In this document: positions 1 through 64,000 of the stretch, one piece after another | Layout: each line of letters begins with the position of its first letter | Position numbering within the stretch: the stretch's first letter is position 1 | From: an uncultured Prevotellaceae bacterium | GTDB taxonomy: Bacteria > Bacteroidota > Bacteroidia > Bacteroidales > Muribaculaceae | Assembly: GCA_900318335.1 (NCBI GenBank) | Contig: ONKF01000002.1 | Location: forward strand, 60,151 to 124,150 | Direction of reading: 5' to 3' | DNA length: 64,000 nucleotides | Notes under the pieces: generated by a model | What the model was told of the DNA's origin: nothing | The model's database searches: none | The model's input: only the letters and a program-made list of their open reading frames with translations | Made by a program: the position numbers and the translations under genes

Positions 1-78
1 TCCTGCTTCGCCGCCTCCCTTTCCATCGCTTTATCGTCGGCAAGTGACGGTTTATTGACAGGAAAATCGTTTATCTTA

Positions 79-110
79 TTTGTGAGTGTCGTCAGTTAGG
101 GTTATCTTTG
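79..110 (+). promoter_or_regulatory. Bacteroidota-type promoter of the phosphodiester glycosidase gene
   Basis: A TTTG element at 79-82 and a TATCTTTG element at 103-110 are separated by 20 bases, matching the Bacteroidota sigma-ABfr pattern TTTG-N(19-21)-TAnnTTTG. The start codon is 28 bases downstream. Bases 1-78 hold no gene I can support. Confidence 0.75.
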
Positions 111-138
111 CATAACCGCTAACAACTAAATCTCGTGA

Positions 139-2598
139 ATGATGATGAATAGAAACTTCCTCATGTTGCTTATTCTCATGGCGCTCGGATGTGCCGTGAC
201 AAGTGCTCAATTTGTGATTGACGGGACAACTTATCAAGTTGACACGCTGGTTCACCGCCAGGTGGGGCCTGGCATGGTGAATACCATTGTGCGCATTCCC
301 GATTATCCCCTCAATGTCTATGTGATGGAGGTGGATCTCAATAATCCTAACAACCGCATCGAGACCACCATCGGATTCAACACGGTTGGCCGTACCGAGG
401 CCCTGACCAATGCCTACACCCGCAACCGCACCGCTACCAAGCGGCCGGTAGCCGCCTGTAATGCCAACTTCTGGGTCGTGTCGGGCAATGGGGCGCCGTG
501 GAGCAGTTTCCAGCTGGGCACGCCGCTGGGCGGTGTGGTGCGTAACGACACCACGCTGGTCAATGACAACACGACATGGGACTGGTGGAACGGGGGTCCC
601 ACGCGCACGGCTGCCGCTGCCATCACCCATGACAAGACCCTGGTGCTCGGGCGTCTCCAGTGGGACGGCACCATCAACAGCGATAAGTTTGCTCAACCAC
701 TGGTTTACCATAACATCAACCGCCGTGCCGTGGCGGGCGACATCTGCCTGTGGGGTCCCAACTACACGCGCACCCGCGAATTTGAGGATGACTGGACCGG
801 GTTTAACGAGCGGGGTAATAACCACACCGATAATTACTATCTGACCTTTGCCAGTGGCAATGGCTGGCAGACCAACGCGCCAATGGCGTTCACCGTCGCC
901 AGCATTGTCAAGGATGCCGACCGGCAGACGCTGGGCGATTATGATGCCTGCCTGACTGTCACGGGCGATAACAACAAGGCAGTGATGGCGTCACTCGCCG
1001 TGGGCGACGAGATTACTGTCACATCGGCATGGACAACCATCGAGGATGACGGGCCTCACGTGTGCCCTGACATCGAGAATCTGGTGTGGGGCAACGCACC
1101 CATCATGCACAATGGCGAGCTGCTGGGCCGCAATTATGATGAGACCTATAACAGCCAGGTGTATTCCCGCACTTGTTACGGCAGTAGTTCCGATGGCAAG
1201 CACCTCTATCTGCTTGTCATCGACAAGTCAACGAGTCCGCTCTATGGCCAGTCGGCTGGATGTCCCACCGCTGTGGCGTGCCAAATCCTGAAGCAGATGT
1301 GTCCCAACGTGACCGAGATTGTCAATATGGACGCTGGCGGTTCGGCCGAGATGATGATTGCCGGCAAAATCATCAATACCACCACCGAGGGCACTCCGCG
1401 TGCTGTGGCGTGCGGCTGGATGGTCGAAGCCGTGGGCGAGGAGGACAATGAACTGGCAAGCATCGCGTTTGACCTGCATCGCATCGACATGCCGCAATAC
1501 TCAACCGCCACACCGCGCATCTTGGGCTATAACCGCATCGGCGAATTGATTGACGAGGACGTGCAGGGCGTTACGTTGTCGTGCGACGAATCGTTGGGCA
1601 CTACAAGCGGCAATACCTTCATGGCCAGTGGCAATGTATCTGATGGTATTCTGATGGCGTCATTGGACGGAATGACGGCGACTGTGCCTGTGCGCATCAT
1701 TGCAGCTATACCAGCCATCACGCTGCATCCCATCCTTATCGACAACCGTGAATATCCCGTCGAGGTGACGGCCACAGTAAATGCTAACACCTATTTTTAC
1801 GACCCGTCAACCCTTCACTGGGACATCGGTGACGATGACGTGGCCACGGTCACTAACGGTGTGCTGCAGGGCAAGGCTGATGGCTTGACATGGTTGGGGT
1901 GCAGGGTCGGGCAGTATAGCGACACCACCCCTGTGATGGTCGAGATCAGCCCTGAGCCTTATCTGTACCAGCGTTGGGATGGCTGGACCTTTAAGGGCGC
2001 AGGCGCTAAGAATATTACCATCAACGAGGCAACTGGCGTCATCAGTTATACTTACAGCAACAACCGCGCCCCCTACTTGCAGATGAGTAAAGATATCCAA
2101 TTATATAGCCTGCCCGACGAAGTGGCAATTGATTTTTTCTCCACTATGCCCATCGATTATATACAGATTGATGCGCGCAATCGCTATCACACGACATCCA
2201 ATTTCCTTAGGATCGACCCCATCGACGGTGAAATGTTTCAGCCGGGCCAGGACTATCACATCATCCTCGATCTGGATGCGCTGGGCGGGGCTGACAACCT
2301 GGGGACTTTTCCCATCACTATCAAGTCCATCAAGTTCACCTTGAACAAGAGCGGTGAAGTCGGTGACCACATTTTGGCATTGGATCACTTCTATACCCAT
2401 TATTCCCACATCATCGAACCGCAAGGAATCAAGGGGGACGTCAATGGTGACGGCGAGATCAATATTGCTGATGTCAACGTCCTCATTGACCACATCTTGA
2501 CCGACACGATAAGCCAGAGGGCCGACGTCAATGACGATGGGGAAGTCAACATTGCCGACATCAACTTCGTCATCGATATCATCCTCAATTTTAATTAA
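139..2598 (+). CDS. Secreted phosphodiester glycosidase (NAGPA-like) with C-terminal dockerin-like repeats
   Basis: The 819-residue product begins with a signal peptide (about residues 1-23, hydrophobic core then TSA|Q). Residues about 60-435 resemble the phosphodiester glycosidase family (NAGPA/DUF2233), with the family hallmark NMDAGGSAEMM at about 396-406; members remove sugars joined through phosphodiesters. Residues about 440-620 look like Ig-type beta domains. Residues 766-817 form two dockerin-type calcium-binding repeats (GDVNGDGEINIADVN and a second DVNDDGEVNIADIN), and the protein ends two residues later. The start at 139 is the first of three consecutive Met codons after a good promoter. 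It probably acts on the cell surface or outside the cell; the substrate cannot be read from sequence. Confidence 0.85.
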   Translation: MMMNRNFLMLLILMALGCAVTSAQFVIDGTTYQVDTLVHRQVGPGMVNTIVRIPDYPLNVYVMEVDLNNPNNRIETTIGFNTVGRTEALTNAYTRNRTATKRPVAACNANFWVVSGNGAPWSSFQLGTPLGGVVRNDTTLVNDNTTWDWWNGGPTRTAAAAITHDKTLVLGRLQWDGTINSDKFAQPLVYHNINRRAVAGDICLWGPNYTRTREFEDDWTGFNERGNNHTDNYYLTFASGNGWQTNAPMAFTVASIVKDADRQTLGDYDACLTVTGDNNKAVMASLAVGDEITVTSAWTTIEDDGPHVCPDIENLVWGNAPIMHNGELLGRNYDETYNSQVYSRTCYGSSSDGKHLYLLVIDKSTSPLYGQSAGCPTAVACQILKQMCPNVTEIVNMDAGGSAEMMIAGKIINTTTEGTPRAVACGWMVEAVGEEDNELASIAFDLHRIDMPQYSTATPRILGYNRIGELIDEDVQGVTLSCDESLGTTSGNTFMASGNVSDGILMASLDGMTATVPVRIIAAIPAITLHPILIDNREYPVEVTATVNANTYFYDPSTLHWDIGDDDVATVTNGVLQGKADGLTWLGCRVGQYSDTTPVMVEISPEPYLYQRWDGWTFKGAGAKNITINEATGVISYTYSNNRAPYLQMSKDIQLYSLPDEVAIDFFSTMPIDYIQIDARNRYHTTSNFLRIDPIDGEMFQPGQDYHIILDLDALGGADNLGTFPITIKSIKFTLNKSGEVGDHILALDHFYTHYSHIIEPQGIKGDVNGDGEINIADVNVLIDHILTDTISQRADVNDDGEVNIADINFVIDIILNFN

Positions 2599-2654
2599 CG
2601 GTAATCGATTCATCAATAGTTGGGGATTTCGGGTGTGATGTGAAAAAAAAGCAG

Positions 2655-2662
2655 TACCTTTG
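2655..2662 (+). promoter_or_regulatory. -7 element (TACCTTTG) for the suf operon
   Basis: TACCTTTG follows an A-tract (2642-2650) and lies 36 bases before sufB. I see no clear TTTG -33 element at the usual spacing; TTTC at 2627-2630 is too far away. The short gap 2599-2698 otherwise holds nothing obvious. Confidence 0.6.
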
Positions 2663-2698
2663 TGCCGCTTTTAGCACGAGCAAAGTTATTTTGACCGA

Positions 2699-4159
2699 AT
2701 GAAAGAGAACGAAAAACCCGAAAAAGGGAATCAGATTATAGAGGAAGCGGCACAAGCCGAGTACAAGTATGGCTTTGTGACCGATATCGAGACCGAGGTG
2801 ATCCCCAAAGGACTTGACGAGGATGTGGTGCGCCGCATCTCGTCGCTCAAGGGAGAGCCCGAGTGGTTGCTGGAGTTCCGCCTGAAGGCCTACCGCCACT
2901 GGCTGACACTCAAGGCTCCCACGTGGGGTCACGTCCATGTGCCCGAGATTGACTTTCAGGACATCAGCTACTATGCCGCCCCGCGGCAGAAGAAGGCTGG
3001 CGAGGTCAAGGAGATTGACCCCGAATTGAAGAAAACCTTCGACAAGCTGGGAATCCCCCTCGAGGAGCAGATGCGCCTGAGTGGCATGGCCGTTGATGCC
3101 GTGATGGACAGCGTGAGCGTCAAGACGACCTACCGTGAGCGTCTGGCCGAGTTGGGCGTCATCTTCTGCTCCATTAGCGAGGCGGTGAAGGACTATCCCG
3201 ACCTGGTGCGCAAGTACTTGGGCAAGGTGGTGCCTTATACCGACAATTTCTATGCCGCATTGAATTCGGCCGTGTTCAGCGACGGCTCGTTTGTCTATAT
3301 CCCCAAGGGCGTGCGTTGCCCCATGGAGTTGTCAACCTACTTCCGCATCAATGCTGCCCAGACGGGTCAGTTTGAGCGCACGCTCATCGTGGCCGATGAC
3401 GATGCCTATGTCTCCTATCTGGAGGGTTGTACGGCACCCATGCGTGACGAGAACCAGCTGCATGCCGCCATTGTGGAGATTATTGTCGAGGACCGTGCCG
3501 AGGTCAAGTACAGCACCGTCCAGAACTGGTATCCCGGTGATAAGGACGGTAAGGGAGGCATTTACAACCTGGTGACCAAGCGCGGATTGTGCCGCGGTGA
3601 CCACAGCAAGCTCTCGTGGACCCAGGTCGAGACCGGCAGCGCCATCACGTGGAAATACCCCAGCTGTGTGCTCAAGGGTGACCACTCGGTTGGCGAGTTC
3701 TATAGCGTGGCATTGACCAACAACTGGCAGGAGGCCGACACTGGCACCAAGATGATCCACTTGGGCAAGAACAGCACAAGTACCATCGTGAGCAAGGGCA
3801 TCAGTGCAGGACACAGCCAGAACAGCTACCGAGGCATGGTTAAGATTGCCCCCAAGGCCACCGGATGCCGCAATTTCACCCAGTGTGACAGCCTGTTGCT
3901 GAGCGACACCAGTGGAGCCCACACTTTCCCCGTCATCGAGGTGGGTAACGACACATCGGTGGTTGAGCACGAGGCTACGACGAGTAAAATCAACGAGGAC
4001 CAGATTTTCTACTGCAACCAGCGCGGTATCTCTACCGAGGACGCTGTGGGACTCATCGTTAATGGCTATGCCAAGGAGGTGATGGCCAAGTTGCCTATGG
4101 AGTTTGCCGTCGAGGCCCAGAAACTTCTCAGCGTATCGCTCGAGGGTTCGGTAGGATAA
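2699..4159 (+). CDS. sufB: Fe-S cluster assembly scaffold subunit SufB
   Basis: The 486-residue product is close to the usual SufB length and matches the family along its whole length, with the C-terminal beta-helix core and the conserved Cys in [11 protein letters not shown]. SufB forms the SufBCD cytosolic scaffold on which Fe-S clusters are built. It is the first gene of sufB-sufC-sufD-sufS, with its own -7 element upstream. Unlike Enterobacteria there is no sufA or sufE next to it. A 9-base repeat cluster separates it from sufC. Confidence 0.97.
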
Positions 4160-4167
4160 ACCAGAAA

Positions 4168-4208
4168 TCTAGGTATTCTAGTAATTCTAGACTATCTAGG
4201 TCATCCAG
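4168..4208. repeat. Five-copy 9-base repeat between sufB and sufC
   Basis: TCTAG recurs at 4168, 4177, 4186 and 4195, then TCCAG at 4204, so the spacing is exactly 9 bases each time while the four bases between differ. CTAG is its own reverse complement, so the array can fold on itself. It starts 8 bases after the sufB stop codon. Confidence 0.85.
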
Positions 4209-4236
4209 AAAAAGAAATCAATAAAACGAAAATATC

Positions 4237-4995
4237 ATGTTAGTAATTAAGGATTTACAGGCCTCAATCGAGGATAAGCAGATTTTGAAGGGCATCAACC
4301 TGACCGTCAAGCCCGGTGAGGTGCATGCCATCATGGGCCCCAATGGCTCGGGTAAGAGCACCTTGAGCGCTGTTCTCACGGGAAACCCCGCCTATACCGT
4401 CACTGGCGGTAGCGTTGAGTTCTATGGTAAGGACCTGCTCGCCCTTTCACCCGAGGACCGTGCCCACGAGGGTCTGTTCTTGAGTTTCCAGTATCCCGTT
4501 GAGATTCCTGGTGTGTCGATGGTCAACTTCATGCGCACTGCCTTGAACGAGAAGCGCAAGTACTTCGGTCAGGAGCCGTTGAGCGCTGCCGACTTCCTCA
4601 AGATCATGCGCGAGAAGCGCACTATTGTGCAACTCGACAACAAGCTCGCTTCGCGTGCCGTCAACGAGGGCTTCTCGGGCGGTGAGAAGAAGCGCAACGA
4701 GATTTTCCAGATGGCGATGCTCGAGCCCAAGTTGAGTATCCTCGACGAGACCGACAGCGGTCTGGATATCGATGCCCTGCGTGTCGTCGCCAATGGTGTG
4801 AACACCCTCAAGAGCAAGGACAACGCCACTATCGTCATCACCCACTACCAGCGTCTGCTGGACTATATCAAGCCCGACTTCGTGCACGTGCTCTACAAGG
4901 GACGCATCGTCATGAGCGCTGGCCCCGAGTTGGCACTCGAGCTCGAGGAGAAAGGGTATGACTGGATTAAGGAACAAGTCGATTCACAGCAATAA
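4237..4995 (+). CDS. sufC: Fe-S cluster assembly ATPase SufC
   Basis: The 252-residue ABC-type ATPase has Walker A (GPNGSGKST, about residues 35-43), the signature FSGGEKKRNEI and a Walker B region ending LSILDETDSGLDID, the form typical of SufC rather than of transporters. It has no membrane segment; SufC drives conformational change in the SufBCD complex. It lies 77 bases after sufB and 8 bases before sufD on the same strand, consistent with one operon. Confidence 0.97.
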   Translation: MLVIKDLQASIEDKQILKGINLTVKPGEVHAIMGPNGSGKSTLSAVLTGNPAYTVTGGSVEFYGKDLLALSPEDRAHEGLFLSFQYPVEIPGVSMVNFMRTALNEKRKYFGQEPLSAADFLKIMREKRTIVQLDNKLASRAVNEGFSGGEKKRNEIFQMAMLEPKLSILDETDSGLDIDALRVVANGVNTLKSKDNATIVITHYQRLLDYIKPDFVHVLYKGRIVMSAGPELALELEEKGYDWIKEQVDSQQ

Positions 4996-5003
4996 CGCGA
5001 CAC

Positions 5004-6353
5004 ATGAACGCACTCAAGCAATATATCGACCTGTATGACGAGAGCCGCGAGGTGATCGAGCAGCAGTCACCCGCGTTGCTGAACAACCTTCGCCGGATTG
5101 CCCGCGAGCACTTGGAGAACGCCCGCCTGCCGCGCAAGGGCAGCGAGGACTATGAGGCAACCGATCTCGAGGAGGTTTTCGCTCACGATTATGGCGTGAA
5201 CGTGAACCGTCTGCCCTTTGACGCCGACCCTGCCGAGACATTCCACTGTGATGTCCCCAACATGAGCACCTGCTTGTACTATAGCAGCAATGACGCCTTC
5301 CACAGCAGCCCCACTGCCGAGCGCAACATCGGCCAGGTGGTGGTAGAGCCTTTCAGCATGGCAACGGTGGACTATCCCGAACTGATGACTTCCTATTATG
5401 GCCAGTTGGCGCGCATGAGCGACCCCACTGTGGCGCTCAATACCCTGCTGGTCCAGGACGGCCTGTTCATCTATGTGCCCGACGGAGTTGTCGCCGAGCG
5501 TCCCATCCAGTTGGTCAACATCTTCAATGCCGCGCTCGACATGATGGTGCAGCGCCGTCTGCTCATCGTTGTGGGCAAGAACGCCGCCATCAAGCTGCTC
5601 ACTTGTGATCATACCCAGAGCCCCGACTACCATTACCTGAACAACCAGGTCATCGAGATTGTGGCTATGCAGGGCAGTACCATCGATTACTATGATATGG
5701 AGGAGAGCACTCCGCTCACCCGTCGTGTGTCGTCAATCTATGTTGATCAGCACGAGGGCAGCAATGTGCTTATCGACGGCATCACGCTCACCAACGGTTT
5801 CACACGCAATAACTACCACGTTGAGGTCAACGGCGAGCATGCCGAAACCCAACTGTTGGGCATGACCATCGCCAGTGGTCAGCAGCATGTGGACAGCCAC
5901 ACGTTCATCAGCCACAACGCGCCTCGCTGCCACAGCAACGAGATGTTCAAGTATGTGCTCAATGACAGTGCGGTGGGTGCTTTTGCCGGTAAGATACTGG
6001 TGAAGCCTGATTGCCCGCGTGTCGAGGCTTACCAGGGCAACCGCAACCTGTGTGGAGCCCCAACGGCCAAGATGTATACCAAGCCCCAGCTCGAAATCTA
6101 TACCGACGACGTGATGTGTTCCCACGGATCGGCTGTCGGCCAGCTCGACGAGGAGGCACTGTTCTATATGCACACCCGTGGCATCAGCATCGAGGAGGCC
6201 CGCAGGTTGTTGATGCAGGCCTTTGTGGCCGATGTTATCGATGGCGTGCGTCTCGACGCCCTCAAGGATCGTCTGCACTACCTGGTGGAGAAGCGCTTTG
6301 CCGGCACCCTGAGCAACTGCGCCGGTTGCATGGCCGCCTGCAAGAAGAACTAA
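5004..6353 (+). CDS. sufD: Fe-S cluster assembly protein SufD
   Basis: The 449-residue product carries the SufBD core in its second half (RNNYHVEVNGEHAETQLLG, then EVMCSHG-like CSHGSAVGQLDEEALFYMHTRG). SufD pairs with SufB and SufC. The C-terminal tail ends with a cysteine-rich stretch, NCAGCMAACKKN, as in several Bacteroidota SufD proteins. It starts 8 bases after sufC and ends 39 bases before sufS. Confidence 0.96.
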   Translation: MNALKQYIDLYDESREVIEQQSPALLNNLRRIAREHLENARLPRKGSEDYEATDLEEVFAHDYGVNVNRLPFDADPAETFHCDVPNMSTCLYYSSNDAFHSSPTAERNIGQVVVEPFSMATVDYPELMTSYYGQLARMSDPTVALNTLLVQDGLFIYVPDGVVAERPIQLVNIFNAALDMMVQRRLLIVVGKNAAIKLLTCDHTQSPDYHYLNNQVIEIVAMQGSTIDYYDMEESTPLTRRVSSIYVDQHEGSNVLIDGITLTNGFTRNNYHVEVNGEHAETQLLGMTIASGQQHVDSHTFISHNAPRCHSNEMFKYVLNDSAVGAFAGKILVKPDCPRVEAYQGNRNLCGAPTAKMYTKPQLEIYTDDVMCSHGSAVGQLDEEALFYMHTRGISIEEARRLLMQAFVADVIDGVRLDALKDRLHYLVEKRFAGTLSNCAGCMAACKKN

Positions 6354-6392
6354 AAACTGCTTTTTCGAGAATAGAAAACTTTATACTGAACA

Positions 6393-7604
6393 ATGGATAT
6401 CAACAAGATTAGAGAGGACTATCCCATCCTTCAGCGCCAGATTGAGGGAAGGCCGCTCATCTATCTCGACAATGCCGCCACGTCCCAGACGCCTCGACCT
6501 GTCGTGGAGGCCATCGACAAGATGTACTACCACTACAAGGCCAACGTGCATCGTGGCGTGCACACCCTCTCGCAGGAGGCTACCGACATGGTGGAACTCA
6601 CGCGCGAGAAGGTGCGTGCCTTTATCAACGCGGGCAGTGTCGAGGAGGTCATCTTCACCCGTGGCACCACCGAGGGCATCAATCTCGTTGCCTCGTCATT
6701 CGGCCAGATGCTCGAAAATGGCGACGAAATCATCGTCACGGTCATGGAGCATCACAGCAACATCGTGCCTTGGCAGCTCATCGGTCAGCGCAAGCGTGTG
6801 ACCCTGCGTGTTGTGCCTATCGATGACTGTGGCCAGGTGGATATGGAAGCCTATGAGGACTTGTTCAGTGATAACACGCGTTTTGTCGCCCTGGCCCATG
6901 TGTCCAATGTCTTGGGTACGGTCAACCCCATCAAGCAGATGATAGACATTGCCCATCGCCACGATGTGCCCGTGCTCATCGACGGCGCCCAAGCCGCCCC
7001 CCACGTCAAGGTGGACGTGCGCGACTTGGACTGCGATTTCTATGCCTTCTCGAGCCACAAGATGTATGGTCCCGCTGGCGTTGGCATCCTCTATGGCAAG
7101 CGGTATTGGCTGGAGAAGATGCCGCCTTATCAGGGTGGGGGAGAGATGATAGGCCATGTGTCGTTTGAGCGCACTACCTTTGCCGACCTGCCCTTCAAGT
7201 TTGAGGCAGGCACTCCCGACTTTGTTGATATTGCTGCCTTTGGCGCTGCCATCGACTATGTGCAGGGACTTGGCTTGGATAATATCGCTGCCCACGAGCA
7301 TGAACTGCTCACGGCCGCTGTCCAGGGACTGAGCACAATCGACGGCATCCGCCTGTTCGGTACCGCACCTGGCAAGAGTGGCGTGGTGTCGTTCCTTGTC
7401 GGCGATATCAACAGTTACGACATGGGGCTCCTGCTTGACAAACTTGGCATTGCCGTGCGCACTGGCCACCATTGCGCCCAGCCGCTGATGGCGCGCTATG
7501 GCGTGACCGGTATGGTCCGCGCCTCGTTTGCCGTCTACAACACACTCGACGAGGTAGCCGCCTTTGTCGCTGCCACCCGCCGTGTCGCCACCATGCTCCA
7601 GTAG
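6393..7604 (+). CDS. sufS: Cysteine desulfurase SufS
   Basis: The 403-residue PLP enzyme takes sulfur from cysteine for Fe-S assembly. The PLP lysine is K223 in SSHKMYGPAG, and the persulfide-carrying cysteine is C361 in TGHHCAQP, which follows the group II (SufS) pattern. Its length matches the family. It closes the suf operon; no sufE or sufU partner is seen next to it. Confidence 0.97.
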   Translation: MDINKIREDYPILQRQIEGRPLIYLDNAATSQTPRPVVEAIDKMYYHYKANVHRGVHTLSQEATDMVELTREKVRAFINAGSVEEVIFTRGTTEGINLVASSFGQMLENGDEIIVTVMEHHSNIVPWQLIGQRKRVTLRVVPIDDCGQVDMEAYEDLFSDNTRFVALAHVSNVLGTVNPIKQMIDIAHRHDVPVLIDGAQAAPHVKVDVRDLDCDFYAFSSHKMYGPAGVGILYGKRYWLEKMPPYQGGGEMIGHVSFERTTFADLPFKFEAGTPDFVDIAAFGAAIDYVQGLGLDNIAAHEHELLTAAVQGLSTIDGIRLFGTAPGKSGVVSFLVGDINSYDMGLLLDKLGIAVRTGHHCAQPLMARYGVTGMVRASFAVYNTLDEVAAFVAATRRVATMLQ

Positions 7605-7638
7605 CGGTAGCGTGCTAGGGGCTTCTGATAATAAGGCT

Positions 7639-9111
7639 ATGAGAAGAATCTTGACTATACTGGCATTAGTGGTCTTGTGCTATGGCGCAAGCCATGCCGA
7701 CACATCGACGGTGATGGTGAAAATGGTTGATTCGGTATATATTTCCCTATCATCCATCATCAACAAGGGATTACCCGTGTTATATGTCCAAACGGTGGAT
7801 CAGGAAGAGCCCACCTGTGAATATGTGTCGGCTCCTCCGGGCAGCATGGGCCGCACCATACGCAATGCTACCAAGGTGCCTGGACGCCTCACGATATACC
7901 AGTACATCGACGGAATGGATAGTGTGATTTATGATAGCGGAGACTATGAGGAAGACGTGAGCGGCATGACCATCAGGATCCGTGGCAACACGAGCGCCTA
8001 TGCCGACAAGAAACCCTACAAAATCAAGTTGCAGAAGAAGAAAGATCTGCTCATGCGCGGCAATGAGGGCAAATTCAAGGACAAGGACTGGCTGCTCATC
8101 AAGGATCACTACCTGTTTGTCACCGCTGGATATATTGTCAGTGAACTGCTGAACATGCCTTGGACCCCTGGCCACCGTTTTGTCAATGTGATTCTGAACG
8201 ATGAGTACCGCGGGGTGTACTTGTTGTGTGAATCGGTCAAGCGCAATCCTGACTGCCGCATCAATGTGGATAAAACGACGGGTTACATCTTTGAGTGCGA
8301 TCCATACTGGTGGAACGAGGATGTTTATGTCACATCGCTCAAGTCGCCGGCCTATAATTTCACATTCAAGTATCCCGACAGTGATGATATCCTGCCCGAG
8401 CAATTGGATTACATGCAAGGGGTGGTGACAGATTACGAGAATAGCCTGAACAATACCAATTATCCCGACAAAATCGATGTCGTTTCGTTTGCTGCATGGT
8501 GCCTGGCCCATGATCTGATGGGTACTCAGGACTCTGGCGGAGCAAACCGCTACTATTATAAGTATGACAATACCGATACTTCCCGCATTGTGATGCCGGT
8601 CTTGTGGGACTTTGATATGGTCGAACGCACTACCTCACAGTGGTCTCGTTGCCACACGAGCCACTTCGATATGCTCTTTAACAACAGCAATCGGCAGTTT
8701 GTTGATGAGTTCGTGGCTCAGTGGCGTCGGGTAAAGCCCACTTTTTATGACGATTTTGTTGAAGCTATGAATGCTTTCACATCGTCGGCCGAGGGGCAGG
8801 CCCTTGTGGCCAGCTCGGCTCTTGAGTACCAGCGTTGGAATTTCGATTTGGAGGTCTTGGATTGTGCCGGTGACCGCAAGTATTGGTACCAGACGCGTGT
8901 CGAATGGATTGATCCGATGATTAATGCCCTTAATCCGATAGGTGACGTCAATATTGACGGCAAGGTGGAAATCGCTGATTGTACCTGGCTCATTGATTGG
9001 CTGCTCGACAGTGATGGCCCCGTCATGCATGCCTATGACGTGAATGGTAACAATGTTGTCTCGATAACCGATGTGACTTTGCTTATTGACCTGTTGCTCT
9101 CTGGCCATTAG
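7639..9111 (+). CDS. Secreted CotH-kinase family protein with dockerin-like C-terminus
   Basis: I place the start at the ATG at 7639 because the following residues form a clear signal peptide (about 1-21); an upstream in-frame Met would overlap sufS. The 490-residue product contains the CotH motifs RIRGNTSAYADKKPYKIKL and VNVILNDEYRGVYLL, and the metal-binding DFD (residues 324-326, in LWDFDMVERT). CotH proteins are atypical protein kinases. Residues 435-488 form two dockerin-like repeats (GDVNIDGKVEIADC and YDVNGNNVVSITDV), the second lacking some calcium-ligand acids. It begins 34 bases after sufS and may be read from the suf promoter. Confidence 0.85.
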   Translation: MRRILTILALVVLCYGASHADTSTVMVKMVDSVYISLSSIINKGLPVLYVQTVDQEEPTCEYVSAPPGSMGRTIRNATKVPGRLTIYQYIDGMDSVIYDSGDYEEDVSGMTIRIRGNTSAYADKKPYKIKLQKKKDLLMRGNEGKFKDKDWLLIKDHYLFVTAGYIVSELLNMPWTPGHRFVNVILNDEYRGVYLLCESVKRNPDCRINVDKTTGYIFECDPYWWNEDVYVTSLKSPAYNFTFKYPDSDDILPEQLDYMQGVVTDYENSLNNTNYPDKIDVVSFAAWCLAHDLMGTQDSGGANRYYYKYDNTDTSRIVMPVLWDFDMVERTTSQWSRCHTSHFDMLFNNSNRQFVDEFVAQWRRVKPTFYDDFVEAMNAFTSSAEGQALVASSALEYQRWNFDLEVLDCAGDRKYWYQTRVEWIDPMINALNPIGDVNIDGKVEIADCTWLIDWLLDSDGPVMHAYDVNGNNVVSITDVTLLIDLLLSGH

Positions 9112-9142
9112 ACTTCGGTTTCTAACCTATACAAAATAGAAG

Positions 9143-9166
9143 AAGACAAGGTTCCCACCTTGTCTT
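9143..9166 (+). terminator. Rho-independent terminator after the CotH gene
   Basis: A perfect 10-bp stem, AAGACAAGGT paired with ACCTTGTCTT around a TCCC loop, is followed by TTCTCTTTTTT. It lies 31 bases after the stop codon of the CotH gene. Confidence 0.9.
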
Positions 9167-9369
9167 TTCTCTTTTTTAGTGTTCTGAAGCCTAAAAACTT
9201 TTAACTAAACCCAAATGCTCATGGAAATTAGAATTAGGTCAAAACAATGTTTATTCTTTGTCGTATGTTCTGATTTGACGTTACAAAGAAAAATAATCAT
9301 TGGCAAGTAGCAAAATAAATTCTACTAATCGCCCATTTTTTTCGGTAAACCGCCAAAATGATAGAAAGT

Positions 9370-9393
9370 CGCGGCATCAAAACTCATGCCACG
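9370..9393 (-). terminator. Possible hairpin terminator of the glycosyltransferase run
   Basis: CGCGGCAT (9370-9377) pairs with ATGCCACG (9386-9393) with one G-U pair. It sits 33 bases past the glycosyltransferase stop codon, but the following minus-strand bases are only moderately U-rich. The rest of the 9167-9426 gap is AT-rich and shows no gene I can support. Confidence 0.45.
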
Positions 9394-9426
9394 GCTTGAT
9401 TGATCAAAATTTTAATGAATTGGGAA

Positions 9427-10404
9427 TTAGGGCTTGGGCTGATAATTACGGCCCACTACATTGCACAGGAAGTTGCGTCCTAATAATGACGCGAGAATGC
9501 CTTTTTTGTTCTTGCGCCTGACGTTCTTGTCCATGAGGCAGCCCCAGCGCAGGCGCTTGATGCCTTTCCAGCACCTGTCCTGCAATTGCTGGTGGTCGTT
9601 CGTCTTGTCTTGATTGCTCAACAGCAGGATGTTAAAGTAGGCGCTCAATAGCCTGCTGCGCACTGCCGGCAGATATCTCGCGTCCCGTTGCTCCATGGTT
9701 CGTTCCAGGTCTTCACAGATGTCGAGCACGTCGGCCCGCTTGGGAGAGAAAGCGCCCAGGATGCTGCTTTGGCGCTGGCGGTAGCCGTAGACAGTGTAAT
9801 TGATTTTGGCCACACGTCCGCACTTGAGCATCAGCGGGTAGATAATTGCCAGGTCCTCGTAATTCTGCCCGACGGGATAGCGTATCCCCTCGAACAGTGA
9901 GGCCTCATACAGGCGTCCCCATGCTGAGTGAGTCAACCCTTGTTGATAAAAAATCCTGAGCAGCGCGCGGTGTTGCGGGGAGCGTGAGGCTACAGGGATT
10001 TCGCCCTGCTTGGGCCAGGATGGTTTACCTTTCTCGTCAAATGGGATATAGTCACCCACAACGATATTAGCCTGGTTCTTGCCCATGGCCTCCATCATCA
10101 CCTTGATGGCCGACGGGTGCAGCACATCGTCGCTGTCCACCATCGTCACCATCTCACCACTCATCACGTCGAGTGCGGCATTGCGCGCAGCCGACAGGCC
10201 ACCATTGGGCTGGTGGATGACACGGATGCGCTGGTCCCGCTTGGCCCACTGGTCACACAGGTCTCCACTGCCGTCGGTGCTGCCATCGTCAACCACGAGG
10301 ATTTCCAGATGGGTATAGCTCTGGCCGACTATGCTCTCGAGGCACTCGTCCAGATAGTCCTTGACGTTATAGACCGGAACTATGACCGATATCAGCGGAT
10401 CCAC
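9427..10404 (-). CDS. Family 2 glycosyltransferase
   Basis: The 325-residue product starts with a GT-A fold: VIVPVYNVKDYLDECL, the nucleotide-binding VVDDGSTDGSG, the NGGLSAARNAAL segment and the metal-binding VDSDD (about residues 90-94). No membrane segment is evident. The C-terminal third is basic and unassigned. Family 2 enzymes build surface polysaccharides or LPS; donor and acceptor cannot be told. It is the last gene of a minus-strand run after cysS, separated from it by an inverted repeat. Confidence 0.88.
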   Translation of the reverse strand: MDPLISVIVPVYNVKDYLDECLESIVGQSYTHLEILVVDDGSTDGSGDLCDQWAKRDQRIRVIHQPNGGLSAARNAALDVMSGEMVTMVDSDDVLHPSAIKVMMEAMGKNQANIVVGDYIPFDEKGKPSWPKQGEIPVASRSPQHRALLRIFYQQGLTHSAWGRLYEASLFEGIRYPVGQNYEDLAIIYPLMLKCGRVAKINYTVYGYRQRQSSILGAFSPKRADVLDICEDLERTMEQRDARYLPAVRSRLLSAYFNILLLSNQDKTNDHQQLQDRCWKGIKRLRWGCLMDKNVRRKNKKGILASLLGRNFLCNVVGRNYQPKP

Positions 10405-10434
10405 GGTAATGAATTCTGGGTTTTATAGAGTAAA

Positions 10435-10503
10435 AATAGTTAATAGTTAATGGTCAAGGAGTGTTGAAGGGTTCCAACGGTTGACCGCTAACTATTAACT
10501 ATT
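10435..10503. repeat. 23-base inverted repeat made of the word TAGTTAA
   Basis: The left arm (10435-10457) and right arm (10481-10503) are complementary at 21 of 23 positions. Each arm contains the TAGTTAA word in tandem. The 23-base loop itself has short pairing (GTTG/CAAC). It fills the gap between cysS and the glycosyltransferase gene. Confidence 0.88.
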
Positions 10504-10511
10504 AATTGTTG

Positions 10512-11987
10512 TTATTTCACTTTCCACTCAAAGCCGTCCTTTGTGTCCTTGACCTCGAAGCCAAACTCGCTGAGTTTGTCGCGGATAAGGTCACTGGTTG
10601 CCCAGTCCTTGTTGGACTTGGCCGTGCGGCGCATCTCCAGGAGCAAGTCAACTGCCTTGCGGTAAGGCTCCAGGTTGACGCTGTCACCACCTGCCGACTC
10701 GTCACGGATGCCGAGCACGTCGAACAGGTAGGTTTGGAAAATGCTCTTCAGCTCGTCAATGTCACCTTGGCACAGGGTAGCATGTCCGTCATTGGCCTGG
10801 TTGATGACCTTGCAGGCGTCAAACAGCGTAGCGATAACCATCGGCGTGTTGAGGTCGTCGTTCATCGCGTCGGCGCAACGCTGGCGGTAGTCCTCGAGCT
10901 TGACAGACGATTGCGGTGCAGCGGTGAGGGCATTCAGGCGGTGCCAGCCGTCGAGTATGCGCTCGAGGGCTTTCTCGGCAGCCTGCAGGGCCTCGTTGCT
11001 GAAGTCCACTGTGCCGCGGTAATGGGCCTGGAGGATGAAGAAACGGATGGTCATCGGCGTATAAGCCTGGGTCAACGCGGGGTGGTCGCCCGTGAAGAAC
11101 TGCTCCAGAGTGATGAAGTTGCCTAACGACTTGCCCATCTTCTGCCCATTGATGGTGATCATGTTGTTGTGCATCCAGTAATGAACCATCTCGTCGCCCT
11201 GGCTGGCTACGGCTTGAGCGATCTCGCACTCATGGTGCGGGAACACCAGGTCCATGCCACCACCGTGAATGTCAAAGTGGTTGCCCAGGTACTTGCGGCC
11301 CATTGCGGTACACTCGCAATGCCAGCCGGGGAAACCGTCACTCCAGGGAGATGGCCAGCGCATGATGTGTTCGGGCTGGGCCTTTTTCCACAGGGCAAAG
11401 TCGGCCTGATTGCGTTTTTCACCAACGCCTTCGAGTTCGCGGCTGGCATTCAGGATGTCGTCGAGGTTGCGGCCCGAGAGCACACCGTAGCGGTGGTCGC
11501 GGTTATAGGCCTCGATGTCAAAGTAGATGCTGCCTTGGCTCTCATAGGCATATCCGTTGGCCATGATTTGCTTGACCAGTTCCTCTTGCTCGATGATGTG
11601 TCCCGTGGCGTGAGGCTCGATGCTGGGCGGCAACACGTTGAGCGCCTGCATGGCGGCATGGTAGCGGTTAGTGTAATACTGTGCCACTTCCATGGGCTCG
11701 AGTTGTTCGAGCCGTGCCTTCTTAGCTATCTTGTCCTCACCCTCGTCGGCATCATGCTCCAGGTGGCCCACATCGGTGATGTTGCGCACATAGCGAACCT
11801 TGTAGCCCAACTGTTGCAAGTAGCGGAACAGCACATCAAACGTGATGGCTGGTCTCGTGTGACCCAGATGCGGGTCGCCATAGACCGTAGGACCGCACAC
11901 ATACATGCCCACCATCGGCTCATTCAGGGGAACGAAATGTTCCTTGCGCCTCGTCAGGGTATTGTAGATGAACAAGGGATGTTCCAT
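10512..11987 (-). CDS. cysS: Cysteinyl-tRNA synthetase
   Basis: The 491-residue class I synthetase has the HIGH-type motif HLGH (residues 40-43, in [17 protein letters not shown]), the zinc-ligand C31, a [14 protein letters not shown] zinc region, and the KMSKS-type motif KMGKS (283-287). It charges tRNA-Cys in the cytosol. Its length is slightly above the E. coli enzyme. It follows the DUF3467 gene on the minus strand after a repeat-filled gap of 109 bases. Confidence 0.98.
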
Positions 11988-12000
11988 CGTTTATGATTTT

Positions 12001-12098
12001 TTAGTTTTTAGTCCTTAGACTTTAGTTTTCAGTCGTTAGTCCGTCGGCGGATGCCAACTATTAACTATTAACTGTTAACTATTAACTATTAACTATTT
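12001..12098. repeat. Short-word intergenic repeats between the DUF3467 gene and cysS
   Basis: From 12057 to 12098 six consecutive 7-base units read ACTATTA, ACTATTA, ACTGTTA, ACTATTA, ACTATTA, ACTATTT. The array runs into the stop codon of the DUF3467 gene. The adjoining 12001-12045 holds looser TTTTAG/TTAGTCC words. The same TAGTTAA word forms the inverted repeat at 10435-10503. Confidence 0.85.
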
Positions 12099-12423
12099 AC
12101 GCCTGTCCCTTGGGCAGGGGGAAGTCCATGATGCCACCATTGGGACCGCCAGCGGGACGGTTGATCTTGATTTCGCCGAAGTTCTGCTCATAGCGGCGGA
12201 TGTTGTCCTGCAGGGCGAGCATCAGTTCCTTGGCGTGCTGGGGAGCCATGATGATGCGGCTCTGTACGCGTGCTTGGGGCATATTGGGGCCACGCAGGAT
12301 CATATCGATAAAGAAATCGTTGGGACCATGAGCAATCATTGCCATGTTGGCGTAGCGGCCCTGCAACTCTTCCTTGGGAAGTTCAATTTTAATCTGGTTT
12401 GGATTTTGATTTTCGTTTGCCAT
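12097..12423 (-). CDS. DUF3467-family protein
   Basis: The 108-residue soluble protein matches the DUF3467 pattern: GRYANMAMIAHGPNDFFIDM, a central RGPNMPQARVQSRIIMAPQHAKELMLAL and a final YEQNFGEIKI. The family has no established function that I know of. It lies 37 bases after the lipoprotein gene and before cysS on the minus strand; the short gap suggests cotranscription with the upstream pair. Confidence 0.82.
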   Translation of the reverse strand: MANENQNPNQIKIELPKEELQGRYANMAMIAHGPNDFFIDMILRGPNMPQARVQSRIIMAPQHAKELMLALQDNIRRYEQNFGEIKINRPAGGPNGGIMDFPLPKGQA

Positions 12424-12460
12424 AATAATGTTTTGATAATGTGTTTGTATTAATAAATGA

Positions 12461-13129
12461 TTATTTCTTGAAATCGTAATATCCGATTCCGGGATAAGTC
12501 ACGTCATTGATATAGACCCTCAGACACTTGAAGTAGTCCTTTTTCCATAATGCACCCACGTTGAACGACGCGTAGCAGTCCCGCCAGAATGTGCCGGTCT
12601 CTCCCCTCAGGTCGTGAACCAGGTAACAGTCAACGGTGTCATTGGCCAGAGTGGCCTCGTCGGCCACAAGCATAAAGGTGCGGGCCTTGGAGGTATATTC
12701 CACCTGGCAATGCAGGTTGATGAACTCTCCTGTGCGCCACAGGCTGCGCAGCTTCACCTCGTGGCGGGGCAGGCTGTCGGGGCTCGTGCCGCTCTTGCGT
12801 AGCGAGTCACTGACGATGGCATTGCAGCCATAGACCTCGATGTCGCGGGTAGCGCTGGGCTGGCTATCGGTGAAGTCATAGCGTAGCAGCACGCGTTGCC
12901 AGGCCTTCACATCCTTGCCGAGGTCGACGGTCGATTGCAGCTTGACCGATGTCGAGTCGCCGTGTCCCCAGTACTCAAACAGTGCACCCTTGTCGTTGTT
13001 CCCGAGATAGGTCACGATGTCGTAACGGTAGTCGGTATAGGCGCGGTCGATGTCCTCCTGCTTGTCACATGAGGCCAGTGCCACGAGAACCGTGATGAGT
13101 AATATGGGCAGGTGTCGCAGTGTCTTCAT
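12461..13129 (-). CDS. Uncharacterised lipoprotein
   Basis: The 222-residue product starts with a lipoprotein signal (LVALASC, lipid-attached Cys at about 21), so it is probably anchored in the outer or inner membrane. The rest is beta-rich with no motif I recognise. Its ATG overlaps the stop codon of the upstream ABC ATPase gene (TGATG), so translation of the two is probably coupled and the lipoprotein may work with that ATPase. This is an inference from arrangement only. Confidence 0.8.
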   Translation of the reverse strand: MKTLRHLPILLITVLVALASCDKQEDIDRAYTDYRYDIVTYLGNNDKGALFEYWGHGDSTSVKLQSTVDLGKDVKAWQRVLLRYDFTDSQPSATRDIEVYGCNAIVSDSLRKSGTSPDSLPRHEVKLRSLWRTGEFINLHCQVEYTSKARTFMLVADEATLANDTVDCYLVHDLRGETGTFWRDCYASFNVGALWKKDYFKCLRVYINDVTYPGIGYYDFKK

Positions 13130-13800
13130 CAGGCGTTGCGGGTCGTCTGGTTAATAATGATGCCGTCACTCATGTGCAGCGTGCGGTCGGCCTGTGCGGC
13201 CAGGCCCTCGTCGTGGGTGACAATGATAAACGTCTGGCCCAACTCCTCGCGCAGTTCAAAGAACAGCCGATGCAGCTCCTGCTTGTTCTGGCTGTCGAGG
13301 CTGCCCGACGGCTCATCGGCAAGAATGACCTTGGGGCTGTTGATGAGCGCCCGTGCCACAGCCACACGTTGACACTCACCGCCACTCAGCTGTGACGGCT
13401 TGTGGTCGAGACGGTCGGCCAGGTGCATGCGCTCCAGCAGTCGACGGGCCCGGTCATAGGCATCGTTGCGGTTGTCACCGCCCAGCAATGCGGGGATGGC
13501 GACATTCTCGAGCATGGTGAACTCGGGCAGCAGCTGGTGGAACTGGAACACGAAGCCGATGTTGCGGTTCCTGAAGTGGGCCAGTTCCTTGTCGCGCAAG
13601 GTGAGCACGTTCTTGCCTTCATAGCGCACCTCGCCTTCCTGAGGAATGTCCAGGGTGCCGATGATTTGCAACAACGTGGTCTTGCCGGCCCCGCTGGGGC
13701 CCACAATCGAGACAATCTCGCCCTGGGCGATGTCGAGGTCCACGCCCCGCAGCACCTCCAGGTCGCCATATCGCTTGACTATGTTTCGAGCCTCAATCAT
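13129..13800 (-). CDS. LolD/MacB-type ABC transporter ATP-binding protein
   Basis: I choose the ATG at 13800 ([12 protein letters not shown]), giving 223 residues; the longer frame begins upstream of the -7 element at 13826-13833. Walker A is GPSGAGKT (34-41), the signature LSGGE is at 138-142, and Walker B is VILADEP (158-164). This subfamily serves LolCDE lipoprotein release and MacB-type efflux. No permease gene is adjacent, so the partner must be elsewhere. The stop codon overlaps the start of the downstream lipoprotein gene. Confidence 0.88.
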
Positions 13801-13825
13801 TGTCGATAACGTTTCTAATAATATG

Positions 13826-13833
13826 CAAAGGTA
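13826..13833 (-). promoter_or_regulatory. -7 element for the lolD-like run
   Basis: Read on the minus strand this is TACCTTTG, 25 bases before the chosen start codon. A TTTC at 13851-13854 could serve as a weak -33 element. It is back to back with the metK promoter. Confidence 0.6.
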
Positions 13834-13878
13834 ATAAAAAAACTGGGAACGAAACATGATAAACCGAAAAGTTTTATG

Positions 13879-13886
13879 TACCTTTG
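13879..13886 (+). promoter_or_regulatory. -7 element (TACCTTTG) for metK
   Basis: TACCTTTG predicts a transcript start near 13890, about 25 bases before the riboswitch aptamer and about 140 bases before metK. No clear -33 element is visible. Confidence 0.6.
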
Positions 13887-13914
13887 CAGCCACATTTGAG
13901 TTAACATGTATTAC

Positions 13915-13961
13915 AGTGGAATTTGGGCTGCTTGCAACCACTTGAAAAAATGCTAAAATGC
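13915..13961 (+). ncRNA. SAM-II-type riboswitch aptamer in the metK leader
   Basis: P1 is AGTGG (13915-13919) paired with CCACT (13938-13942). The loop carries an AATTT stretch and TTGCAA (13932-13937), and the 3' segment is TGCTAAAATGC (13951-13961). This order of P1, U-rich loop, TTGCA, P1', A-rich linker and GCTAAAA is the SAM-II (SAM_alpha) pseudoknot layout as I remember it. The pseudoknot pair that is CC/GG in the well-studied example appears here as GC (13929-13930) with GC (13960-13961), a compensated change. The downstream gene is SAM synthetase, the expected target. The assignment is by eye, not by a covariance-model search. Confidence 0.78.
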
Positions 13962-14029
13962 AATCATCAACAACTCTGTTATTGATTTTCTTTTAGCATT
14001 CATTTTCCACCAAAAATGAATGTTTTTTT
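13949..14029 (+). terminator. Antiterminator/terminator switch of the metK leader
   Basis: A terminator hairpin pairs CATTCATTTT (13997-14006) with AAAATGAATG (14013-14022) and is followed by seven Ts (14023-14029). A competing 10-bp helix pairs AATGCTAAAA (13949-13958), the 3' part of the aptamer, with TTTTAGCATT (13991-14000). The two helices share 13997-14000, so they exclude each other. Inferred logic: SAM binding traps GCTAAAA in the aptamer, frees the terminator arm and stops metK transcription. Confidence 0.8.
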
Positions 14030-15310
14030 ATGACAATGAACAGTAAGAACAATTATCTTTTCACGTCCGAGAGCGTGTCTGAAGGGCACCCGGACAAAGT
14101 CGCTGACCAGATCAGCGACGCCATTCTTGACAAGTTTCTCGCCTTCGACCCCCATGCCCATGTGGCATGCGAGACGCTCGTGACCACGGGCCAGGTCATC
14201 ATCGCCGGCGAGGTGACTACCAACGTCTATATCGACCTGCAGCGCACCGCGCGCGAGATGATTGAGAAAATCGGTTACACCCGCAGCGAATACCAGTTTG
14301 ACGCCAACTCGTGTGGCATCCTCAACAGCGTGCACGAGCAGAGCGGCGACATCGCCCAGGGTGTGGAGAAGGCCGAAGACAACAGCGACGATCAGGGCGC
14401 TGGCGACCAGGGCATGATGTTCGGTTATGCCTGCAATGAGACGCCCGACCTGATGCCTCTCACCCTCGACCTGGCTCATGCTCTCATGCGTGAGTTGGCC
14501 GACATCCGCCACAATCACTTTGAACTGATGCCATACCTGCGCCCCGACAGCAAGGCCCAGGTGACCGTCGAGTATGACGGCGACACACACCGCCCCGTGC
14601 ACATCCACACCATCGTGGTGAGCACACAGCATGACGACAATGTGGACCAGAAGCGTATCGCCCGCGATGTGCATGAGATTCTCATTCCCAGGACTCTGGC
14701 CCACTATAGCGACGAGATTAAGGCACTGTATGATGACAGGACCGAGGAGTTTGTCAATCCCACTGGCAAGTTTGTCATCGGCGGACCTCATGGCGATACG
14801 GGCCTCACGGGCCGCAAAATCATCGTGGACACCTATGGTGGCCGCGGTGCCCATGGTGGTGGTGCCTTCAGTGGCAAGGACCCCAGCAAGGTGGACCGCA
14901 GCGCTGCCTATGCCTGCCGCCACATTGCCAAGAACGTGGTGGCCGCTGGCATCGCCGACGAGGTGCTCGTGCAGGTAGCTTATGCCATCGGCCGTGCTAA
15001 ACCCGTCAGCTTCTATGTCAACACCTACGGTACCAGCCATGTGGACATGAGCGATGCCGAGATTGCTGCCGTTATCGAGGAGATGAGCGAGTTTGATATG
15101 CGCCCCAAGGCCATCATCGACCGCCTGAACCTGCTCCGTCCCATCTACACCGAGGCGGCAGCCTATGGCCACATGGGCCGCAAGTGCGAGAAGGTGGTGA
15201 AGCGCTATGAGTCGCTCTACAACGCGACAGCCGAACTCGAGGTCGAACTCTTCCCCTGGGAAAAACTCGACATGGTCGAGAAGCTCCGCACCGCCTTCCA
15301 CCTCAAGTGA
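14030..15310 (+). CDS. metK: S-adenosylmethionine synthetase
   Basis: The 426-residue product has the MetK signatures [31 protein letters not shown] (ATP-binding hexapeptide region) and [15 protein letters not shown] (phosphate loop). It makes SAM from methionine and ATP in the cytosol. The first in-frame ATG (14030) directly follows the terminator T-run; another ATG is at 14036, and either could start translation. No Shine-Dalgarno sequence is visible. Expression is probably controlled by the SAM-II-like leader. Confidence 0.97.
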
Positions 15311-15333
15311 CAGTGGCCTAAAGTGATTTAGAT

Positions 15334-15375
15334 AACAAAGCGGGTCGCTCAACTTAAGGAGCGACCCGCTTTGTT
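15334..15375. terminator. Bidirectional terminator between metK and recA
   Basis: A 17-bp perfect stem (15334-15350 with 15359-15375), extendable by two more pairs, has an 8-base loop and A/T-rich flanks on both sides. It lies between the convergent genes metK and recA and can serve both. Confidence 0.9.
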
Positions 15376-15399
15376 ATTGGATAGAAATAGTAGTAGTTT

Positions 15400-16446
15400 T
15401 TACTTGGCCTTCATGGCTTCCTTGATCTTGGTCTCGAGTTCCTCGGCCAGTTCGGGATTATCGGCTACCATCTGTTTAGCGGCGTCGCGGCCTTGGCCGA
15501 GCTTGGTGCCCTCATAGGAGAACCAGGCCCCGCTCTTCTTGACGATGCCGAACTCGACGCCCAGGTCGATAATCTCGCCCACCTTGCTGATGCCCTCGCC
15601 GAAGCGGATTTCAAACTCGGTCTTGCGGAAGGGGGGAGCCACCTTGTTCTTGACGACTTTCACTCTCGTGAGGCTGCCGGTCACCTGATCGCCGTCCTTG
15701 ATCTGGCCGATGCGGCGGATGTCCAGACGCACACTGCTGTAGAACTTCAACGCGTTACCGCCAGTAGTGGTCTCGGGGTTGCCGAACATCACGCCCAACT
15801 TCTCGCGCAGCTGGTTGATGAAGATGCAGCACGTGTTGGTGCGGCTGATGGTGGCGGTGAGTTTCCTCAGGGCTTGGCTCATCAAGCGGGCCTGCAGACC
15901 CATCTTGCTCTCGCCCATCTCGCCCTCGATTTCGGCCTTGGGGGTCAGCGCGGCGACACTGTCGATGACGATGATGTCGATGGCGCTGCTGCGGATGAGC
16001 TGGTCGGCAATCTCCAGAGCCTGCTCACCGTTGTCGGGCTGGCTGATCCACAGGTTGTTCACGTCAACACCCAGCGACTCGGCATAGAAGCGGTCGAAGG
16101 CGTGCTCGGCGTCGATGATGGCGGCAATACCACCCATCTTCTGGGCCTCGGCGATGGCATGGATGGCCAGTGTGGTCTTACCCGACGACTCGGGACCGTA
16201 AATCTCGATGATGCGGCCACGGGGATAACCGCCCACGCCCAGGGCATTGTCCAGACCGATCGAGCCGGTGGGGATGACCTCGATGTCCTCGATGTGGTCG
16301 TCGCCCAGCTTCATGATCGACCCGCTGCCGAAGGTCTTGCCTATCTTATCCATTGCCACCTGCAGGGCTTTGAGCTTCTCGGGGGAAACCTCCTTGCGCT
16401 GCGGCTGGTTGTTCATTTCCTCTTGGTTAACGATTTCTTCTGCCAT
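15400..16446 (-). CDS. recA: Recombinase RecA
   Basis: The 348-residue product is a full-length RecA with Walker A GPESSGKT (84-91), the [19 protein letters not shown]1 region, and the [19 protein letters not shown]2 region. It catalyses strand exchange and SOS co-protease activity. No intein is present. A TATCTTTG -7 element lies about 50 bases upstream; I do not see an obvious LexA-type palindrome. Confidence 0.98.
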
Positions 16447-16496
16447 AAATCAAATGTATTCGGTTTTATAATGATGTTGATATCTTTGTTTAGGTG

Positions 16497-16528
16497 CAAA
16501 GATACAACAATTCTGACAATAATACAAT
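16497..16528 (-). promoter_or_regulatory. recA promoter
   Basis: Read on the minus strand, TATCTTTG (16497-16504) is preceded by ATTG (16525-16528) with 20 bases between them, a good match to the Bacteroidota pattern. Confidence 0.65.
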
Positions 16529-16540
16529 GATGCGGAAAGC

Positions 16541-18274
16541 CTAATTTTTAAGAATGTAATCAATGAGTGTACCGACGTCGCTGATAGTGACTTCTCCATC
16601 GTTGTCAATGTCGGCCACGGCGATATCTATTGACTGGTTGCCCAGCAGGATATCGATGAGTTCACTCACATCACCGATGTTGACCTCGCCATCACCATTC
16701 ACGTCGCCGACCAGGGTATCGGGACGGACAAAGATATTGGCATCCACATAGGCCAGACGGCGCCTGATCCAATCAGATATGTAACTGAGCTCGTCGTCAA
16801 AGTCGATGGTGCGGCCATACAGGTCGCTGTCTCCGCTCCACAGTTCCGCCTCACGTTCGGCCGCGCCACTCTGCTTGAGTTGGTTGATGGCCTGCTGGAA
16901 ACGTGAAATCAGGCTGTCGGCATCCAGTATTGACTCGCGCAACTGCCAGTAGCGGTTGATGAGCCGGTCGTGGTAGCTGGTGTGGTTGAACATGTCGAGC
17001 AGGGCGACATTATTCATCCAGTTGATGGGGCGCTCGGGCGAATATGTGCTGCTTGACCATTCCTGGAAGTGTTGTGACCCGAAGGTGTTGTCAAGGTCCC
17101 ATGGCGTCATCGTCAAGGGCGGGTTGATGGCCTTGTCGTAGCAACTGTAGTAGATGTTGATCGACTCGTTTCCTAATGCTTGAATCGTCACGATGAAAAT
17201 GAAGTAATCCATCATGACAGGCATGTCAAAGTAGTTGCCGATGGAGTCGTTGAGCATCGTCCAGTTGTCATAGGTGTCCATCGTGTTGATGAACAGGATG
17301 GACCGTGCCAGCGTGCTCCAGTCGGTGGGGCATACCTCTTCAATGTCGGGATAATCCAGTTCGATGCCGTCCCAGGTGGCCTGGTTGTTGTCCCAGGGCA
17401 GGGGATTGGACATGGTGGCTGTGCGGCACCAGGTGCGCGAGAACCACAACTGACCATGGAATTCATTGTTGATGGTGTCGTGCTTGACGAGCTTGAGCTG
17501 CTTGCGGTCAACGGGTTCCATCAGGCCATAGATGCCACGGTACTCACCATTGAGGAATACTTCGGTGACCTTACCGCGCGAGCCGTTAATAGCTTCGGGC
17601 TCCAGTTCCTGGTACCAGGGCTTGACCGACATGTCCAGCCACAGGTCGTTGCAGATGCGGTTGCGCAGTCTCAGTCGGTCGGCCTGTCCCGCGTCGAGTT
17701 TCCAGTGATTGTCCTTGCGCATTCCGTAGAAGCTGCGGTTCTTCTTGTCACCGTTCTTGTCCAGGAACTTGATGTTATAGTTGCGTTTGTGCTTGTCCTC
17801 GTTGTTGGAGTAGTGGCCGCGCCACTTGAGCTTGGCGCGCATGTCGTTCTTGCTGGTCGTGTCGGGACCGTTGACCGATACCGTACCCTCGACGTACTCG
17901 TAGCCGAAATCTCCGTTGAGCTCTATCACGGGCAGGAAAGTGAATGTGATCTGTCCGCTGATGGGTTGCCCGTCTTCACCTATGGCAGCAAAGGGATACT
18001 TCTTGCCTCCGGTGATGTCACGGAATGTCGCGGTTCCGTCGGCGGTCAGGCTTATGCCGTTCACCGTGAAACCGCTCCAAGTGCTGTCCGGCTCCACTAC
18101 GGCTTCCCAATCGGTGTTGAAGCACTCTTGAGGGATGCTGCACAGCCAGATGCCGTTAGACTTGTCCTGCACGGCCTTGTGGCCATTGATGTAGAAAGAT
18201 TGCCCCCACGAGAAGCAAGCCGTTAACACACACATCAGTGTGAGCGTAAATCTGTATTTACTCAATTCCAGCAT
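16541..18274 (-). CDS. CotH-kinase family surface protein with dockerin-like C-terminus
   Basis: The 577-residue product carries an N-terminal export signal; LTAC at residues 17-20 could be a lipobox, otherwise cleavage near SWGQ is likely. The CotH region includes KLKWRGHYSNNEDK, EVFLNGEYRGIYGLMEP and the metal-binding DLD (393-395, in MTPWDLDNTFG). Residues 523-575 are two dockerin-like repeats (GDVNGDGEVNIGDV, ADIDNDGEVTISDV), ending two residues before the C-terminus. It is only distantly similar to the CotH protein at 7.6 kb, so the two are not a recent duplication. Its stop codon lies 13 bases beyond the distal end of the recA promoter. Confidence 0.85.
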   Translation of the reverse strand: MLELSKYRFTLTLMCVLTACFSWGQSFYINGHKAVQDKSNGIWLCSIPQECFNTDWEAVVEPDSTWSGFTVNGISLTADGTATFRDITGGKKYPFAAIGEDGQPISGQITFTFLPVIELNGDFGYEYVEGTVSVNGPDTTSKNDMRAKLKWRGHYSNNEDKHKRNYNIKFLDKNGDKKNRSFYGMRKDNHWKLDAGQADRLRLRNRICNDLWLDMSVKPWYQELEPEAINGSRGKVTEVFLNGEYRGIYGLMEPVDRKQLKLVKHDTINNEFHGQLWFSRTWCRTATMSNPLPWDNNQATWDGIELDYPDIEEVCPTDWSTLARSILFINTMDTYDNWTMLNDSIGNYFDMPVMMDYFIFIVTIQALGNESINIYYSCYDKAINPPLTMTPWDLDNTFGSQHFQEWSSSTYSPERPINWMNNVALLDMFNHTSYHDRLINRYWQLRESILDADSLISRFQQAINQLKQSGAAEREAELWSGDSDLYGRTIDFDDELSYISDWIRRRLAYVDANIFVRPDTLVGDVNGDGEVNIGDVSELIDILLGNQSIDIAVADIDNDGEVTISDVGTLIDYILKN

Positions 18275-18349
18275 GATATAATATTACAATGATATACATT
18301 TGATGGATTGTCATGCAGCAGATTCATAGGGATGTGTTACATGAGACTG

Positions 18350-18357
18350 CAAAATTA
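18350..18357 (-). promoter_or_regulatory. -7 element for the second CotH gene
   Basis: Read on the minus strand this is TAATTTTG, about 75 bases before the start codon. The -33 element is unclear. Confidence 0.5.
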
Positions 18358-18473
18358 CAAATATTATTGGATTTTATGGAGCGCCAATCGCCTGTATCAT
18401 GACCAAAATGTTTTTTTTAGGCAGAGTTTTAATTTTTGCCTCCCAAATTGGGCGATTATTGAAAAAAAACGAG

Positions 18474-18481
18474 TACCTTTG
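18474..18481 (+). promoter_or_regulatory. -7 element (TACCTTTG) for the first chitobiase-like gene
   Basis: TACCTTTG after an A-tract (18462-18469), 53 bases before the start codon. A -33 element at standard spacing is not clear. Confidence 0.6.
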
Positions 18482-18534
18482 TCCAATTATAGACGAAACA
18501 ATTCATTATTAACCATTTAATAACTTTCATTGCA

Positions 18535-21012
18535 ATGAGGAAAATCTTTACTTTATTAACCATGTTGATGATGGCGGCTACCGTTTGGGGCCAGACCGTC
18601 GTGACCTTTATCCCTGGCGAGACCTTTGGTAACAATGAGACCGCTCAGGGTGCTGACTCAATGCAGAAGGACGGCATCACGATCTCAACGACCAGCGGTG
18701 GCTTGAAGGCTGCCCAGTATCGTTTTGCCAAGGGCTCGGTAACAACCGTTTCTTCGGCCATTGGCAACATCATCAGCATTGAGTTCACGTGCTCGGCAAG
18801 CGGAACTGAGAAGTATGGCCCTGGCTGCTTTGCCGCTCAGGCTGGCTATAGCTACGAGGGCAACGTGGGCACATGGGTTGGCTCTTCCCCCAGTGTGGAT
18901 TTCACTGCCGAGACCAATCAGGTGCGTGCCACCAAGATTGTTGTCACCGTGGACGGTGGTGGACTTGCCAATCCCACCATCAGCCCTGCCAGTGGAACCT
19001 ATTATGACCCCATCCAGGTAACCATTACCTGCGGCACCAGTGGTGCTAAGATTTATTACACCACCAATGGCAGCAATCCCACCACTAGCTCAACCCAGTA
19101 CAATGCTCCCTTCACCTTGAACAGCAATACTACTGTTAAGGCCATTTCGGCCAAGGACGGTGAAGTAAGTGACGTGGTTGAGGCTACCTACGAATTTGCT
19201 ACCGCCACGGGTGTGCCCGACATCGTAACCTTCCAGAACACTGCCGACGGCACCGTGATCAAGTTCAACAATCCCGTGAGCGTGCTTGAACAGAACAAGA
19301 AGTACTTGTATGTGAAGGACAATACCGGCTATGCTCTGTTCTACGGTGAGACCGGCCAGACTTACAAGAATGGTGATGTGATTCCCGCTGGTTTTGCAGG
19401 AACCAAGACCACCTACAACGGTGAGCCCGAGTTGCAGGTTGCCGCTGGCTTCCAGCCCGCTTCCAGCAACAGCCCCATCGCCCCCGAGGAGATCAGTGCC
19501 AACCAGGTTGGCCACAACATGTTTGCCCACTATGTGCAGTTTATCGAAGCCACCATTACTAAGGTGGATGACCGCAATTATGTATTAACCGATATCAATG
19601 GTAACACCTGCGCGATCTATTTCGGCTCGATGGGCGTGAGCGCTCCCAGTGACTTGGATGCTACTTATGACGTGATCGGCATTGTCGGTTCCTATGGCAC
19701 TGAGAACATCGTTTATCAGTTGCTTCCCACCAGCATCAAGAAGCACCACAAACCCGGTGAGGGCTTCGGTTGGGGCAAGATGGCCGAGGAGGCCGACGGC
19801 ACCTCGGTTACCTTCGACTATGAGTCTATCGTAATCTATCAGTCTGGCCGTTACTTGTATGCCATGGACGAGACCGGTTTCGGTCTGGCTTATGGCGACC
19901 TCGATCAGACTTACCACATGGGTGACGTGATCCCCGCTGGCTTCAGTGGTACCAAGACCACCTACAATGCCGAGCCCGAGTTGGCAACCCCGTTCAGCGG
20001 TTTCCAGCCTGCAAGCGGCAACGTAACTATCACCCCCAACGAGATTACCCCCAATCAGGTGGGTCACGACATCTGGGCGCAATACGTGCTGCTCAAGCAG
20101 GTTTATGTTAACGATGACGGTACTCTCACCGATGCCAACGGCAACAGCTGTGCTTACTACAATGGCACCTTCAATGCTGCTCTGCCCAGCGACAGGACCA
20201 AGCCCTATGACGTTTATGGCGTTGTGGCTTCCTATGGTAAGACCAATACCGTTTATCAGATTCTGCCCATCAAGTTCGGCGGTGCTGATGACAAGCCTGT
20301 TCCCGTTGCCAACATCCCCGAGCTCTATGGCTTGAGCAAGGGCGTTCAGGGTGAGTTCACCACCGCACTGACCGCCATCTATCAGAATGGCATCAACCTG
20401 TATGTTAAGGACGTTGATGGCAACTACAGCCTGGTTTACGGTAATGTGGATTATCACGACTTCGTTAATGGTGACTTCATCAATGGCGCTATTGCAACCT
20501 GGAACGAGTATCAGGGCGCTAAGCAGATGGTTCCCGTATCTGGCTTTGACAAGGCTGGTCACGGCGCGGCTGTTGAGCCCGAGATGATGCCCATCGAGGA
20601 GGTTTCTCAGGATATGGTTCACTGGTACCTCGGATTTGAGGATGTCCAGCTGACCGCAACCGATGCTGACAATACCTACAACATGGTTGACGAGACCGGC
20701 GAAATGCTCGTGTTCAACAAGTTCAACCAGGACGTTGTCGTTCCCGCTCTGAGTGCTGATAAGACCTATGACGTGATTGGCTTCCTGACCATCTACAAGG
20801 GCCAGCTTGAGCTCTATCCCATCGTTGTGAAAGAGCACGGTTCAGGCGTTGTGGGTGATGTGAACGGTGACGGTGAGGTAAGTATTGCCGACGTCAATGC
20901 AGCTATCGACATGATTCTGTCGGGCAACCAGGCACCTAACGGTGATGTGAATGGTGACGGTGAGGTAAGTATTGCCGACGTCAATTCCATTATCGACATC
21001 ATCCTGAACTAA
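18535..21012 (+). CDS. Secreted multidomain protein: chitobiase C-like domain, three internal repeats, dockerin-like tail
   Basis: The 825-residue product begins with a signal peptide (about 1-19, ending TVWGQ). Residues about 143-222 match the chitobiase/hexosaminidase C-terminal domain (SPASGTYYDPIQVTITC, then TNGSNPTTSS). Three related blocks of about 170 residues follow (roughly 226-400, 405-590, 595-770), each with a YLY-KD--G-- strand and ending in a Y-V-G-----Y motif, perhaps OB-like beta domains. The tail (774-823) is two almost identical dockerin repeats. No catalytic motif is visible; a surface or carbohydrate-binding role is plausible but unproven. The adjacent downstream gene is a paralogue. 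Confidence 0.8.
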   Translation: MRKIFTLLTMLMMAATVWGQTVVTFIPGETFGNNETAQGADSMQKDGITISTTSGGLKAAQYRFAKGSVTTVSSAIGNIISIEFTCSASGTEKYGPGCFAAQAGYSYEGNVGTWVGSSPSVDFTAETNQVRATKIVVTVDGGGLANPTISPASGTYYDPIQVTITCGTSGAKIYYTTNGSNPTTSSTQYNAPFTLNSNTTVKAISAKDGEVSDVVEATYEFATATGVPDIVTFQNTADGTVIKFNNPVSVLEQNKKYLYVKDNTGYALFYGETGQTYKNGDVIPAGFAGTKTTYNGEPELQVAAGFQPASSNSPIAPEEISANQVGHNMFAHYVQFIEATITKVDDRNYVLTDINGNTCAIYFGSMGVSAPSDLDATYDVIGIVGSYGTENIVYQLLPTSIKKHHKPGEGFGWGKMAEEADGTSVTFDYESIVIYQSGRYLYAMDETGFGLAYGDLDQTYHMGDVIPAGFSGTKTTYNAEPELATPFSGFQPASGNVTITPNEITPNQVGHDIWAQYVLLKQVYVNDDGTLTDANGNSCAYYNGTFNAALPSDRTKPYDVYGVVASYGKTNTVYQILPIKFGGADDKPVPVANIPELYGLSKGVQGEFTTALTAIYQNGINLYVKDVDGNYSLVYGNVDYHDFVNGDFINGAIATWNEYQGAKQMVPVSGFDKAGHGAAVEPEMMPIEEVSQDMVHWYLGFEDVQLTATDADNTYNMVDETGEMLVFNKFNQDVVVPALSADKTYDVIGFLTIYKGQLELYPIVVKEHGSGVVGDVNGDGEVSIADVNAAIDMILSGNQAPNGDVNGDGEVSIADVNSIIDIILN
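20854..20985 (+). repeat. Tandem DNA duplication of the dockerin repeat
   Basis: The 45 bases starting at 20854 and at 20941 differ at only one position, with an 87-base period. Each copy encodes GDVNGDGEVSIADVN. The near-identity at silent positions suggests a recent duplication or gene conversion. Confidence 0.88.
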
Positions 21013-21134
21013 TCCCTCACAATGATCATGCAGCCGATAAAACCCACTTCTGGATCGTGTTATCAGACGTTGTCTGGTGATTCCTTACCCATGCCGAATG
21101 TAGGGGTTGGCGCTGCACGATGGATTTGAATTAC

Positions 21135-21163
21135 ATCGGGGTCCACATTGCGTGGGCCCCGAT
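21135..21163 (+). terminator. Rho-independent terminator between the two paralogues
   Basis: A 12-bp stem (21135-21146 with 21152-21163, one T-G pair) around ATTGC is followed by TTTTT. It ends the upstream gene; the next gene starts 44 bases later with no clear TAnnTTTG element in the gap. Confidence 0.88.
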
Positions 21164-21207
21164 TTTTTATACCAATACATTCCAGATCAACTATTATACT
21201 TGTCCCA

Positions 21208-23718
21208 ATGAAGAGAACCTGTTTGTTATTGCTCGCTTGGCTTGCAGCAATCACCGCTGCAATGGCCAATGTCGTGATCTTTGACCCCACGGTTGACGTA
21301 GGCACGGGAAGTACCACAGCCGGTCCTTACGGTATTGAGAAAGATGGTGTAACCGTCAGTATTTCCAAGGGTATGGCCAATGGCATTCACTACCGTGTGT
21401 ATAAAAACGAGACTATTACCATCTGCTCCAGCATTTGTGATATCGTCAAGATTGAGTTCCAGTGTGTCGCTATGGATGATGCGCAGTACGGTCCCGGTAA
21501 CTTTGTAACCGATGTGGGGTCCTATTCTTATCAAGGGTATATCGGTGTGTGGGAAGGTGTTGCGCCGTGCGTCACATTCACTGCCGTGGGCAACCAGGTG
21601 CGGCTCACCAAGATTGTTGTCACCTTTGAATGTAACGGTGTGAGATCTCCCGTCATTCGTCCTGCGAGTGGCACTTACTATAACCCCATCGAGGTGACGA
21701 TGACCTGCCCGAACAGTGGCGCGTCTATCTATTACACGACTAACGGGAGCGACCCGACACCCGCTTCAACACCTTATGTGGCTCCCTTCACCCTCAGCGC
21801 AGGAACCACTGTCAAGGCTGTCGCGGTTCTCGATGGCGAGATGTCTGATGTGGCGACAGCAACCTATGAGTTTCTTGAAGCAACCCAGGTGAATTGTCTC
21901 TGGGATGCCCTTCTCGCTCCTGACGGGGAAGTCATTTTTATCCCCAACCCCGTGACGGTACTGGCTCAGAATAAGAACTACTTGTTCGTCAAGGACTATT
22001 CGGCTTACGCCCTTATATATGGTCAAGTAGGCCAGAGCTATGTTCAAGGTGACATCATCCCTGGCGGCTTCTATGTGACCAAGACCTTCTTTAATGGTGA
22101 GCCCGAATTATCCTATCCCCAAGGTTTTCAACCCGCTATTGGTAACACGCCTGTTGAGCCCGAAGAAATCTCCGGTGGCATCGGCCATGACCTGTTTGCC
22201 CATTATGTCGTCTTGCGCAACGTGAGCATTGTGAAAAATGGCACTCAATATATCATCATCGACGAGGACGGTAATGAGTATCCCGCTTACTTCGGTTCAA
22301 TGGGATTTCCGGCACCTAATGACTTGACGGTTAAGTATGATGTGTATGCTATTGTGGGCTCCTATGGCCGCGAGAATACGGTTTACCAGTTATTGCCGAT
22401 CAGATTGCATAGAATAACCGAATACACCCTGTGTGACCTTCCCAGCACTCCTGATGGCGAAACCGTTATCTTTGATCATGAGGCTCAGGTGGTGTATCAG
22501 CATAACTATTATTTGTATCTGAAGGATGAGTGCGGGTTTGGTTTGGTCTATGGTAATGTGGGGCAGACCTATGAGATGGGTGATATCATCCCGCCAGGTT
22601 GGGGTGGCGTTAAAACCACCTACAACGGCGAACCTGAGATTTCGCACCCCACAGGCTTCCAGCCCGCCATCCGAAACGAGGAAATCATTCCCATGCCGAT
22701 TGACCTCAGCCAGGTGGGTCATGACTTATGGGCACATTATGTGGAAGTGCACAATGTGATTATCGACCAGGAGCATATGGTTGTGATTGATGAGCATGGC
22801 AACTCATGCCCCTATTATCCGCAATTACCTTATCAGGTCGATCCCACTATGCGTTATGATATCCGTGCCATTATTACTTCCTATGGCCGCGAGAATACGA
22901 TTTACCAGTTATACATTATTTGGACATCCCACATCGTTCCTCCCCCTCCTGGGGCTTGTTGCTTGAACGATCTGTACCTGAATTCATCCCAGGGAGAGGT
23001 GACTGAGTTCGTCTGCCCGTTGACGGTTATCTATCAGAATGGAGCATATCTTTATGTGAAGGACTCTTGTGGCGACTATGGTCTGATTTACGGAAGTTGT
23101 GGCGGTCCCTTCAAGAATGGTGACCAGATTATCGGCTACGCCAGCTGGACGACATATCAAGGTACTTTCCAGCTTTCGCCCTATCACGATTGGACCAAAG
23201 TCGGCGAGACAGATCCTGTCGAACCCGAGGAGATGCCCATCGAGGAAATCTCACATGATATGGTTCACTGGTATGTCCGTCTATCAGACGTGGCAATCAA
23301 ATTTGGCGATGTTTCCCCGTGGGCCGAGGACGAGACAGGCGTGATGGCCATATTCGACAGGTTCCAGCCCGATGTTGTCAATGGGGTGGCCTGGATTGAC
23401 TGTGACGTGAATTGTGACAACGAAATCAATATTGCCGATATCAACGCATTGATCGATGCGATTCTACGTGGCTATACCGACGACAGTCCCATGCTGCGCG
23501 TTTCGCCCGACGATTTGGTTCCCGACGCCACCTATGACGTGGATGGCTTCATTTACGTTTACAAGAATGAGCTGGAGATTATCCCTGTCAGGATCGTGCG
23601 CCATGGCATTGTTATACCACCACCTTGCCCGCCCCCATTCCGATATGACGTGAACGGTGACGGCGAGGTGACGATTGCCGATGTCAACTGCATCATCGAA
23701 TGGATTTTCAACCACTAG
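21208..23718 (+). CDS. Secreted paralogue of the preceding multidomain protein, with a split dockerin-like pair
   Basis: I start at 21208 because the next residues form a signal peptide (MKRTCLLLLAWLAAITAAMA); an upstream Met lies in the terminator region. The 836-residue product repeats the same plan: N-terminal beta domain, chitobiase C-like domain (RPASGTYYNPIEVTMTC), three related blocks. The dockerin-like units are separated: one at about 732-753 (CDVNCDNEINIADIN) sits inside the last block, and the other at 813-836 (YDVNGDGEVTIADVN) ends the protein. The block that should be continuous resumes after the first unit (TYDVDGFIYVYKNELEIIPV). Function unknown. Confidence 0.8.
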   Translation: MKRTCLLLLAWLAAITAAMANVVIFDPTVDVGTGSTTAGPYGIEKDGVTVSISKGMANGIHYRVYKNETITICSSICDIVKIEFQCVAMDDAQYGPGNFVTDVGSYSYQGYIGVWEGVAPCVTFTAVGNQVRLTKIVVTFECNGVRSPVIRPASGTYYNPIEVTMTCPNSGASIYYTTNGSDPTPASTPYVAPFTLSAGTTVKAVAVLDGEMSDVATATYEFLEATQVNCLWDALLAPDGEVIFIPNPVTVLAQNKNYLFVKDYSAYALIYGQVGQSYVQGDIIPGGFYVTKTFFNGEPELSYPQGFQPAIGNTPVEPEEISGGIGHDLFAHYVVLRNVSIVKNGTQYIIIDEDGNEYPAYFGSMGFPAPNDLTVKYDVYAIVGSYGRENTVYQLLPIRLHRITEYTLCDLPSTPDGETVIFDHEAQVVYQHNYYLYLKDECGFGLVYGNVGQTYEMGDIIPPGWGGVKTTYNGEPEISHPTGFQPAIRNEEIIPMPIDLSQVGHDLWAHYVEVHNVIIDQEHMVVIDEHGNSCPYYPQLPYQVDPTMRYDIRAIITSYGRENTIYQLYIIWTSHIVPPPPGACCLNDLYLNSSQGEVTEFVCPLTVIYQNGAYLYVKDSCGDYGLIYGSCGGPFKNGDQIIGYASWTTYQGTFQLSPYHDWTKVGETDPVEPEEMPIEEISHDMVHWYVRLSDVAIKFGDVSPWAEDETGVMAIFDRFQPDVVNGVAWIDCDVNCDNEINIADINALIDAILRGYTDDSPMLRVSPDDLVPDATYDVDGFIYVYKNELEIIPVRIVRHGIVIPPPCPPPFRYDVNGDGEVTIADVNCIIEWIFNH

Positions 23719-23739
23719 AATCAACATTCATGCGACACA

Positions 23740-23769
23740 AAAAAACCGCCTGTTAAAGGGCGGTTTTTT
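23740..23769. terminator. Bidirectional terminator
   Basis: AAAAAACCGCC (23740-23750) pairs with GGCGGTTTTTT (23759-23769) around TGTTAAAG, with A/T-rich sequence on both sides. It separates convergent genes. Confidence 0.9.
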
Positions 23770-23772
23770 GTG

Positions 23773-25269
23773 TTACTTGAAGAAGCGGCCGACGACGGGC
23801 AACTTGGCCAGCATGGGACCCAAGTGTTCCTTTCGGAAGATAAAGCCCACAAACAGGCACAACAGCACAGTGCGGTAGGCCAGGGCGAGCCACATGTTCC
23901 CGACGGGTAGCATCATCGCAGCGAAGAGAATGGCGGCCACCACGACATAGAGCAGGATGTCACGCATGGGATACTTGATGGGGTAGTACTTCTGCCCCAC
24001 GAGATAGCTCAGCACCATTGCAGTAAAGTAACCCGCAAAGCCTCCCCAAGCGCACGCCATGTAACCGTACTTGGGCACAAACAGCACATTAACCAGGATG
24101 AGCACGGCACAGCCGATGCCCGAGAACCATGCGCCCCAGATGGTCTTGTCGATGAGTTTGTACCAGAAGGACAGGTTAAAGTAGATGCCCATCATGATTT
24201 CGGCTGCCATGACGATGGGCACGACCTTGAGGCCCGACCAATAGTCGGGAGCGATGATGTACTTGAACACGTCGATCCATGCCATCACGGCCAGGAAAGC
24301 CAGCAGGGTGAAGATGATGAAGTAGCGCATCGCCTGGGCATAGGTCTCCCGGTTGTCCTTGTCCTTGCTCTTGCCGAACACAAACGGCTCGTAAGCATAA
24401 CGGAAGGCCTGGGTAATCAGTGCCATAATCATGGCAATCTTGGTCGCTGCACCATAGATGCCCAGTTGTGACTGGGTGTTGGCATGGTCACCATAGATTT
24501 TAGGGAACATCATCTTGTCGAATGTCTGGTTCAGAATGCCGGCGATTCCAAGTACCAGGATGGGCCAGCTGTAACCGAGCATCCGCTTCAACAACGACCA
24601 GTCAAACTTATATTTGATACCTGTCAGCTCCTTCCAGAAGAAGAATGTGATGATTCCCGTGCATGCCAGATTGATAAAGAAGGCATAGCCTACACCCACG
24701 TTGGGATTGTAGATGGTGCCCACGGCATCGGGATAAAGCTTGTACAACGCTGGCAAGACGACGAAGTATAGCAGGTTCAGAGCAATATTCATGAAGATGA
24801 ACAGCAGCTTGAGCGCGGCAAACTTGATGGCCTTGCGCTGGTAACGCAGGTAGGCAAACGGGATGCACTGGAATGCGTCGAGCGCAACCACAGTAGCCAT
24901 TACACCCACATACTCGGGATGGGAACTATAGCCCATCCACCCCGCGATGCCCGGCAGGAAGGCCAGCACGAGCAACACAAACAGCAGTGAGGTGGTGCCC
25001 ACGCTCATGAGCGTTGTGCTATACACGGTGTTTGGATTCTCTTCGCTCTTGTTGGCAAAGCGGAAGAAAGTCGTCTCCATGCCGTAGGTCAGGATGACCA
25101 GCAGCAGCGCTGTGTAGGCATACACGTTGGTAATCACACCGTAGCCTCCCGATGCGGCCGAGAGTTTGGCGGTATATAGCGGCACGAGCAGGTAATTCAG
25201 GAATCGCCCGATGATGCTGCTCAAGCCGTAGATGGCGGTATCTTTTGCCAATGATTTCAGATTTGCCAT
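23773..25269 (-). CDS. Oligosaccharide/polysaccharide flippase (Wzx/MATE-like)
   Basis: The 498-residue product is almost entirely hydrophobic helices (about 14), with the N-terminal KDTAIYGLSSIIGRFLNYLL typical of the polysaccharide biosynthesis flippase family. Members move lipid-linked saccharides across the inner membrane. It is the third gene of the minus-strand run after the UvrA paralogue and ruvB, but it is separated from ruvB by a 120-base inverted-repeat region. Confidence 0.9.
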   Translation of the reverse strand: MANLKSLAKDTAIYGLSSIIGRFLNYLLVPLYTAKLSAASGGYGVITNVYAYTALLLVILTYGMETTFFRFANKSEENPNTVYSTTLMSVGTTSLLFVLLVLAFLPGIAGWMGYSSHPEYVGVMATVVALDAFQCIPFAYLRYQRKAIKFAALKLLFIFMNIALNLLYFVVLPALYKLYPDAVGTIYNPNVGVGYAFFINLACTGIITFFFWKELTGIKYKFDWSLLKRMLGYSWPILVLGIAGILNQTFDKMMFPKIYGDHANTQSQLGIYGAATKIAMIMALITQAFRYAYEPFVFGKSKDKDNRETYAQAMRYFIIFTLLAFLAVMAWIDVFKYIIAPDYWSGLKVVPIVMAAEIMMGIYFNLSFWYKLIDKTIWGAWFSGIGCAVLILVNVLFVPKYGYMACAWGGFAGYFTAMVLSYLVGQKYYPIKYPMRDILLYVVVAAILFAAMMLPVGNMWLALAYRTVLLCLFVGFIFRKEHLGPMLAKLPVVGRFFK

Positions 25270-25288
25270 TTTCTTCTCTTTATTTAGT

Positions 25289-25384
25289 CAAACAACAGAA
25301 ACAACACTAAACAACTGATACAACAAATAATAATTAATTAATAAGGATGTTGTTCAAGTTGTTGTTTGTTGTTATGGTTGTTTG
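25289..25384. repeat. AACAAC-word inverted repeat between ruvB and the flippase gene
   Basis: The left arm (about 25289-25325) repeats AACAAC at 8-11 base spacing. The right arm (about 25348-25384) repeats GTTGTT and is an imperfect reverse complement. The centre is AT-rich. The same word forms a second inverted repeat on the other side of ruvB (26496-26666). Confidence 0.85.
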
Positions 25385-25389
25385 ATGAA

Positions 25390-26409
25390 TTAAAAAATAG
25401 ACCCCACTTCGCCGGGGCGGTCGCGCTTCAGATGGTTGTAGGCCAGGGTGGTCGCTTCACGGCCGCGCGGGGTGCGGTTGATAAATCCTTCCTTGATGAG
25501 GTAGGGCTCATAGACTTCCTCGATGGTGCCTGCGTCCTCGTTCATCGCCGTGGCGATGGTGTTCAGGCCCACGGGGCCGCCGCCAAACTTGTCGATGATG
25601 GTCAGCAGGATCTTGTTATCGATTTCGTCGAGGCCGTATTTGTCGATGTTGAGTGCCTCAAGGGCATAGCGGGCAATCTCCAGGTCGATGCGGCCGCTGC
25701 CCTTGACTTGGGCGAAGTCGCGCACGCGGCGCAGCAGCGAGTTGGCGATACGGGGCGTGCCGCGGCTGCGCAGGGCAATCTCAATTGCCGCCTTGTCGTC
25801 GATGGGAACGGACAGCAGGCGTGCCGAGCGTCGGATGATGCCCTCAAGCACCTTGTGGTCATAGTATTCCAGGTGGCAGTTGATGCCGAAACGTGCCCTG
25901 AGCGGCGACGTCAGCAGGCCACTGCGGGTCGTGGCACCGATGAGCGTGAACGGTGCAAGCGTCAGCTGCACCGAGCGTGCACCAGGGCCCTTGTCAATCA
26001 TGATATCGATGCGGTAGTCCTCCATCGCGCTGTAGAGGTATTCCTCCACAATGGGGCTCAGGCGGTGGATCTCGTCGATGAACAGCACATCGTTCTCGTC
26101 GAGCGAGGTGAGCAGGCCAGCCAGGTCGCCCGGCTTGTCAAGCACGGGACCCGAGGTCACCTTGAAGCCCACGCCCAGCTCATTGGCGATGATGTTGCTC
26201 AGCGTCGTCTTGCCCAGGCCTGGCGGGCCGTGGAACAGCACATGGTCCAGCGACTCGCCGCGCAGCTTGGCCGCAGCGACAAACACGCGCAGGTTCTCGA
26301 TAATCTTGTCCTGCCCGGCAAAGTCCTCAAACCGCACGGGCCTCAACGCCCGCTCAAAATCCTGGTCGGTCTTCAACGACTCCCGTCTGATATCAAATTC
26401 CTCGTCCAT
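25390..26409 (-). CDS. ruvB: Holliday junction branch migration helicase RuvB
   Basis: The 339-residue AAA+ protein has Walker A GPPGLGKT (61-68), Walker B FIDEIHRL, sensor GATTRSG and the RuvB-specific C-terminal winged helix ([19 protein letters not shown]). With RuvA it moves Holliday junctions. A -7 element ends 8 bases before the start codon, suggesting an almost leaderless transcript. Neither ruvA nor ruvC is in the window. Confidence 0.97.
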
Positions 26410-26417
26410 ACCAACTG

Positions 26418-26425
26418 CAAAGGTA
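26418..26425 (-). promoter_or_regulatory. -7 element abutting ruvB
   Basis: Read on the minus strand this is TACCTTTG, with only 8 bases before the ATG. If transcription starts a few bases past the element, the leader would be about 5 bases long. Confidence 0.65.
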
Positions 26426-26495
26426 CTACAATCTTTGTGACTTTAAACTACGAATTATACGAATTTAACTAAATGCCATCCGCTTCATTCATATC

Positions 26496-26666
26496 TCAAA
26501 CAACTATAACAACGTTGAACAACCATAACAACATTTTTATTTGACCTCCAACGAGGTTTTAATGATTCATTTGGTGTAGAGTGGCCCGAACGATATGCAC
26601 ATGTGATTTAGGAATACAAAAAATTGTTGTTTTTGTTGTTGTTCAATGTTGTTCATGTTGTTTGTT
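26496..26666. repeat. AACAAC-word inverted repeat between the UvrA paralogue and ruvB
   Basis: The left arm (26496-26538) has four AACAAC words; the right arm (26618-26666) has the matching GTTGTT words with shared spacer bases such as GTTCAA. The arms enclose about 80 bases without a coding signal. The whole 26426-26744 gap has no gene I can support. Confidence 0.85.
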
Positions 26667-26744
26667 AAAAGGATGCGGATGCCCAAAACAGCGTTGTCAA
26701 GGCTGTTTGAAAAAATCCAGATGTCCTCGGATGAATCAGTTGTT

Positions 26745-29009
26745 TTATTTCAGGTAGGGAGCGGTGATGCTGGTGGGGCAGGTGAGCATGGCGCGGGGGG
26801 TGCCGTGGAAGATGACGGTGCCGCCCTGGTCGCCGGCGCCGGGGCCGAGTTCGATGACGTGGTCGGCCGCCTTGATGACATCGGTGTTGTGCTCGATGAC
26901 ATAGACCGTGTTGCCCATGTCCACCATCTGCTCGAACAGGTCGATGAGGTGGCGCACGTCCTTGAGGTGGAGGCCGTCGGTGGGCTCGTCGATGACAAAC
27001 ACGCCGCGCTGGCCGCCTGCCTCGATGGGCATGGTGTATTGCTGGAGGTAGGATGCGATCTTCAAGCGTTGCAGCTCACCGCCCGACAGGGTGCTCAGTG
27101 CCTGATTGAGGTGCAGGTAGTGGAGACCGACGTCCATCATGGGCTTTAACTTCTCCTCGATGACGGTGCCCTTGAAGAATTCGCTGGCGCGGCGCACCGA
27201 CAGGTCCATCACCTCGGCAATGTTCTTGCCGTCGAGGGTGTACTGCAGCGCCTCACGCGAGTAGCGCAGGCCATGGCAGGCCTCGCAGGTCGTCTCGATG
27301 TTGTCCATGAAGGCCATTTCGGCAATGACCACGCCCTTGCCGCCGCACACGGGGCAGCCGCCTTTGCCGTTGAAGGTGAAGTACTGCTCCTTCATCTTGT
27401 GGGCCCTGGCAAAGCGCTTGCGGATGTCGGGAGCCACATCCATATAGGTCGCTGGCGTGGAGCGCAGGCTCACGCCGATATTTTTCTGGCTGACATACAC
27501 CACGTTGCCATGCTCACGGCGAAAACACTCCATCAGCGAACTCTTGCCCGAACCGGCCACACCGGCTACGGCGGCAAATACGCCCAGAGGCAGGTCGATG
27601 GAAACGTCCTTGAGGTTGTGCAGGGTGGCGTGGCGCAGCGGGAAGGTCGCTTTCACTTCGCGCGGTTGGGCCTTGAAGCTGCCGTGCTGGCTGAGCATCT
27701 GTCCCGTGCTCGTGCCGCTGTGCAGCAGTTCCTGGTAGTTGCCCTCAAAGATGATGTTGCCGCCCTGGCTGCCCGGCCCGGGACCCAGATCCACAATGTG
27801 GTCGGCAATACCAATCATCTCGCGGTGATGCTCGACGAGCAGGACCGTGTTGCCCGCGTCGCGCAGGCGGCGTACTGAGTGCTTCATCTTCTCGATGTCG
27901 TGGTCGTGCAGGCCCGTGCTGGGCTCATCCAGGATATAGAGTACGTCGGCAAGTGACGAATTGATGTATTTGGCGATTTTGCAGCGTTGGGCCTCACCGC
28001 CCGACAGAGTGCCCACACCGCGCTCCAAGCTCAGGTAGCCCAGGCCGATTTCCTCCAGCGCAGTGAGGCGTGCGCTGATGGCCTGCTTGATATCCACGGC
28101 CAGCGGCGAGGTGAGTGCTTTGACCCACTCGTTGAGGCGAGTGATGGACATGGCGCAGGCATCGGCGATGTTGATGCCCTCGATTTTGCACGAGAGGACA
28201 CGGGGACTCAGGCGGGTGCCATGGCAGTCGGGACACACGCCCATATTGAGCATGGGATTCAAGACTGCTGCATGCAGCAAGCCTTCCTCGCTATTGATGA
28301 TGCTGCGGTACATGCGTGGGATGATGCCCTCATATTTCGCTGATTTTGGCCAGTTGGAGGGCGGATTCTTGAGTCTGATCTGTGGGCTGTTGAGGAACAG
28401 GTCGAGTTCCTCGGGACTGTAGTCCTTGATTTTCTTATCCAGGTCGAACAGGCCGCTGTGGGCATAACGTATCCAGCGCCAGCCGCCCTTGCCGAAGGCG
28501 ATGTAGTGAATCGTATCCTCGTCGTTGAGGCTCTTGTCGAAGTCCACCAGCTTGTGGATGTCCAGCTCGCGGATTTCGCCCAATCCCGAGCAGCGAGGGC
28601 AACTGCCCTCGGGGTGGTTGAAGCTGAACGACTCGGCATAGCCCACAAATGGCTGACCCACCCTGGAAAAGAGCAGGCGCAGCAGGGCTGCAATGTCGGT
28701 ATAGGTGGCGACAGTCGAGCGCGAATTCTGCGCTGGCTTCTTCTGGTCGATGACGATGGCGATGGGCAGATTTTCTATCGCATCCACGTGGGGACGGCCG
28801 TACTTGGGCAGGTACTGTTGCACAAACGACGGGAAGGTGTCATTCAGTTCACGGCGCGACTTGGCCGCAATGGTGTCGAGCACGAGCGAACTCTTGCCCG
28901 AGCCTGACACGCCTGTAAACACTGTGATCTGATGCTTGGGGATTTCCAGCGAGACCTCCTTGAGGTTGTTCTCTCTGGCTCCCTTGATGATGATAGTATC
29001 GCCTTTCAT
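26745..29009 (-). CDS. Short UvrA-like excinuclease ABC subunit paralogue
   Basis: The 754-residue protein has two ABC ATPase halves: Walker A GVSGSGKS (33-40) and a second GVAGSGKSSLM, each with an LSGGE signature. A zinc finger is visible in each half (CPRCSGLG and CPVCGGKG...CEACHG). Housekeeping UvrA is about 940 residues, so this is a shortened UvrA-type protein, like the UvrA2/DrrC group linked to drug or damage tolerance. Whether it works in excision repair is not shown. The -7 element lies 5 bases before the ATG. Confidence 0.87.
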   Translation of the reverse strand: MKGDTIIIKGARENNLKEVSLEIPKHQITVFTGVSGSGKSSLVLDTIAAKSRRELNDTFPSFVQQYLPKYGRPHVDAIENLPIAIVIDQKKPAQNSRSTVATYTDIAALLRLLFSRVGQPFVGYAESFSFNHPEGSCPRCSGLGEIRELDIHKLVDFDKSLNDEDTIHYIAFGKGGWRWIRYAHSGLFDLDKKIKDYSPEELDLFLNSPQIRLKNPPSNWPKSAKYEGIIPRMYRSIINSEEGLLHAAVLNPMLNMGVCPDCHGTRLSPRVLSCKIEGINIADACAMSITRLNEWVKALTSPLAVDIKQAISARLTALEEIGLGYLSLERGVGTLSGGEAQRCKIAKYINSSLADVLYILDEPSTGLHDHDIEKMKHSVRRLRDAGNTVLLVEHHREMIGIADHIVDLGPGPGSQGGNIIFEGNYQELLHSGTSTGQMLSQHGSFKAQPREVKATFPLRHATLHNLKDVSIDLPLGVFAAVAGVAGSGKSSLMECFRREHGNVVYVSQKNIGVSLRSTPATYMDVAPDIRKRFARAHKMKEQYFTFNGKGGCPVCGGKGVVIAEMAFMDNIETTCEACHGLRYSREALQYTLDGKNIAEVMDLSVRRASEFFKGTVIEEKLKPMMDVGLHYLHLNQALSTLSGGELQRLKIASYLQQYTMPIEAGGQRGVFVIDEPTDGLHLKDVRHLIDLFEQMVDMGNTVYVIEHNTDVIKAADHVIELGPGAGDQGGTVIFHGTPRAMLTCPTSITAPYLK

Positions 29010-29014
29010 GCCTG

Positions 29015-29022
29015 CAAAGGTA
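29015..29022 (-). promoter_or_regulatory. -7 element abutting the UvrA-like gene
   Basis: Read on the minus strand this is TACCTTTG, only 5 bases before the ATG, which predicts a leaderless or nearly leaderless message. Confidence 0.65.
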
Positions 29023-29094
29023 GTGATTTTTTAGCTATTAGCTATGCGCTTTTTGGCCGTCGGCAATTAGCCATGCTCTCCATGTATTGGAAGA

Positions 29095-29703
29095 TTATCG
29101 CAGGATGCGGTAGAAAAGCCAAGCGTAGATGAGTTCGACAAGGACAATAATGCCTTGCATAACAACGCTATTCATGTCCTGGCCGAGCATGTACCAGGCA
29201 ATGGGAAGCAGGAATACCGTCAAGATGCGCACAATCATCCAGATGCCCAAGTGCTGCAGCCGTCCGTGGTACCAGATGGCTAAGAGTATGCCCAGCGGCA
29301 GGTAGGCAAGCGGCAGGGCACAGGCAATGATGAAATCCACCTCAGGCCATATCGCTCCTAAGCTAATAGATGCAAAGCTGACGATGTTGAGCGCAATCAC
29401 CAGTCCCCACCACCATGTGAGGGGACGGTACAGAGGCTTCATGCCGAGCATTGTGGCAAAATACATGATGAGCATACCCACCGTGTTGATGGCGGCAAGG
29501 GCCAGTGGCGCTTGCTCCCTGAACCACAAGTCGAGGGCACTGACGGTGCACACGGCTGCCGTTACCATGAGGATAAAACCTATGGTAAGTAGCCACTGGG
29601 GGAGGCCACAGTCAAGGCGGTTAATGTGGCGGTTGTCGGCGGAGATATTGTTGAGACTATCGTTGTCTGATGTGCCTTGCTTGATCATGATTAAAAAATG
29701 CAT
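29095..29703 (-). CDS. Uncharacterised multi-pass membrane protein
   Basis: The 202-residue product has a polar N-terminus of about 35 residues followed by about six hydrophobic helices, ending LIYAWLFYRILR. I do not recognise a family. A second in-frame start is at 29688 (MIKQGTSD). It is divergent from the AraC-type regulator gene, 209 bases apart, so it could be a target of that regulator; this is an inference. Confidence 0.7.
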   Translation of the reverse strand: MHFLIMIKQGTSDNDSLNNISADNRHINRLDCGLPQWLLTIGFILMVTAAVCTVSALDLWFREQAPLALAAINTVGMLIMYFATMLGMKPLYRPLTWWWGLVIALNIVSFASISLGAIWPEVDFIIACALPLAYLPLGILLAIWYHGRLQHLGIWMIVRILTVFLLPIAWYMLGQDMNSVVMQGIIVLVELIYAWLFYRILR

Positions 29704-29809
29704 TTGTTGAAAGAATGTGACAAAGTTACTAATTCATTCTTGAATTGGAGTCGAAAAGAAAACGGTAATGGCGTTTTATATAAGGAAAATGAACAATTTC
29801 GTCGTATTG

Positions 29810-29845
29810 GGTCCGATTCGGTCGAATAAAAATGGCCGATTTGGT
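29810..29845 (+). promoter_or_regulatory. Candidate operator: direct repeat CCGATT spaced by 23 bases
   Basis: GGTCCGATTCGGT (29810-29822) and GGCCGATTTGGT (29834-29845) are direct repeats about two helical turns apart, ending 8 bases before the -33 element of the AraC-type gene. AraC-family activators typically bind such sites next to the promoter. Confidence 0.55.
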
Positions 29846-29853
29846 TGTTTTTA

Positions 29854-29885
29854 TTTGATTCCTGCGGTTGATTGCAGTATTTTTG
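29854..29885 (+). promoter_or_regulatory. Promoter of the AraC-type regulator
   Basis: TTTG (29854-29857), 20 bases, then TATTTTTG (29878-29885): a full match to the Bacteroidota promoter pattern, 27 bases before the start codon. Confidence 0.75.
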
Positions 29886-29912
29886 TGACGCGATTCACCA
29901 AAAGACGTACCG

Positions 29913-30653
29913 ATGCAAGATCCGTTGACCTTGAAACTTATCATCGTTGCTATGGCTGCCACATTTGTGGCTGTCATCATTGCCCTTATATTATCCTATC
30001 GTATTTCCCGCAAGTTGATGGATCATAATGTCGACTTGGCCAGACAGGTCCATGAAGGGAATCATCGGCAGGACCACTCACTCAATGCGCTATTGCAAGC
30101 CGAAACCCAACTGGCGACTGTTCAGCGCGAGAAAGATGCCATGGCACAGGAGTTGGTCGATATTGAACACAGGCTCAAGTTGGCTGAGGACAAGTTGATT
30201 GGTCCATCGCACTTTATCGGCACGTCTGACCTTTCATCTCATTTGCTGAATCAGGAGATCGAGACGGTCTCTAATGTGGCGCAGATGAGCGACCAGAAAT
30301 TGATGGACTGGATTGACTCCAAGATGGATGAGATGGGGCTGCATCTCAAGGCAGGAGTGACACTCAAGGAAATTGCAACTGCACTTGGTTTGACTCAGCG
30401 GCGTGTCATGCAAGCCATTAAGGCCCGTCGAGATGACAACACCCTGGCCGAATATCTGACCACCAAGCGGCTCATGACAGCCTGCCGGCTATTGACTGAA
30501 CAGCCGCACTGGACCATCGATGCTGTCGCCCACGATGCGGGTTTCGGCGGTACAACCACCTTTCGTACTATTTTCAGGAAACGGTTTGGTATGTCACCCA
30601 AGCAGTATCGCGAGAAAAAGCGTCTGGTTGAGGGCTCCCAAGAAGAACAATAA
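29913..30653 (+). CDS. Membrane-anchored AraC-family transcriptional regulator
   Basis: The 246-residue protein has one N-terminal membrane helix (about residues 9-28, LIIVAMAATFVAVIIALIL), a coiled-coil stretch (about 35-90) and a C-terminal AraC DNA-binding domain (about 135-235) with AVAHDAGFGGTTTFRTIFRKRFGMSPKQYR. There is no ligand-binding or receiver domain, so it looks like the output half of a larger TPR/AraC sensor. It lies 31 bases before a small secreted protein gene, probably in one transcript. The direct repeats upstream may be its own binding site. Confidence 0.85.
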   Translation: MQDPLTLKLIIVAMAATFVAVIIALILSYRISRKLMDHNVDLARQVHEGNHRQDHSLNALLQAETQLATVQREKDAMAQELVDIEHRLKLAEDKLIGPSHFIGTSDLSSHLLNQEIETVSNVAQMSDQKLMDWIDSKMDEMGLHLKAGVTLKEIATALGLTQRRVMQAIKARRDDNTLAEYLTTKRLMTACRLLTEQPHWTIDAVAHDAGFGGTTTFRTIFRKRFGMSPKQYREKKRLVEGSQEEQ

Positions 30654-30684
30654 TCATATAATAAATATCTAAATTTACACTAAC

Positions 30685-31458
30685 ATGAAGAAAGTAAGAT
30701 TTTACATGACATTGGCACTACTCGTCTCCATTAACATGACGATAGCTGCACAATTCACCGAAGCCGAGCGTATCACTCATGGTGTGCTCAGTGGTGTGAG
30801 CTCAATCCTGGAATCGGCCGAACGCAAGCAGAGGGCTGAAATTTATGCTAAAGAGAAAGCTCAGTTCAAATCCGCCTTTGACGATGCGATGGATGCTGCT
30901 CGCGAACTGGAGGAAGACGGCAAATATGCCGATGCCCTTGCCAAGTATGAGGAAGCAGCTGTGTTGAATTGGAAATATGAGTACAGCGACCAGCGTAGCC
31001 TTACCCGCAAAATCACCAGCCTGTATGTGCCTGCTGGCCGTACCGAAGAGGGCCCCAGTATCCTCAATAACAGCAAAGTGACGCTGCCTGACTATTCGGG
31101 TTACCGCTTCATGAGAGAGAACCCGATCTGCAAGCCGAGCAAGCACGCCGAGCGCATTCAGATCTTGCGTGTATGCTGCTCCGACACCGAGACGCGCATC
31201 GAAATGGAATATGAGACCGCGTCAATGAATGCCAGTCCCTACGTTAATCCCGATGCCTACATCAAGGGCAAAAAGAGTGGCAAGTTGAGGATTGTGAGCG
31301 CCCAGAACATTGGCGTCAAGCCATCTAAAACCAGGGTTGAACAGCCTTATCAGAAACTACGTTTTGCCCTCATTTTCCCACCTCTGTCACTTGAGGATTC
31401 CGAGTTTGAATTCAAGGAGAGCAAGGAGTGGCATTTTAAGAATATCCCGTGCAAGTAA
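30685..31458 (+). CDS. Uncharacterised secreted protein
   Basis: The 257-residue product has a signal peptide (about 1-22, ending IAAQ). Residues about 45-95 are helical and TPR-like (DAMDAARELEEDGKYADALAKYEEA). The C-terminal part is beta-rich and resembles no family I can name. It follows the AraC-type regulator by 31 bases and ends just before a terminator, so the two form a likely two-gene unit. Confidence 0.75.
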   Translation: MKKVRFYMTLALLVSINMTIAAQFTEAERITHGVLSGVSSILESAERKQRAEIYAKEKAQFKSAFDDAMDAARELEEDGKYADALAKYEEAAVLNWKYEYSDQRSLTRKITSLYVPAGRTEEGPSILNNSKVTLPDYSGYRFMRENPICKPSKHAERIQILRVCCSDTETRIEMEYETASMNASPYVNPDAYIKGKKSGKLRIVSAQNIGVKPSKTRVEQPYQKLRFALIFPPLSLEDSEFEFKESKEWHFKNIPCK

Positions 31459-31480
31459 TAACTACCACTTCACAATAAAG

Positions 31481-31509
31481 GAGGGAGGGCCAATTTCAGG
31501 CTCTCCCTC
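31481..31509. terminator. Terminator between convergent genes
   Basis: GAGGGAGGGCC (31481-31491) pairs with GGCTCTCCCTC (31499-31509) with one G-U pair; the flanks are AATAAA and TTTAT, so it can work in both directions. Confidence 0.8.
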
Positions 31510-31538
31510 TTTATCGTTGTTAGCGGGTGCTAACTCAG

Positions 31539-33659
31539 TTACTTTTTGTATTTGTACTTCACGCCCAGGTTGTACATGATGAAGGCCTGGATGTCGGTGT
31601 ACTCGTCGATGATCTTGCTGATGGGCTTGCTGTGGCCGTGGCCAGCCTTGCTGTCGATGCGGATGAGTTTAGGCTGGTCACCGGTGTTGCAGTGCTGCAG
31701 CTCGGCGGCATACTTAAAGCTGTGGGCGGGCACGACGCGGTCGTCGTGGTCACCTGTGGTCACCATGATGGCGGGGTAACGGGTGCCGTCGTTCTTGATG
31801 TTGTGCAGGGGCGAGTAATCACGCAGGTAGCGGAACATCTCGGGGCTGTCGTCACTACGGCCGTAGTCAGGCGCCCAGTTCCAACCGATGGTGAACTCGT
31901 GGTAGCGGAGCATGTCCATCACACCGACTTGAGGCACGGCAGCGGCAAACAGGTCGGGACGCTGGTTAACCACAGCACCGACGAGCAGACCGCCATTGCT
32001 GGCGCCGTTGCAAGCGAGTTTCTGGGGACAGGTGTACTTGTTCTCGATGAGCCACTCGGCGGCAGCGATGAAGTCGTCAAACACATTCTGCTTGTTCATC
32101 TTGGTGCCGGCCTGGTGCCACTCCTCACCGTACTCGCCACCGCCACGCAGGTTGACGTAGGCGCAGATACCGCCACAGTCCAGCATGGCAAACAGCGTGC
32201 GGGTGTAAGTGAAACCGGGATTGAGGCTCACGTTGAAGCCGCCGTAACCATACAGGAACGTGGGACGCTGGCCGTCACGCTTGAGGCCCTTCTTGTAAAC
32301 GAGGAACATGGGGATGCGTGCACCGTCCTTGCTGTTGAAGAAGACCTGCTCGGTCACATAGTCGTCGCTCTTGAGGTTGACCTTGGGCTGGAAGAACAGT
32401 TCGCTCTTGCCCGTTTCCAGGTCATACTTGTAGATGGCGCCCGGGAAGGTGTAGCTGGTGAAGCTGTAGAAGACCTCCTTGGCGTTCTTCTTGGAACTGA
32501 AACCTACCGAACCGAAGGTGGGCAGCTGAATCTCACGGATGAGCTTACCGTCGGCACTGTACAGGTAGGGGTGACTCGAAGCATCCTTGTCGTAGGTGAG
32601 GATGAACTTGTGGTCGGCCATGGCAACGCCCGACAGGACAGCATCTTGCTCGGGAATGAACTCGGCGCAACTGGCGGGAGACAACGTCTCGGCATCATAG
32701 CTGACGATCTTGCCCTTGGGGGCATTCTCGTTGGTCATGACATAGATTTTGCCATTGTCGATGCCGACAATGCCGCGCTCATACTTCATGCCGCCGATGA
32801 GCTGCACATAGTGGGGGTTGCGGTCCTTAAGGTCCTTGACATAGATGTCGTTGCCCTCGGCATCGCTCTTCCACAGGATGACATAGCGCTCGTCTTCGCT
32901 CACGCTCACTTGGTGGAAATGCAAGGGCTCACTCTTGTCCTGATACTCGACATAGTCCTCGCTTTGGGGAGTGCCCAGCTTGTGGTAATACACTTTCTGG
33001 AACTCGTTCTTGGACGACTTGGCATCCTCGGGTGCGTCATAGCCGCTGTAGAAGAAACCATCGCCCAGCCACTGGGCGTCGGTGAACTTGGCCCAGACGA
33101 TGTGGTCATCAAGCACCTTGTCCTCCTTGAGGTCCTTCACATAGATCTCGTTCCAGTCACTGCCACTGCGGGTGATGACATAGGCCAGGTAGCGGCCGTC
33201 GTTGGAGAAGTTCAGCTGCTGCAGTGCCACGGTGCCGTCGTCGCTCAGGGTGTTGGGGTCGAGCACCATCTTGTGGTTGCCGTCGGCACTGTACTCGTAG
33301 AGGACGCTCTGGTTTTGCAGACCGTTGTTCTTGAAGAAATAGAACTTATCCTTTACCTTAAAGGGAGCGCCCATCTTCTCGTAGTTGGCGAGTTCGGTGA
33401 TGCGCTTCTTCACATCCTTGCGGAACGGGATTTTGTTCAGGTAGTTCTGGGTCACCTTGTTTTGGGCGTTGACCCATGCCTCGGTCTCGGCGCTGCGGTC
33501 ATCCTCGAGCCAGCGGTAGGGGTCAGGCACCTGGGTGCCAAAGTAAGTGTCCACAGTATCCACGCGACGTGTGTCGGGATAGTTGATGCGAGCTTGGGTT
33601 GTCACAGCCGACGCTGCAACCAGTACACTGCTCATGAGTATAATCCTTTCTTTTCTCAT
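31539..33659 (-). CDS. Prolyl oligopeptidase family serine protease (S9A)
   Basis: The 706-residue product has a signal peptide (about 1-22) and the POP layout: N-terminal beta-propeller (about 75-420) and C-terminal alpha/beta hydrolase. Catalytic residues visible are S554 in CNGASNGGLL, an Asp in DHDDRVV (639-640) and H674 in DSKAGHGHSKP. It cleaves short proline-containing peptides and is probably periplasmic. A -7 element lies 115 bases upstream with an 8-bp hairpin in the leader. Confidence 0.95.
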   Translation of the reverse strand: MRKERIILMSSVLVAASAVTTQARINYPDTRRVDTVDTYFGTQVPDPYRWLEDDRSAETEAWVNAQNKVTQNYLNKIPFRKDVKKRITELANYEKMGAPFKVKDKFYFFKNNGLQNQSVLYEYSADGNHKMVLDPNTLSDDGTVALQQLNFSNDGRYLAYVITRSGSDWNEIYVKDLKEDKVLDDHIVWAKFTDAQWLGDGFFYSGYDAPEDAKSSKNEFQKVYYHKLGTPQSEDYVEYQDKSEPLHFHQVSVSEDERYVILWKSDAEGNDIYVKDLKDRNPHYVQLIGGMKYERGIVGIDNGKIYVMTNENAPKGKIVSYDAETLSPASCAEFIPEQDAVLSGVAMADHKFILTYDKDASSHPYLYSADGKLIREIQLPTFGSVGFSSKKNAKEVFYSFTSYTFPGAIYKYDLETGKSELFFQPKVNLKSDDYVTEQVFFNSKDGARIPMFLVYKKGLKRDGQRPTFLYGYGGFNVSLNPGFTYTRTLFAMLDCGGICAYVNLRGGGEYGEEWHQAGTKMNKQNVFDDFIAAAEWLIENKYTCPQKLACNGASNGGLLVGAVVNQRPDLFAAAVPQVGVMDMLRYHEFTIGWNWAPDYGRSDDSPEMFRYLRDYSPLHNIKNDGTRYPAIMVTTGDHDDRVVPAHSFKYAAELQHCNTGDQPKLIRIDSKAGHGHSKPISKIIDEYTDIQAFIMYNLGVKYKYKK

Positions 33660-33733
33660 TGTTTGTTAGATATATGTTTAAGTTTATGGTTTTGACTTCA
33701 TGTTAACTCCATCCGGCAGATGGATGTCCCGTG

Positions 33734-33753
33734 ATGAGGGCTGATGCCCTCAT
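33734..33753 (-). other. Perfect 8-bp hairpin in the oligopeptidase leader
   Basis: ATGAGGGC (33734-33741) and GCCCTCAT (33746-33753) pair around TGAT, about 75 bases before the start codon. No U-run follows, so it is not a normal terminator; it may affect message stability. Confidence 0.5.
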
Positions 33754-33773
33754 GGCTAATGGGTAGCAAGTTG

Positions 33774-33781
33774 CAAAGGTA
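33774..33781 (-). promoter_or_regulatory. -7 element for the prolyl oligopeptidase gene
   Basis: Read on the minus strand this is TACCTTTG. It is divergent from the protease promoter at 33825-33832; the -33 element is unclear. Confidence 0.55.
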
Positions 33782-33824
33782 ATGGTTTTGAGTGATAAAA
33801 TGATTTCGGGAGATAAAAAAGTAT

Positions 33825-33832
33825 TACCTTTG
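33825..33832 (+). promoter_or_regulatory. -7 element for the subtilisin-like protease gene
   Basis: TACCTTTG after an A-tract, with TTTC at 33804-33807 as a possible -33 element (17-base spacing). The start codon is 65 bases downstream. Confidence 0.6.
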
Positions 33833-33897
33833 TGCCAAGTTTTTAACTTTGCTGGAGCAAATATCATATTATAATTGAATATCATAAAACAAGAACA

Positions 33898-36174
33898 ATG
33901 ATGAAGAACTTAAAGACCCAACTCCTACTGTTGCTTGCTGCTACGGCATGTGCTGCCGTGATGACTGCCCAGACTGCAATGGGGCTGCATCAAGAGCGTG
34001 CCAATGTCGAGAAACTGTCAATCACGACACAGATGTTTCTCGACGAGCTGGAGCAGAGCAATGGTAATTTCGAAACCCCTGACTTGAGGATGAATTGGCC
34101 AGGCCAGTCCCAGTTGCTCACTCCCATGGGACGCCTTTATGCCACGCCCGATACCATTGACGGCGAGGTCTATATTTCGGCTTTTGTCAAGGTGACGGCA
34201 AACGACGTGATTGCCCAGTTGCAGGCTATGGGCGTCAGGGTCGAGACCATCTTTGATAACGGGTTGTTGACTGCCATGCTCCCGGTTGAGGGCATCAACA
34301 AGATTGCAGCTCTCGACGGCGTGAAACGCATCGAGGTGTCTCAGGTCATGACGATGGCCACCGATAGGGCCCGCCCCGCTATCAATGCCGACGACGTGCT
34401 GGCCTTCTCAGAAGAGGCTGCCGCCCTGGGGTTGCCGCATGGCTATGACGGCACTGGTGTGATTGTGGGCGTGATTGACCGTGGCATTGATTTTGACCAC
34501 ATTGCCTTCAAGGACAAGGACGGCAACTGTCGCATTAAGCGCGCCTATGTCTTTAATGGCGTCGAGGTGGATTATTACGGGACTGGTGATCTGCCCCGGG
34601 ATGGTGTCACCAATACCGACCACGGCACACACGTCAGCGCCATCGCTGGAGGGTCGAGTGTGATTATCAACGAGGATGTGGCAACGGTGACCGATGACCA
34701 CGCCAGCGCCACCTACGGCGGTGTGGCTCCAGGAGCCGAACTGTTCCTGTGCGGCCTGAATGGAATGAGGGACACGCACATCGCCAACGCTTTCAAGAGG
34801 ATCTGTGACTATGCCGACAGCGTGGGCAAGCCTGTCGTCATCAGCAACAGCTATGGCAACAATGTATATAACCGTGATGGTGGCGGAGCCCAGAGTGAGG
34901 TGATTGCTCAACTCTTTGGTGAGGATCATCCCGACCGCATCTGCCTGTTCGCGACGGGTAACAATGCCGGTCATAGCGCTGGAGGCCCTGGTGGCCTGTA
35001 CGTGAGCGGCAGCGCAAGCGCCGAAGCTCCCCTGGGTACCATTGTCTGCTCTAACCCGATAGTGTATGAGGTGGGATATCGTTATTATGTGGGCGAGTAT
35101 ATCGCCGATGCTTTCACCCGTGCTAACGATGCCACAGGTATCGGACTGAATATCCATGTGCTAAATAACACGACGGGCGAGGTGGTTGACTCACACAGCT
35201 ATACCAATGCCGACGGCAACATGACGTTGACATTGAGCACAGACTATTTCACGGGCCGGAACGGATCGTCGCCTAACGTGAAGATATGGTATGACTATAT
35301 GACCAAAAACGGATGCAAGCAGGTTCTGCTTCAGACGCCCAACGGCCTGATTAGCGAAGACTACACGCTTGCGATTGAGGTGTATCCCATCGGGGGCAGC
35401 TCTGACATCATCGACTTGTGGTCAAGCGGAAACTATTCCTTCTTTGACAACTACCTGACGACTCCCGGTCACACTTGGACCCAGGGCACCGATGACATGA
35501 GCGCGATTGCCAACGCTTGTTATCCCCAGGTGATTTCGGTCGGCTCCTATGTGACCCGCCCCCTCGAGGACAGCAATGCCATGGGTGACATCTCAGACTT
35601 TTCCAGCTATGCTGTCGAGGGAATGGGGCCGTTAGGCACCATGCACCCGTGGATTTCGGCTCCTGGCGAGTATCTCATCTCGGCCTATAACAAGTATCAC
35701 AGCAACGTCGATATGAATGATGTCGTCGTATCCAATCCGGATTGTCTCTACGGCTTGATGTCAGGCACATCGATGGCAACGCCCATGGTGGCAGGTACTG
35801 TGGCCCTGTGGTTGCAGGCTGCGACCGAGTGTGGCAAGCAACTCACGCTGAGTGAGATCAAGCACATCATGAAGGAAACCGCCATCCGTGACTCGTGGGT
35901 TACCGATGGCGCTAATGGAAGCCACTTTGGCAACGGCAAGATTGATGCGCTGGCTGGTATCGAGTACATCCTGACTGAGTATGGCGGCCACAATTATCAA
36001 CTGGGTGATGTGAACCATGATGGAGCAGTGAACGTCAAGGATATTACCGCGTTAATCGACTACCTGCTCGGTGAAGATGAAACCGCTTGTGACATCTGTG
36101 CCGACGTGAATGGCATCAATGGCGTGAACATTGTTGACATTACCGCCATTATCGACCTGGTACTCGGCGAATAA
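33898..36174 (+). CDS. Secreted subtilisin-like serine protease (S8) with dockerin-like C-terminus
   Basis: The 758-residue product has a signal peptide (about 1-23), an N-terminal prodomain-like part (about 30-150) and an S8 catalytic domain with D194 (GVIDRGIDFDH), H242 (DHGTHVSAIAGG) and S625 (SGTSMATPMVAG). A long insertion lies between His and Ser. Residues 703-756 are two dockerin-like repeats (GDVNHDGAVNVKDI and ADVNGINGVNIVDI), and the protein ends two residues later. Probably surface-exposed or released; substrate unknown. Confidence 0.92.
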   Translation: MMKNLKTQLLLLLAATACAAVMTAQTAMGLHQERANVEKLSITTQMFLDELEQSNGNFETPDLRMNWPGQSQLLTPMGRLYATPDTIDGEVYISAFVKVTANDVIAQLQAMGVRVETIFDNGLLTAMLPVEGINKIAALDGVKRIEVSQVMTMATDRARPAINADDVLAFSEEAAALGLPHGYDGTGVIVGVIDRGIDFDHIAFKDKDGNCRIKRAYVFNGVEVDYYGTGDLPRDGVTNTDHGTHVSAIAGGSSVIINEDVATVTDDHASATYGGVAPGAELFLCGLNGMRDTHIANAFKRICDYADSVGKPVVISNSYGNNVYNRDGGGAQSEVIAQLFGEDHPDRICLFATGNNAGHSAGGPGGLYVSGSASAEAPLGTIVCSNPIVYEVGYRYYVGEYIADAFTRANDATGIGLNIHVLNNTTGEVVDSHSYTNADGNMTLTLSTDYFTGRNGSSPNVKIWYDYMTKNGCKQVLLQTPNGLISEDYTLAIEVYPIGGSSDIIDLWSSGNYSFFDNYLTTPGHTWTQGTDDMSAIANACYPQVISVGSYVTRPLEDSNAMGDISDFSSYAVEGMGPLGTMHPWISAPGEYLISAYNKYHSNVDMNDVVVSNPDCLYGLMSGTSMATPMVAGTVALWLQAATECGKQLTLSEIKHIMKETAIRDSWVTDGANGSHFGNGKIDALAGIEYILTEYGGHNYQLGDVNHDGAVNVKDITALIDYLLGEDETACDICADVNGINGVNIVDITAIIDLVLGE

Positions 36175-36201
36175 GCTCGAGAGCCGTATAGACCAAATTA
36201 T

Positions 36202-36243
36202 AATTTCCCCCAAAGATGACACGAAACATCTTTGGGGGAAATT
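36202..36243. terminator. Strong bidirectional terminator
   Basis: A 17-bp perfect stem (36202-36218 with 36227-36243) has an 8-base loop and T/A-rich flanks. It separates the convergent protease and M28 genes. Confidence 0.92.
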
Positions 36244-36267
36244 TATTATACTTTATAGTGGTGAGGA

Positions 36268-37233
36268 CTATTTCTCCAATTCGGCGATGACGTTGAGCAG
36301 GGTCTGGCCGACTTGGGCGAGTGTGGCGGGATCAATGCTGTCCATGGTGTCGCTGGTAGTGTGCCAAACAGGACAGAACCCTGTCGGGCTGTCGCTGCGC
36401 ATGTCGATGATGTCAACGCAGGGGATGCCTGCGCGGTTGATGAAGACATGGTCATCGGTCACGGCGCCGCCTTGGGCATTGCTGAAGTGGCTGCCTGCAG
36501 CACATTTCCACACGAGGTCAGCAAAGCCGCTGGCATATTGAGTCGAATAGTACTCACGGGTGAAGGTCGCATCGCTGGCACCCACCATGTCGAGCAGGAT
36601 GCCGAACAGTGGTTTGTAATCTTTCACGTGGGGATGCTGAACCCAGTACTGGGTACCCAGTCCCCATGATTCTTCATTGTCGTCAATACCCATGTCCTCG
36701 GCATCAACCAGCACGATGTCCACACCGAGGGTGGTGCCTGTTGACTTGAGTTGGCTGGCCAGTTGCAGCAGCACGCCTACTCCACTGGCACCGTCATTGG
36801 CACCCATTACGGGCTTGCGGTGATTGCTCTCATCAGGATCGTTGTCGGCCCAGGGGCGGGTATCCCAGTGGGCAAGGAGCAGCAGACGCTGGCTGGCTTG
36901 GGGATTGATGACGCCGATGATGTTCTTGATGTTTAATTTGCCCTCGGTAGCGGTCTGGACAGTACCTGTCTGCATCATGACGGTGTCGCAAGAGGTGCGC
37001 AGGGTGGTCATGAGCCAGTCGGCACACTGGGCATGAGACGAGGTGCCGGGAACACGGGGACCAAATTCACATTGCTGGCGCGTCAATGCGTAAGCACCAT
37101 CGCCGTCAAAGACGTTGCTCACCTTCTGGGTAGCGGTGTCGCTTGAGCTTGTGTCACTGGTTGTGGAAGTGCCTGTGCTGCCGCATGCGGTCATGATGGT
37201 GGCAAGCAACATATATAATAATGTCATTCTCAT
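36268..37233 (-). CDS. M28-family zinc peptidase lipoprotein (glutaminyl cyclase-like)
   Basis: I start at 37233, giving 321 residues beginning with a lipoprotein signal (LATIMTAC, Cys about 17); the longer frame runs through a terminator hairpin. The M28 metal-binding pattern is visible: LLLAHWDTRPWAD, GANDGASGVGVLL and VDAEDMG. Members are aminopeptidases or glutaminyl cyclases, and this size fits either. It lies directly after the secG terminator with no clear promoter of its own. Confidence 0.88.
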   Translation of the reverse strand: MRMTLLYMLLATIMTACGSTGTSTTSDTSSSDTATQKVSNVFDGDGAYALTRQQCEFGPRVPGTSSHAQCADWLMTTLRTSCDTVMMQTGTVQTATEGKLNIKNIIGVINPQASQRLLLLAHWDTRPWADNDPDESNHRKPVMGANDGASGVGVLLQLASQLKSTGTTLGVDIVLVDAEDMGIDDNEESWGLGTQYWVQHPHVKDYKPLFGILLDMVGASDATFTREYYSTQYASGFADLVWKCAAGSHFSNAQGGAVTDDHVFINRAGIPCVDIIDMRSDSPTGFCPVWHTTSDTMDSIDPATLAQVGQTLLNVIAELEK

Positions 37234-37248
37234 GATAGGAAATAAAAA

Positions 37249-37297
37249 GATGCGGTATGTCTTGACCCGCTGTGATGCGGATACGACATACCGCATC
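37249..37297 (-). terminator. Terminator after secG, just before the M28 start
   Basis: A 13-bp perfect stem (37249-37261 with 37285-37297) is followed on the minus strand by TCTTTTTATT. The M28 start codon is 15 bases beyond the stem, so readthrough here would control M28. Confidence 0.85.
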
Positions 37298-37326
37298 CTT
37301 GATGTTGTTAAGATACGGTGGATAGA

Positions 37327-37707
37327 TTACTTACCCTCGGTGGCAGGAGCCTCGGCGGGAGCAGTAGCCTCTGCCTTGGGAGAAGCGGCAGCTGCGGGAG
37401 CCTCCTCGGTCTGAGTGCCGAAGTTGGGAGCCTGAGTCTCGCTGGTGGGTAACTTCTTGAGCTGGGGAGCACCCTCAACGATGCTGGGAGCGGTAACAAA
37501 TGCCGAAGCGATGCTCAGAACGCAGATGAAGATGGAAAGACCCCAAGTTGCCTTCTCAACGAAGTCGGTGGTCTTGCGAACACCCATAAACTGGTTGTAA
37601 CTATTCACATTGGCAGCAAGGCCGCCACCTTTAGATTTTTGGATAAGGATTACACCGATCAACAGAATCGATGCGATCACAATCAGAATTGCAAAAATAA
37701 TGTACAT
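37327..37707 (-). CDS. secG: Preprotein translocase subunit SecG
   Basis: The 126-residue product has two membrane helices (about 3-22 and 56-75) joined by the SecG loop ILIQKSKGGGLAANVNS. The tail from about residue 80 is rich in Ala, Pro and Glu, a common extension in Bacteroidota SecG. It is part of the SecYEG channel. It ends the run acyltransferase, sigma-54 activator, lptE, TPR-like gene, secG. Confidence 0.94.
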   Translation of the reverse strand: MYIIFAILIVIASILLIGVILIQKSKGGGLAANVNSYNQFMGVRKTTDFVEKATWGLSIFICVLSIASAFVTAPSIVEGAPQLKKLPTSETQAPNFGTQTEEAPAAAASPKAEATAPAEAPATEGK

Positions 37708-37719
37708 TTTTTCTTATTT

Positions 37720-38487
37720 TTAGTTGTTTAGTGTCTCATTTAAGACCAATTTGGTCAAAAACCGAATTTGGTCTGCAAAGTAAATACTTTTTTCTGGATA
37801 TTTCAAACTTAATCGCTTAATAATTTCAAGTGCCTGTGAATATTTGTGTCTGGAGATGTACATTTTAGCCAGACTTTCACTGAGCATGGAATCATCGTTT
37901 TGGGTAGGATTGTCGATGGATTCCTCGGCGATTTCGGCCTTCTCTTTGTCATCGATCGGGGTGGTGACGGGGGCCTGGGCCGCCTGTTCGCTCAGTTGCA
38001 TCTGTTCAGCGATAAACTGGTTGATGAGTTCGTCCTGGGAGTCACCCTTTGAGGGCGGGATACCGCCTTCCTCCTTCTCCTGGGCGGCGAGCACGTCGGC
38101 ATAGTCGGGCTGCGGGTTGAAGATGGCGCGGCTGATGGCCTCGACCTCCCCAGGACTCGTTTTCCCGTAATTGTCCAGAAAACGGTCGATAGTAGTCACC
38201 GTGTCGGGGGTCTCGGGCAGGGCCTCGGGGGGATAGAAATGGGTCATCAGGCCGGTGTCTTCGCCCAGCAGCAACCCCAGCGCATGGCGGTCGGGAAATG
38301 AGATGGCGAGCCTTGCGAGCACGTCCTCGTTGCCTTTCACGCCATTGTGCTCGAGGTAGAGCAAGGCGGGCAGCACGCTGTAGGGCGCATCCTGCTCGGC
38401 GCGCTCCAGCCACTGCCTGGTGACCTCGCCCTCCATTGTGGCGGCGAGTCCCTTGACTTCCTCAATCCATGTTGTCACATCGTTCAT
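37720..38487 (-). CDS. Uncharacterised soluble protein with a TPR-like C-terminal helix pair
   Basis: The 255-residue product has no signal or membrane segment. The final part (KMYISRHKYSQALEIIKRLS, about 212-231) looks like one TPR unit; the middle is acidic and probably disordered. It ends 12 bases before secG and starts 69 bases after lptE. Its place between lptE and secG suggests a link to envelope biogenesis, but no function can be assigned. Confidence 0.75.
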   Translation of the reverse strand: MNDVTTWIEEVKGLAATMEGEVTRQWLERAEQDAPYSVLPALLYLEHNGVKGNEDVLARLAISFPDRHALGLLLGEDTGLMTHFYPPEALPETPDTVTTIDRFLDNYGKTSPGEVEAISRAIFNPQPDYADVLAAQEKEEGGIPPSKGDSQDELINQFIAEQMQLSEQAAQAPVTTPIDDKEKAEIAEESIDNPTQNDDSMLSESLAKMYISRHKYSQALEIIKRLSLKYPEKSIYFADQIRFLTKLVLNETLNN

Positions 38488-38556
38488 GAATCCGATACCT
38501 AATCTCTAAAACCTGACTGTGTCAATAATCGTGCCAATGATAATTGTCGTCACTTT

Positions 38557-39072
38557 TTACCAGTCTCCGAGTGTCGCGTTAAATATCAGGTCCGACAGGT
38601 CCTTGCAGATCTGGTTGCACAACTCGTCCTGAACATCAACGAGCAACTCGCTGCTCGAAAAATCGCGGTAGGCGCTGAAGGAGAGGTCTTTGGACAACGC
38701 CTGGTTCTTGTTGTTGATGTACTTGACGCGCACGCTGATGGTCAGTCGCGTCTGGCTGGCATAGGCATCCTCGCCAACGGCTTGGGGCGACAATTGGTAA
38801 TTGGTGATTTCGCCCTCCATGCGCAGGTCGGCGTTATTGCTGTCGATGACTCGCAGGCGGGTCTGCTGGGCAATCATGTCGGTCATGCGGTTCTCAAACA
38901 TGGACTGCAATGGCGGATATACCAGTGCGGCACGGATGGGAAACTCTCCGAACGAGATGGTCTTGTAGATGTTATAGTCGATAGACGCGCCGTTGAGCGT
39001 GTACCTGGGAATGCAGGCATTCCAGCACAGCGCGGCCATCGCCAGGGTCAATATGATAAGGGCGCGTTTCAC
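38557..39072 (-). CDS. lptE: LPS-assembly lipoprotein LptE
   Basis: The 171-residue product has a lipoprotein-like signal (LCWNAC) and the LptE-family pattern CIPRYTLNGASIDY near the N-terminus and VDVQDELCNQICKDLSDLIF near the end. LptE plugs the LptD barrel and helps place LPS in the outer membrane. Its ATG overlaps the last base of the upstream sigma-54 activator gene, so expression is probably coupled. Confidence 0.86.
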   Translation of the reverse strand: MKRALIILTLAMAALCWNACIPRYTLNGASIDYNIYKTISFGEFPIRAALVYPPLQSMFENRMTDMIAQQTRLRVIDSNNADLRMEGEITNYQLSPQAVGEDAYASQTRLTISVRVKYINNKNQALSKDLSFSAYRDFSSSELLVDVQDELCNQICKDLSDLIFNATLGDW

Positions 39073-40325
39073 TATCGTTCCAGGTTATATTGCTTAATCT
39101 TGCGGTAGAGGGTGCGCTCCGAGATTTTCAGCTCCTGGGCAGTGAGCTTGCGGCGGCCGTTATTGTGGCGCAGGGCATTCTCGATGGTCTCACGCTCGGT
39201 CTCGTCAAGGGTCTTGACGGTCTCGCTCTCCACGTCCATGGCAGACACCTCGTCGACGTGGCCCAGTTCTTGAGCCTCGCGCTGCATGTTGCGGTAGGGT
39301 GAACTCATGCTCATGCTGTCACTGTCGCCATACTCGAGCAGCGGGTTGGTTTCGCGCTTGAGTTCATGCACGCTCGATGCGACATGGGATGTGGGACCAA
39401 CGCCATCCATGCGTTTCTTTAGGGCCTCGATTTCGGCACGCATCGACAGGATGAGGGTGAACAGTTGCTCGCGTTCGGCATTGTAGTCGTAGTTGGGTTG
39501 CGACTGCACGGTGAGTGCGGTCTCGCGGCTGTTGGGCATGTACTGGCTCAGCGTGGCGGCATCGACCGTGTTGCCAGACTCAAAGAGGGCTACCTGTTCG
39601 ATAACGCTCTTCAACTGGCGCACGTTGCCGGGCCAGTGGTAGGTCTTGAGCAGGTTATGGGCATCATCGCTCAGGGTCACAGGGGCTGTGCGGTTCTCGG
39701 TGACGAAATTGCGCAGGAACAGCCTGGACAGCAGTATGATGTCGTCGCCACGGTCGCGCAGGGGAGGCACGTTGATCTGCACCGTCGAGAGTCGGTAGTA
39801 CAGGTCCTCGCGGAACTTGCCGTCCTTCACGGCCTGCAGCATGTCCTTGTTGGTGGCAGCGACAATGCGGATGTTGGTCTTGCGTACGGTGCTGTCGCCC
39901 ACGCGCAGGTATTCACCGTTCTCGAGCACGCGCAGCAGGCGGGCTTGGGTGCTCATGGGCATCTCGGCTACCTCGTCGAGGAAGATGACGCCACCGTCTG
40001 CTTCCTCAAAGTATCCCTTGTGGTCGGCAATGGCACCGGTGAATGAGCCCTTGACGTGGCCAAAGAGTTCACTGTCGATGGTTCCCTCGGGGATTGCGCC
40101 GCAGTTCACGGCGATGTATTTCTTGTGCTTGCGGGGACTGCTCTCGTGGATGATTTTGGGGAATGACTCCTTACCTGAACCGCTCTCACCGATGATGAGC
40201 ACGCTCAGGTCGATAGGGGCCACAAGCATGGCGCGGCGGATAGCTGCAATCAGCGCGGGCGACTCGCCCACGATGCCAAAGCGCTGCTTGATGGCGCGGA
40301 TGGTGCTGTCATTTATTGTTGCCAT
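39072..40325 (-). CDS. Sigma-54-dependent transcriptional activator without receiver domain
   Basis: The 417-residue product starts almost directly with the AAA+ domain: Walker A GESGSGKE (46-53), the sigma-54 contact loop GSFTGA (93-98; usually GAFTGA) and Walker B GVIFLDEVAEM. The C-terminus has a Fis-type helix-turn-helix (LKISERTLYRKIKQYNL). No receiver, PAS or GAF domain precedes it, so the signal input is unclear. It overlaps the acyltransferase gene by 13 bases and lptE by one base, an arrangement consistent with envelope-related control. Confidence 0.92.
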   Translation of the reverse strand: MATINDSTIRAIKQRFGIVGESPALIAAIRRAMLVAPIDLSVLIIGESGSGKESFPKIIHESSPRKHKKYIAVNCGAIPEGTIDSELFGHVKGSFTGAIADHKGYFEEADGGVIFLDEVAEMPMSTQARLLRVLENGEYLRVGDSTVRKTNIRIVAATNKDMLQAVKDGKFREDLYYRLSTVQINVPPLRDRGDDIILLSRLFLRNFVTENRTAPVTLSDDAHNLLKTYHWPGNVRQLKSVIEQVALFESGNTVDAATLSQYMPNSRETALTVQSQPNYDYNAEREQLFTLILSMRAEIEALKKRMDGVGPTSHVASSVHELKRETNPLLEYGDSDSMSMSSPYRNMQREAQELGHVDEVSAMDVESETVKTLDETERETIENALRHNNGRRKLTAQELKISERTLYRKIKQYNLER

Positions 40326-41200
40326 TTTTTCATTTTATAGGTTTCTGCTTTCAGGAATTTTCCTAATTCCTCGGGCGTGGTGTATTGTGCATATTCTTCG
40401 GGCATGATGGGATCATGTACCGATACTCTGAAGTTGTAATCCTTTCGGCGGAACATCTCGGCGGGAAGTCTCAGCGTTCTCAGTTTCCAGCTGATGGCAC
40501 CCAGTAGGAGCGAAATCCAGCTGTTGTGGCCGTGGATATAGATGGGGATGACGGGGACTTTGAGCTTCTGGATCAGGCGCATAATCACGGGTTGCCACTC
40601 GCGGTCCTCTACGCGCAGGTGCTTGTTGAGTTTGCTCACGGCGCCGGCAGGGAAGAATCCCACCGGATGACCGGCCTTGACGTGTTTCATCGTCTCGCTG
40701 ATGCCCTGCATCGACACGGCGCGTTTGGCGGGGTCATCGCTGGCAAGCGCATCGACGGTGATGAAATTGGGCATCATGCCGCCAATTTTACCCAGAATCA
40801 TATTCACCATGAACTTGTAGTCGGGCCTATGGGTGCCGATGATGTGAATCATCATCACTCCATCAACGGCGCCAAAGGGGTGGTTGCTCACCGTGATAAA
40901 CGCTCCCTCGGGCAGGTTGTCCAGCACCTCACCGTTATTGTAGGTGATGGTGGCATTCAGGTCCTTAAGTACGCCTGTACAGAAGGGGACGCCTGGCGTG
41001 TGGCAGTTGTGGCCGTGAATCCAGTTGGCGTCATCCATGTCGAGCAAGTGGAATAACCACTTGACCAACTTGGGCTTGCCGTCAAAGAACGGCACCATTT
41101 TCCTGATGTCATCATAGTCCAGAATGTCGGGCTTGATGGGAGGGGCTTGTTGTGCTTGCTCTTGTTCGGGTTTGTTTTGCTGTATCTTGTTTTCTTCCAT
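40313..41200 (-). CDS. PlsC-like acyltransferase
   Basis: The 295-residue product has the acyltransferase motif region VSNHPFGAVDGVMM (His then Asp with five residues between, as in hemolysin-like PlsC relatives), then GFFPAGAVSK and VPIYIHG blocks matching the family's later motifs. It probably acylates a phospholipid, lysolipid or amino lipid at the inner membrane; the acceptor is unknown. It is the first gene of the run ending with secG. Confidence 0.82.
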   Translation of the reverse strand: MEENKIQQNKPEQEQAQQAPPIKPDILDYDDIRKMVPFFDGKPKLVKWLFHLLDMDDANWIHGHNCHTPGVPFCTGVLKDLNATITYNNGEVLDNLPEGAFITVSNHPFGAVDGVMMIHIIGTHRPDYKFMVNMILGKIGGMMPNFITVDALASDDPAKRAVSMQGISETMKHVKAGHPVGFFPAGAVSKLNKHLRVEDREWQPVIMRLIQKLKVPVIPIYIHGHNSWISLLLGAISWKLRTLRLPAEMFRRKDYNFRVSVHDPIMPEEYAQYTTPEELGKFLKAETYKMKKWQQ

Positions 41201-41224
41201 TATATGTCAATATTTTTCGGGCTG

Positions 41225-41232
41225 CAAAGTTA
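41225..41232 (-). promoter_or_regulatory. -7 element for the acyltransferase-secG run
   Basis: Read on the minus strand this is TAACTTTG, 24 bases before the start codon; no clear -33 element. Confidence 0.6.
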
Positions 41233-41370
41233 CATACATTTTTGAGAACTGACAGCTAAAAACCGTTAAAAAGTGACATTTTGGCAGACTTTTTCCGTCT
41301 GCCCAAGTTGTGGTGTTTGACTAATGTATTGGAAATCTGAATTTTATGTATATATTCAAGAAAACAACCA

Positions 41371-41418
41371 CCTCAAGTAGCAATCGATGTGTGGAGCACT
41401 ATCGAGGGCAACTTGAGG
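41371..41418 (-). terminator. Possible hairpin terminator after the 186-residue protein gene
   Basis: CCTCAAGT (41371-41378) pairs with ACTTGAGG (41411-41418), with further pairing inside (ATCGAT/ATCGAG). On the minus strand a TGGTTGTTTTCTT stretch follows. The rest of 41233-41453 shows nothing I can name. Confidence 0.5.
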
Positions 41419-41453
41419 CGGCAGTATAAAGTGATGTGTCCTGTTCCAGCCGG

Positions 41454-42014
41454 TTAGTCTTTTTTCTCCTCGGCTTGCGGGGCTTTGTCCTTATAGGGGT
41501 TTGTCTTGATGAAGTTGGTGTCGCGCTCGATACTGGTGACAACGTGCTTGGAATTGCCGCGCCACAGGACTTTGCCCTTGTATTCGTCATAGGTGAGGAC
41601 GACGCGTTGTCCGTCCTTGGCCCAGCGCATGGCTTCCAGTGCCAGGCTGTCGTTGGGGATGGAGAAGTAAAAGTCGCTGTGCAGGGCCATCAAGGTGTCC
41701 TCAATGTAACTCTCGCTGATCATTTCACCCTCGTAGGTCTTGAATACGGCACCCTCGTTGCTCACTTGCATGATCCAGCCTTTCTCCTGGCTCGTGCGGT
41801 AAGGGCTGAAGTAGTGCTGCCACATCCACCATCCTAAAAATACCACCATAGCAAGGATGAGGAGGGCGAGAATCACCTTGAGCGTATTGCCGCGGCGCTC
41901 GATGGTGGCCTCCTTGATTTCACGCTCCTCGCGTTCCTGCTCGGTCTCCTGGTGTGACTGCTGCTCCTCCTCGGGAGCATTGTCGGTGAAATAGTCGTCA
42001 AAGTTGTCGTCCAT
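41454..42014 (-). CDS. Uncharacterised single-pass membrane protein
   Basis: The 186-residue product has an acidic, Gln/Glu-rich N-terminus (about 1-40), one membrane helix (about 48-66, VILALLILAMVVFLGWWMW) and an exported C-terminal domain of about 115 residues ending in a charged Lys/Glu tail. I do not recognise the family. It follows the LPG-synthase-like gene by 32 bases on the same strand. Confidence 0.72.
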   Translation of the reverse strand: MDDNFDDYFTDNAPEEEQQSHQETEQEREEREIKEATIERRGNTLKVILALLILAMVVFLGWWMWQHYFSPYRTSQEKGWIMQVSNEGAVFKTYEGEMISESYIEDTLMALHSDFYFSIPNDSLALEAMRWAKDGQRVVLTYDEYKGKVLWRGNSKHVVTSIERDTNFIKTNPYKDKAPQAEEKKD

Positions 42015-42046
42015 AGTTTTGAGTTTTTTTAGTCCTTAGTTATTTT

Positions 42047-43099
42047 TCAAAGTTTTATTTCATCATTGGTGGTGTCGACCACAGTCTTGCCGCTCTCGAT
42101 GCGGTTGCGGTCAATCGTCATGCTGATGAAGGCATAGATGCCCAGTGCGATAATCAGCACCTGCTGGAATCCCCATACAAGCATGGCAAATGCCGATGCG
42201 CGGGGGTCAAAGTGTGAGGGTGAGAATACGCCAATGCCGTAGAGCGACAGGCCGAAGATGGTGGCGACATGCCATGCGCCCAGACCGCCATTGGTGGGAA
42301 TGCCCATGCCGATACTGCTCAGGACAAAGACCACCAGCACCGCCAGCACACTCAGGTTGCTGGTAAAGTTGAACGCCTGGCAGGCGAGATACAGCTGCAG
42401 GAAATAGCATCCCCAGATGAGGATGGTGAGTAACAGGAACCACCACTTGCCGTCCATGCGGCCGATGCCGGCAAAACCTTCCCACAGGTTGCGGGCCATA
42501 AGCTGGATTTTCTTGATGATCTTGTTCTCGGTCTTCATGACCAGCAGCCAGCCAAATGCGATGATGAACAATGCGGCGCCAATCCAGATGCGGGCATCGC
42601 TCGCCACGTTTATGAAGTTCTCCTTCATCTGCGGATAAGCGTCAAAGAACTGTCCGAAGGCTCCTTGCGCCAGCAGGAACGTGACCAGTGTCAATAGGAG
42701 CACGGTAGCGGTATCGGTCAGACGGTCGGCCACCATCGAACCCATGACCTGAGTCACCGAGGCCTTCTGCCTGTTGGCAATGTAGCCGCAACGCCACACT
42801 TCACCCAGGCGGGGAAACACCAGGTTGACGGCATAGGTCCCGAAGATGCTGTTCAGCACAGCGCTGAACGAAGGCTTCACGTCGATGGCCTTGAGCTGGA
42901 GGCGCCATCGCAGTGCACGGAAGATGTGGCTCAGGATGCTCACCACCGCCACTGCTGCAAACCACCAATAATTGACATCGTTCTTGAGCGTGTCCATCAT
43001 GCTTGTGACGTCCACATTCTTATACAGGAAATACATCAATCCAACGCCGATGACGAGAGGAATGCCGTATTTTACCAAATAGGATATTACCTTTTTCAC
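42047..43099 (-). CDS. Lysylphosphatidylglycerol synthase TM-region (UPF0104) family protein
   Basis: The 350-residue product has about eight membrane helices and matches the flippase-like region shared with MprF (ALRWRLQLKAIDVKPSFSAV, GIGMGIPTNGGLGAWH). It lacks the soluble aminoacyl-transferase domain, so it is the membrane part only, thought to move lipids. It is divergent from rsmA; the two promoters overlap in a 125-base gap. Confidence 0.85.
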   Translation of the reverse strand: MKKVISYLVKYGIPLVIGVGLMYFLYKNVDVTSMMDTLKNDVNYWWFAAVAVVSILSHIFRALRWRLQLKAIDVKPSFSAVLNSIFGTYAVNLVFPRLGEVWRCGYIANRQKASVTQVMGSMVADRLTDTATVLLLTLVTFLLAQGAFGQFFDAYPQMKENFINVASDARIWIGAALFIIAFGWLLVMKTENKIIKKIQLMARNLWEGFAGIGRMDGKWWFLLLTILIWGCYFLQLYLACQAFNFTSNLSVLAVLVVFVLSSIGMGIPTNGGLGAWHVATIFGLSLYGIGVFSPSHFDPRASAFAMLVWGFQQVLIIALGIYAFISMTIDRNRIESGKTVVDTTNDEIKL

Positions 43100-43162
43100 G
43101 TTTTTTCTTTTAATGTTGAGTTAAATAGTTCCGTGCATTGCTACAAGTCGCCAAAAAATCGC

Positions 43163-43170
43163 TATCTTTG
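43163..43170 (+). promoter_or_regulatory. -7 element (TATCTTTG) for rsmA
   Basis: TATCTTTG, 54 bases before rsmA. TTG at 43138-43140 is 22 bases upstream, slightly longer than ideal. Confidence 0.6.
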
Positions 43171-43199
43171 CAAATTACTTACGGACCATATTGAGCCTG

Positions 43200-43207
43200 C
43201 AAAGGTA
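43200..43207 (-). promoter_or_regulatory. -7 element for the divergent UPF0104 gene
   Basis: Read on the minus strand this is TACCTTTG. It lies on the rsmA side of the rsmA -7 element, so the two divergent transcripts would overlap at their 5' ends. Confidence 0.55.
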
Positions 43208-43224
43208 ACAATAAAAGAGCAAAC

Positions 43225-44016
43225 ATGCGGAAAGTTAGAGCAAAAAAGTCACTGGGACAGCATTTCTTGACCGATTTGTCAATCGCCGAGCGCATCGCCC
43301 ACACACTGGACGACTTCAAGCACTTGCCTGTGCTTGAGGTGGGGCCGGGTATGGGCGTGCTCACCCAATTCCTGCTTGAAATGGGCCTTGACCTGACGGT
43401 GGTGGAACTCGATAGCGAGAGCGTGGACTACCTGGAGGCCGCTTATCCGCAGCTGCACGGCCGCATCATCGGCGAGGATTTCCTCAAGATGGACCTCAAG
43501 CGCCTGTATGGGGACCAGCCCTTCTGCGTCATTGGCAACTATCCCTACAATATCTCGACACAGATTTTCTTTAAGATACTGGAATACCGCGACCAGGTGA
43601 CCTGCTGCAGCGGCATGTTGCAGCGCGAGGTGGCACAGCGCATCGCCGAGCCTCCCGGCACCAAGGCCTACGGCATCCTGTCGGTGCTCTTGCAGGCATG
43701 GTATGACATCGAGTACCTGTTCACCGTCGATGAGCATGTCTTCAATCCGCCTCCCAAGGTCAAGAGCGGTGTCATCCGCCTTGTGCGCAACGAGGTGACC
43801 GACCTGGGCGTCAACGAGCGCATGTTCAAGCGTGTGGTCAAAGCGGCATTCGGGCAGCGGCGCAAGATGTTGCGCAGTTCGCTTAAGCCCCTGTTCTCGG
43901 CCGACCCCACGGTGATGGAGCGGGATGTGTTCCGACAACGCCCCGAGCAATTGGGCGTTGAAGATTTCATTGCCCTCACGCGGCTGGCGATGGAGCAGCC
44001 GCAGTCGGTTCCTTGA
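43225..44016 (+). CDS. rsmA: 16S rRNA dimethyladenosine transferase RsmA (KsgA)
   Basis: The 263-residue methyltransferase has the SAM-binding EVGPGMGVL (38-46), and the adenine-methylation motif NYPY (105-108). It dimethylates two adjacent adenines near the 3' end of 16S rRNA. Its N-terminal KKSLGQHFLTD is the KsgA hallmark. It lies 85 bases before mgtE on the same strand. Confidence 0.97.
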   Translation: MRKVRAKKSLGQHFLTDLSIAERIAHTLDDFKHLPVLEVGPGMGVLTQFLLEMGLDLTVVELDSESVDYLEAAYPQLHGRIIGEDFLKMDLKRLYGDQPFCVIGNYPYNISTQIFFKILEYRDQVTCCSGMLQREVAQRIAEPPGTKAYGILSVLLQAWYDIEYLFTVDEHVFNPPPKVKSGVIRLVRNEVTDLGVNERMFKRVVKAAFGQRRKMLRSSLKPLFSADPTVMERDVFRQRPEQLGVEDFIALTRLAMEQPQSVP

Positions 44017-44101
44017 CAATCTTCATCGTTGAATGGCCCTATGGGCACGCGATTGTCATAACCAACCCACATGTTAATCTACATTAGACCCTGAAACCGC
44101 A

Positions 44102-45496
44102 ATGAAAGAATACAGCGAGGAATATCTGTCAAAACTCAACGAACTGATCGATAACAAGGATGAGGAGCAGGTGCGCGCCCAGATCCAGGACATGCACCCT
44201 GCCGATATCGCCGAACTCGTGGGTGACCTCGATGACCAGGAGGCCCTGTTCATCATGCTCCTGCTTGATGACGAGACGGCAGCCGACGTGCTGGTCGAGC
44301 TCGACGAGGACCAGCGGCATGACCTGATGGAACTGATGCCCAACGAGGAAATCGCCAAGCAGGTGGAGCAGATGGATGCCGACGATGCCGTTGACGTGAT
44401 CCAGGAGCTGGACGAGGAGGACCGCGAGGACGTCATCAGCCATATCGACGACGTGGAACAGGCTGGCGACATCGTTGACCTGTTGCAATATGACGAGGAT
44501 ACCGCCGGTGGCTACATGTCTACCGAGATGGTCGTTGTCAACGAGAACATGTCCATGCCCGACTGCATCAAGGCCATGCGTCAGCAGGCCGAGGACATGG
44601 ATGAAATCTACAATATCTATGTTGTGGACGATGATAACCGCCTGAAAGGCATTTTCCCCTTAAAGACCACTATCACCAACCCCTCGGCCAGCAAGATCAA
44701 GCACGTCATGGAGCCTGACCCCCTGAGCGTGCGCACCGACACCCATATCGAGGACGTGGCCCTCGACTTCGAGAAATATGACCTTGTGGCAATGCCCGTT
44801 GTGGACAGCATCGGCCGCCTGGTGGGCTACATCACCGTTGACGACATCATCGACCGTGTGCGTGAGCAGGGTGAGGACGACTACCAGTTGGCATCAGGTA
44901 TCTGGGGCGACATTGAGACCGATGATAACGTGTTCCGCCAGGTGCGTGCCCGATTGCCATGGCTGCTCATCGGATTGGTGGGTGGTATCATCAATGCCTT
45001 GATTCTGGGCGGCGGCGAGGGCGATGCCGATCTGCTGCGCATATTGCCTGGCTTGGCGCTGTTCATTCCCTTGATTGGTGGTACTGGCGGTAACGTGGGC
45101 ACTCAGTCGAGCGCTATCGTCGTGCAGGGTCTTGCCAACGGCAGCCTGGACATTAAGCACGTGGGTAAACACTTGTTCAAGGAGTTCAGCACGGCGCTCA
45201 TCAATGCACTGGTGATGGGACTGCTCATCTTCCTCTATACCCGTTTCTTCCCGGTCGATGCCGATCCCACTAAGTCTAACATCGCCGCAGCCGCCGTGAC
45301 GGCATCTCTTTTCCTTGTGGTGATGTTTGCCTCGCTCTTTGGCACAGTGGTGCCGCTGGTGCTTGAGCGTATGAAGATTGACCCCGCCATTGCGACGGGA
45401 CCCTTCGTCACGGTGACCAACGATATTGTGGGCATCACCATCTACATGGCCATTAGTGGCTGGCTCATCAACATCTTCACCAGCTGGATGGGCTAA
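44102..45496 (+). CDS. mgtE: Magnesium transporter MgtE
   Basis: The 464-residue product has the acidic MgtE N-domain of repeated helices (about 1-130), paired CBS domains (about 130-260) and a five-helix membrane part (about 285-460) with the family GGTGGNVGTQSS motif. It conducts Mg2+ across the inner membrane, gated by Mg2+ in the cytosolic domains. No Mg-sensing leader is obvious. It ends 9 bases from the convergent ATPase gene. Confidence 0.96.
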   Translation: MKEYSEEYLSKLNELIDNKDEEQVRAQIQDMHPADIAELVGDLDDQEALFIMLLLDDETAADVLVELDEDQRHDLMELMPNEEIAKQVEQMDADDAVDVIQELDEEDREDVISHIDDVEQAGDIVDLLQYDEDTAGGYMSTEMVVVNENMSMPDCIKAMRQQAEDMDEIYNIYVVDDDNRLKGIFPLKTTITNPSASKIKHVMEPDPLSVRTDTHIEDVALDFEKYDLVAMPVVDSIGRLVGYITVDDIIDRVREQGEDDYQLASGIWGDIETDDNVFRQVRARLPWLLIGLVGGIINALILGGGEGDADLLRILPGLALFIPLIGGTGGNVGTQSSAIVVQGLANGSLDIKHVGKHLFKEFSTALINALVMGLLIFLYTRFFPVDADPTKSNIAAAAVTASLFLVVMFASLFGTVVPLVLERMKIDPAIATGPFVTVTNDIVGITIYMAISGWLINIFTSWMG

Positions 45497-45505
45497 CGAG
45501 TAGGC

Positions 45506-46963
45506 TTATTCAAATAATTGATTACCTGTTACTTGCCTTGCCGCTTGTCGGGAATAGGCGTTGTTCAATAGTCCATTTGGTGTGATAAAGACCGACGTTA
45601 CTGATTTTCTGGTTTTTGTGACTTTCTTGAAAATCCGCTGACGTCGATTCATCAATGTATTGTAATCCTTGGTGATTTCATATTCTCCTCGGCTGTACTT
45701 CATTTCGCAGATAGTGATAGTTTGGTCAGAACGATCGATCAATAAGTCGATTTGTGCTCCATGCTTCAGGTCGTCATCGACTTGATTGTCCAATGATATT
45801 CCTTTTGTGGGTTTGTAAGTCCACGAGCATGGAGTGTTGATGCTGCCGTCAATTCCTAAAGCATGAACAATCTGATCCAAATGGTTGAGGCATACTATCT
45901 CGAATGCATATCCGCACCATGAGTAGTAATTGCTTGTTGTTTGCATCTTCTGCCAGTAGTTGCTCAAGAAGTGTTTCTCTCCGTGCATAAACCTGAGGTA
46001 AAATAGTGTGAAGGGATCAATAAGCTGGTAAATCTTTTCTTTTTTTTGTTTATTGAACGGGATATAACTACGTATGAATGAACACTCTTCTAGCTCACTT
46101 AGAAGTTTTGTCAAATTTCCGTTATTGGTTTGGTTGGCTTCTTTGATGATTTCTAATCTCGTCATACCCATACCCTTCTTGTGCAATGCGGTGATTACAG
46201 CAAGGTGCTTGTCTGCTTTCTTGAATAGTGATCGGAATATTTTTTGGAACTCGTCAACAAGCTCACCACCGCGTGTGAAACACAGAGATTGAATGTTTTC
46301 GGCGACACTTTTTTCTCGCTCGAAAAGTGAAAGATAATAAGCCACGCCTCCCACTGCCATGTAGCACTCTATGAGTTCTTGCCTTTCATAGGGGAAGTCA
46401 AATGACCTGAAAAACTCTTCTGTCTCATGGAGTGTAAATGGCGAAAGCAGGATTGTGTGGGTGGCACGGTTGTGAAGACCGCCTCGGGAGTTGATGACGT
46501 TGTCGAGCATCCATGTCGTGGCACTACCGCAAACGATTAGTTTTATATCACGACGATAGGCAGCCCAGTCGTTCCAAAAGTGTTCTAGTGAACTGATGAA
46601 GTTGGAGCCGTAAGTGTCAAACCAGGGCAGTTCATCGAAGAAGATGATTTTTGGGCCTTCTTCCACTTCGTTGGCGATATAGGATGAGAGCTCGTGAAAG
46701 GCCTGCGCCCAGTTTTTTGGGGTCTCGGCCTGTTCCTTGAAACTGCCGAGCGCAAAGCCAAAGTTTTCTAATTGTTCCTTAGTGCTGACATTTTCCTTTC
46801 CTGTCATGCGGAAAGCGAACTTGCCTTCAAATAATTCTTTGACTAGAAATGTTTTGCCCACTCGGCGACGGCCATATATCGCGATAAACTCTGAGCGGTT
46901 GCTTGTTATGTATTTTTCGAGCCGCTCTATTTCGGTTTTGCGTCCAATGATGTTCCTTTTCAT
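45506..46963 (-). CDS. AAA_14/DUF234-type ATPase with nuclease-like C-terminus
   Basis: I start at 46963 (MKRNIIGRKTEI); ATG at 46969 is also possible, and the longer frame would begin with TTG inside the promoter. The 485-residue product has Walker A GRRRVGKT (31-38), Walker B KIIFFDELPW and a C-terminal PD-(D/E)XK-like core (GAQIDLLIDRSDQTITICEMKYS). Many near-relatives exist in Bacteroidales and are often regarded as mobile; their role is not known. The gene appears more AT-rich than its neighbours and its promoter region is a duplicated repeat. It converges on mgtE with a 9-base gap. Confidence 0.85.
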   Translation of the reverse strand: MKRNIIGRKTEIERLEKYITSNRSEFIAIYGRRRVGKTFLVKELFEGKFAFRMTGKENVSTKEQLENFGFALGSFKEQAETPKNWAQAFHELSSYIANEVEEGPKIIFFDELPWFDTYGSNFISSLEHFWNDWAAYRRDIKLIVCGSATTWMLDNVINSRGGLHNRATHTILLSPFTLHETEEFFRSFDFPYERQELIECYMAVGGVAYYLSLFEREKSVAENIQSLCFTRGGELVDEFQKIFRSLFKKADKHLAVITALHKKGMGMTRLEIIKEANQTNNGNLTKLLSELEECSFIRSYIPFNKQKKEKIYQLIDPFTLFYLRFMHGEKHFLSNYWQKMQTTSNYYSWCGYAFEIVCLNHLDQIVHALGIDGSINTPCSWTYKPTKGISLDNQVDDDLKHGAQIDLLIDRSDQTITICEMKYSRGEYEITKDYNTLMNRRQRIFKKVTKTRKSVTSVFITPNGLLNNAYSRQAARQVTGNQLFE

Positions 46964-46973
46964 AAGCATTATA

Positions 46974-47066
46974 TTTTGGCGCAAAGTTATATTTTTTTTA
47001 AGATTGCGCCAAATTTTGTTGTGGTTTTTGGCGCAATCTATGTTTTTTTTTAAGATTGCGCCAAAA
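46974..47066 (-). repeat. Duplicated promoter/inverted-repeat unit upstream of the AAA ATPase
   Basis: The word TTTGGCGCAA or its complement occurs four times: 46974-46985, 47001-47013, 47025-47037 and 47052-47066, in alternating orientation. On the minus strand two roughly 50-base units each read TTTGGCGCAATCTTA, an A-run, then the inverted word. In the proximal unit a -7 element TAACTTTG (46982-46989) lies between the arms; in the distal unit the same place reads TAGATTG, a degenerate copy. The following gap 47067-47170 shows nothing else. Confidence 0.85.
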
Positions 47067-47170
47067 TTTATTGATTTCAGGGAGGACGGTTGCTTTGTAT
47101 CGGTTGACGGGTTAATGCTGTGGATAAAGTAAATTACCCTCAGAAAATTGGGTCCAGGTGGACGGTGAGG

Positions 47171-48028
47171 TTATCGATTGAGGATGCTGTCGATGCGGTG
47201 GGTGAGGGGACTCAACGTGGTGAGGCTGTCGGGCTGGAGTTGCGGTTTCCTGAAATCGGAAACTTCAGGCTCTTTACCGTCGGAATCGTTGTCGCGGGTG
47301 CGCTCATCGGTAAAGGCAATGACTTCTTCTTCACTGATGCCTATCAGTCTCATGTTCTTCTTGTTGAGGTAGCGGCAATAGGCTGCTACATAATCCAGCC
47401 AGTTCTGTCGAGTGTGGAAACTCTCTATCATCTGCCTTACGGAATTGTTGCTGAGCAGTTTGGTGTGAGTGTGCTCACCTGGCCCCATCTTCGCAATCAC
47501 TCCGTTGACGGTTGATGCGTATTCATTGACCCAGTCGTTCCAGTATTTCTCCATGTCATTCATCTCCGAGAAGCAACGCCCCACATTGTCGATGAACTGG
47601 AAGTTACCCAAGTTCTTCCATGTCTCGATGTTGTTGCCGAAGATGTTCTCGGCGGTTTTGTCACGCGACATGAAGTCAAGGGCGACAATCATGTTGATAG
47701 GGTTCTTCATTTCTTCGATGGGGATGTCGTCGAGTTTTTCGACAGGCAGATTCAGCATCCATGTTCCGATGGAGTCACGGAGGGCCATATCCTTGGACAT
47801 CTGTTCAAGTTGCCTCGAGAAGGTCTCGATGTTGCTCATCACCATCATGGCCGACATCTTGCGGTCCTTGACGCGCTGCCGATAATCAAGCAGGGCTGCG
47901 GTGCCAAATGTCAGGATAATCGAGATGGTGGTCGCAAGGACGGTAAGAAATACTTCCCTCATTGTGGACCCTTTGGCCCAAGTGCGTGCAAATGAGGGTA
48001 TTCTGACTCTAACTTTTGGTGGTCTCAT
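47171..48028 (-). CDS. Uncharacterised membrane-tethered protein
   Basis: The 285-residue product has a basic N-terminus (RPPKVRVRIPSFARTWAKG), one membrane helix (about 25-42) and a helical extracytoplasmic domain. The architecture resembles Bacteroidota proteins of the DUF6090 type, but I cannot confirm the family. It follows the TrmH-type gene by 18 bases and probably ends that run. Confidence 0.7.
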   Translation of the reverse strand: MRPPKVRVRIPSFARTWAKGSTMREVFLTVLATTISIILTFGTAALLDYRQRVKDRKMSAMMVMSNIETFSRQLEQMSKDMALRDSIGTWMLNLPVEKLDDIPIEEMKNPINMIVALDFMSRDKTAENIFGNNIETWKNLGNFQFIDNVGRCFSEMNDMEKYWNDWVNEYASTVNGVIAKMGPGEHTHTKLLSNNSVRQMIESFHTRQNWLDYVAAYCRYLNKKNMRLIGISEEEVIAFTDERTRDNDSDGKEPEVSDFRKPQLQPDSLTTLSPLTHRIDSILNR

Positions 48029-48046
48029 GTTTGTGTATTGTTTTAG

Positions 48047-48862
48047 TTATTGATTGTCTGTTGTTTTGCGCAGTTCCCAGAAGGCGACTGCAGCGGCAGC
48101 GGCGACGTTGAGCGAGTCCACATTGTGTTTCATGGGGATGCGCACGACGTGGTCGGCAGCGGTGATGGCCTCATGGGAGAGACCGTCGCCCTCGGTGCCC
48201 ATAATCAGGGCCAGGCGGGGTTCGCGTTTCAAGATGGGGTCATCGAGCGCGATGGAATCGTCGCTCAGTGCCATGGCGGCGGTAGTGAAGCCCAACTCAT
48301 GCAGGTGGGGGGTGACGGGTTCGTCAATCCAAGTCCATGGAACGAGGAACACCGACCCCATCGACACGCGCACGGCGCGGCGGTTCAGTGGGTCGCAGGC
48401 AGTGGGTGTCAGCAGCACCGCATCGATACCCAGTGCCGCTGCCGAGCGGAATATGGCACCGATGTTGGTCGTGTCGGTCACACCGTCAATGACAACGACG
48501 CGGCTGGCATCGCGGCACACTTCACTGGCGGGGCGGGGCAGGGGACGCCGCATGGCGCATAGCACACCACGCGTCAAGGTGTAGCCCGTGAGTGTGGCAA
48601 GCAGTTCTCGCTCACCCGTATAGACAGGAATGTCTCCGCAGCGTTCGATGATGCTGGCGGCATCACCGGTGATGTGGCGACGTTCACACAATAGTGACAG
48701 CGGCTGGTAGCCCGCGTCCAGGGCAACGTGGATCACCTTGGGACTCTCGGCGATGAAGATGCCCTTGTCCGGCTCCAGCCGGTTGCGCAACTGTGCCTCG
48801 GTCAAGGTCCCATAGACCTCAACCCCAGGCTGCTCCAGCGATGTGATTTCTATTATCGGCAT
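48047..48862 (-). CDS. TrmH/SpoU-family RNA 2'-O-methyltransferase
   Basis: The 271-residue product has an N-terminal substrate-binding part and a C-terminal SPOUT knot with VVIDGVTDTTNIGAIFRSAA, LIMGTEGDGL and the final MKHNVDSLNVAAAAAVAFWE motif. It methylates a ribose in tRNA or rRNA; the target is not decided by sequence. It begins 5 bases after the rhamnosidase stop codon. Confidence 0.92.
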   Translation of the reverse strand: MPIIEITSLEQPGVEVYGTLTEAQLRNRLEPDKGIFIAESPKVIHVALDAGYQPLSLLCERRHITGDAASIIERCGDIPVYTGERELLATLTGYTLTRGVLCAMRRPLPRPASEVCRDASRVVVIDGVTDTTNIGAIFRSAAALGIDAVLLTPTACDPLNRRAVRVSMGSVFLVPWTWIDEPVTPHLHELGFTTAAMALSDDSIALDDPILKREPRLALIMGTEGDGLSHEAITAADHVVRIPMKHNVDSLNVAAAAAVAFWELRKTTDNQ

Positions 48863-48867
48863 ATCGT

Positions 48868-51486
48868 TTATCTTGAATTGTCCTCTATAGTACAGTACTT
48901 AAAGGTCCATTGGCCAGCTGTGACAGTCTGCTCGGACGGTGTATCGGGAAATACTGTTGCAGTCGTGCCCACAGGAGCGGTTAGACGGACTTCGTCCTGA
49001 TTGATTTCCACGAGGATGTCGCCATAGGGCGTAGGCTTCGAGGCCTTGACCCAGGTCACACCGCTGGTGGGCTGCGGGTCGACGTAGAAATGGCGGTAGC
49101 CAGGTGCTGCTGCATCGGGACGGATGCCGGCGATGGCTTGATAGAACCATGTGCCGATGCCATTGTAGCAGTTGTGGACACGGCTGCGTTCCGAATCCCA
49201 TGATTCCCAGGTGGTGGTGGCACCGTGGTTAATCATGTAGAGGTAACCCGGGTAGTCCTCTTGGCGCAAGATGGTCGCCATGAGGTCGGACTGACGCTGT
49301 TCAGTAGCCCACTGGGTGAAAATGGGCACTCCGAGCAAGCCCACGGCGATGTGCGCATTGTACTTGCCGTAGGAGTCGCTGATGAGTTGCTTCTGCACCT
49401 TGCGGGCGATGTCACCGTCGGCGGGCACTCCCGCCAACAGGGCATAAGCGTTGTCAAGGGGCGTCCCGTTGGCATAGCTGTGACTGTCGGCATGGTAAAA
49501 CCGGTTGTGGATGGCCGCCTTGAGACGCTCATGCCAGGCTGCAAACTCCTGGGCATCCTCGGGATGGCCGAGCAGACTGGCGATGTGTGTCATGTTACCC
49601 AGGCACTCGCTGATGAAGCAGTTGCTCACGTGGAGCACCGACTCGCCTTGGACGTCGACACCCTTGGGGGCAAGCCAATCACCGAGGAACCAAAAACGGA
49701 TTTTGGTGTCTGGCCAGGGCTGCAGCAGGCCGTCAACACTGTATTTCTTGACATAACCCAGCCAGCGCTTCATCTCGTCGTAGTGGCGCTCAAGCAGACG
49801 GCTGTCGCCATAGTTGAGATAGGTGCGCCAGGGAGCCTTGATAATGAATCCGCACCAGTAGGGACCGCCTCCGCCGCTGCCAGCCGGCGCCACATGAGGA
49901 ATGGAGCCTTCCTCGTCCATAAGGTCGCTCCATGCGGTGAGCCAATTCATGTAGGTGGGCAAGACGTTATACATTGTCTGCAGCGTCATGGTTGATGAGT
50001 TGCCGTCGCCACCGTAGCCCATGCGCTCCAGGTGGGGGCAATCTACCATGTATCCGCTTAATGTGAGGCACTGCATGGTGTAAAGAATCAGGTCGTGCAC
50101 GGCATTAAGGCGCTCGTCAGAGCAGGCGAAGGAAGAGGCTTTCCATGGACTTAATGCGCTGATTTGTAACGCCTTGATGCTGGCGATGTCGCCACCCGTG
50201 ACACGCACGTGGCGAAAGGCATGGTGGTGAAACCTGTTGCAGAACTGCTCGTTTCCCTGACCATTGGCGATATAGATGTCGCGTTCGCCTTCCTGGCACT
50301 CGAATGTGCCACCTTCGGGAATGTGGTCGCAATACTCCATCGAGACTTCTTGTCCTTGGGCCAACGCTGCGAAATCGACCTGCAGCCATCCGGTGATGAC
50401 ACGCCCGAAGTCGATGAGCCACGAGCCGTCTTCCTGACGGGTGACGCTGCGGGGCGAGAGCGTGTCGATGATGCGGTTGCCCTCAAAGGCTTGAGGCGTG
50501 GCAAGCATGCCACTAACCTGGAATGTGGTTGCGTTGTGCCATCGGGGTTGCACATTGGCGTCGAGCCGTTCGCCGCCGAACCGTAGCGGTGACCAAGTGT
50601 CGGTGTAACTGTAGCCGCTGGAAGCGGTTTCCCAAGTGCTGTCGGTCGCTGCCAGCGTTTTCCAGCCATTGCCGACACGTTGACAGACCTCGGCCCTCAA
50701 TAGGGGACCGTCGTACTGTGCACCGAAGGTGGTCTTGCGGTACCAGCCTTGTCCCGTGCGGATGAGGATTTCGTTTTGCTCATCATGCAGGTAAGGTGTG
50801 ATGTCATAGGTTACGATCAGGGAATGCCTATCCAATTGGGAAACGGCAGGTTGAAGAACCTGGTCGCCCACTCGCCTGCCGTTGACGAGCAGGTCATGAT
50901 AGCCCAGCGAGTTGATGTGAATAAACACCGGGGCAATGCCCTGCTTGCCTCGGGCGACGATGATGGTCTTGCGGAACATCGGGGTCGTGGCGAGGGTGTC
51001 ACCTTGCCAGTTACCGATGTAATGACCGTTCATGCCGCTCAGGATACCCACGGCAAAGCGCTCAATGCCGCTCCAGGGTGAGCACTGCCCTTGTTTGTCC
51101 CAGGTGCGTACCCGCCAGTAGCATAGTTGCCGCTGCTGCAGTGCGGCACCTTGATAAGGTATCATCACTTGGTCGCCACTTGTCACTTGGCCGCTGTCCC
51201 ACAGGTCGGCAACGCCACGGGCCAGGTCAGCGCTGTCGCTGGCCACTTGTATCTGGTAGGCAGTTTGACTCTGGCGGTTGTGCGAGAGCTCGTGTTTCCA
51301 GCTGAAGTGGGGTGTCGTCGTGTCGATGCCCAGCGGAGCGGTAAGGCCCTCGCATTTTAAGTCAAATACCTTGCCCTGCAATGGCAGGCCGCACATCAGG
51401 CACAGCATGAGCGCTAAGCCCAGACTCCTCACTGAGGCGATGCCTGCTGGCCGCGATGCATGAGGTCTATTGTCCGGATTGCCCAT
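48868..51486 (-). CDS. Secreted alpha-L-rhamnosidase (GH78)
   Basis: The 872-residue product has a signal peptide with a long N-region (core about 21-36) and the GH78 order: N-terminal beta domains (KCEGLTAPLGIDTTTPHFSW), a rhamnosidase N-domain, an (alpha/alpha)6 catalytic barrel with DCPHLERMGYGGDGN, and a C-terminal beta-sandwich. It removes terminal rhamnose from glycans, here probably in the periplasm. No sus-type genes are adjacent, so this is not a classical polysaccharide utilisation locus. Confidence 0.92.
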   Translation of the reverse strand: MGNPDNRPHASRPAGIASVRSLGLALMLCLMCGLPLQGKVFDLKCEGLTAPLGIDTTTPHFSWKHELSHNRQSQTAYQIQVASDSADLARGVADLWDSGQVTSGDQVMIPYQGAALQQRQLCYWRVRTWDKQGQCSPWSGIERFAVGILSGMNGHYIGNWQGDTLATTPMFRKTIIVARGKQGIAPVFIHINSLGYHDLLVNGRRVGDQVLQPAVSQLDRHSLIVTYDITPYLHDEQNEILIRTGQGWYRKTTFGAQYDGPLLRAEVCQRVGNGWKTLAATDSTWETASSGYSYTDTWSPLRFGGERLDANVQPRWHNATTFQVSGMLATPQAFEGNRIIDTLSPRSVTRQEDGSWLIDFGRVITGWLQVDFAALAQGQEVSMEYCDHIPEGGTFECQEGERDIYIANGQGNEQFCNRFHHHAFRHVRVTGGDIASIKALQISALSPWKASSFACSDERLNAVHDLILYTMQCLTLSGYMVDCPHLERMGYGGDGNSSTMTLQTMYNVLPTYMNWLTAWSDLMDEEGSIPHVAPAGSGGGGPYWCGFIIKAPWRTYLNYGDSRLLERHYDEMKRWLGYVKKYSVDGLLQPWPDTKIRFWFLGDWLAPKGVDVQGESVLHVSNCFISECLGNMTHIASLLGHPEDAQEFAAWHERLKAAIHNRFYHADSHSYANGTPLDNAYALLAGVPADGDIARKVQKQLISDSYGKYNAHIAVGLLGVPIFTQWATEQRQSDLMATILRQEDYPGYLYMINHGATTTWESWDSERSRVHNCYNGIGTWFYQAIAGIRPDAAAPGYRHFYVDPQPTSGVTWVKASKPTPYGDILVEINQDEVRLTAPVGTTATVFPDTPSEQTVTAGQWTFKYCTIEDNSR

Positions 51487-51528
51487 AACTGTACACAGTG
51501 ATTATCGTTGAGAGATTCCGTTGGGGTG

Positions 51529-51891
51529 TCAGGCCTGTGTCGAGGTTCCGGCGCCCTGGATGGCGCGTACTTGGCGCTGGAATTCCAGGGGGCGCTTGAT
51601 ATATTGCAGGATGATGGTGCCTGCGCCAGTGCCTGAGACCTTGACGGTGCCGTAATTGAACACCCGGCCCCAGAACCCCTGCTCGACGAGGATACTCTCT
51701 ACCTTGCCGATGACAATCTCGTGGGCATGGCGGTGAATCCAGCCGTAACTATGGAAAAAGCGCTTGTCGCTCACAAAGATAGTCGTCGTCAGGTTGCGGA
51801 TCAGGCTACCCAGATGCAGGTAGGCCCATCGCGTGAGTCGGGGCTGGTAGAGAATGGTCTCGCCAGGCGCGATAATTCTGTTGATTTTCAT
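51529..51891 (-). CDS. Small bacterial PH-domain protein
   Basis: The 120-residue product matches the bacterial PH (DUF304-like) pattern: LAPGE-type IIAPGETILYQPRLT, TTIFVSDKRFFHSYGW and KVESILVEQGFWGRVFNYGTV. It lacks the membrane helices usually found before this domain. It is the first gene of the run with the rhamnosidase, TrmH and membrane protein genes. Confidence 0.8.
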   Translation of the reverse strand: MKINRIIAPGETILYQPRLTRWAYLHLGSLIRNLTTTIFVSDKRFFHSYGWIHRHAHEIVIGKVESILVEQGFWGRVFNYGTVKVSGTGAGTIILQYIKRPLEFQRQVRAIQGAGTSTQA

Positions 51892-51921
51892 AACTTATCC
51901 TAAAAAACGTTTCTTATTGGG

Positions 51922-51929
51922 CAAAGTTA
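51922..51929 (-). promoter_or_regulatory. -7 element for the PH-domain gene run
   Basis: Read on the minus strand this is TAACTTTG, 30 bases before the start codon. The divergent lepB lies 62 bases away on the other side; a TAATTTCG at 51954-51961 may be its weaker -7 element. Confidence 0.6.
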
Positions 51930-51990
51930 TACATTTATTTCCACATTATTTCGTAATTTCGCAGCAAATTTTACTAAATGCAATATTCAC

Positions 51991-53367
51991 ATGGCAACCG
52001 ACTTTGACAACAACAAGGATAAGAAAGAAGAGTATGTTAGACAGACTGGCTCGTTAAAGGAGCGTTTGGGACGCGTCAAGAAGACCCGCTGGTGCCGCTT
52101 TGGCATTGTAGCCCTCATCTATATTTTGTGGACCATCTGGATGGGCAACCCCTGGTTGCTGCTGGGCTTGTTGCTGCTGGGCGACATCTATCTGACTCAG
52201 TTTATCCCCTGGGGCGCGTGGAAGGGTATGAAGAACAAGACCCTGCGCACCATCATGAGCTGGGTAGACGCTATCGTCTATGCCCTGGTGCTCGTCTATT
52301 TCCTCTTCCTGTTCATCGGGCAGAATTACCAGATTCCCTCGTCATCGCTCGAGAAATCGCTGCTCACGGGTGACTTCCTGTGGGTGAACAAGGTGACCTA
52401 CGGCCCCCGCGTGCCGCAGACGCCGCTGCACTTCCCGCTGGCCCAGAACACCCTGCCCATCCTCAACTGCAAGTCCTATATCGACCACCCGCAGCTTGAA
52501 TACCACCGCCTGAAGGGCCTGCGCAACGTCGAGCGCATGGATATCGTGGTGTTTAACTTCCCCGCTGGCGATACCGTTGCCACCAAGATGCCCAACCCCG
52601 ATTACTATACCTTGTGTCAGGAGCGTGGCCGCGACGTGGTGCGCAACAACAAGGACGTCTTTGGCGACATCATCTATCGTCCCGTTGACCGTCGTGACAA
52701 CTATGTGAAGCGCTGTCTGGGATTGCCGGGTGAGACGCTGCAGATACGTGACGGCATCGTCTATGTCAATGGCAAGGCCGTGCCTCAGCCCAAGAATGTC
52801 CAGTACTTCTATTATGTTGAGACCGACGGCACCTTCATCGACGAGGAACTCTATGACGAACTGGGCATCAGCATGGACGACCGCCATGCCCAGGGTAACC
52901 AGTATATCCTGCCCCTTACCGCCGACATGAAGAAGACTCTCCAGTCCAAGCCTTGGGTGAAGATGGTTGAACGGATTCAGCCCAATCCCGAGGAGTCGCT
53001 GGTCACCTATCCCGTGGGTGTCGATTACGGTTGGACCCATGCCAACTACGGCCCCATCTGGATTCCCAAGAAGGGCGCCAAGGTGGACTTGACCTTGCAG
53101 AACCTGCCGCTGTATGAGCGTTGCATCAAGAACTATGAGTGTAATGACCTGGAGGTCAAGAATGGCCAGATTTTCATCAATGGCAAGCCCGCTACCAGCT
53201 ACACCTTCAAGATGGACTACTACTGGATGCAGGGCGACAACCGCGACAACTCGCTCGACTCCCGCTACTGGGGCTTTGTGCCCGAGGACCACATCGTGCA
53301 CAGGCTCTTTGACGGCGGCATCCGCTGGAACCGCATCTTCAAGATGCCCAACCCCGACAAGAAGTAG
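51991..53367 (+). CDS. lepB: Signal peptidase I
   Basis: The 458-residue product has two or three membrane helices (within about 33-112) and the S26 motifs: catalytic Ser S119 in QIPSSSLEKSLLTGD, Lys K240 in DNYVKRCLGLPGE and GDNRDNSLDSRYWG. The residue after the catalytic Ser is Leu rather than the usual Met. A long insertion between the Lys box and the final box, common in Bacteroidota, explains the size. It cleaves Sec signal peptides at the inner membrane. Confidence 0.95.
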   Translation: MATDFDNNKDKKEEYVRQTGSLKERLGRVKKTRWCRFGIVALIYILWTIWMGNPWLLLGLLLLGDIYLTQFIPWGAWKGMKNKTLRTIMSWVDAIVYALVLVYFLFLFIGQNYQIPSSSLEKSLLTGDFLWVNKVTYGPRVPQTPLHFPLAQNTLPILNCKSYIDHPQLEYHRLKGLRNVERMDIVVFNFPAGDTVATKMPNPDYYTLCQERGRDVVRNNKDVFGDIIYRPVDRRDNYVKRCLGLPGETLQIRDGIVYVNGKAVPQPKNVQYFYYVETDGTFIDEELYDELGISMDDRHAQGNQYILPLTADMKKTLQSKPWVKMVERIQPNPEESLVTYPVGVDYGWTHANYGPIWIPKKGAKVDLTLQNLPLYERCIKNYECNDLEVKNGQIFINGKPATSYTFKMDYYWMQGDNRDNSLDSRYWGFVPEDHIVHRLFDGGIRWNRIFKMPNPDKK

Positions 53368-53372
53368 TTGGG

Positions 53373-53427
53373 AGTTAGAAGTTAGAAGTTAGGAGTTAGG
53401 AGTGCTAACTAAGGACTAACAACTAAA
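53373..53427. repeat. AGTTAG heptamer repeats after lepB
   Basis: Four 7-base units AGTTAGA, AGTTAGA, AGTTAGG, AGTTAGG (53373-53400) are followed by CTAACT, CTAAC and CTAA words in the opposite sense (53404-53427), so the region can fold. It begins 6 bases after the lepB stop codon. Confidence 0.85.
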
Positions 53428-53442
53428 AGCAAAACAAATCCA

Positions 53443-54099
53443 ATGCCCGATTCATCGGCAACAGTAGTTGTGATGGGTAGCATGTGCGCAGCCTCTGTGC
53501 GCTGTTACGCTGCAGCCATCCAGGCCGGCACTTTGCTTGTCGATTTGGACGAGACGCGCTTGCCGTTGCGTCACAGCCACCACCGTTACCGCGTCGATGG
53601 CCCCAACGGCATCCAGACGCTCACCGTGCCCCTCGTTGGCTCTACCAACAACATGATGACCCCGCTGCGCGACGTGCTCATCTCGGAGCATGGCGACTGG
53701 CGCCGTCTCCACTGGGGCGCGCTCTACTCGGCCTATGGCCGCTCTCCCTACTTCGACTACGTGGCCGACGACCTGTCACGCATCATTCACGGCAACCAGC
53801 GTTATCTGCATGAATTCAACGCCCAGTTGCATGGGGTCATCGTGGATTTTATGGATCTGCCGCTGGTGACCCACTATCCCGATAAGTTGGCAACCCATGA
53901 TCAGGAAGGTGGTGTGGCCGACCTGCGGGGGCGCATCGCCATGAAGAGGCCCGACAGCCTGCCAATAGCCAACGTCCCCTATTACCAGATGTGGCAAGGC
54001 TGTGACGGCTTCAAGGCCGACCTGAGCATCCTGGACCTGATGATGAACATGGGACGGGAATCAGTACTGACGCTTATCGGGATGACAAAGGGTATATAA
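53443..54099 (+). CDS. WbqC-like family protein
   Basis: The 218-residue soluble protein matches the WbqC-like pattern: RYRVDGPNGIQTLTVPL, HWGALYSAYGRSPYFDYVAD and YPDKLATHDQEG-type segments. Members occur near O-antigen genes but their activity is not established. It follows lepB by 75 bases, as is common in Bacteroidales. The exact start is uncertain because the N-terminus is poorly conserved. Confidence 0.82.
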   Translation: MPDSSATVVVMGSMCAASVRCYAAAIQAGTLLVDLDETRLPLRHSHHRYRVDGPNGIQTLTVPLVGSTNNMMTPLRDVLISEHGDWRRLHWGALYSAYGRSPYFDYVADDLSRIIHGNQRYLHEFNAQLHGVIVDFMDLPLVTHYPDKLATHDQEGGVADLRGRIAMKRPDSLPIANVPYYQMWQGCDGFKADLSILDLMMNMGRESVLTLIGMTKGI

Positions 54100-54410
54100 A
54101 AAAAGAAAGGTCTAGGCAATCACTGCTGAGACCCTCATAATTACTAATACTTGAAAACTATATTTACCCCATAAAAGCATTTATCTTTTGTCATCTAATA
54201 ATGCGATACATTAGATGTACTTTCCTTTTGACGTTGCAAATTAAATAAAAATTTCTCTAATGTCAATGTGTTTAATGCTTAAAAAATGTAAAAAAAACGC
54301 ATTTTTTGCACTTTTTGTGACCTTTCATGCATTTTTTGCGGAAACCATCCAGCAATTTGCCATCATTGCTTGCTTTTTGCCATTATCACAAAAAAATACC
54401 ACCCCAAACG
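54100..54410. other. AT-rich gap with an 11-base direct repeat
   Basis: This 311-base stretch has no gene I can support. GCATTTTTTGC occurs at 54299-54309 and again at 54329-54339, a 30-base period. A weak hairpin (GGTCT/AGACC) lies at 54110-54134 after the WbqC-like gene, without a good T-run. Confidence 0.5.
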
Positions 54411-54441
54411 GTTGCCAGTTCATAAATATTTTGTACCTTTG
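54411..54441 (+). promoter_or_regulatory. Promoter of the tRNA gene
   Basis: GTTG (54411-54414), 19 bases, then TACCTTTG (54434-54441), placing the transcript start about 30 bases before the tRNA. Confidence 0.7.
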
Positions 54442-54477
54442 CATCCGCTTTCGGTGGGCAATATCGCCCCAGGAGCC

Positions 54478-54551
54478 GGTCCTATAGCTCAGTTGGTTAG
54501 AGCACCTGACTCATAATCAGGGAGTCCTTGGTTCAAGCCCAAGTGGGACCA
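54478..54551 (+). tRNA. tRNA with CAT anticodon (elongator Met or Ile2)
   Basis: All four stems pair: acceptor GGTCCTA with TGGGACC (one T-G pair), D-arm GCTC/GAGC, anticodon stem CCTGA/TCAGG around CTCATAA, T-arm CTTGG/CCAAG around TTCAAGC. The anticodon is CAT, and the discriminator base is A. CCA is not encoded. With this anticodon it could be elongator tRNA-Met or lysidine-modified tRNA-Ile2; it is not initiator-like. The restriction island begins 84 bases downstream. Confidence 0.93.
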
Positions 54552-54595
54552 CAATGAATCGTCGACGCTTGATGGTGCCGGCGATTTTTGTTTTT

Positions 54596-54620
54596 GTCCG
54601 TTCGTTCGTTTCGTTCGTCG
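54596..54620. repeat. GTTCG word cluster between the tRNA and hsdR
   Basis: CCGTTCGTTCGTTTCGTTCG, repeating TTCG, lies just past the hsdR stop codon. Related words recur at 59909-59926 and in both arms of 60215-60321 inside the same island. Confidence 0.75.
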
Positions 54621-54635
54621 GGTGTGTGCGTGCCC

Positions 54636-57600
54636 TTATGCCGACTGCGGGGTGATGACACCGTGAATCCTATCGATATACTTGGCGAGGGGCAGCATAT
54701 AGGGTGTGAAGACCGATAGCCGCTCATCAAATGGCGACTCGTTAACGACGATCTCCTTGGTGATGTCACCGTTCTCACAGACGTAGGCGATAATGGTATT
54801 CAGGAAGTCCTCTTGCTCGGCATTCAACTCGTTGCCTGAAATGAACTCAGAGAAGCGTCTAACCGCATTCTTGCGGTCAACCCCCACCAATGAACGAACA
54901 AACATAGCGACATTGCTACCACAAAGCATCCCATTGGTGAACTTGTCGTAATCATCCTTACTGCCAAGTTCTTGCCACAGGATTCGTTCAAGTTCGGTGA
55001 AGTCGGCTGCTGTCAATTGTTCCATATCGTAGATCTTTTGGAGTACGGGCAGGTTTCTGTTCTTCGACAGGAAGTCCAATACACTCTGCTTGTATGACAC
55101 ACGGGGTGTAATGCCTTCCATTGTGCCCTCGTCGCTAATCTCGTCCTCGATGTCCACAGTGAACCATTGACCACCTTGACCAATAAGGAACTTGATGAGA
55201 TCTCTCAGGTCATTCCTGACCTTTTCAAGCCATTTGAGCGACACGTTCTGCCATGCGACATCGGTCAATACTTCCTTGATAGTGCCCATCTTGGCTTGTA
55301 CCTGTGGCAAGGTGGCTTTTTCTTGCAGTTTCTCGGCAATCGTTTGAACCGAGTGCACCGCTTTGGTGGCATTGCCCTCCCCGCCAATCAGCGACAGTTC
55401 AATCAGCATCACCAACAGGTCAAATTTCTTGGCACTCTCGTCGAGGGTGTTTTTGGGCAGCAAGGGTGCGATGACATTGCTCAATGTGTTGACATCAACT
55501 TCTGAAATGTATGTCCATGAGTCGTTGTCTTTGAAGTGGCTTACGTCAGCCCACTTTTCCCTTACAGAGATATGGCTGTCAGACAGCGATGCGACCTGTT
55601 CTTTCAAGAGCGTTTTGATTTCGTCATGCAGCCCCTTGGCATACTCATCTTCTTGCCATTGCTGATGCTGCAAGTGAAACGCAATCTTAGCCCGAATGCT
55701 GAAAATCTTCTCGGTCAACGACGGTGCCACGGCTGCTGTCTGCCCGTCAGGGTTCTTGTCGAAATACTCGAAGTTCCTGCACCAGTCAAAGATGTAGAAA
55801 TGCTCCTTGTCCTTCCCCGGGCCGAATATGCCCTGTGACAGACGTGTGCCCCGGCCAATCATCTGCATGAACTTGATTCTGCTCTTGACCACCTTGAAGA
55901 ACACGAGGTTCAACACATCGGGAACGTCAATGCCCGTGTCGAGCATATCGACCGAAACGGCTATCTGCGGGTTACCGTCCCTGATTTCGAATTTGTCGAT
56001 GAGGTCTTTGGAGTAGGTGACGTAGTTGTCGATAAGGGCACAGAAGTCTGACGAGTATTCAGGATAGAGGTAGTAGAACCGCTCGACGATCATCTCGGCG
56101 TGGCGGTGGTTGTAGGCAAAGATGATGCTCTTGCCGATGCGCTCTCCGCTCTGCACCTTCAGGCCGTTCTCCATCAGGTCTTGCAGCACACGGTCGATGG
56201 TGTCGAGGTTGAAGATGTAACTGAATATCTCCTTGGTCTCAATGTCTCGGGGTTGGGGGTCTCCTTCAATGGCCTTGACCGCCTGTTCATATTCCCACAC
56301 CTTCTCGAGTTGTTCTTTTTCCTCGGCGCTCAGGTTGTTGTACTTGATGCCCTCCTTGAGGATGAGTGAGCCACGCTTGAAGCCCTTGTAGTTGACCAGG
56401 TAGCCCTCGGCAACGGCATCCTCCAGTTCGTAGGCATAGTTGGGCACGCCCTGTTCCATCTGGAAGGTCTCATAGGTGCTCTTGTCCACCTCGTCTCTTG
56501 GGGTCGCCGTCAAGCCCACAAGCAGCGCGTCAAAGTAGTTGAAGATGGCTGAATACTTGCCGAAGATGCTGCGGTGGGCCTCGTCGATGATAATCAGGTC
56601 AAACCGCCCGACGCTGAAGGCTTTCTCATCAGTGTCGATGTAGTTGATCATCGTCTGATAGGTCGAGAAAGTGATGCGGGCATTGGTGTCGGGGTCCTTG
56701 TCCTCGCTCAGGACGGAGGTGGTCATGTGGGGCAGCAGTTTCACGAAGTTCTTGTGTGCCTGGCTGACCAGGGGAATCCTGTCGGCAAGGAACAGGGCGT
56801 TTTTCACCCATCCGTTGCGGGTCAACACGTCAACCAGCGAGATGGCGACCCTTGTCTTGCCCGTGCCTGTCGCCATCACCAGCAAGCCTCGGCGGTGCTT
56901 GCTGTTGAAGTGCTCGCACACCGATTTAATCGCCATCTTCTGGTAATGGCGGTCGGTGATATTGTTATTCACACCGAGATCGGTGATGTCGTGCCGCTTC
57001 CTTTTCAGCAGCAGCAGTTCCAGGTCGGCCTCGGTGTGGAAGGCGTAGAGCGGCCGGGGAGGATAGCCCAGCCCGTCGATGATATGGGTCTCAAAGCCGT
57101 TGGTATAATAGATGACAGGCTTCACGCCGTAGCGCTTTTCCAGGCACTCGGCATACAATTCAGCCTGGTGTTTGCCCTTGACGGGAGACACGCTTGTCCG
57201 CTTGGCCTCAATCACTGCCAGGGGCAGACCGTTGCTGCCGAACAGCACATAATCACAATAACCCTTGCCCTCGGCATTGGGCATGCCTTCGACCTCGACC
57301 TCGATGCAGGCCTTTGAGGGCTGGATGGCACCTTTAGTCTCCAGCACGTCCCATCCTGCCTCTTTCAGCATCAAGTCGATGTAGAGCTTGCGGGTCTCGG
57401 CCTCCGATATGTCCGATTCCACTTCCACCACGGGAGTCTTGTCCTCGACGGCCTCTTTGTCGGCTGCCTCGACGATGGTCGATGTGGGAGTCACCTCTAC
57501 CTTCGGGGGCGTGATGACCGATGCCTGGGGGCTGTTGGGGATGAGGTTCCTGTCAAAGGGGACGACCTCCTGGATGAAGGTCAATTTGTGCAATATCGCG

Positions 57601-57950
57601 GCAACCACATTGTAGAGGTTGAGCAGGCAGAAGAACGATTCGCTCCGTGACACATGCTTGCCATGTGCCCCGTTGTTGCCCACCTTGCGCACATAGTGGA
57701 CTCCCTTCATCACCCGCTCATCGCCAATGAACTCACGGAATACCTCGCCATCCACAAGTTCAAACAGGGATACCCGCTCGGGTACATCGATGTTTTTCAT
57801 CACATAGAGTGCCCTGACGATATACTCCAATGCCTTCCTGGCGCTGACGGCACTCAGGTCAGGATTACTCACCTGCATTTCCTCGGCTGCCGAGCAGAAG
57901 CGATGCAGGTCAGTCAAACCCAATTCCTGTAGATAATCGAAGTTCCTCAT
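54636..57950 (-). CDS. hsdR: Type I restriction endonuclease subunit R
   Basis: I start at 57950 (MRNFDYLQELGL) because upstream codons lie in a repeat region; this gives 1104 residues. In order: an N-terminal DUF4145-like helical domain, a nuclease core with E248 and K250 (VIEAKRTS), and a superfamily 2 translocase with TGTGKT (361-366), DEAH (456-459) and a later GRGTRLS motif VI. HsdR cuts unmodified DNA after translocation, together with HsdM and HsdS. It is the last gene of its transcription unit. Confidence 0.95.
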   Translation of the reverse strand: MRNFDYLQELGLTDLHRFCSAAEEMQVSNPDLSAVSARKALEYIVRALYVMKNIDVPERVSLFELVDGEVFREFIGDERVMKGVHYVRKVGNNGAHGKHVSRSESFFCLLNLYNVVAAILHKLTFIQEVVPFDRNLIPNSPQASVITPPKVEVTPTSTIVEAADKEAVEDKTPVVEVESDISEAETRKLYIDLMLKEAGWDVLETKGAIQPSKACIEVEVEGMPNAEGKGYCDYVLFGSNGLPLAVIEAKRTSVSPVKGKHQAELYAECLEKRYGVKPVIYYTNGFETHIIDGLGYPPRPLYAFHTEADLELLLLKRKRHDITDLGVNNNITDRHYQKMAIKSVCEHFNSKHRRGLLVMATGTGKTRVAISLVDVLTRNGWVKNALFLADRIPLVSQAHKNFVKLLPHMTTSVLSEDKDPDTNARITFSTYQTMINYIDTDEKAFSVGRFDLIIIDEAHRSIFGKYSAIFNYFDALLVGLTATPRDEVDKSTYETFQMEQGVPNYAYELEDAVAEGYLVNYKGFKRGSLILKEGIKYNNLSAEEKEQLEKVWEYEQAVKAIEGDPQPRDIETKEIFSYIFNLDTIDRVLQDLMENGLKVQSGERIGKSIIFAYNHRHAEMIVERFYYLYPEYSSDFCALIDNYVTYSKDLIDKFEIRDGNPQIAVSVDMLDTGIDVPDVLNLVFFKVVKSRIKFMQMIGRGTRLSQGIFGPGKDKEHFYIFDWCRNFEYFDKNPDGQTAAVAPSLTEKIFSIRAKIAFHLQHQQWQEDEYAKGLHDEIKTLLKEQVASLSDSHISVREKWADVSHFKDNDSWTYISEVDVNTLSNVIAPLLPKNTLDESAKKFDLLVMLIELSLIGGEGNATKAVHSVQTIAEKLQEKATLPQVQAKMGTIKEVLTDVAWQNVSLKWLEKVRNDLRDLIKFLIGQGGQWFTVDIEDEISDEGTMEGITPRVSYKQSVLDFLSKNRNLPVLQKIYDMEQLTAADFTELERILWQELGSKDDYDKFTNGMLCGSNVAMFVRSLVGVDRKNAVRRFSEFISGNELNAEQEDFLNTIIAYVCENGDITKEIVVNESPFDERLSVFTPYMLPLAKYIDRIHGVITPQSA

Positions 57951-57972
57951 ATAATCATTGTTTTTTTTAGTG

Positions 57973-58020
57973 ATAGGCCCTAGAGGACTTATGAGTCTTA
58001 TAGGCCCTAGAGGCCTATAA
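57973..58020. repeat. ATAGGCCCTAGAGG repeats between the four-helix protein gene and hsdR
   Basis: ATAGGCCCTAGAGG occurs at 57973-57986 and 58000-58013 (27-base period). TTATAGGCC (57998-58006) and GGCCTATAA (58012-58020) also form a perfect 9-bp hairpin with loop CTAGA. Confidence 0.88.
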
Positions 58021-58026
58021 GCCATT

Positions 58027-58593
58027 CTATTTCTCTTTCTTGCCTCCTGTTTTATTGCGGTAATTGATTCTGGCCTGATACATCCGTTCCTTGATGCCTC
58101 CGTTTTTCACAAAGTCATCTTGCAAACGGTTGATGAGATTGCGCAGCATGTAGTCCTCCTGATGGATGAGCGTGATGGCGATATTTGCTATCGTCTCGGC
58201 ACTGCGTGTTTCTATCGCATCCCGGTAAAAGGCGCTGTCATTGTGCTTGGCACACACTCGGCGGGTCTGCATACTGCGAGGGTCATCGGTGGCCCACTGC
58301 TGCAGTTTCCTCACCCTCAGGAAGTCTTCGTAGTCAATGAGCAATTCATGCAGACTGGCTTTTGCCACATTGGTGAGTTTTAGTTCCGTCTCACTTGATG
58401 TTGCCGATGCCGCACTGCCCTCGGCGATGTTTTGCTTGCCGCTTCGTGCCGCTTGAATCATCTGGTCAATCGTGCGATCTCCCTTGGCCAGGAACTTGTG
58501 GGCAAAGTAATAGGTAATATCATAGATGCACTCAGCCTTTTGAAAAACGATGAGTGATTGGTAATTGCCTTGATTGGGTAAGAAACTTTCCAT
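58027..58593 (-). CDS. Four-helix-bundle (S23/Avd-like) protein in the restriction locus
   Basis: I start at the ATG 58593 (MESFLPNQG), 188 residues; a GTG two codons upstream is possible. The pattern LIVFQKAECIYDITYYFAHK followed by IDQMIQAARSGKQNIAEG is that of the four-helix-bundle family that includes the 23S rRNA intervening-sequence protein and retroelement Avd proteins. The basic C-terminal tail (NYRNKTGGKKEK) suggests nucleic-acid contact. It lies between hsdS and hsdR, 17 bases after hsdS. Its role there is unknown. Confidence 0.82.
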   Translation of the reverse strand: MESFLPNQGNYQSLIVFQKAECIYDITYYFAHKFLAKGDRTIDQMIQAARSGKQNIAEGSAASATSSETELKLTNVAKASLHELLIDYEDFLRVRKLQQWATDDPRSMQTRRVCAKHNDSAFYRDAIETRSAETIANIAITLIHQEDYMLRNLINRLQDDFVKNGGIKERMYQARINYRNKTGGKKEK

Positions 58594-58610
58594 GTTCACC
58601 TATGATTTTT

Positions 58611-59783
58611 TTATCCGAAGTATTTATCCATCGTGTAGTCAAACATCGTTTGTATTTCCTCAATGGACTGTTGAACAAGTGCCTTCTGCCGCTCAATCGC
58701 CTCCACCTTCTCCGCAAACTCCTGCTGCAACGACAGAGGAGGAACAGGTATATCAAATAACTTAAAATCTTTAATATTCACATGTGCGACCGTGCTACTA
58801 ACGTTAACAGCATCTATTTGCCTTTTTACCCATTCTGAAAGAATGGTTCTGTGAAGGAATACATTAGAAATTAATCTACCATTGGCTCGAAGCAGCATTG
58901 TTCTTTGTCCCAAACTAAAATGATAACCTTTTGGCAAAATAACAGCATCCCCTATACTCCCTTCACGGCCGAAAACTATATCACCTACAATCGGCTTTAA
59001 TCTTGTAATTCGTTTGTTATATTCACACTCGTCAAGATACTGCATAGTTTCCCATTGTACGGTTCCTCCTTTTAATTCAGATGTCCTTATACAAGGATAT
59101 TGTGTAACATAGTCAACCTTCTTTGGTGTAGAATGTGGGCAATCAACTATTCTGTCACATAATGCTTCTAATTTCTTTATTTCCCATCCTTTGGGATTGT
59201 CGATGGGGTCGTCGCCAAACATGGTGTAGAAGATGGACTGTGCGAGTTGGTCGTAGGCTTTGAGTTGTTCTTTCTTCTTCTCGATAATACCCGAAAGCAA
59301 ATCCAATTCCGCAACAATCCGCTCTTGCTCCCCAATCGGCGGAACAGGAATAGGAAAATCGAATATGTCGCTTTTGCTGAATCCTGCTTGTGCAGCCCTT
59401 GAATTACATACAGTCTGTAAGTAATGCTGAAATGATGGTGAAAGGAAAAACAACTTAGCAAAATCCTTAGAAATAACAGATTCATCAGGGATTGTCTTCA
59501 TAATGGCAACATTATAGGCACCCTCTTTTCCTGTCAAAATCTTTCCGACGGATGCGCCATACCTGCCGATAAGGATATCATCTTTATTGCAGGTTTTAAT
59601 ACGATTTGTGATTTTGATATATTCTTTGGTAAATGTGCGACTTTGTGTGAAGTCACGGATTTGGAGCATTCTGATATATCCTTCTTTATACTCGTCAATC
59701 CACTCTTCTTTTGGAGGCTGTGAACCACCTTGAAAATCACAAACTTCTCCTAGTTTTTTATATGTCCAGTCTTGTTTGTTCAT
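58611..59783 (-). CDS. hsdS: Type I restriction-modification specificity subunit S
   Basis: The 390-residue product has two target-recognition domains (starting about WTYKKLGEVCDF and PKGWEIKKLEALCDR), each followed by the conserved helical spacer (QERIVAELDLLSGIIEKKKEQL and the second LQQEFAEKVEAIERQKALV). HsdS sets the DNA site recognised by HsdM and HsdR. The target-recognition parts look AT-richer than the spacers, as expected for exchangeable domains. It starts a new transcription unit with its own -7 element. Confidence 0.94.
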   Translation of the reverse strand: MNKQDWTYKKLGEVCDFQGGSQPPKEEWIDEYKEGYIRMLQIRDFTQSRTFTKEYIKITNRIKTCNKDDILIGRYGASVGKILTGKEGAYNVAIMKTIPDESVISKDFAKLFFLSPSFQHYLQTVCNSRAAQAGFSKSDIFDFPIPVPPIGEQERIVAELDLLSGIIEKKKEQLKAYDQLAQSIFYTMFGDDPIDNPKGWEIKKLEALCDRIVDCPHSTPKKVDYVTQYPCIRTSELKGGTVQWETMQYLDECEYNKRITRLKPIVGDIVFGREGSIGDAVILPKGYHFSLGQRTMLLRANGRLISNVFLHRTILSEWVKRQIDAVNVSSTVAHVNIKDFKLFDIPVPPLSLQQEFAEKVEAIERQKALVQQSIEEIQTMFDYTMDKYFG

Positions 59784-59803
59784 TGGTTATTGGTCGTTTG
59801 GTG

Positions 59804-59811
59804 CAAAGTTA
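59804..59811 (-). promoter_or_regulatory. -7 element for hsdS
   Basis: Read on the minus strand this is TAACTTTG, 20 bases before the hsdS start codon; the -33 element is unclear. Confidence 0.6.
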
Positions 59812-59865
59812 CAAATTTCTGTTGAATGGGGTTGGCTTTGAGGTGGAATAATGCTTAATAAAAAA

Positions 59866-59895
59866 GGTGGTGCCCTTTTTGTCGAGAGCACCACC
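59866..59895 (-). terminator. Terminator of the ATPase/small-protein cassette
   Basis: GGTGGTGC (59866-59873) pairs with GCACCACC (59888-59895); on the minus strand TTTTTTA follows. It lies between the 76-residue protein gene and the hsdS promoter, so it separates two transcription units. Confidence 0.85.
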
Positions 59896-59941
59896 AATTC
59901 GGGGCTATCCGTCCATTCGTTCGTACAGACGTGCATGCGGA

Positions 59942-60172
59942 TTAATCTTGAGGCGTGTTTGCCTGCTCGGGTGTTTCCTGCCAGTCGATGATTTCACAAT
60001 AGGGACCGTAAGGCATTACCTTGAAGGCGAACTTCACCGTGTTGCCGTTGCGGGAATTGCTTACTGAGATGGTCTTTACCTCACTGTCGCTGTCGACGTT
60101 GATACTAATGCCAGCAGTAATGTAGTCGGCAAGCAGGTCAACTAACTTGGTTAAATTGATTTGGTTCTTCAT
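59942..60172 (-). CDS. Small uncharacterised protein (76 residues)
   Basis: I start at 60172 (MKNQINLTKLVDLLADYITAG); the longer frame would run into the inverted repeat. The product is soluble and acidic at the end. I do not recognise a family. It follows the RepA-like ATPase gene and precedes a terminator, so it is the second gene of a two-gene cassette inside the restriction island. Confidence 0.65.
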   Translation of the reverse strand: MKNQINLTKLVDLLADYITAGISINVDSDSEVKTISVSNSRNGNTVKFAFKVMPYGPYCEIIDWQETPEQANTPQD

Positions 60173-60214
60173 GGTGAATGAAAGTTTTAAAGTGTGAATA
60201 GAATGTGTATTTAA

Positions 60215-60321
60215 GAACGAACGAATGAACGGATGAAAGGGGTTAGGAATTATTCTTAAGGATTGAAATTGTTGTGTCAAAACTATCGATGACACAATTT
60301 CATCCGTTCATTCGTTCGTTC
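60215..60321. repeat. Perfect 24-bp inverted repeat with nested inverted repeat
   Basis: Arms 60215-60238 and 60298-60321 are exact reverse complements over 24 bases and are built of GAAC/GAAT words. The 59 bases between them contain a second inverted repeat, TTGTGTCA (60272-60279) and TGACACAA (60290-60297). It occupies the gap between the ATPase and the 76-residue protein genes. Confidence 0.92.
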
Positions 60322-60333
60322 AATTTTTATATA

Positions 60334-61419
60334 TTATAGCGGACGAACGGACGAAACGTCGTCGTCGGCAGCCTTGAGCCTTACCCTTGACCTGTCCACC
60401 TCTTCGAGCCACCCCATTGCCAGGGCTTGCTTGATGAGTTCGTAGCAACGGGTTCGCTGGAACGGCTTCTTCTCGGTGAGTTGCTCAACGATGTCGCTGC
60501 GCCTGATGGGTGTGCCGTCCTGGGGAATGACGTCGGCGAGTATTTCCCTCACTTGCTGCTCGCTCTGCTGTCTCTCGAGTTGCATCTGCCGATGGCGGTC
60601 GGCTGCGCCGTCCTTGGGGATGACATTCTCGTCGAGTTTGAAAACCAGTCCTTGGCTCTGGCGATGTCGCGACACGGGATGGGTGACGAGAAAGATGTCG
60701 CCGTGCTTCTCGACCTGGAACACGTCGCTGCACTTCTGGTAGAGCATGGTGCCGATGTGTCCCTTCATCATCTTGTCGTGGCTGCCCTTGTTCTGGTGCA
60801 TGACCACGACGATGCAGCAGTTGTTCTTGTTGGCGAGGGTGGCCAGTTGGTTGACCATCTGCTGGCTCTCGAACACGTCGTTGTAGTTGTAGATGAGGTC
60901 GGCGATGCCGTCGATGATGACCAGGTCGGGGTGTTCAATCTCGATGGTCTGTTGCACGAACTCATAGCGGGAAATCCCATCACTCTCGTTGCCGGTGTCG
61001 ATATCGGCGTCCCGCAGACAGGAGACCTCGATGTCGCCATGCCTGTCCTCGGGTGTCATGGACCGGATGGTCTTGAGGATGCGGGCGGTGTCGTTCTTTG
61101 CCTGCTCGGTGTCGATAAACCGCACCTTGCCCTGCTTGACCAGGCTCTCGCAGTTGGTGAACGTGTCGGAGCCCAGGAAGATGGCGCTCAGGATGTCACA
61201 GAAGAAGGTCTTGCCGTTTTTCCACTTGGCACTCACGGCTACCAGGTTGCCCTTGGGCAGAGTGGGTACGTCACCGATGCGGATGAGGTACTCGGGTTCG
61301 GGATAATCGGCGTTGCCGTCGATCACAAATTTTTCTTTGATGTTGGAGAATTCGTTCACGGCATTCGCCTCGGCAAGCAGTTCGGCTTGCCAGCAATAAG
61401 GTTCTTGGAATGTGTTCAT
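60334..61419 (-). CDS. RepA-like AAA_25 ATPase
   Basis: The 361-residue product has a RecA-fold core: Walker A AKWKNGKT (64-71, a variant form), a Walker B region PDLVIIDGIADLI and VVVMHQNKG. A winged-helix-like C-terminal part (about 290-345) follows. Such proteins resemble plasmid RepA or DnaB-type ATPases and are common on Bacteroidota mobile elements. It has its own promoter and a terminator beyond the next small gene. A replication or mobile-element origin is likely; the present role is unknown. Confidence 0.8.
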   Translation of the reverse strand: MNTFQEPYCWQAELLAEANAVNEFSNIKEKFVIDGNADYPEPEYLIRIGDVPTLPKGNLVAVSAKWKNGKTFFCDILSAIFLGSDTFTNCESLVKQGKVRFIDTEQAKNDTARILKTIRSMTPEDRHGDIEVSCLRDADIDTGNESDGISRYEFVQQTIEIEHPDLVIIDGIADLIYNYNDVFESQQMVNQLATLANKNNCCIVVVMHQNKGSHDKMMKGHIGTMLYQKCSDVFQVEKHGDIFLVTHPVSRHRQSQGLVFKLDENVIPKDGAADRHRQMQLERQQSEQQVREILADVIPQDGTPIRRSDIVEQLTEKKPFQRTRCYELIKQALAMGWLEEVDRSRVRLKAADDDVSSVRPL

Positions 61420-61450
61420 GGTAAAAATTTTTTAAAAAATGAGACTTAAG

Positions 61451-61471
61451 GAATTGCGTGTTTCGCAATTC
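61451..61471 (-). other. 8-bp hairpin at the start of the ATPase leader
   Basis: GAATTGCG (61451-61458) and CGCAATTC (61464-61471) pair around TGTTT. It sits at the predicted transcript start of the RepA-like ATPase gene, where it could be an operator or a 5' stabilising hairpin. Confidence 0.6.
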
Positions 61472-61477
61472 ATGGTG

Positions 61478-61510
61478 CAAAGATAAGGTAAAAATACCAT
61501 AATTTGCAAG
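61478..61510 (-). promoter_or_regulatory. Promoter of the ATPase cassette
   Basis: Read on the minus strand, TATCTTTG (61478-61485) is preceded after 21 bases by CTTG (61507-61510), a good Bacteroidota promoter match. The stretch 61511-61587 shows nothing else. Confidence 0.65.
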
Positions 61511-61587
61511 AAAAACGGTGAGAATAATTGTAAAATAACAATAACTATTATTATCGGTAGTTGTTTGTTGAGGGCCTGTGGGGGTGG

Positions 61588-62733
61588 TTATCTCAAGATG
61601 GAGGCGTTGCCGTCGAAGGCGCAGATTTCGGCGGCAAGATGGTTCATGTTATGGAAACGGCTGTAGTCGGTGTCGGCAGGTACCCCGTTAACCGGTGCCA
61701 TCGCATCGAGTCCCCATGGAGCGAGAATGAGCAGGCTGCCGTTAGCGCAGGCCTCAAATCTCATCCGTTCGGGTTTCCAATAGGGCGTGATGGGTTCTTT
61801 CTGGATATGGATGAGAGGATAACCGTTCTTGAGGCATTCGTTTTTCATCATCAGTTCGCCCTGTGAGATGCCGGGGGTGACAATCACCGTGGCGCCACCG
61901 AGGATGGCATCGACCCATTGCTGATGCTGGCGGGCATAGTCGGCCGTGGTCTCGTAAGGCTCCCTGCCGACGGGATGCCGACGGTGGCATTGCACTTGCA
62001 CCTTGCCAGGCCACCGCAGCAAGAAGAGGTTGCCGAATGTGCCATAGTCGCGGTCCCCGATCTGGACATGCAGGGTGCGCTGCATCAACTGCGGCAAGGC
62101 CCGCCGCAAAATGGCCCGCTGCGGGTTATCGTTAACGTAGGCGATCATGGCTTGGCGGTGCCGCTGGTCGAGGCACACCGTGTCGTCGTAATTCTCGTCG
62201 AATAGCGGTCGCTGCTCCCTGCCTACCAGCGCGTAGTACTCCTGCCGCTGCCGCTTGGACATGGAGCGGATGAGGGCGCCCTCGTTGTCGTAGCGGCGGG
62301 CCTTCTCGCGCAGCCATGCCGGGGCTTGCGGGCTGGAGCAATCGTCCGATATCGGACGGTTGACAGAGGGCCCGTAGCCGTGCTGCCGCTGCCAGTAACT
62401 GGTGCATGCCGCCTTGAAGGCCTGGATGATGTCGCCCAGGCTCCACTGCATGGGTTCCAGCACCTCGAGCACGCCATGGAAATGGTCGGGCATGCAGACG
62501 CAGGCGTGCACTGCCACGCGGTTGCCATGGGTCACCTGTTTCCCGGGTATGGCCGACCACGTCTGCCTCACCACCTCGCCCAGTGGAGAAAGCGCCACCT
62601 CGGGGTGCTTGACGTCATCGCCCAGCCGTCCAAGCAACGGCAGCCTCCCGCTCACCACCAGCGTGATGAGGTAGGTGCCTCGGCCGTAGTAGTCGTGGCC
62701 CGGGTTGCGAGGACGATAGGATGTCATCATCAT
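61588..62733 (-). CDS. RAYT-like HUH (Y1) transposase-family protein with extra C-terminal domain
   Basis: The 381-residue product has the REP-associated tyrosine transposase fold in residues about 1-220: the HUH motif HFH at 84-86 (in HACVCMPDHFHGVL), a candidate catalytic Y113, and AMIAYVNDNPQRAILRR. Residues about 220-381 form a second domain with GGATVIVTPGISQGE and GSLLILAPW, which looks like a Rossmann (DprA/SLOG-type) fold. It starts 2 bases after the hsdM stop codon, with three Met codons in a row, so it is probably translated with hsdM. No REP-type repeats flank it. Confidence 0.82.
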   Translation of the reverse strand: MMMTSYRPRNPGHDYYGRGTYLITLVVSGRLPLLGRLGDDVKHPEVALSPLGEVVRQTWSAIPGKQVTHGNRVAVHACVCMPDHFHGVLEVLEPMQWSLGDIIQAFKAACTSYWQRQHGYGPSVNRPISDDCSSPQAPAWLREKARRYDNEGALIRSMSKRQRQEYYALVGREQRPLFDENYDDTVCLDQRHRQAMIAYVNDNPQRAILRRALPQLMQRTLHVQIGDRDYGTFGNLFLLRWPGKVQVQCHRRHPVGREPYETTADYARQHQQWVDAILGGATVIVTPGISQGELMMKNECLKNGYPLIHIQKEPITPYWKPERMRFEACANGSLLILAPWGLDAMAPVNGVPADTDYSRFHNMNHLAAEICAFDGNASILR

Positions 62734-62735
62734 TG

Positions 62736-64000
62736 CTACAAGAACTTCTCCCTGAACTCCGCCATGGCATCGTTGATGTCCTGTTGCAGGGAGGCTATCT
62801 TGTCGAAGATGACTTCGGGGGCTTCATATTCGACCTTGACACGCTCCACCTCCTTGTATTTGTTGATGGAGAGGTCGTAGTCGTTGTCGCGGATTTCCTC
62901 GACGGGAACGAGGAAGGACTGCTCCTTGCGGGTCCTTGTCGCCTCGGCATCCATGTTCTTGAAGCGGGCAATCACGTCGGGGATGTCGTTCTCGGGGCAC
63001 TCGATACGCTTTTGGTCGAGGGTATAGCCATCGGCCTTCATGTCGTAGAACCACACCTTGTCGGTGCCGCCTGCATTGGTCTTGGTGAACACAAGGACAG
63101 CAGTGGAAACTCCTGAATAGGGTTGGAACACGCCCGAGGGCATCGAAATCACCGCTTGCAGCCGTTGATTGTCGATGAGTTCCCGCCTCAATGCCTTGTG
63201 GGCAGTGCTGTTGCCGAACAGGACACCATCAGGAACGATGGAGGCGCAACGGCCACCCATCTGCAGCATACGGATGAACAGGCTAACGAACAGCAACTCG
63301 GTTTTCTTGGTCTTGGTGATGGCAAGCAGCGACTTGCTCACCGCCTCGTTGTCGAGACTTCCCGTGAAAGGAGGATTGGCCAGGCACAGGGTGTAACGGT
63401 TCTCGTCGGTATTGTCGGTCGAGAGGCTGTCGCGGTATTGGATATCGGGGTTATCGACACCGTGCAGCATCAGGTTCATCGCTCCGATGCGCAGCATCGT
63501 GAAATCGGTGTCGAAGCCGTGCAGCATCCCGTTCTTGTAGTGGTGGGCATTCTCCTTCTTCAACAGTTCGGACTTGTAATGCTCACGCACATACTTGGCA
63601 CTCTCGACGATGAAACCCGCACTGCCCATAGCGGGGTCACAGATGGTGTCCTTCAAGGTGGGCTGCATGATTTCGACCATCATGCGGATGATGTGGCGAG
63701 GCGTGCGGAATTGGCCGTTGTTGCCCGAAGCCGCCATCTTGCTGAGCACATACTCATAGACATCGCCCATCGTGTCACGGTTGTTCATGTCCAGGTGGTC
63801 AATGCCCTCGACAATCTTGGTGAGGGTTCGTGGACTTTGAATCAGGAAGGTCGCATTCTCCATGAAACGGCTGTAGGCCGACTCCTTGCCGCTGCTCAAC
63901 GTCTTGATGAACACAAACACGTCCTTGCTGACGATGCGGTACATCGTCTCGGGGTCATAGTTCTTGAACGTGCTCCACCGCAGGTCTTCATAGGGGACGT
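62736..64000 (-). CDS. hsdM: Type I restriction-modification methyltransferase subunit M (partial)
   Basis: The frame is open through the right edge (about 420 residues seen), so the N-terminal part of HsdM lies outside. Visible are the PYEDLRW and TFKNYDPETM segments, the SAM-binding DPAMGSAGF, the catalytic ANPPFTGS and an N6-adenine methyltransferase layout typical of HsdM. It methylates adenine in the site set by HsdS. It is separated from hsdS by 2.9 kb of other genes. Confidence 0.94.
   Translation of the reverse strand, partial: VPYEDLRWSTFKNYDPETMYRIVSKDVFVFIKTLSSGKESAYSRFMENATFLIQSPRTLTKIVEGIDHLDMNNRDTMGDVYEYVLSKMAASGNNGQFRTPRHIIRMMVEIMQPTLKDTICDPAMGSAGFIVESAKYVREHYKSELLKKENAHHYKNGMLHGFDTDFTMLRIGAMNLMLHGVDNPDIQYRDSLSTDNTDENRYTLCLANPPFTGSLDNEAVSKSLLAITKTKKTELLFVSLFIRMLQMGGRCASIVPDGVLFGNSTAHKALRRELIDNQRLQAVISMPSGVFQPYSGVSTAVLVFTKTNAGGTDKVWFYDMKADGYTLDQKRIECPENDIPDVIARFKNMDAEATRTRKEQSFLVPVEEIRDNDYDLSINKYKEVERVKVEYEAPEVIFDKIASLQQDINDAMAEFREKFL

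Follow-up and report, generated by a model that had tools for sequence, protein, structure and literature searches.

The stretch of 64,000 nucleotides that was analysed as a whole (the window) carries metK, which encodes methionine adenosyltransferase, on the + strand at 14036..15310. The open reading frame has matches in plasmid records that are annotated as metK, and its start was taken from close relatives. The longest metK ORF begins at ATG 14030. The start region of the window reads ATGACAATGAACAG, that of close relatives mostly GGTACAATGAACAG or GTAACAATGAACAG, and an ATG six bases 5' of the conserved start occurs in only 2 of the 39 leaders of the clade around the window in a metK tree (the window itself and L258). 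ATG 14036 is thus taken as the conserved metK start. The gene is solitary, with a divergent gene upstream (13129 to about 13800) and a convergent gene downstream (15400-16446); from their translations, we take these to be an ABC-transporter ATPase and recA, respectively. The genome that contains the window (92.9% complete) gave one SAM-II match and one metK match, without a second copy of either. A plasmid origin was rejected, as 208 plasmid records match but none covers more than 80% of the query; the five matches listed are all to metK, with 64-65% identity across 56% of the query. A putative promoter -7 element, TACCTTTG, can be read from the sequence at 13879..13886 (+), 29 nt 5' of the GTGG of the aptamer, and follows the Bacteroidota consensus TAnnTTTG (PMC7366714; PMC6847099). 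Among distinct aptamers, 53 of 61 in the genus and 104 of 129 in the family have this consensus at most 60 nt ahead of P1.

The region between promoter and metK matches the Rfam family RF01726 (SAM-II long loop) at 13910..13966 (+) with 45.5 bits, where the gathering threshold is 44, and with an E-value of 2e-7 over a 701-bp stretch and 1.8e-5 over the whole window. An earlier note, made from the letters of the window, had proposed a SAM-II-type aptamer ahead of metK, which this match bears out. The family that it had named for the search, RF00521 (SAM_alpha), stayed below its cut-off here (23.9 bits vs. 36, E 0.004), and RF01726 passes instead. By covariance model the window carries a genuine SAM-II-class aptamer, whose sensing of SAM is itself predicted; metK is also the SAM or methionine biosynthesis gene that is looked for downstream of a SAM-II aptamer. 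The core (13915-13958) contains the P1 strands AGTGG (13915..13919, +) and CCACT (13938..13942, +), which pair with each other, the U-rich loop, TTGCAACC and GCTAAAA (13952-13958), with TTGCAA at 13932-13937, and the description of these elements in the earlier note was accurate. Three bases of the RF01726 consensus between P1 and the U-rich loop are missing from the window variant, which also carries one additional base. This short-spacer variant (13916-13929 in the window) also occurs in relatives, often with an extra loop G; some leaders that have it carry the U-tracted hairpin described below and others lack it. Genus members that have the variant score about 44-52 bits, and most other genus members near 60.

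The source genus belongs to the Muribaculaceae, and RF01726 matches in 95 of 101 genomes of the genus and 144 of 149 genomes of the family, the window's own genome counted in both. One genus locus, L294, has exactly the sequence of part of a named Muribaculaceae record, and L034, from a different genus of the family, that of part of another. All matching loci were retrieved, and metK lies 3' of the aptamer in 95 of 95 genus loci and 143 of 144 family loci, the one exception (L136) being at a contig end and too short to show the gene. Of 80 named metK loci, 40 showed a SAM-II-like leader when searched with the core motif, nearly all from Bacteroidota by title, so that the association of SAM-II and metK is ordinary in the phylum; of a sample of 20 named loci, 19 were above the Rfam cut-off. 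Among 129 distinct family aptamers (L143 was unanchored and left out), the third pair of P1, counted from the loop, is U-A in 119, A-U in 6 and C-A in 4, and the fifth is G-C in 36, A-U in 35, U-A in 22, G-U in 14, U-G in 1 and unpaired in 21. Both pairs change on both sides across the family, and the covariation of P1 that the earlier note had put forward as a check is thus found. For the P2 pseudoknot, the loop reads GCTGC in 99 distinct family aptamers, and at least 89 of these, in the six commonest types, have a 3' pentamer ending in GC. With the loop GGCTGC, all 9 distinct genus aptamers have the GC one base nearer, and other loops are mostly without GC. The GC/GC pseudoknot pair of the earlier note is weakly supported, and there was no clear two-sided exchange across the family aptamers.

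Between the aptamer and metK lies a strand, TTTTAGCATTCATTTTCCAC (13991..14010, +), that is common to two predicted structures, an antiterminator and a U-tracted hairpin, and that we call the switch strand. The first arm of the antiterminator joins the aptamer's own 3' segment, AATGCTAAAA (13949..13958, +), to TTTTAGCATT (13991-14000) over 10 bp, with a 32-nt loop between the aptamer segment and the switch strand. This helix is present in the sequence as the earlier note described it, but the note overlooked a second, covarying arm on the P1 5' strand, in which GTGGAA (13916..13921, +) would pair with TTCCAC (14005-14010) when P1 is open. In a constrained fold a further hairpin (13962..13987, +) tops the antiterminator arm; within the window clade one of its pairs has two-sided changes in 6 leaders, which supports the helix weakly, since 206 of 500 shuffles also yield such a pair.

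In the genus, the switch strand has two complementary segments in the aptamer, ATGCTAAAA and GTGGAAAA, the latter being the P1 5' strand; the arm formed with this second segment is conserved and covaries in the genus. Its position 6 is A-U in 64 of 89 leaders, C-G in 12, U-A in 3, and G-C and G-U in 1 each, while the other 8 are unpaired there. The duplex of P1 5' strand and switch strand has an energy of -9.63 kcal/mol for cognate and -8.89 kcal/mol for swapped partners, and none of 2000 permutations, which ignore kinship between genomes, was as low (n = 89; 0/2000 within the window clade, n = 39, and 1/2000 for the others, n = 50). These 89 leaders are the 95 of the genus minus L275 and L308 (no anchor; no room) and L152, L256, L262 and L303 (no recognisable strand); in L256 and L262, GTGGGG in P1 is mirrored by CCCCAC downstream. 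For the first arm, 8 of 10 pairs are invariant among 37 distinct window-clade leaders, one has a one-sided change and one end pair is unpaired in 15, and its swap test was null (143 of 2000 permutations as low). Since 8 of the 10 pairs never vary, covariation is uninformative for this arm. The antiterminator covariation that the earlier note proposed to test for is present in the second arm but not in the first.

The U-tracted hairpin itself is located at 13997..14022 (+), where CATTCATTTT (13997-14006) pairs with AAAATGAATG (14013-14022) over 10 bp around the loop CCACCA, and is directly followed by a T7 tract (14023..14029, +). Its energy is -8.3 kcal/mol, or -9.9 kcal/mol with a closing G-U pair (13996-14023). 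The earlier note had recognized this hairpin and T-run, as well as the four bases that the hairpin shares with the antiterminator (CATT, 13997-14000). It had also let the T-run end at the metK start, which is right for ATG 14030, but the conserved ATG 14036 is 6 nt further. By computed pairing the two structures exclude each other in a manner tied to the aptamer, as the note had supposed, although partial coexistence is possible: both partly form when the window leader is folded without constraints to its energy minimum. Extra AUGs lie inside hairpin and tract (14016, 14020 and 14030, within 14016-14033), and the one at 14016 opens a five-codon frame (MNVFL) whose stop overlaps ATG 14030. Judged by eye, a short closed frame is kept there in 7 of 8 leaders with this type of hairpin, and that of L267 is in frame with metK. 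AUG has been described as underrepresented near starts in Bacteroidetes (PMC6847099).

A hairpin of 10-11 bp directly before a tract of U6-8 was found in 8 of 95 genus leaders, namely the window (L001), L254, L258, L260, L264, L267, L270 and L271, with energies of about -8.5 to -9.6 kcal/mol and 6 to 8 T in each of the eight. With the aptamer blocked, the computed probability of this hairpin is 0.96-0.98 in 8 of 8. For the free leader it is 0.11-0.62 at the moment the U-tract is complete, and a longer transcript reaching 30 nt past the start gives 0.00-0.71. Among the eight, 1 of 10 columns in the 3' half of the hairpin and 1 of 7 in the U-tract are variable; in the antiterminator loop these are 17 of 32 and in the linker 5 of 6. 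Being nearly invariant, the eight hairpins show no covariation of their own.

The stem of this hairpin is weak and AU-rich with only two G-C pairs, and for the latter reason a consensus terminator scan of 13700-14300, which requires at least three G-C pairs, was blank at the hairpin and gave no site in the region. A hairpin of -8 kcal/mol or lower that is followed by a T-rich tail occurs at 11 of 43 gene ends in the window; these hairpins span -10 to -25.7 kcal/mol and have a GC fraction of 0.42-0.64, and some of them seem to be one hairpin read on both strands. Their tails are poorer (at least 6 T in 1 of 43), and 4 of 43 regions before starts also reach -8. In the genus, a hairpin of -5 kcal/mol or lower with a T-tract was present in 20 of 94 leaders, compared to 8 of 94 when each was shuffled once by mononucleotides. 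Furthermore, the U-run pairs with an A-run inside a start-sequestering hairpin in several relatives, and it could thus be a relic or predate the terminator role. SAM-dependent termination at such a weak AU-rich stem is plausible from the modelled folds. The terminator proposed in the earlier note keeps its hairpin and U-tract, but its stem is weak and 8 of 95 genus leaders carry it, predicted start-codon sequestration being the common pattern in the genus.

The common platform of the genus does indeed seem, from modelled pairing, to be sequestration of the start codon and not termination. With a blocked aptamer, 73 of 81 genus leaders that are not of the window's type show predicted pairing of start codon and switch strand (P > 0.5), i.e. 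31 of 31 other leaders of the window clade and 42 of 50 leaders outside it. The eight window-type leaders have this pairing in no case (P 0.00-0.02; window 0.00); for the OFF state of the window, the switch strand is predicted to sit in the U-tracted hairpin and not on the metK AUG. Outside the clade, CRUUUUUCC typically pairs with GGAAAAAUG. The U-run and the A-run (the A of AUG included) are of equal length in 36 of the 37 leaders, out of 50, in which they could be read; this shared length is five in 27, four in 8 and six in 1. When the aptamer was blocked in 54 leaders outside the clade, the start was paired at a mean of 0.93 (48 of 54 above 0.8). Shuffled leaders gave 0.62 and the free leader 0.51, and at 51 ORF starts in the window, 8 of which exceeded 0.8, the value was 0.50. 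The duplex of switch strand and start region is at -11.39 for cognate and -8.58 for swapped partners, with 0 of 2000 permutations as low (n = 89). In an alignment of 35 leaders outside the clade (A2), 97.1% of cells are paired, at most 62.3% when slid, and three pairs show two-sided changes, which was reached in 0 of 500 shuffles; since these leaders were picked for a predicted paired start and a short leader, the percentage is biased and the two-sided changes are less so.

Inside the window clade the evidence for start sequestration appears weaker than outside. Here, the start is paired at 0.79 in 39 leaders, compared to 0.69 in shuffles and 0.72 in the free leader, and an on/off contrast in start pairing above 0.3 was found in 3 of 39 leaders, as opposed to 36 of 54 outside. 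Also, the start helix aligned within the clade (38 leaders, without L163) shows no two-sided change. Further start-region hairpins (CCAUAUA/UAUAUGG; CAAUUC/GAAUUG), seen in L067, L291, L310 and L283, keep the fold with different letters.

For a comparison of platforms, the eight window-type leaders, L152, L285 and L303 (other terminator-like hairpins) and L308 (where the aptamer abuts the start) were assigned by hand, and the remainder by fixed rules: the start is paired in 70, a shorter proximal hairpin has a T-rich tail in 7, and 6 are of other kinds. In a quick metK tree, all eight window-type leaders fall within a single group of 17 rows (unstarred, SH-aLRT 94), nested in the window clade of 39 (SH-aLRT 96, starred). 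Both this clade (22 of 39) and the remaining leaders (48 of 56) have start sequestration as their commonest class. The tree does not fix the root, and it cannot establish a single origin of the U-tracted type, for which it gives five changes, at least two of them forced by starred branches. The simplest reading is that start sequestration gave way to the U-tracted hairpin. We tentatively propose, at a little under even odds, that the usual SAM-II platform of the genus is free of Shine-Dalgarno sequences and lets one strand choose between the two strands of the aptamer and the metK start, and that the lineage of the window re-used this strand as an intrinsic terminator by way of dual-pairing intermediates. 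This would be a conversion from translational to transcriptional control inside one genus.

The family survey gives this a wider setting. The 143 family leaders, from 30 genera, were classed in a fixed order (near aptamer, hairpin, paired start, none), which gave 24 with the aptamer at most 20 nt from the start, 75 with a hairpin of -8 or lower and a T-tract, 27 with a paired start codon, 15 with none of these and 2 without a clear start. Platforms therefore differ between genera, while aptamer and metK remain constant. Among the 117 leaders with more than 20 nt, the 75 hairpins with T-tract compare to 19 in one mononucleotide shuffle each; when 6 of 7 T are required, the numbers are 48 of 117 and 3 of 117, so that many leaders of the family have a terminator-like platform. 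Hairpins of this kind that are stronger and carry a T-tract were seen ahead of metK in other genera and in a few genus members (L025, L048, L087, L091, L105, L152 and L303). In genera g13, g17, g20, g22 and g26, the aptamer ends at most 20 nt from the metK start in 23 of 23 measurable leaders (e.g. L077, L093, L095, L101, L115, L137 and L143), and direct occlusion is likely there.

For the window, we propose a SAM-sensing OFF switch of metK that acts by transcription attenuation, alone or with steric hindrance, and give it a probability of roughly 60%. At low SAM, AATGCTAAAA would hold TTTTAGCATT, and GTGGAA of the P1 5' strand would hold TTCCAC. With the switch strand held by aptamer bases the downstream hairpin cannot form, and RNA polymerase would continue into metK. 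At high SAM, the aptamer would fold, with GTGG taken up by P1 and GCTAAAA by the ligand pocket, and the freed switch strand would pair with AAAATGAATG to form the hairpin directly before seven U, so that transcription would stop 13 nt upstream of the metK start. As the hairpin lies near this start, it may also hinder ribosome entry. We infer this strand logic from pairing and comparison; the OFF logic, already drawn in the earlier note, is backed by the mutually exclusive antiterminator and U-tracted hairpin. The probability is not set higher because of the weak stem, the blank consensus scan, the shuffle background and the possibility that the U-run is a relic. The small overlap of the first arm with the hairpin, four bases only, also speaks against attenuation.

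The genus pattern suggests a different solution for the window, namely that metK is shut at the level of translation by sequestration of its start codon. The pairing of start and switch strand in all other window-clade leaders and most leaders outside the clade, the mean start pairing of 0.93 compared to 0.62 in shuffles, and the cognate duplex energies given above all point in this direction, as does the description of Bacteroidetes as lacking Shine-Dalgarno sequences, with initiation tuned partly by structure in the start region (PMC6847099). For the window's own metK start, however, no pairing with the switch strand is predicted, and pairing with any partner (0.68) equals that of shuffles (0.66). 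Start pairing is below 0.7 in 6 of the 8 window-type leaders, although L267 (0.96) and L271 (0.92) are exceptions, and sequestration does not need a U-tract directly after the stem. We therefore regard control by sequestration as unlikely for the window itself, at about one chance in four.

Slightly more probable, though still doubtful, is a dual platform between both modes, which would combine partial termination with steric hindrance of the ribosome and which overlaps with the attenuation reading. The seven relatives with a shorter proximal hairpin and T-rich tail (-4.9 to -7.7 kcal/mol) resemble such a state, as their start is also paired with P > 0.8 in four and 0.63 in three. Platforms have been called dual if the terminator is within 10 nt of the start (PMC2258182); in the window the gap is 7 nt to ATG 14030 but 13 nt to ATG 14036, so that the conserved start falls beyond this rule. 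A chance origin of hairpin and U-tract from the base composition of the leader is improbable. The leader is AU-rich, and its full-length fold is unremarkable (z -1.44, with 21 of 200 shuffles folding equally well), but the 10-11 bp hairpin before 6 to 8 T has been kept in eight species while its flanks vary. We thus prefer transcription attenuation, with or without steric hindrance, as the reading for the window.

The aptamer class and its tie to methionine genes are already known. SAM-II was listed in Bacteroides thetaiotaomicron in 2005, in a report that places putative terminators between P2 and the ORF for many SAM-II members (PMC1273637), and the long-loop family was listed as Bacteroidetes/marine in 2010 (PMC2864571). 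In 2022, work on the metZ and metA switches of Sinorhizobium meliloti predicted termination for the metZ SAM-II and reported more leader sRNA at high SAM (PMC9373788). A SAM-II attenuator in Bacteroidota is thus not as novel as the earlier note suggested, since SAM-II in this phylum and SAM-II with terminators had each been published. The window resembles RF01726 in sequence, P1, conserved core and phylum and lies above the family cut-off (PMC2864571), but with just 45.5 bits, and the 60-position model excludes the expression platform. With alphaproteobacterial RF00521 it shares the aptamer class and the putative terminators of many members (PMC1273637), but it lies below that cut-off, and the genes differ, as does mostly the phylum. 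The closest parallel in action is the S. meliloti metZ switch with its predicted SAM-dependent terminator behind the aptamer and its leader sRNA, but that concerns metZ in an alphaproteobacterium, where the companion metA switch works via a Shine-Dalgarno sequence (PMC9373788). As in dual attenuation platforms, the hairpin is near the start and could act at both levels; in those platforms the ribosome-binding site is in the 3' side of the terminator (PMC2258182), whereas the relatives of the window bury the AUG itself.

Among the open-access articles listed, judged by title and opening abstract, none was on SAM-II in Bacteroidetes or at metK, on start-codon sequestration or on Muribaculaceae riboswitches. 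In the accessible part of an article on whole-riboswitch covariation (PMC13273304), metK does not occur and SAM-II appears only within the title of a SAM-III reference. What looks new is therefore the anatomy of the platform and its apparent conversion within one genus. The comparison suggests a way of shutting off a gene by burial of its AUG in a phylum without Shine-Dalgarno sequences (PMC6847099). Closely spaced natural leaders such as these are suited to tests of how a translational platform changes into a transcriptional one while the sensor stays constant.
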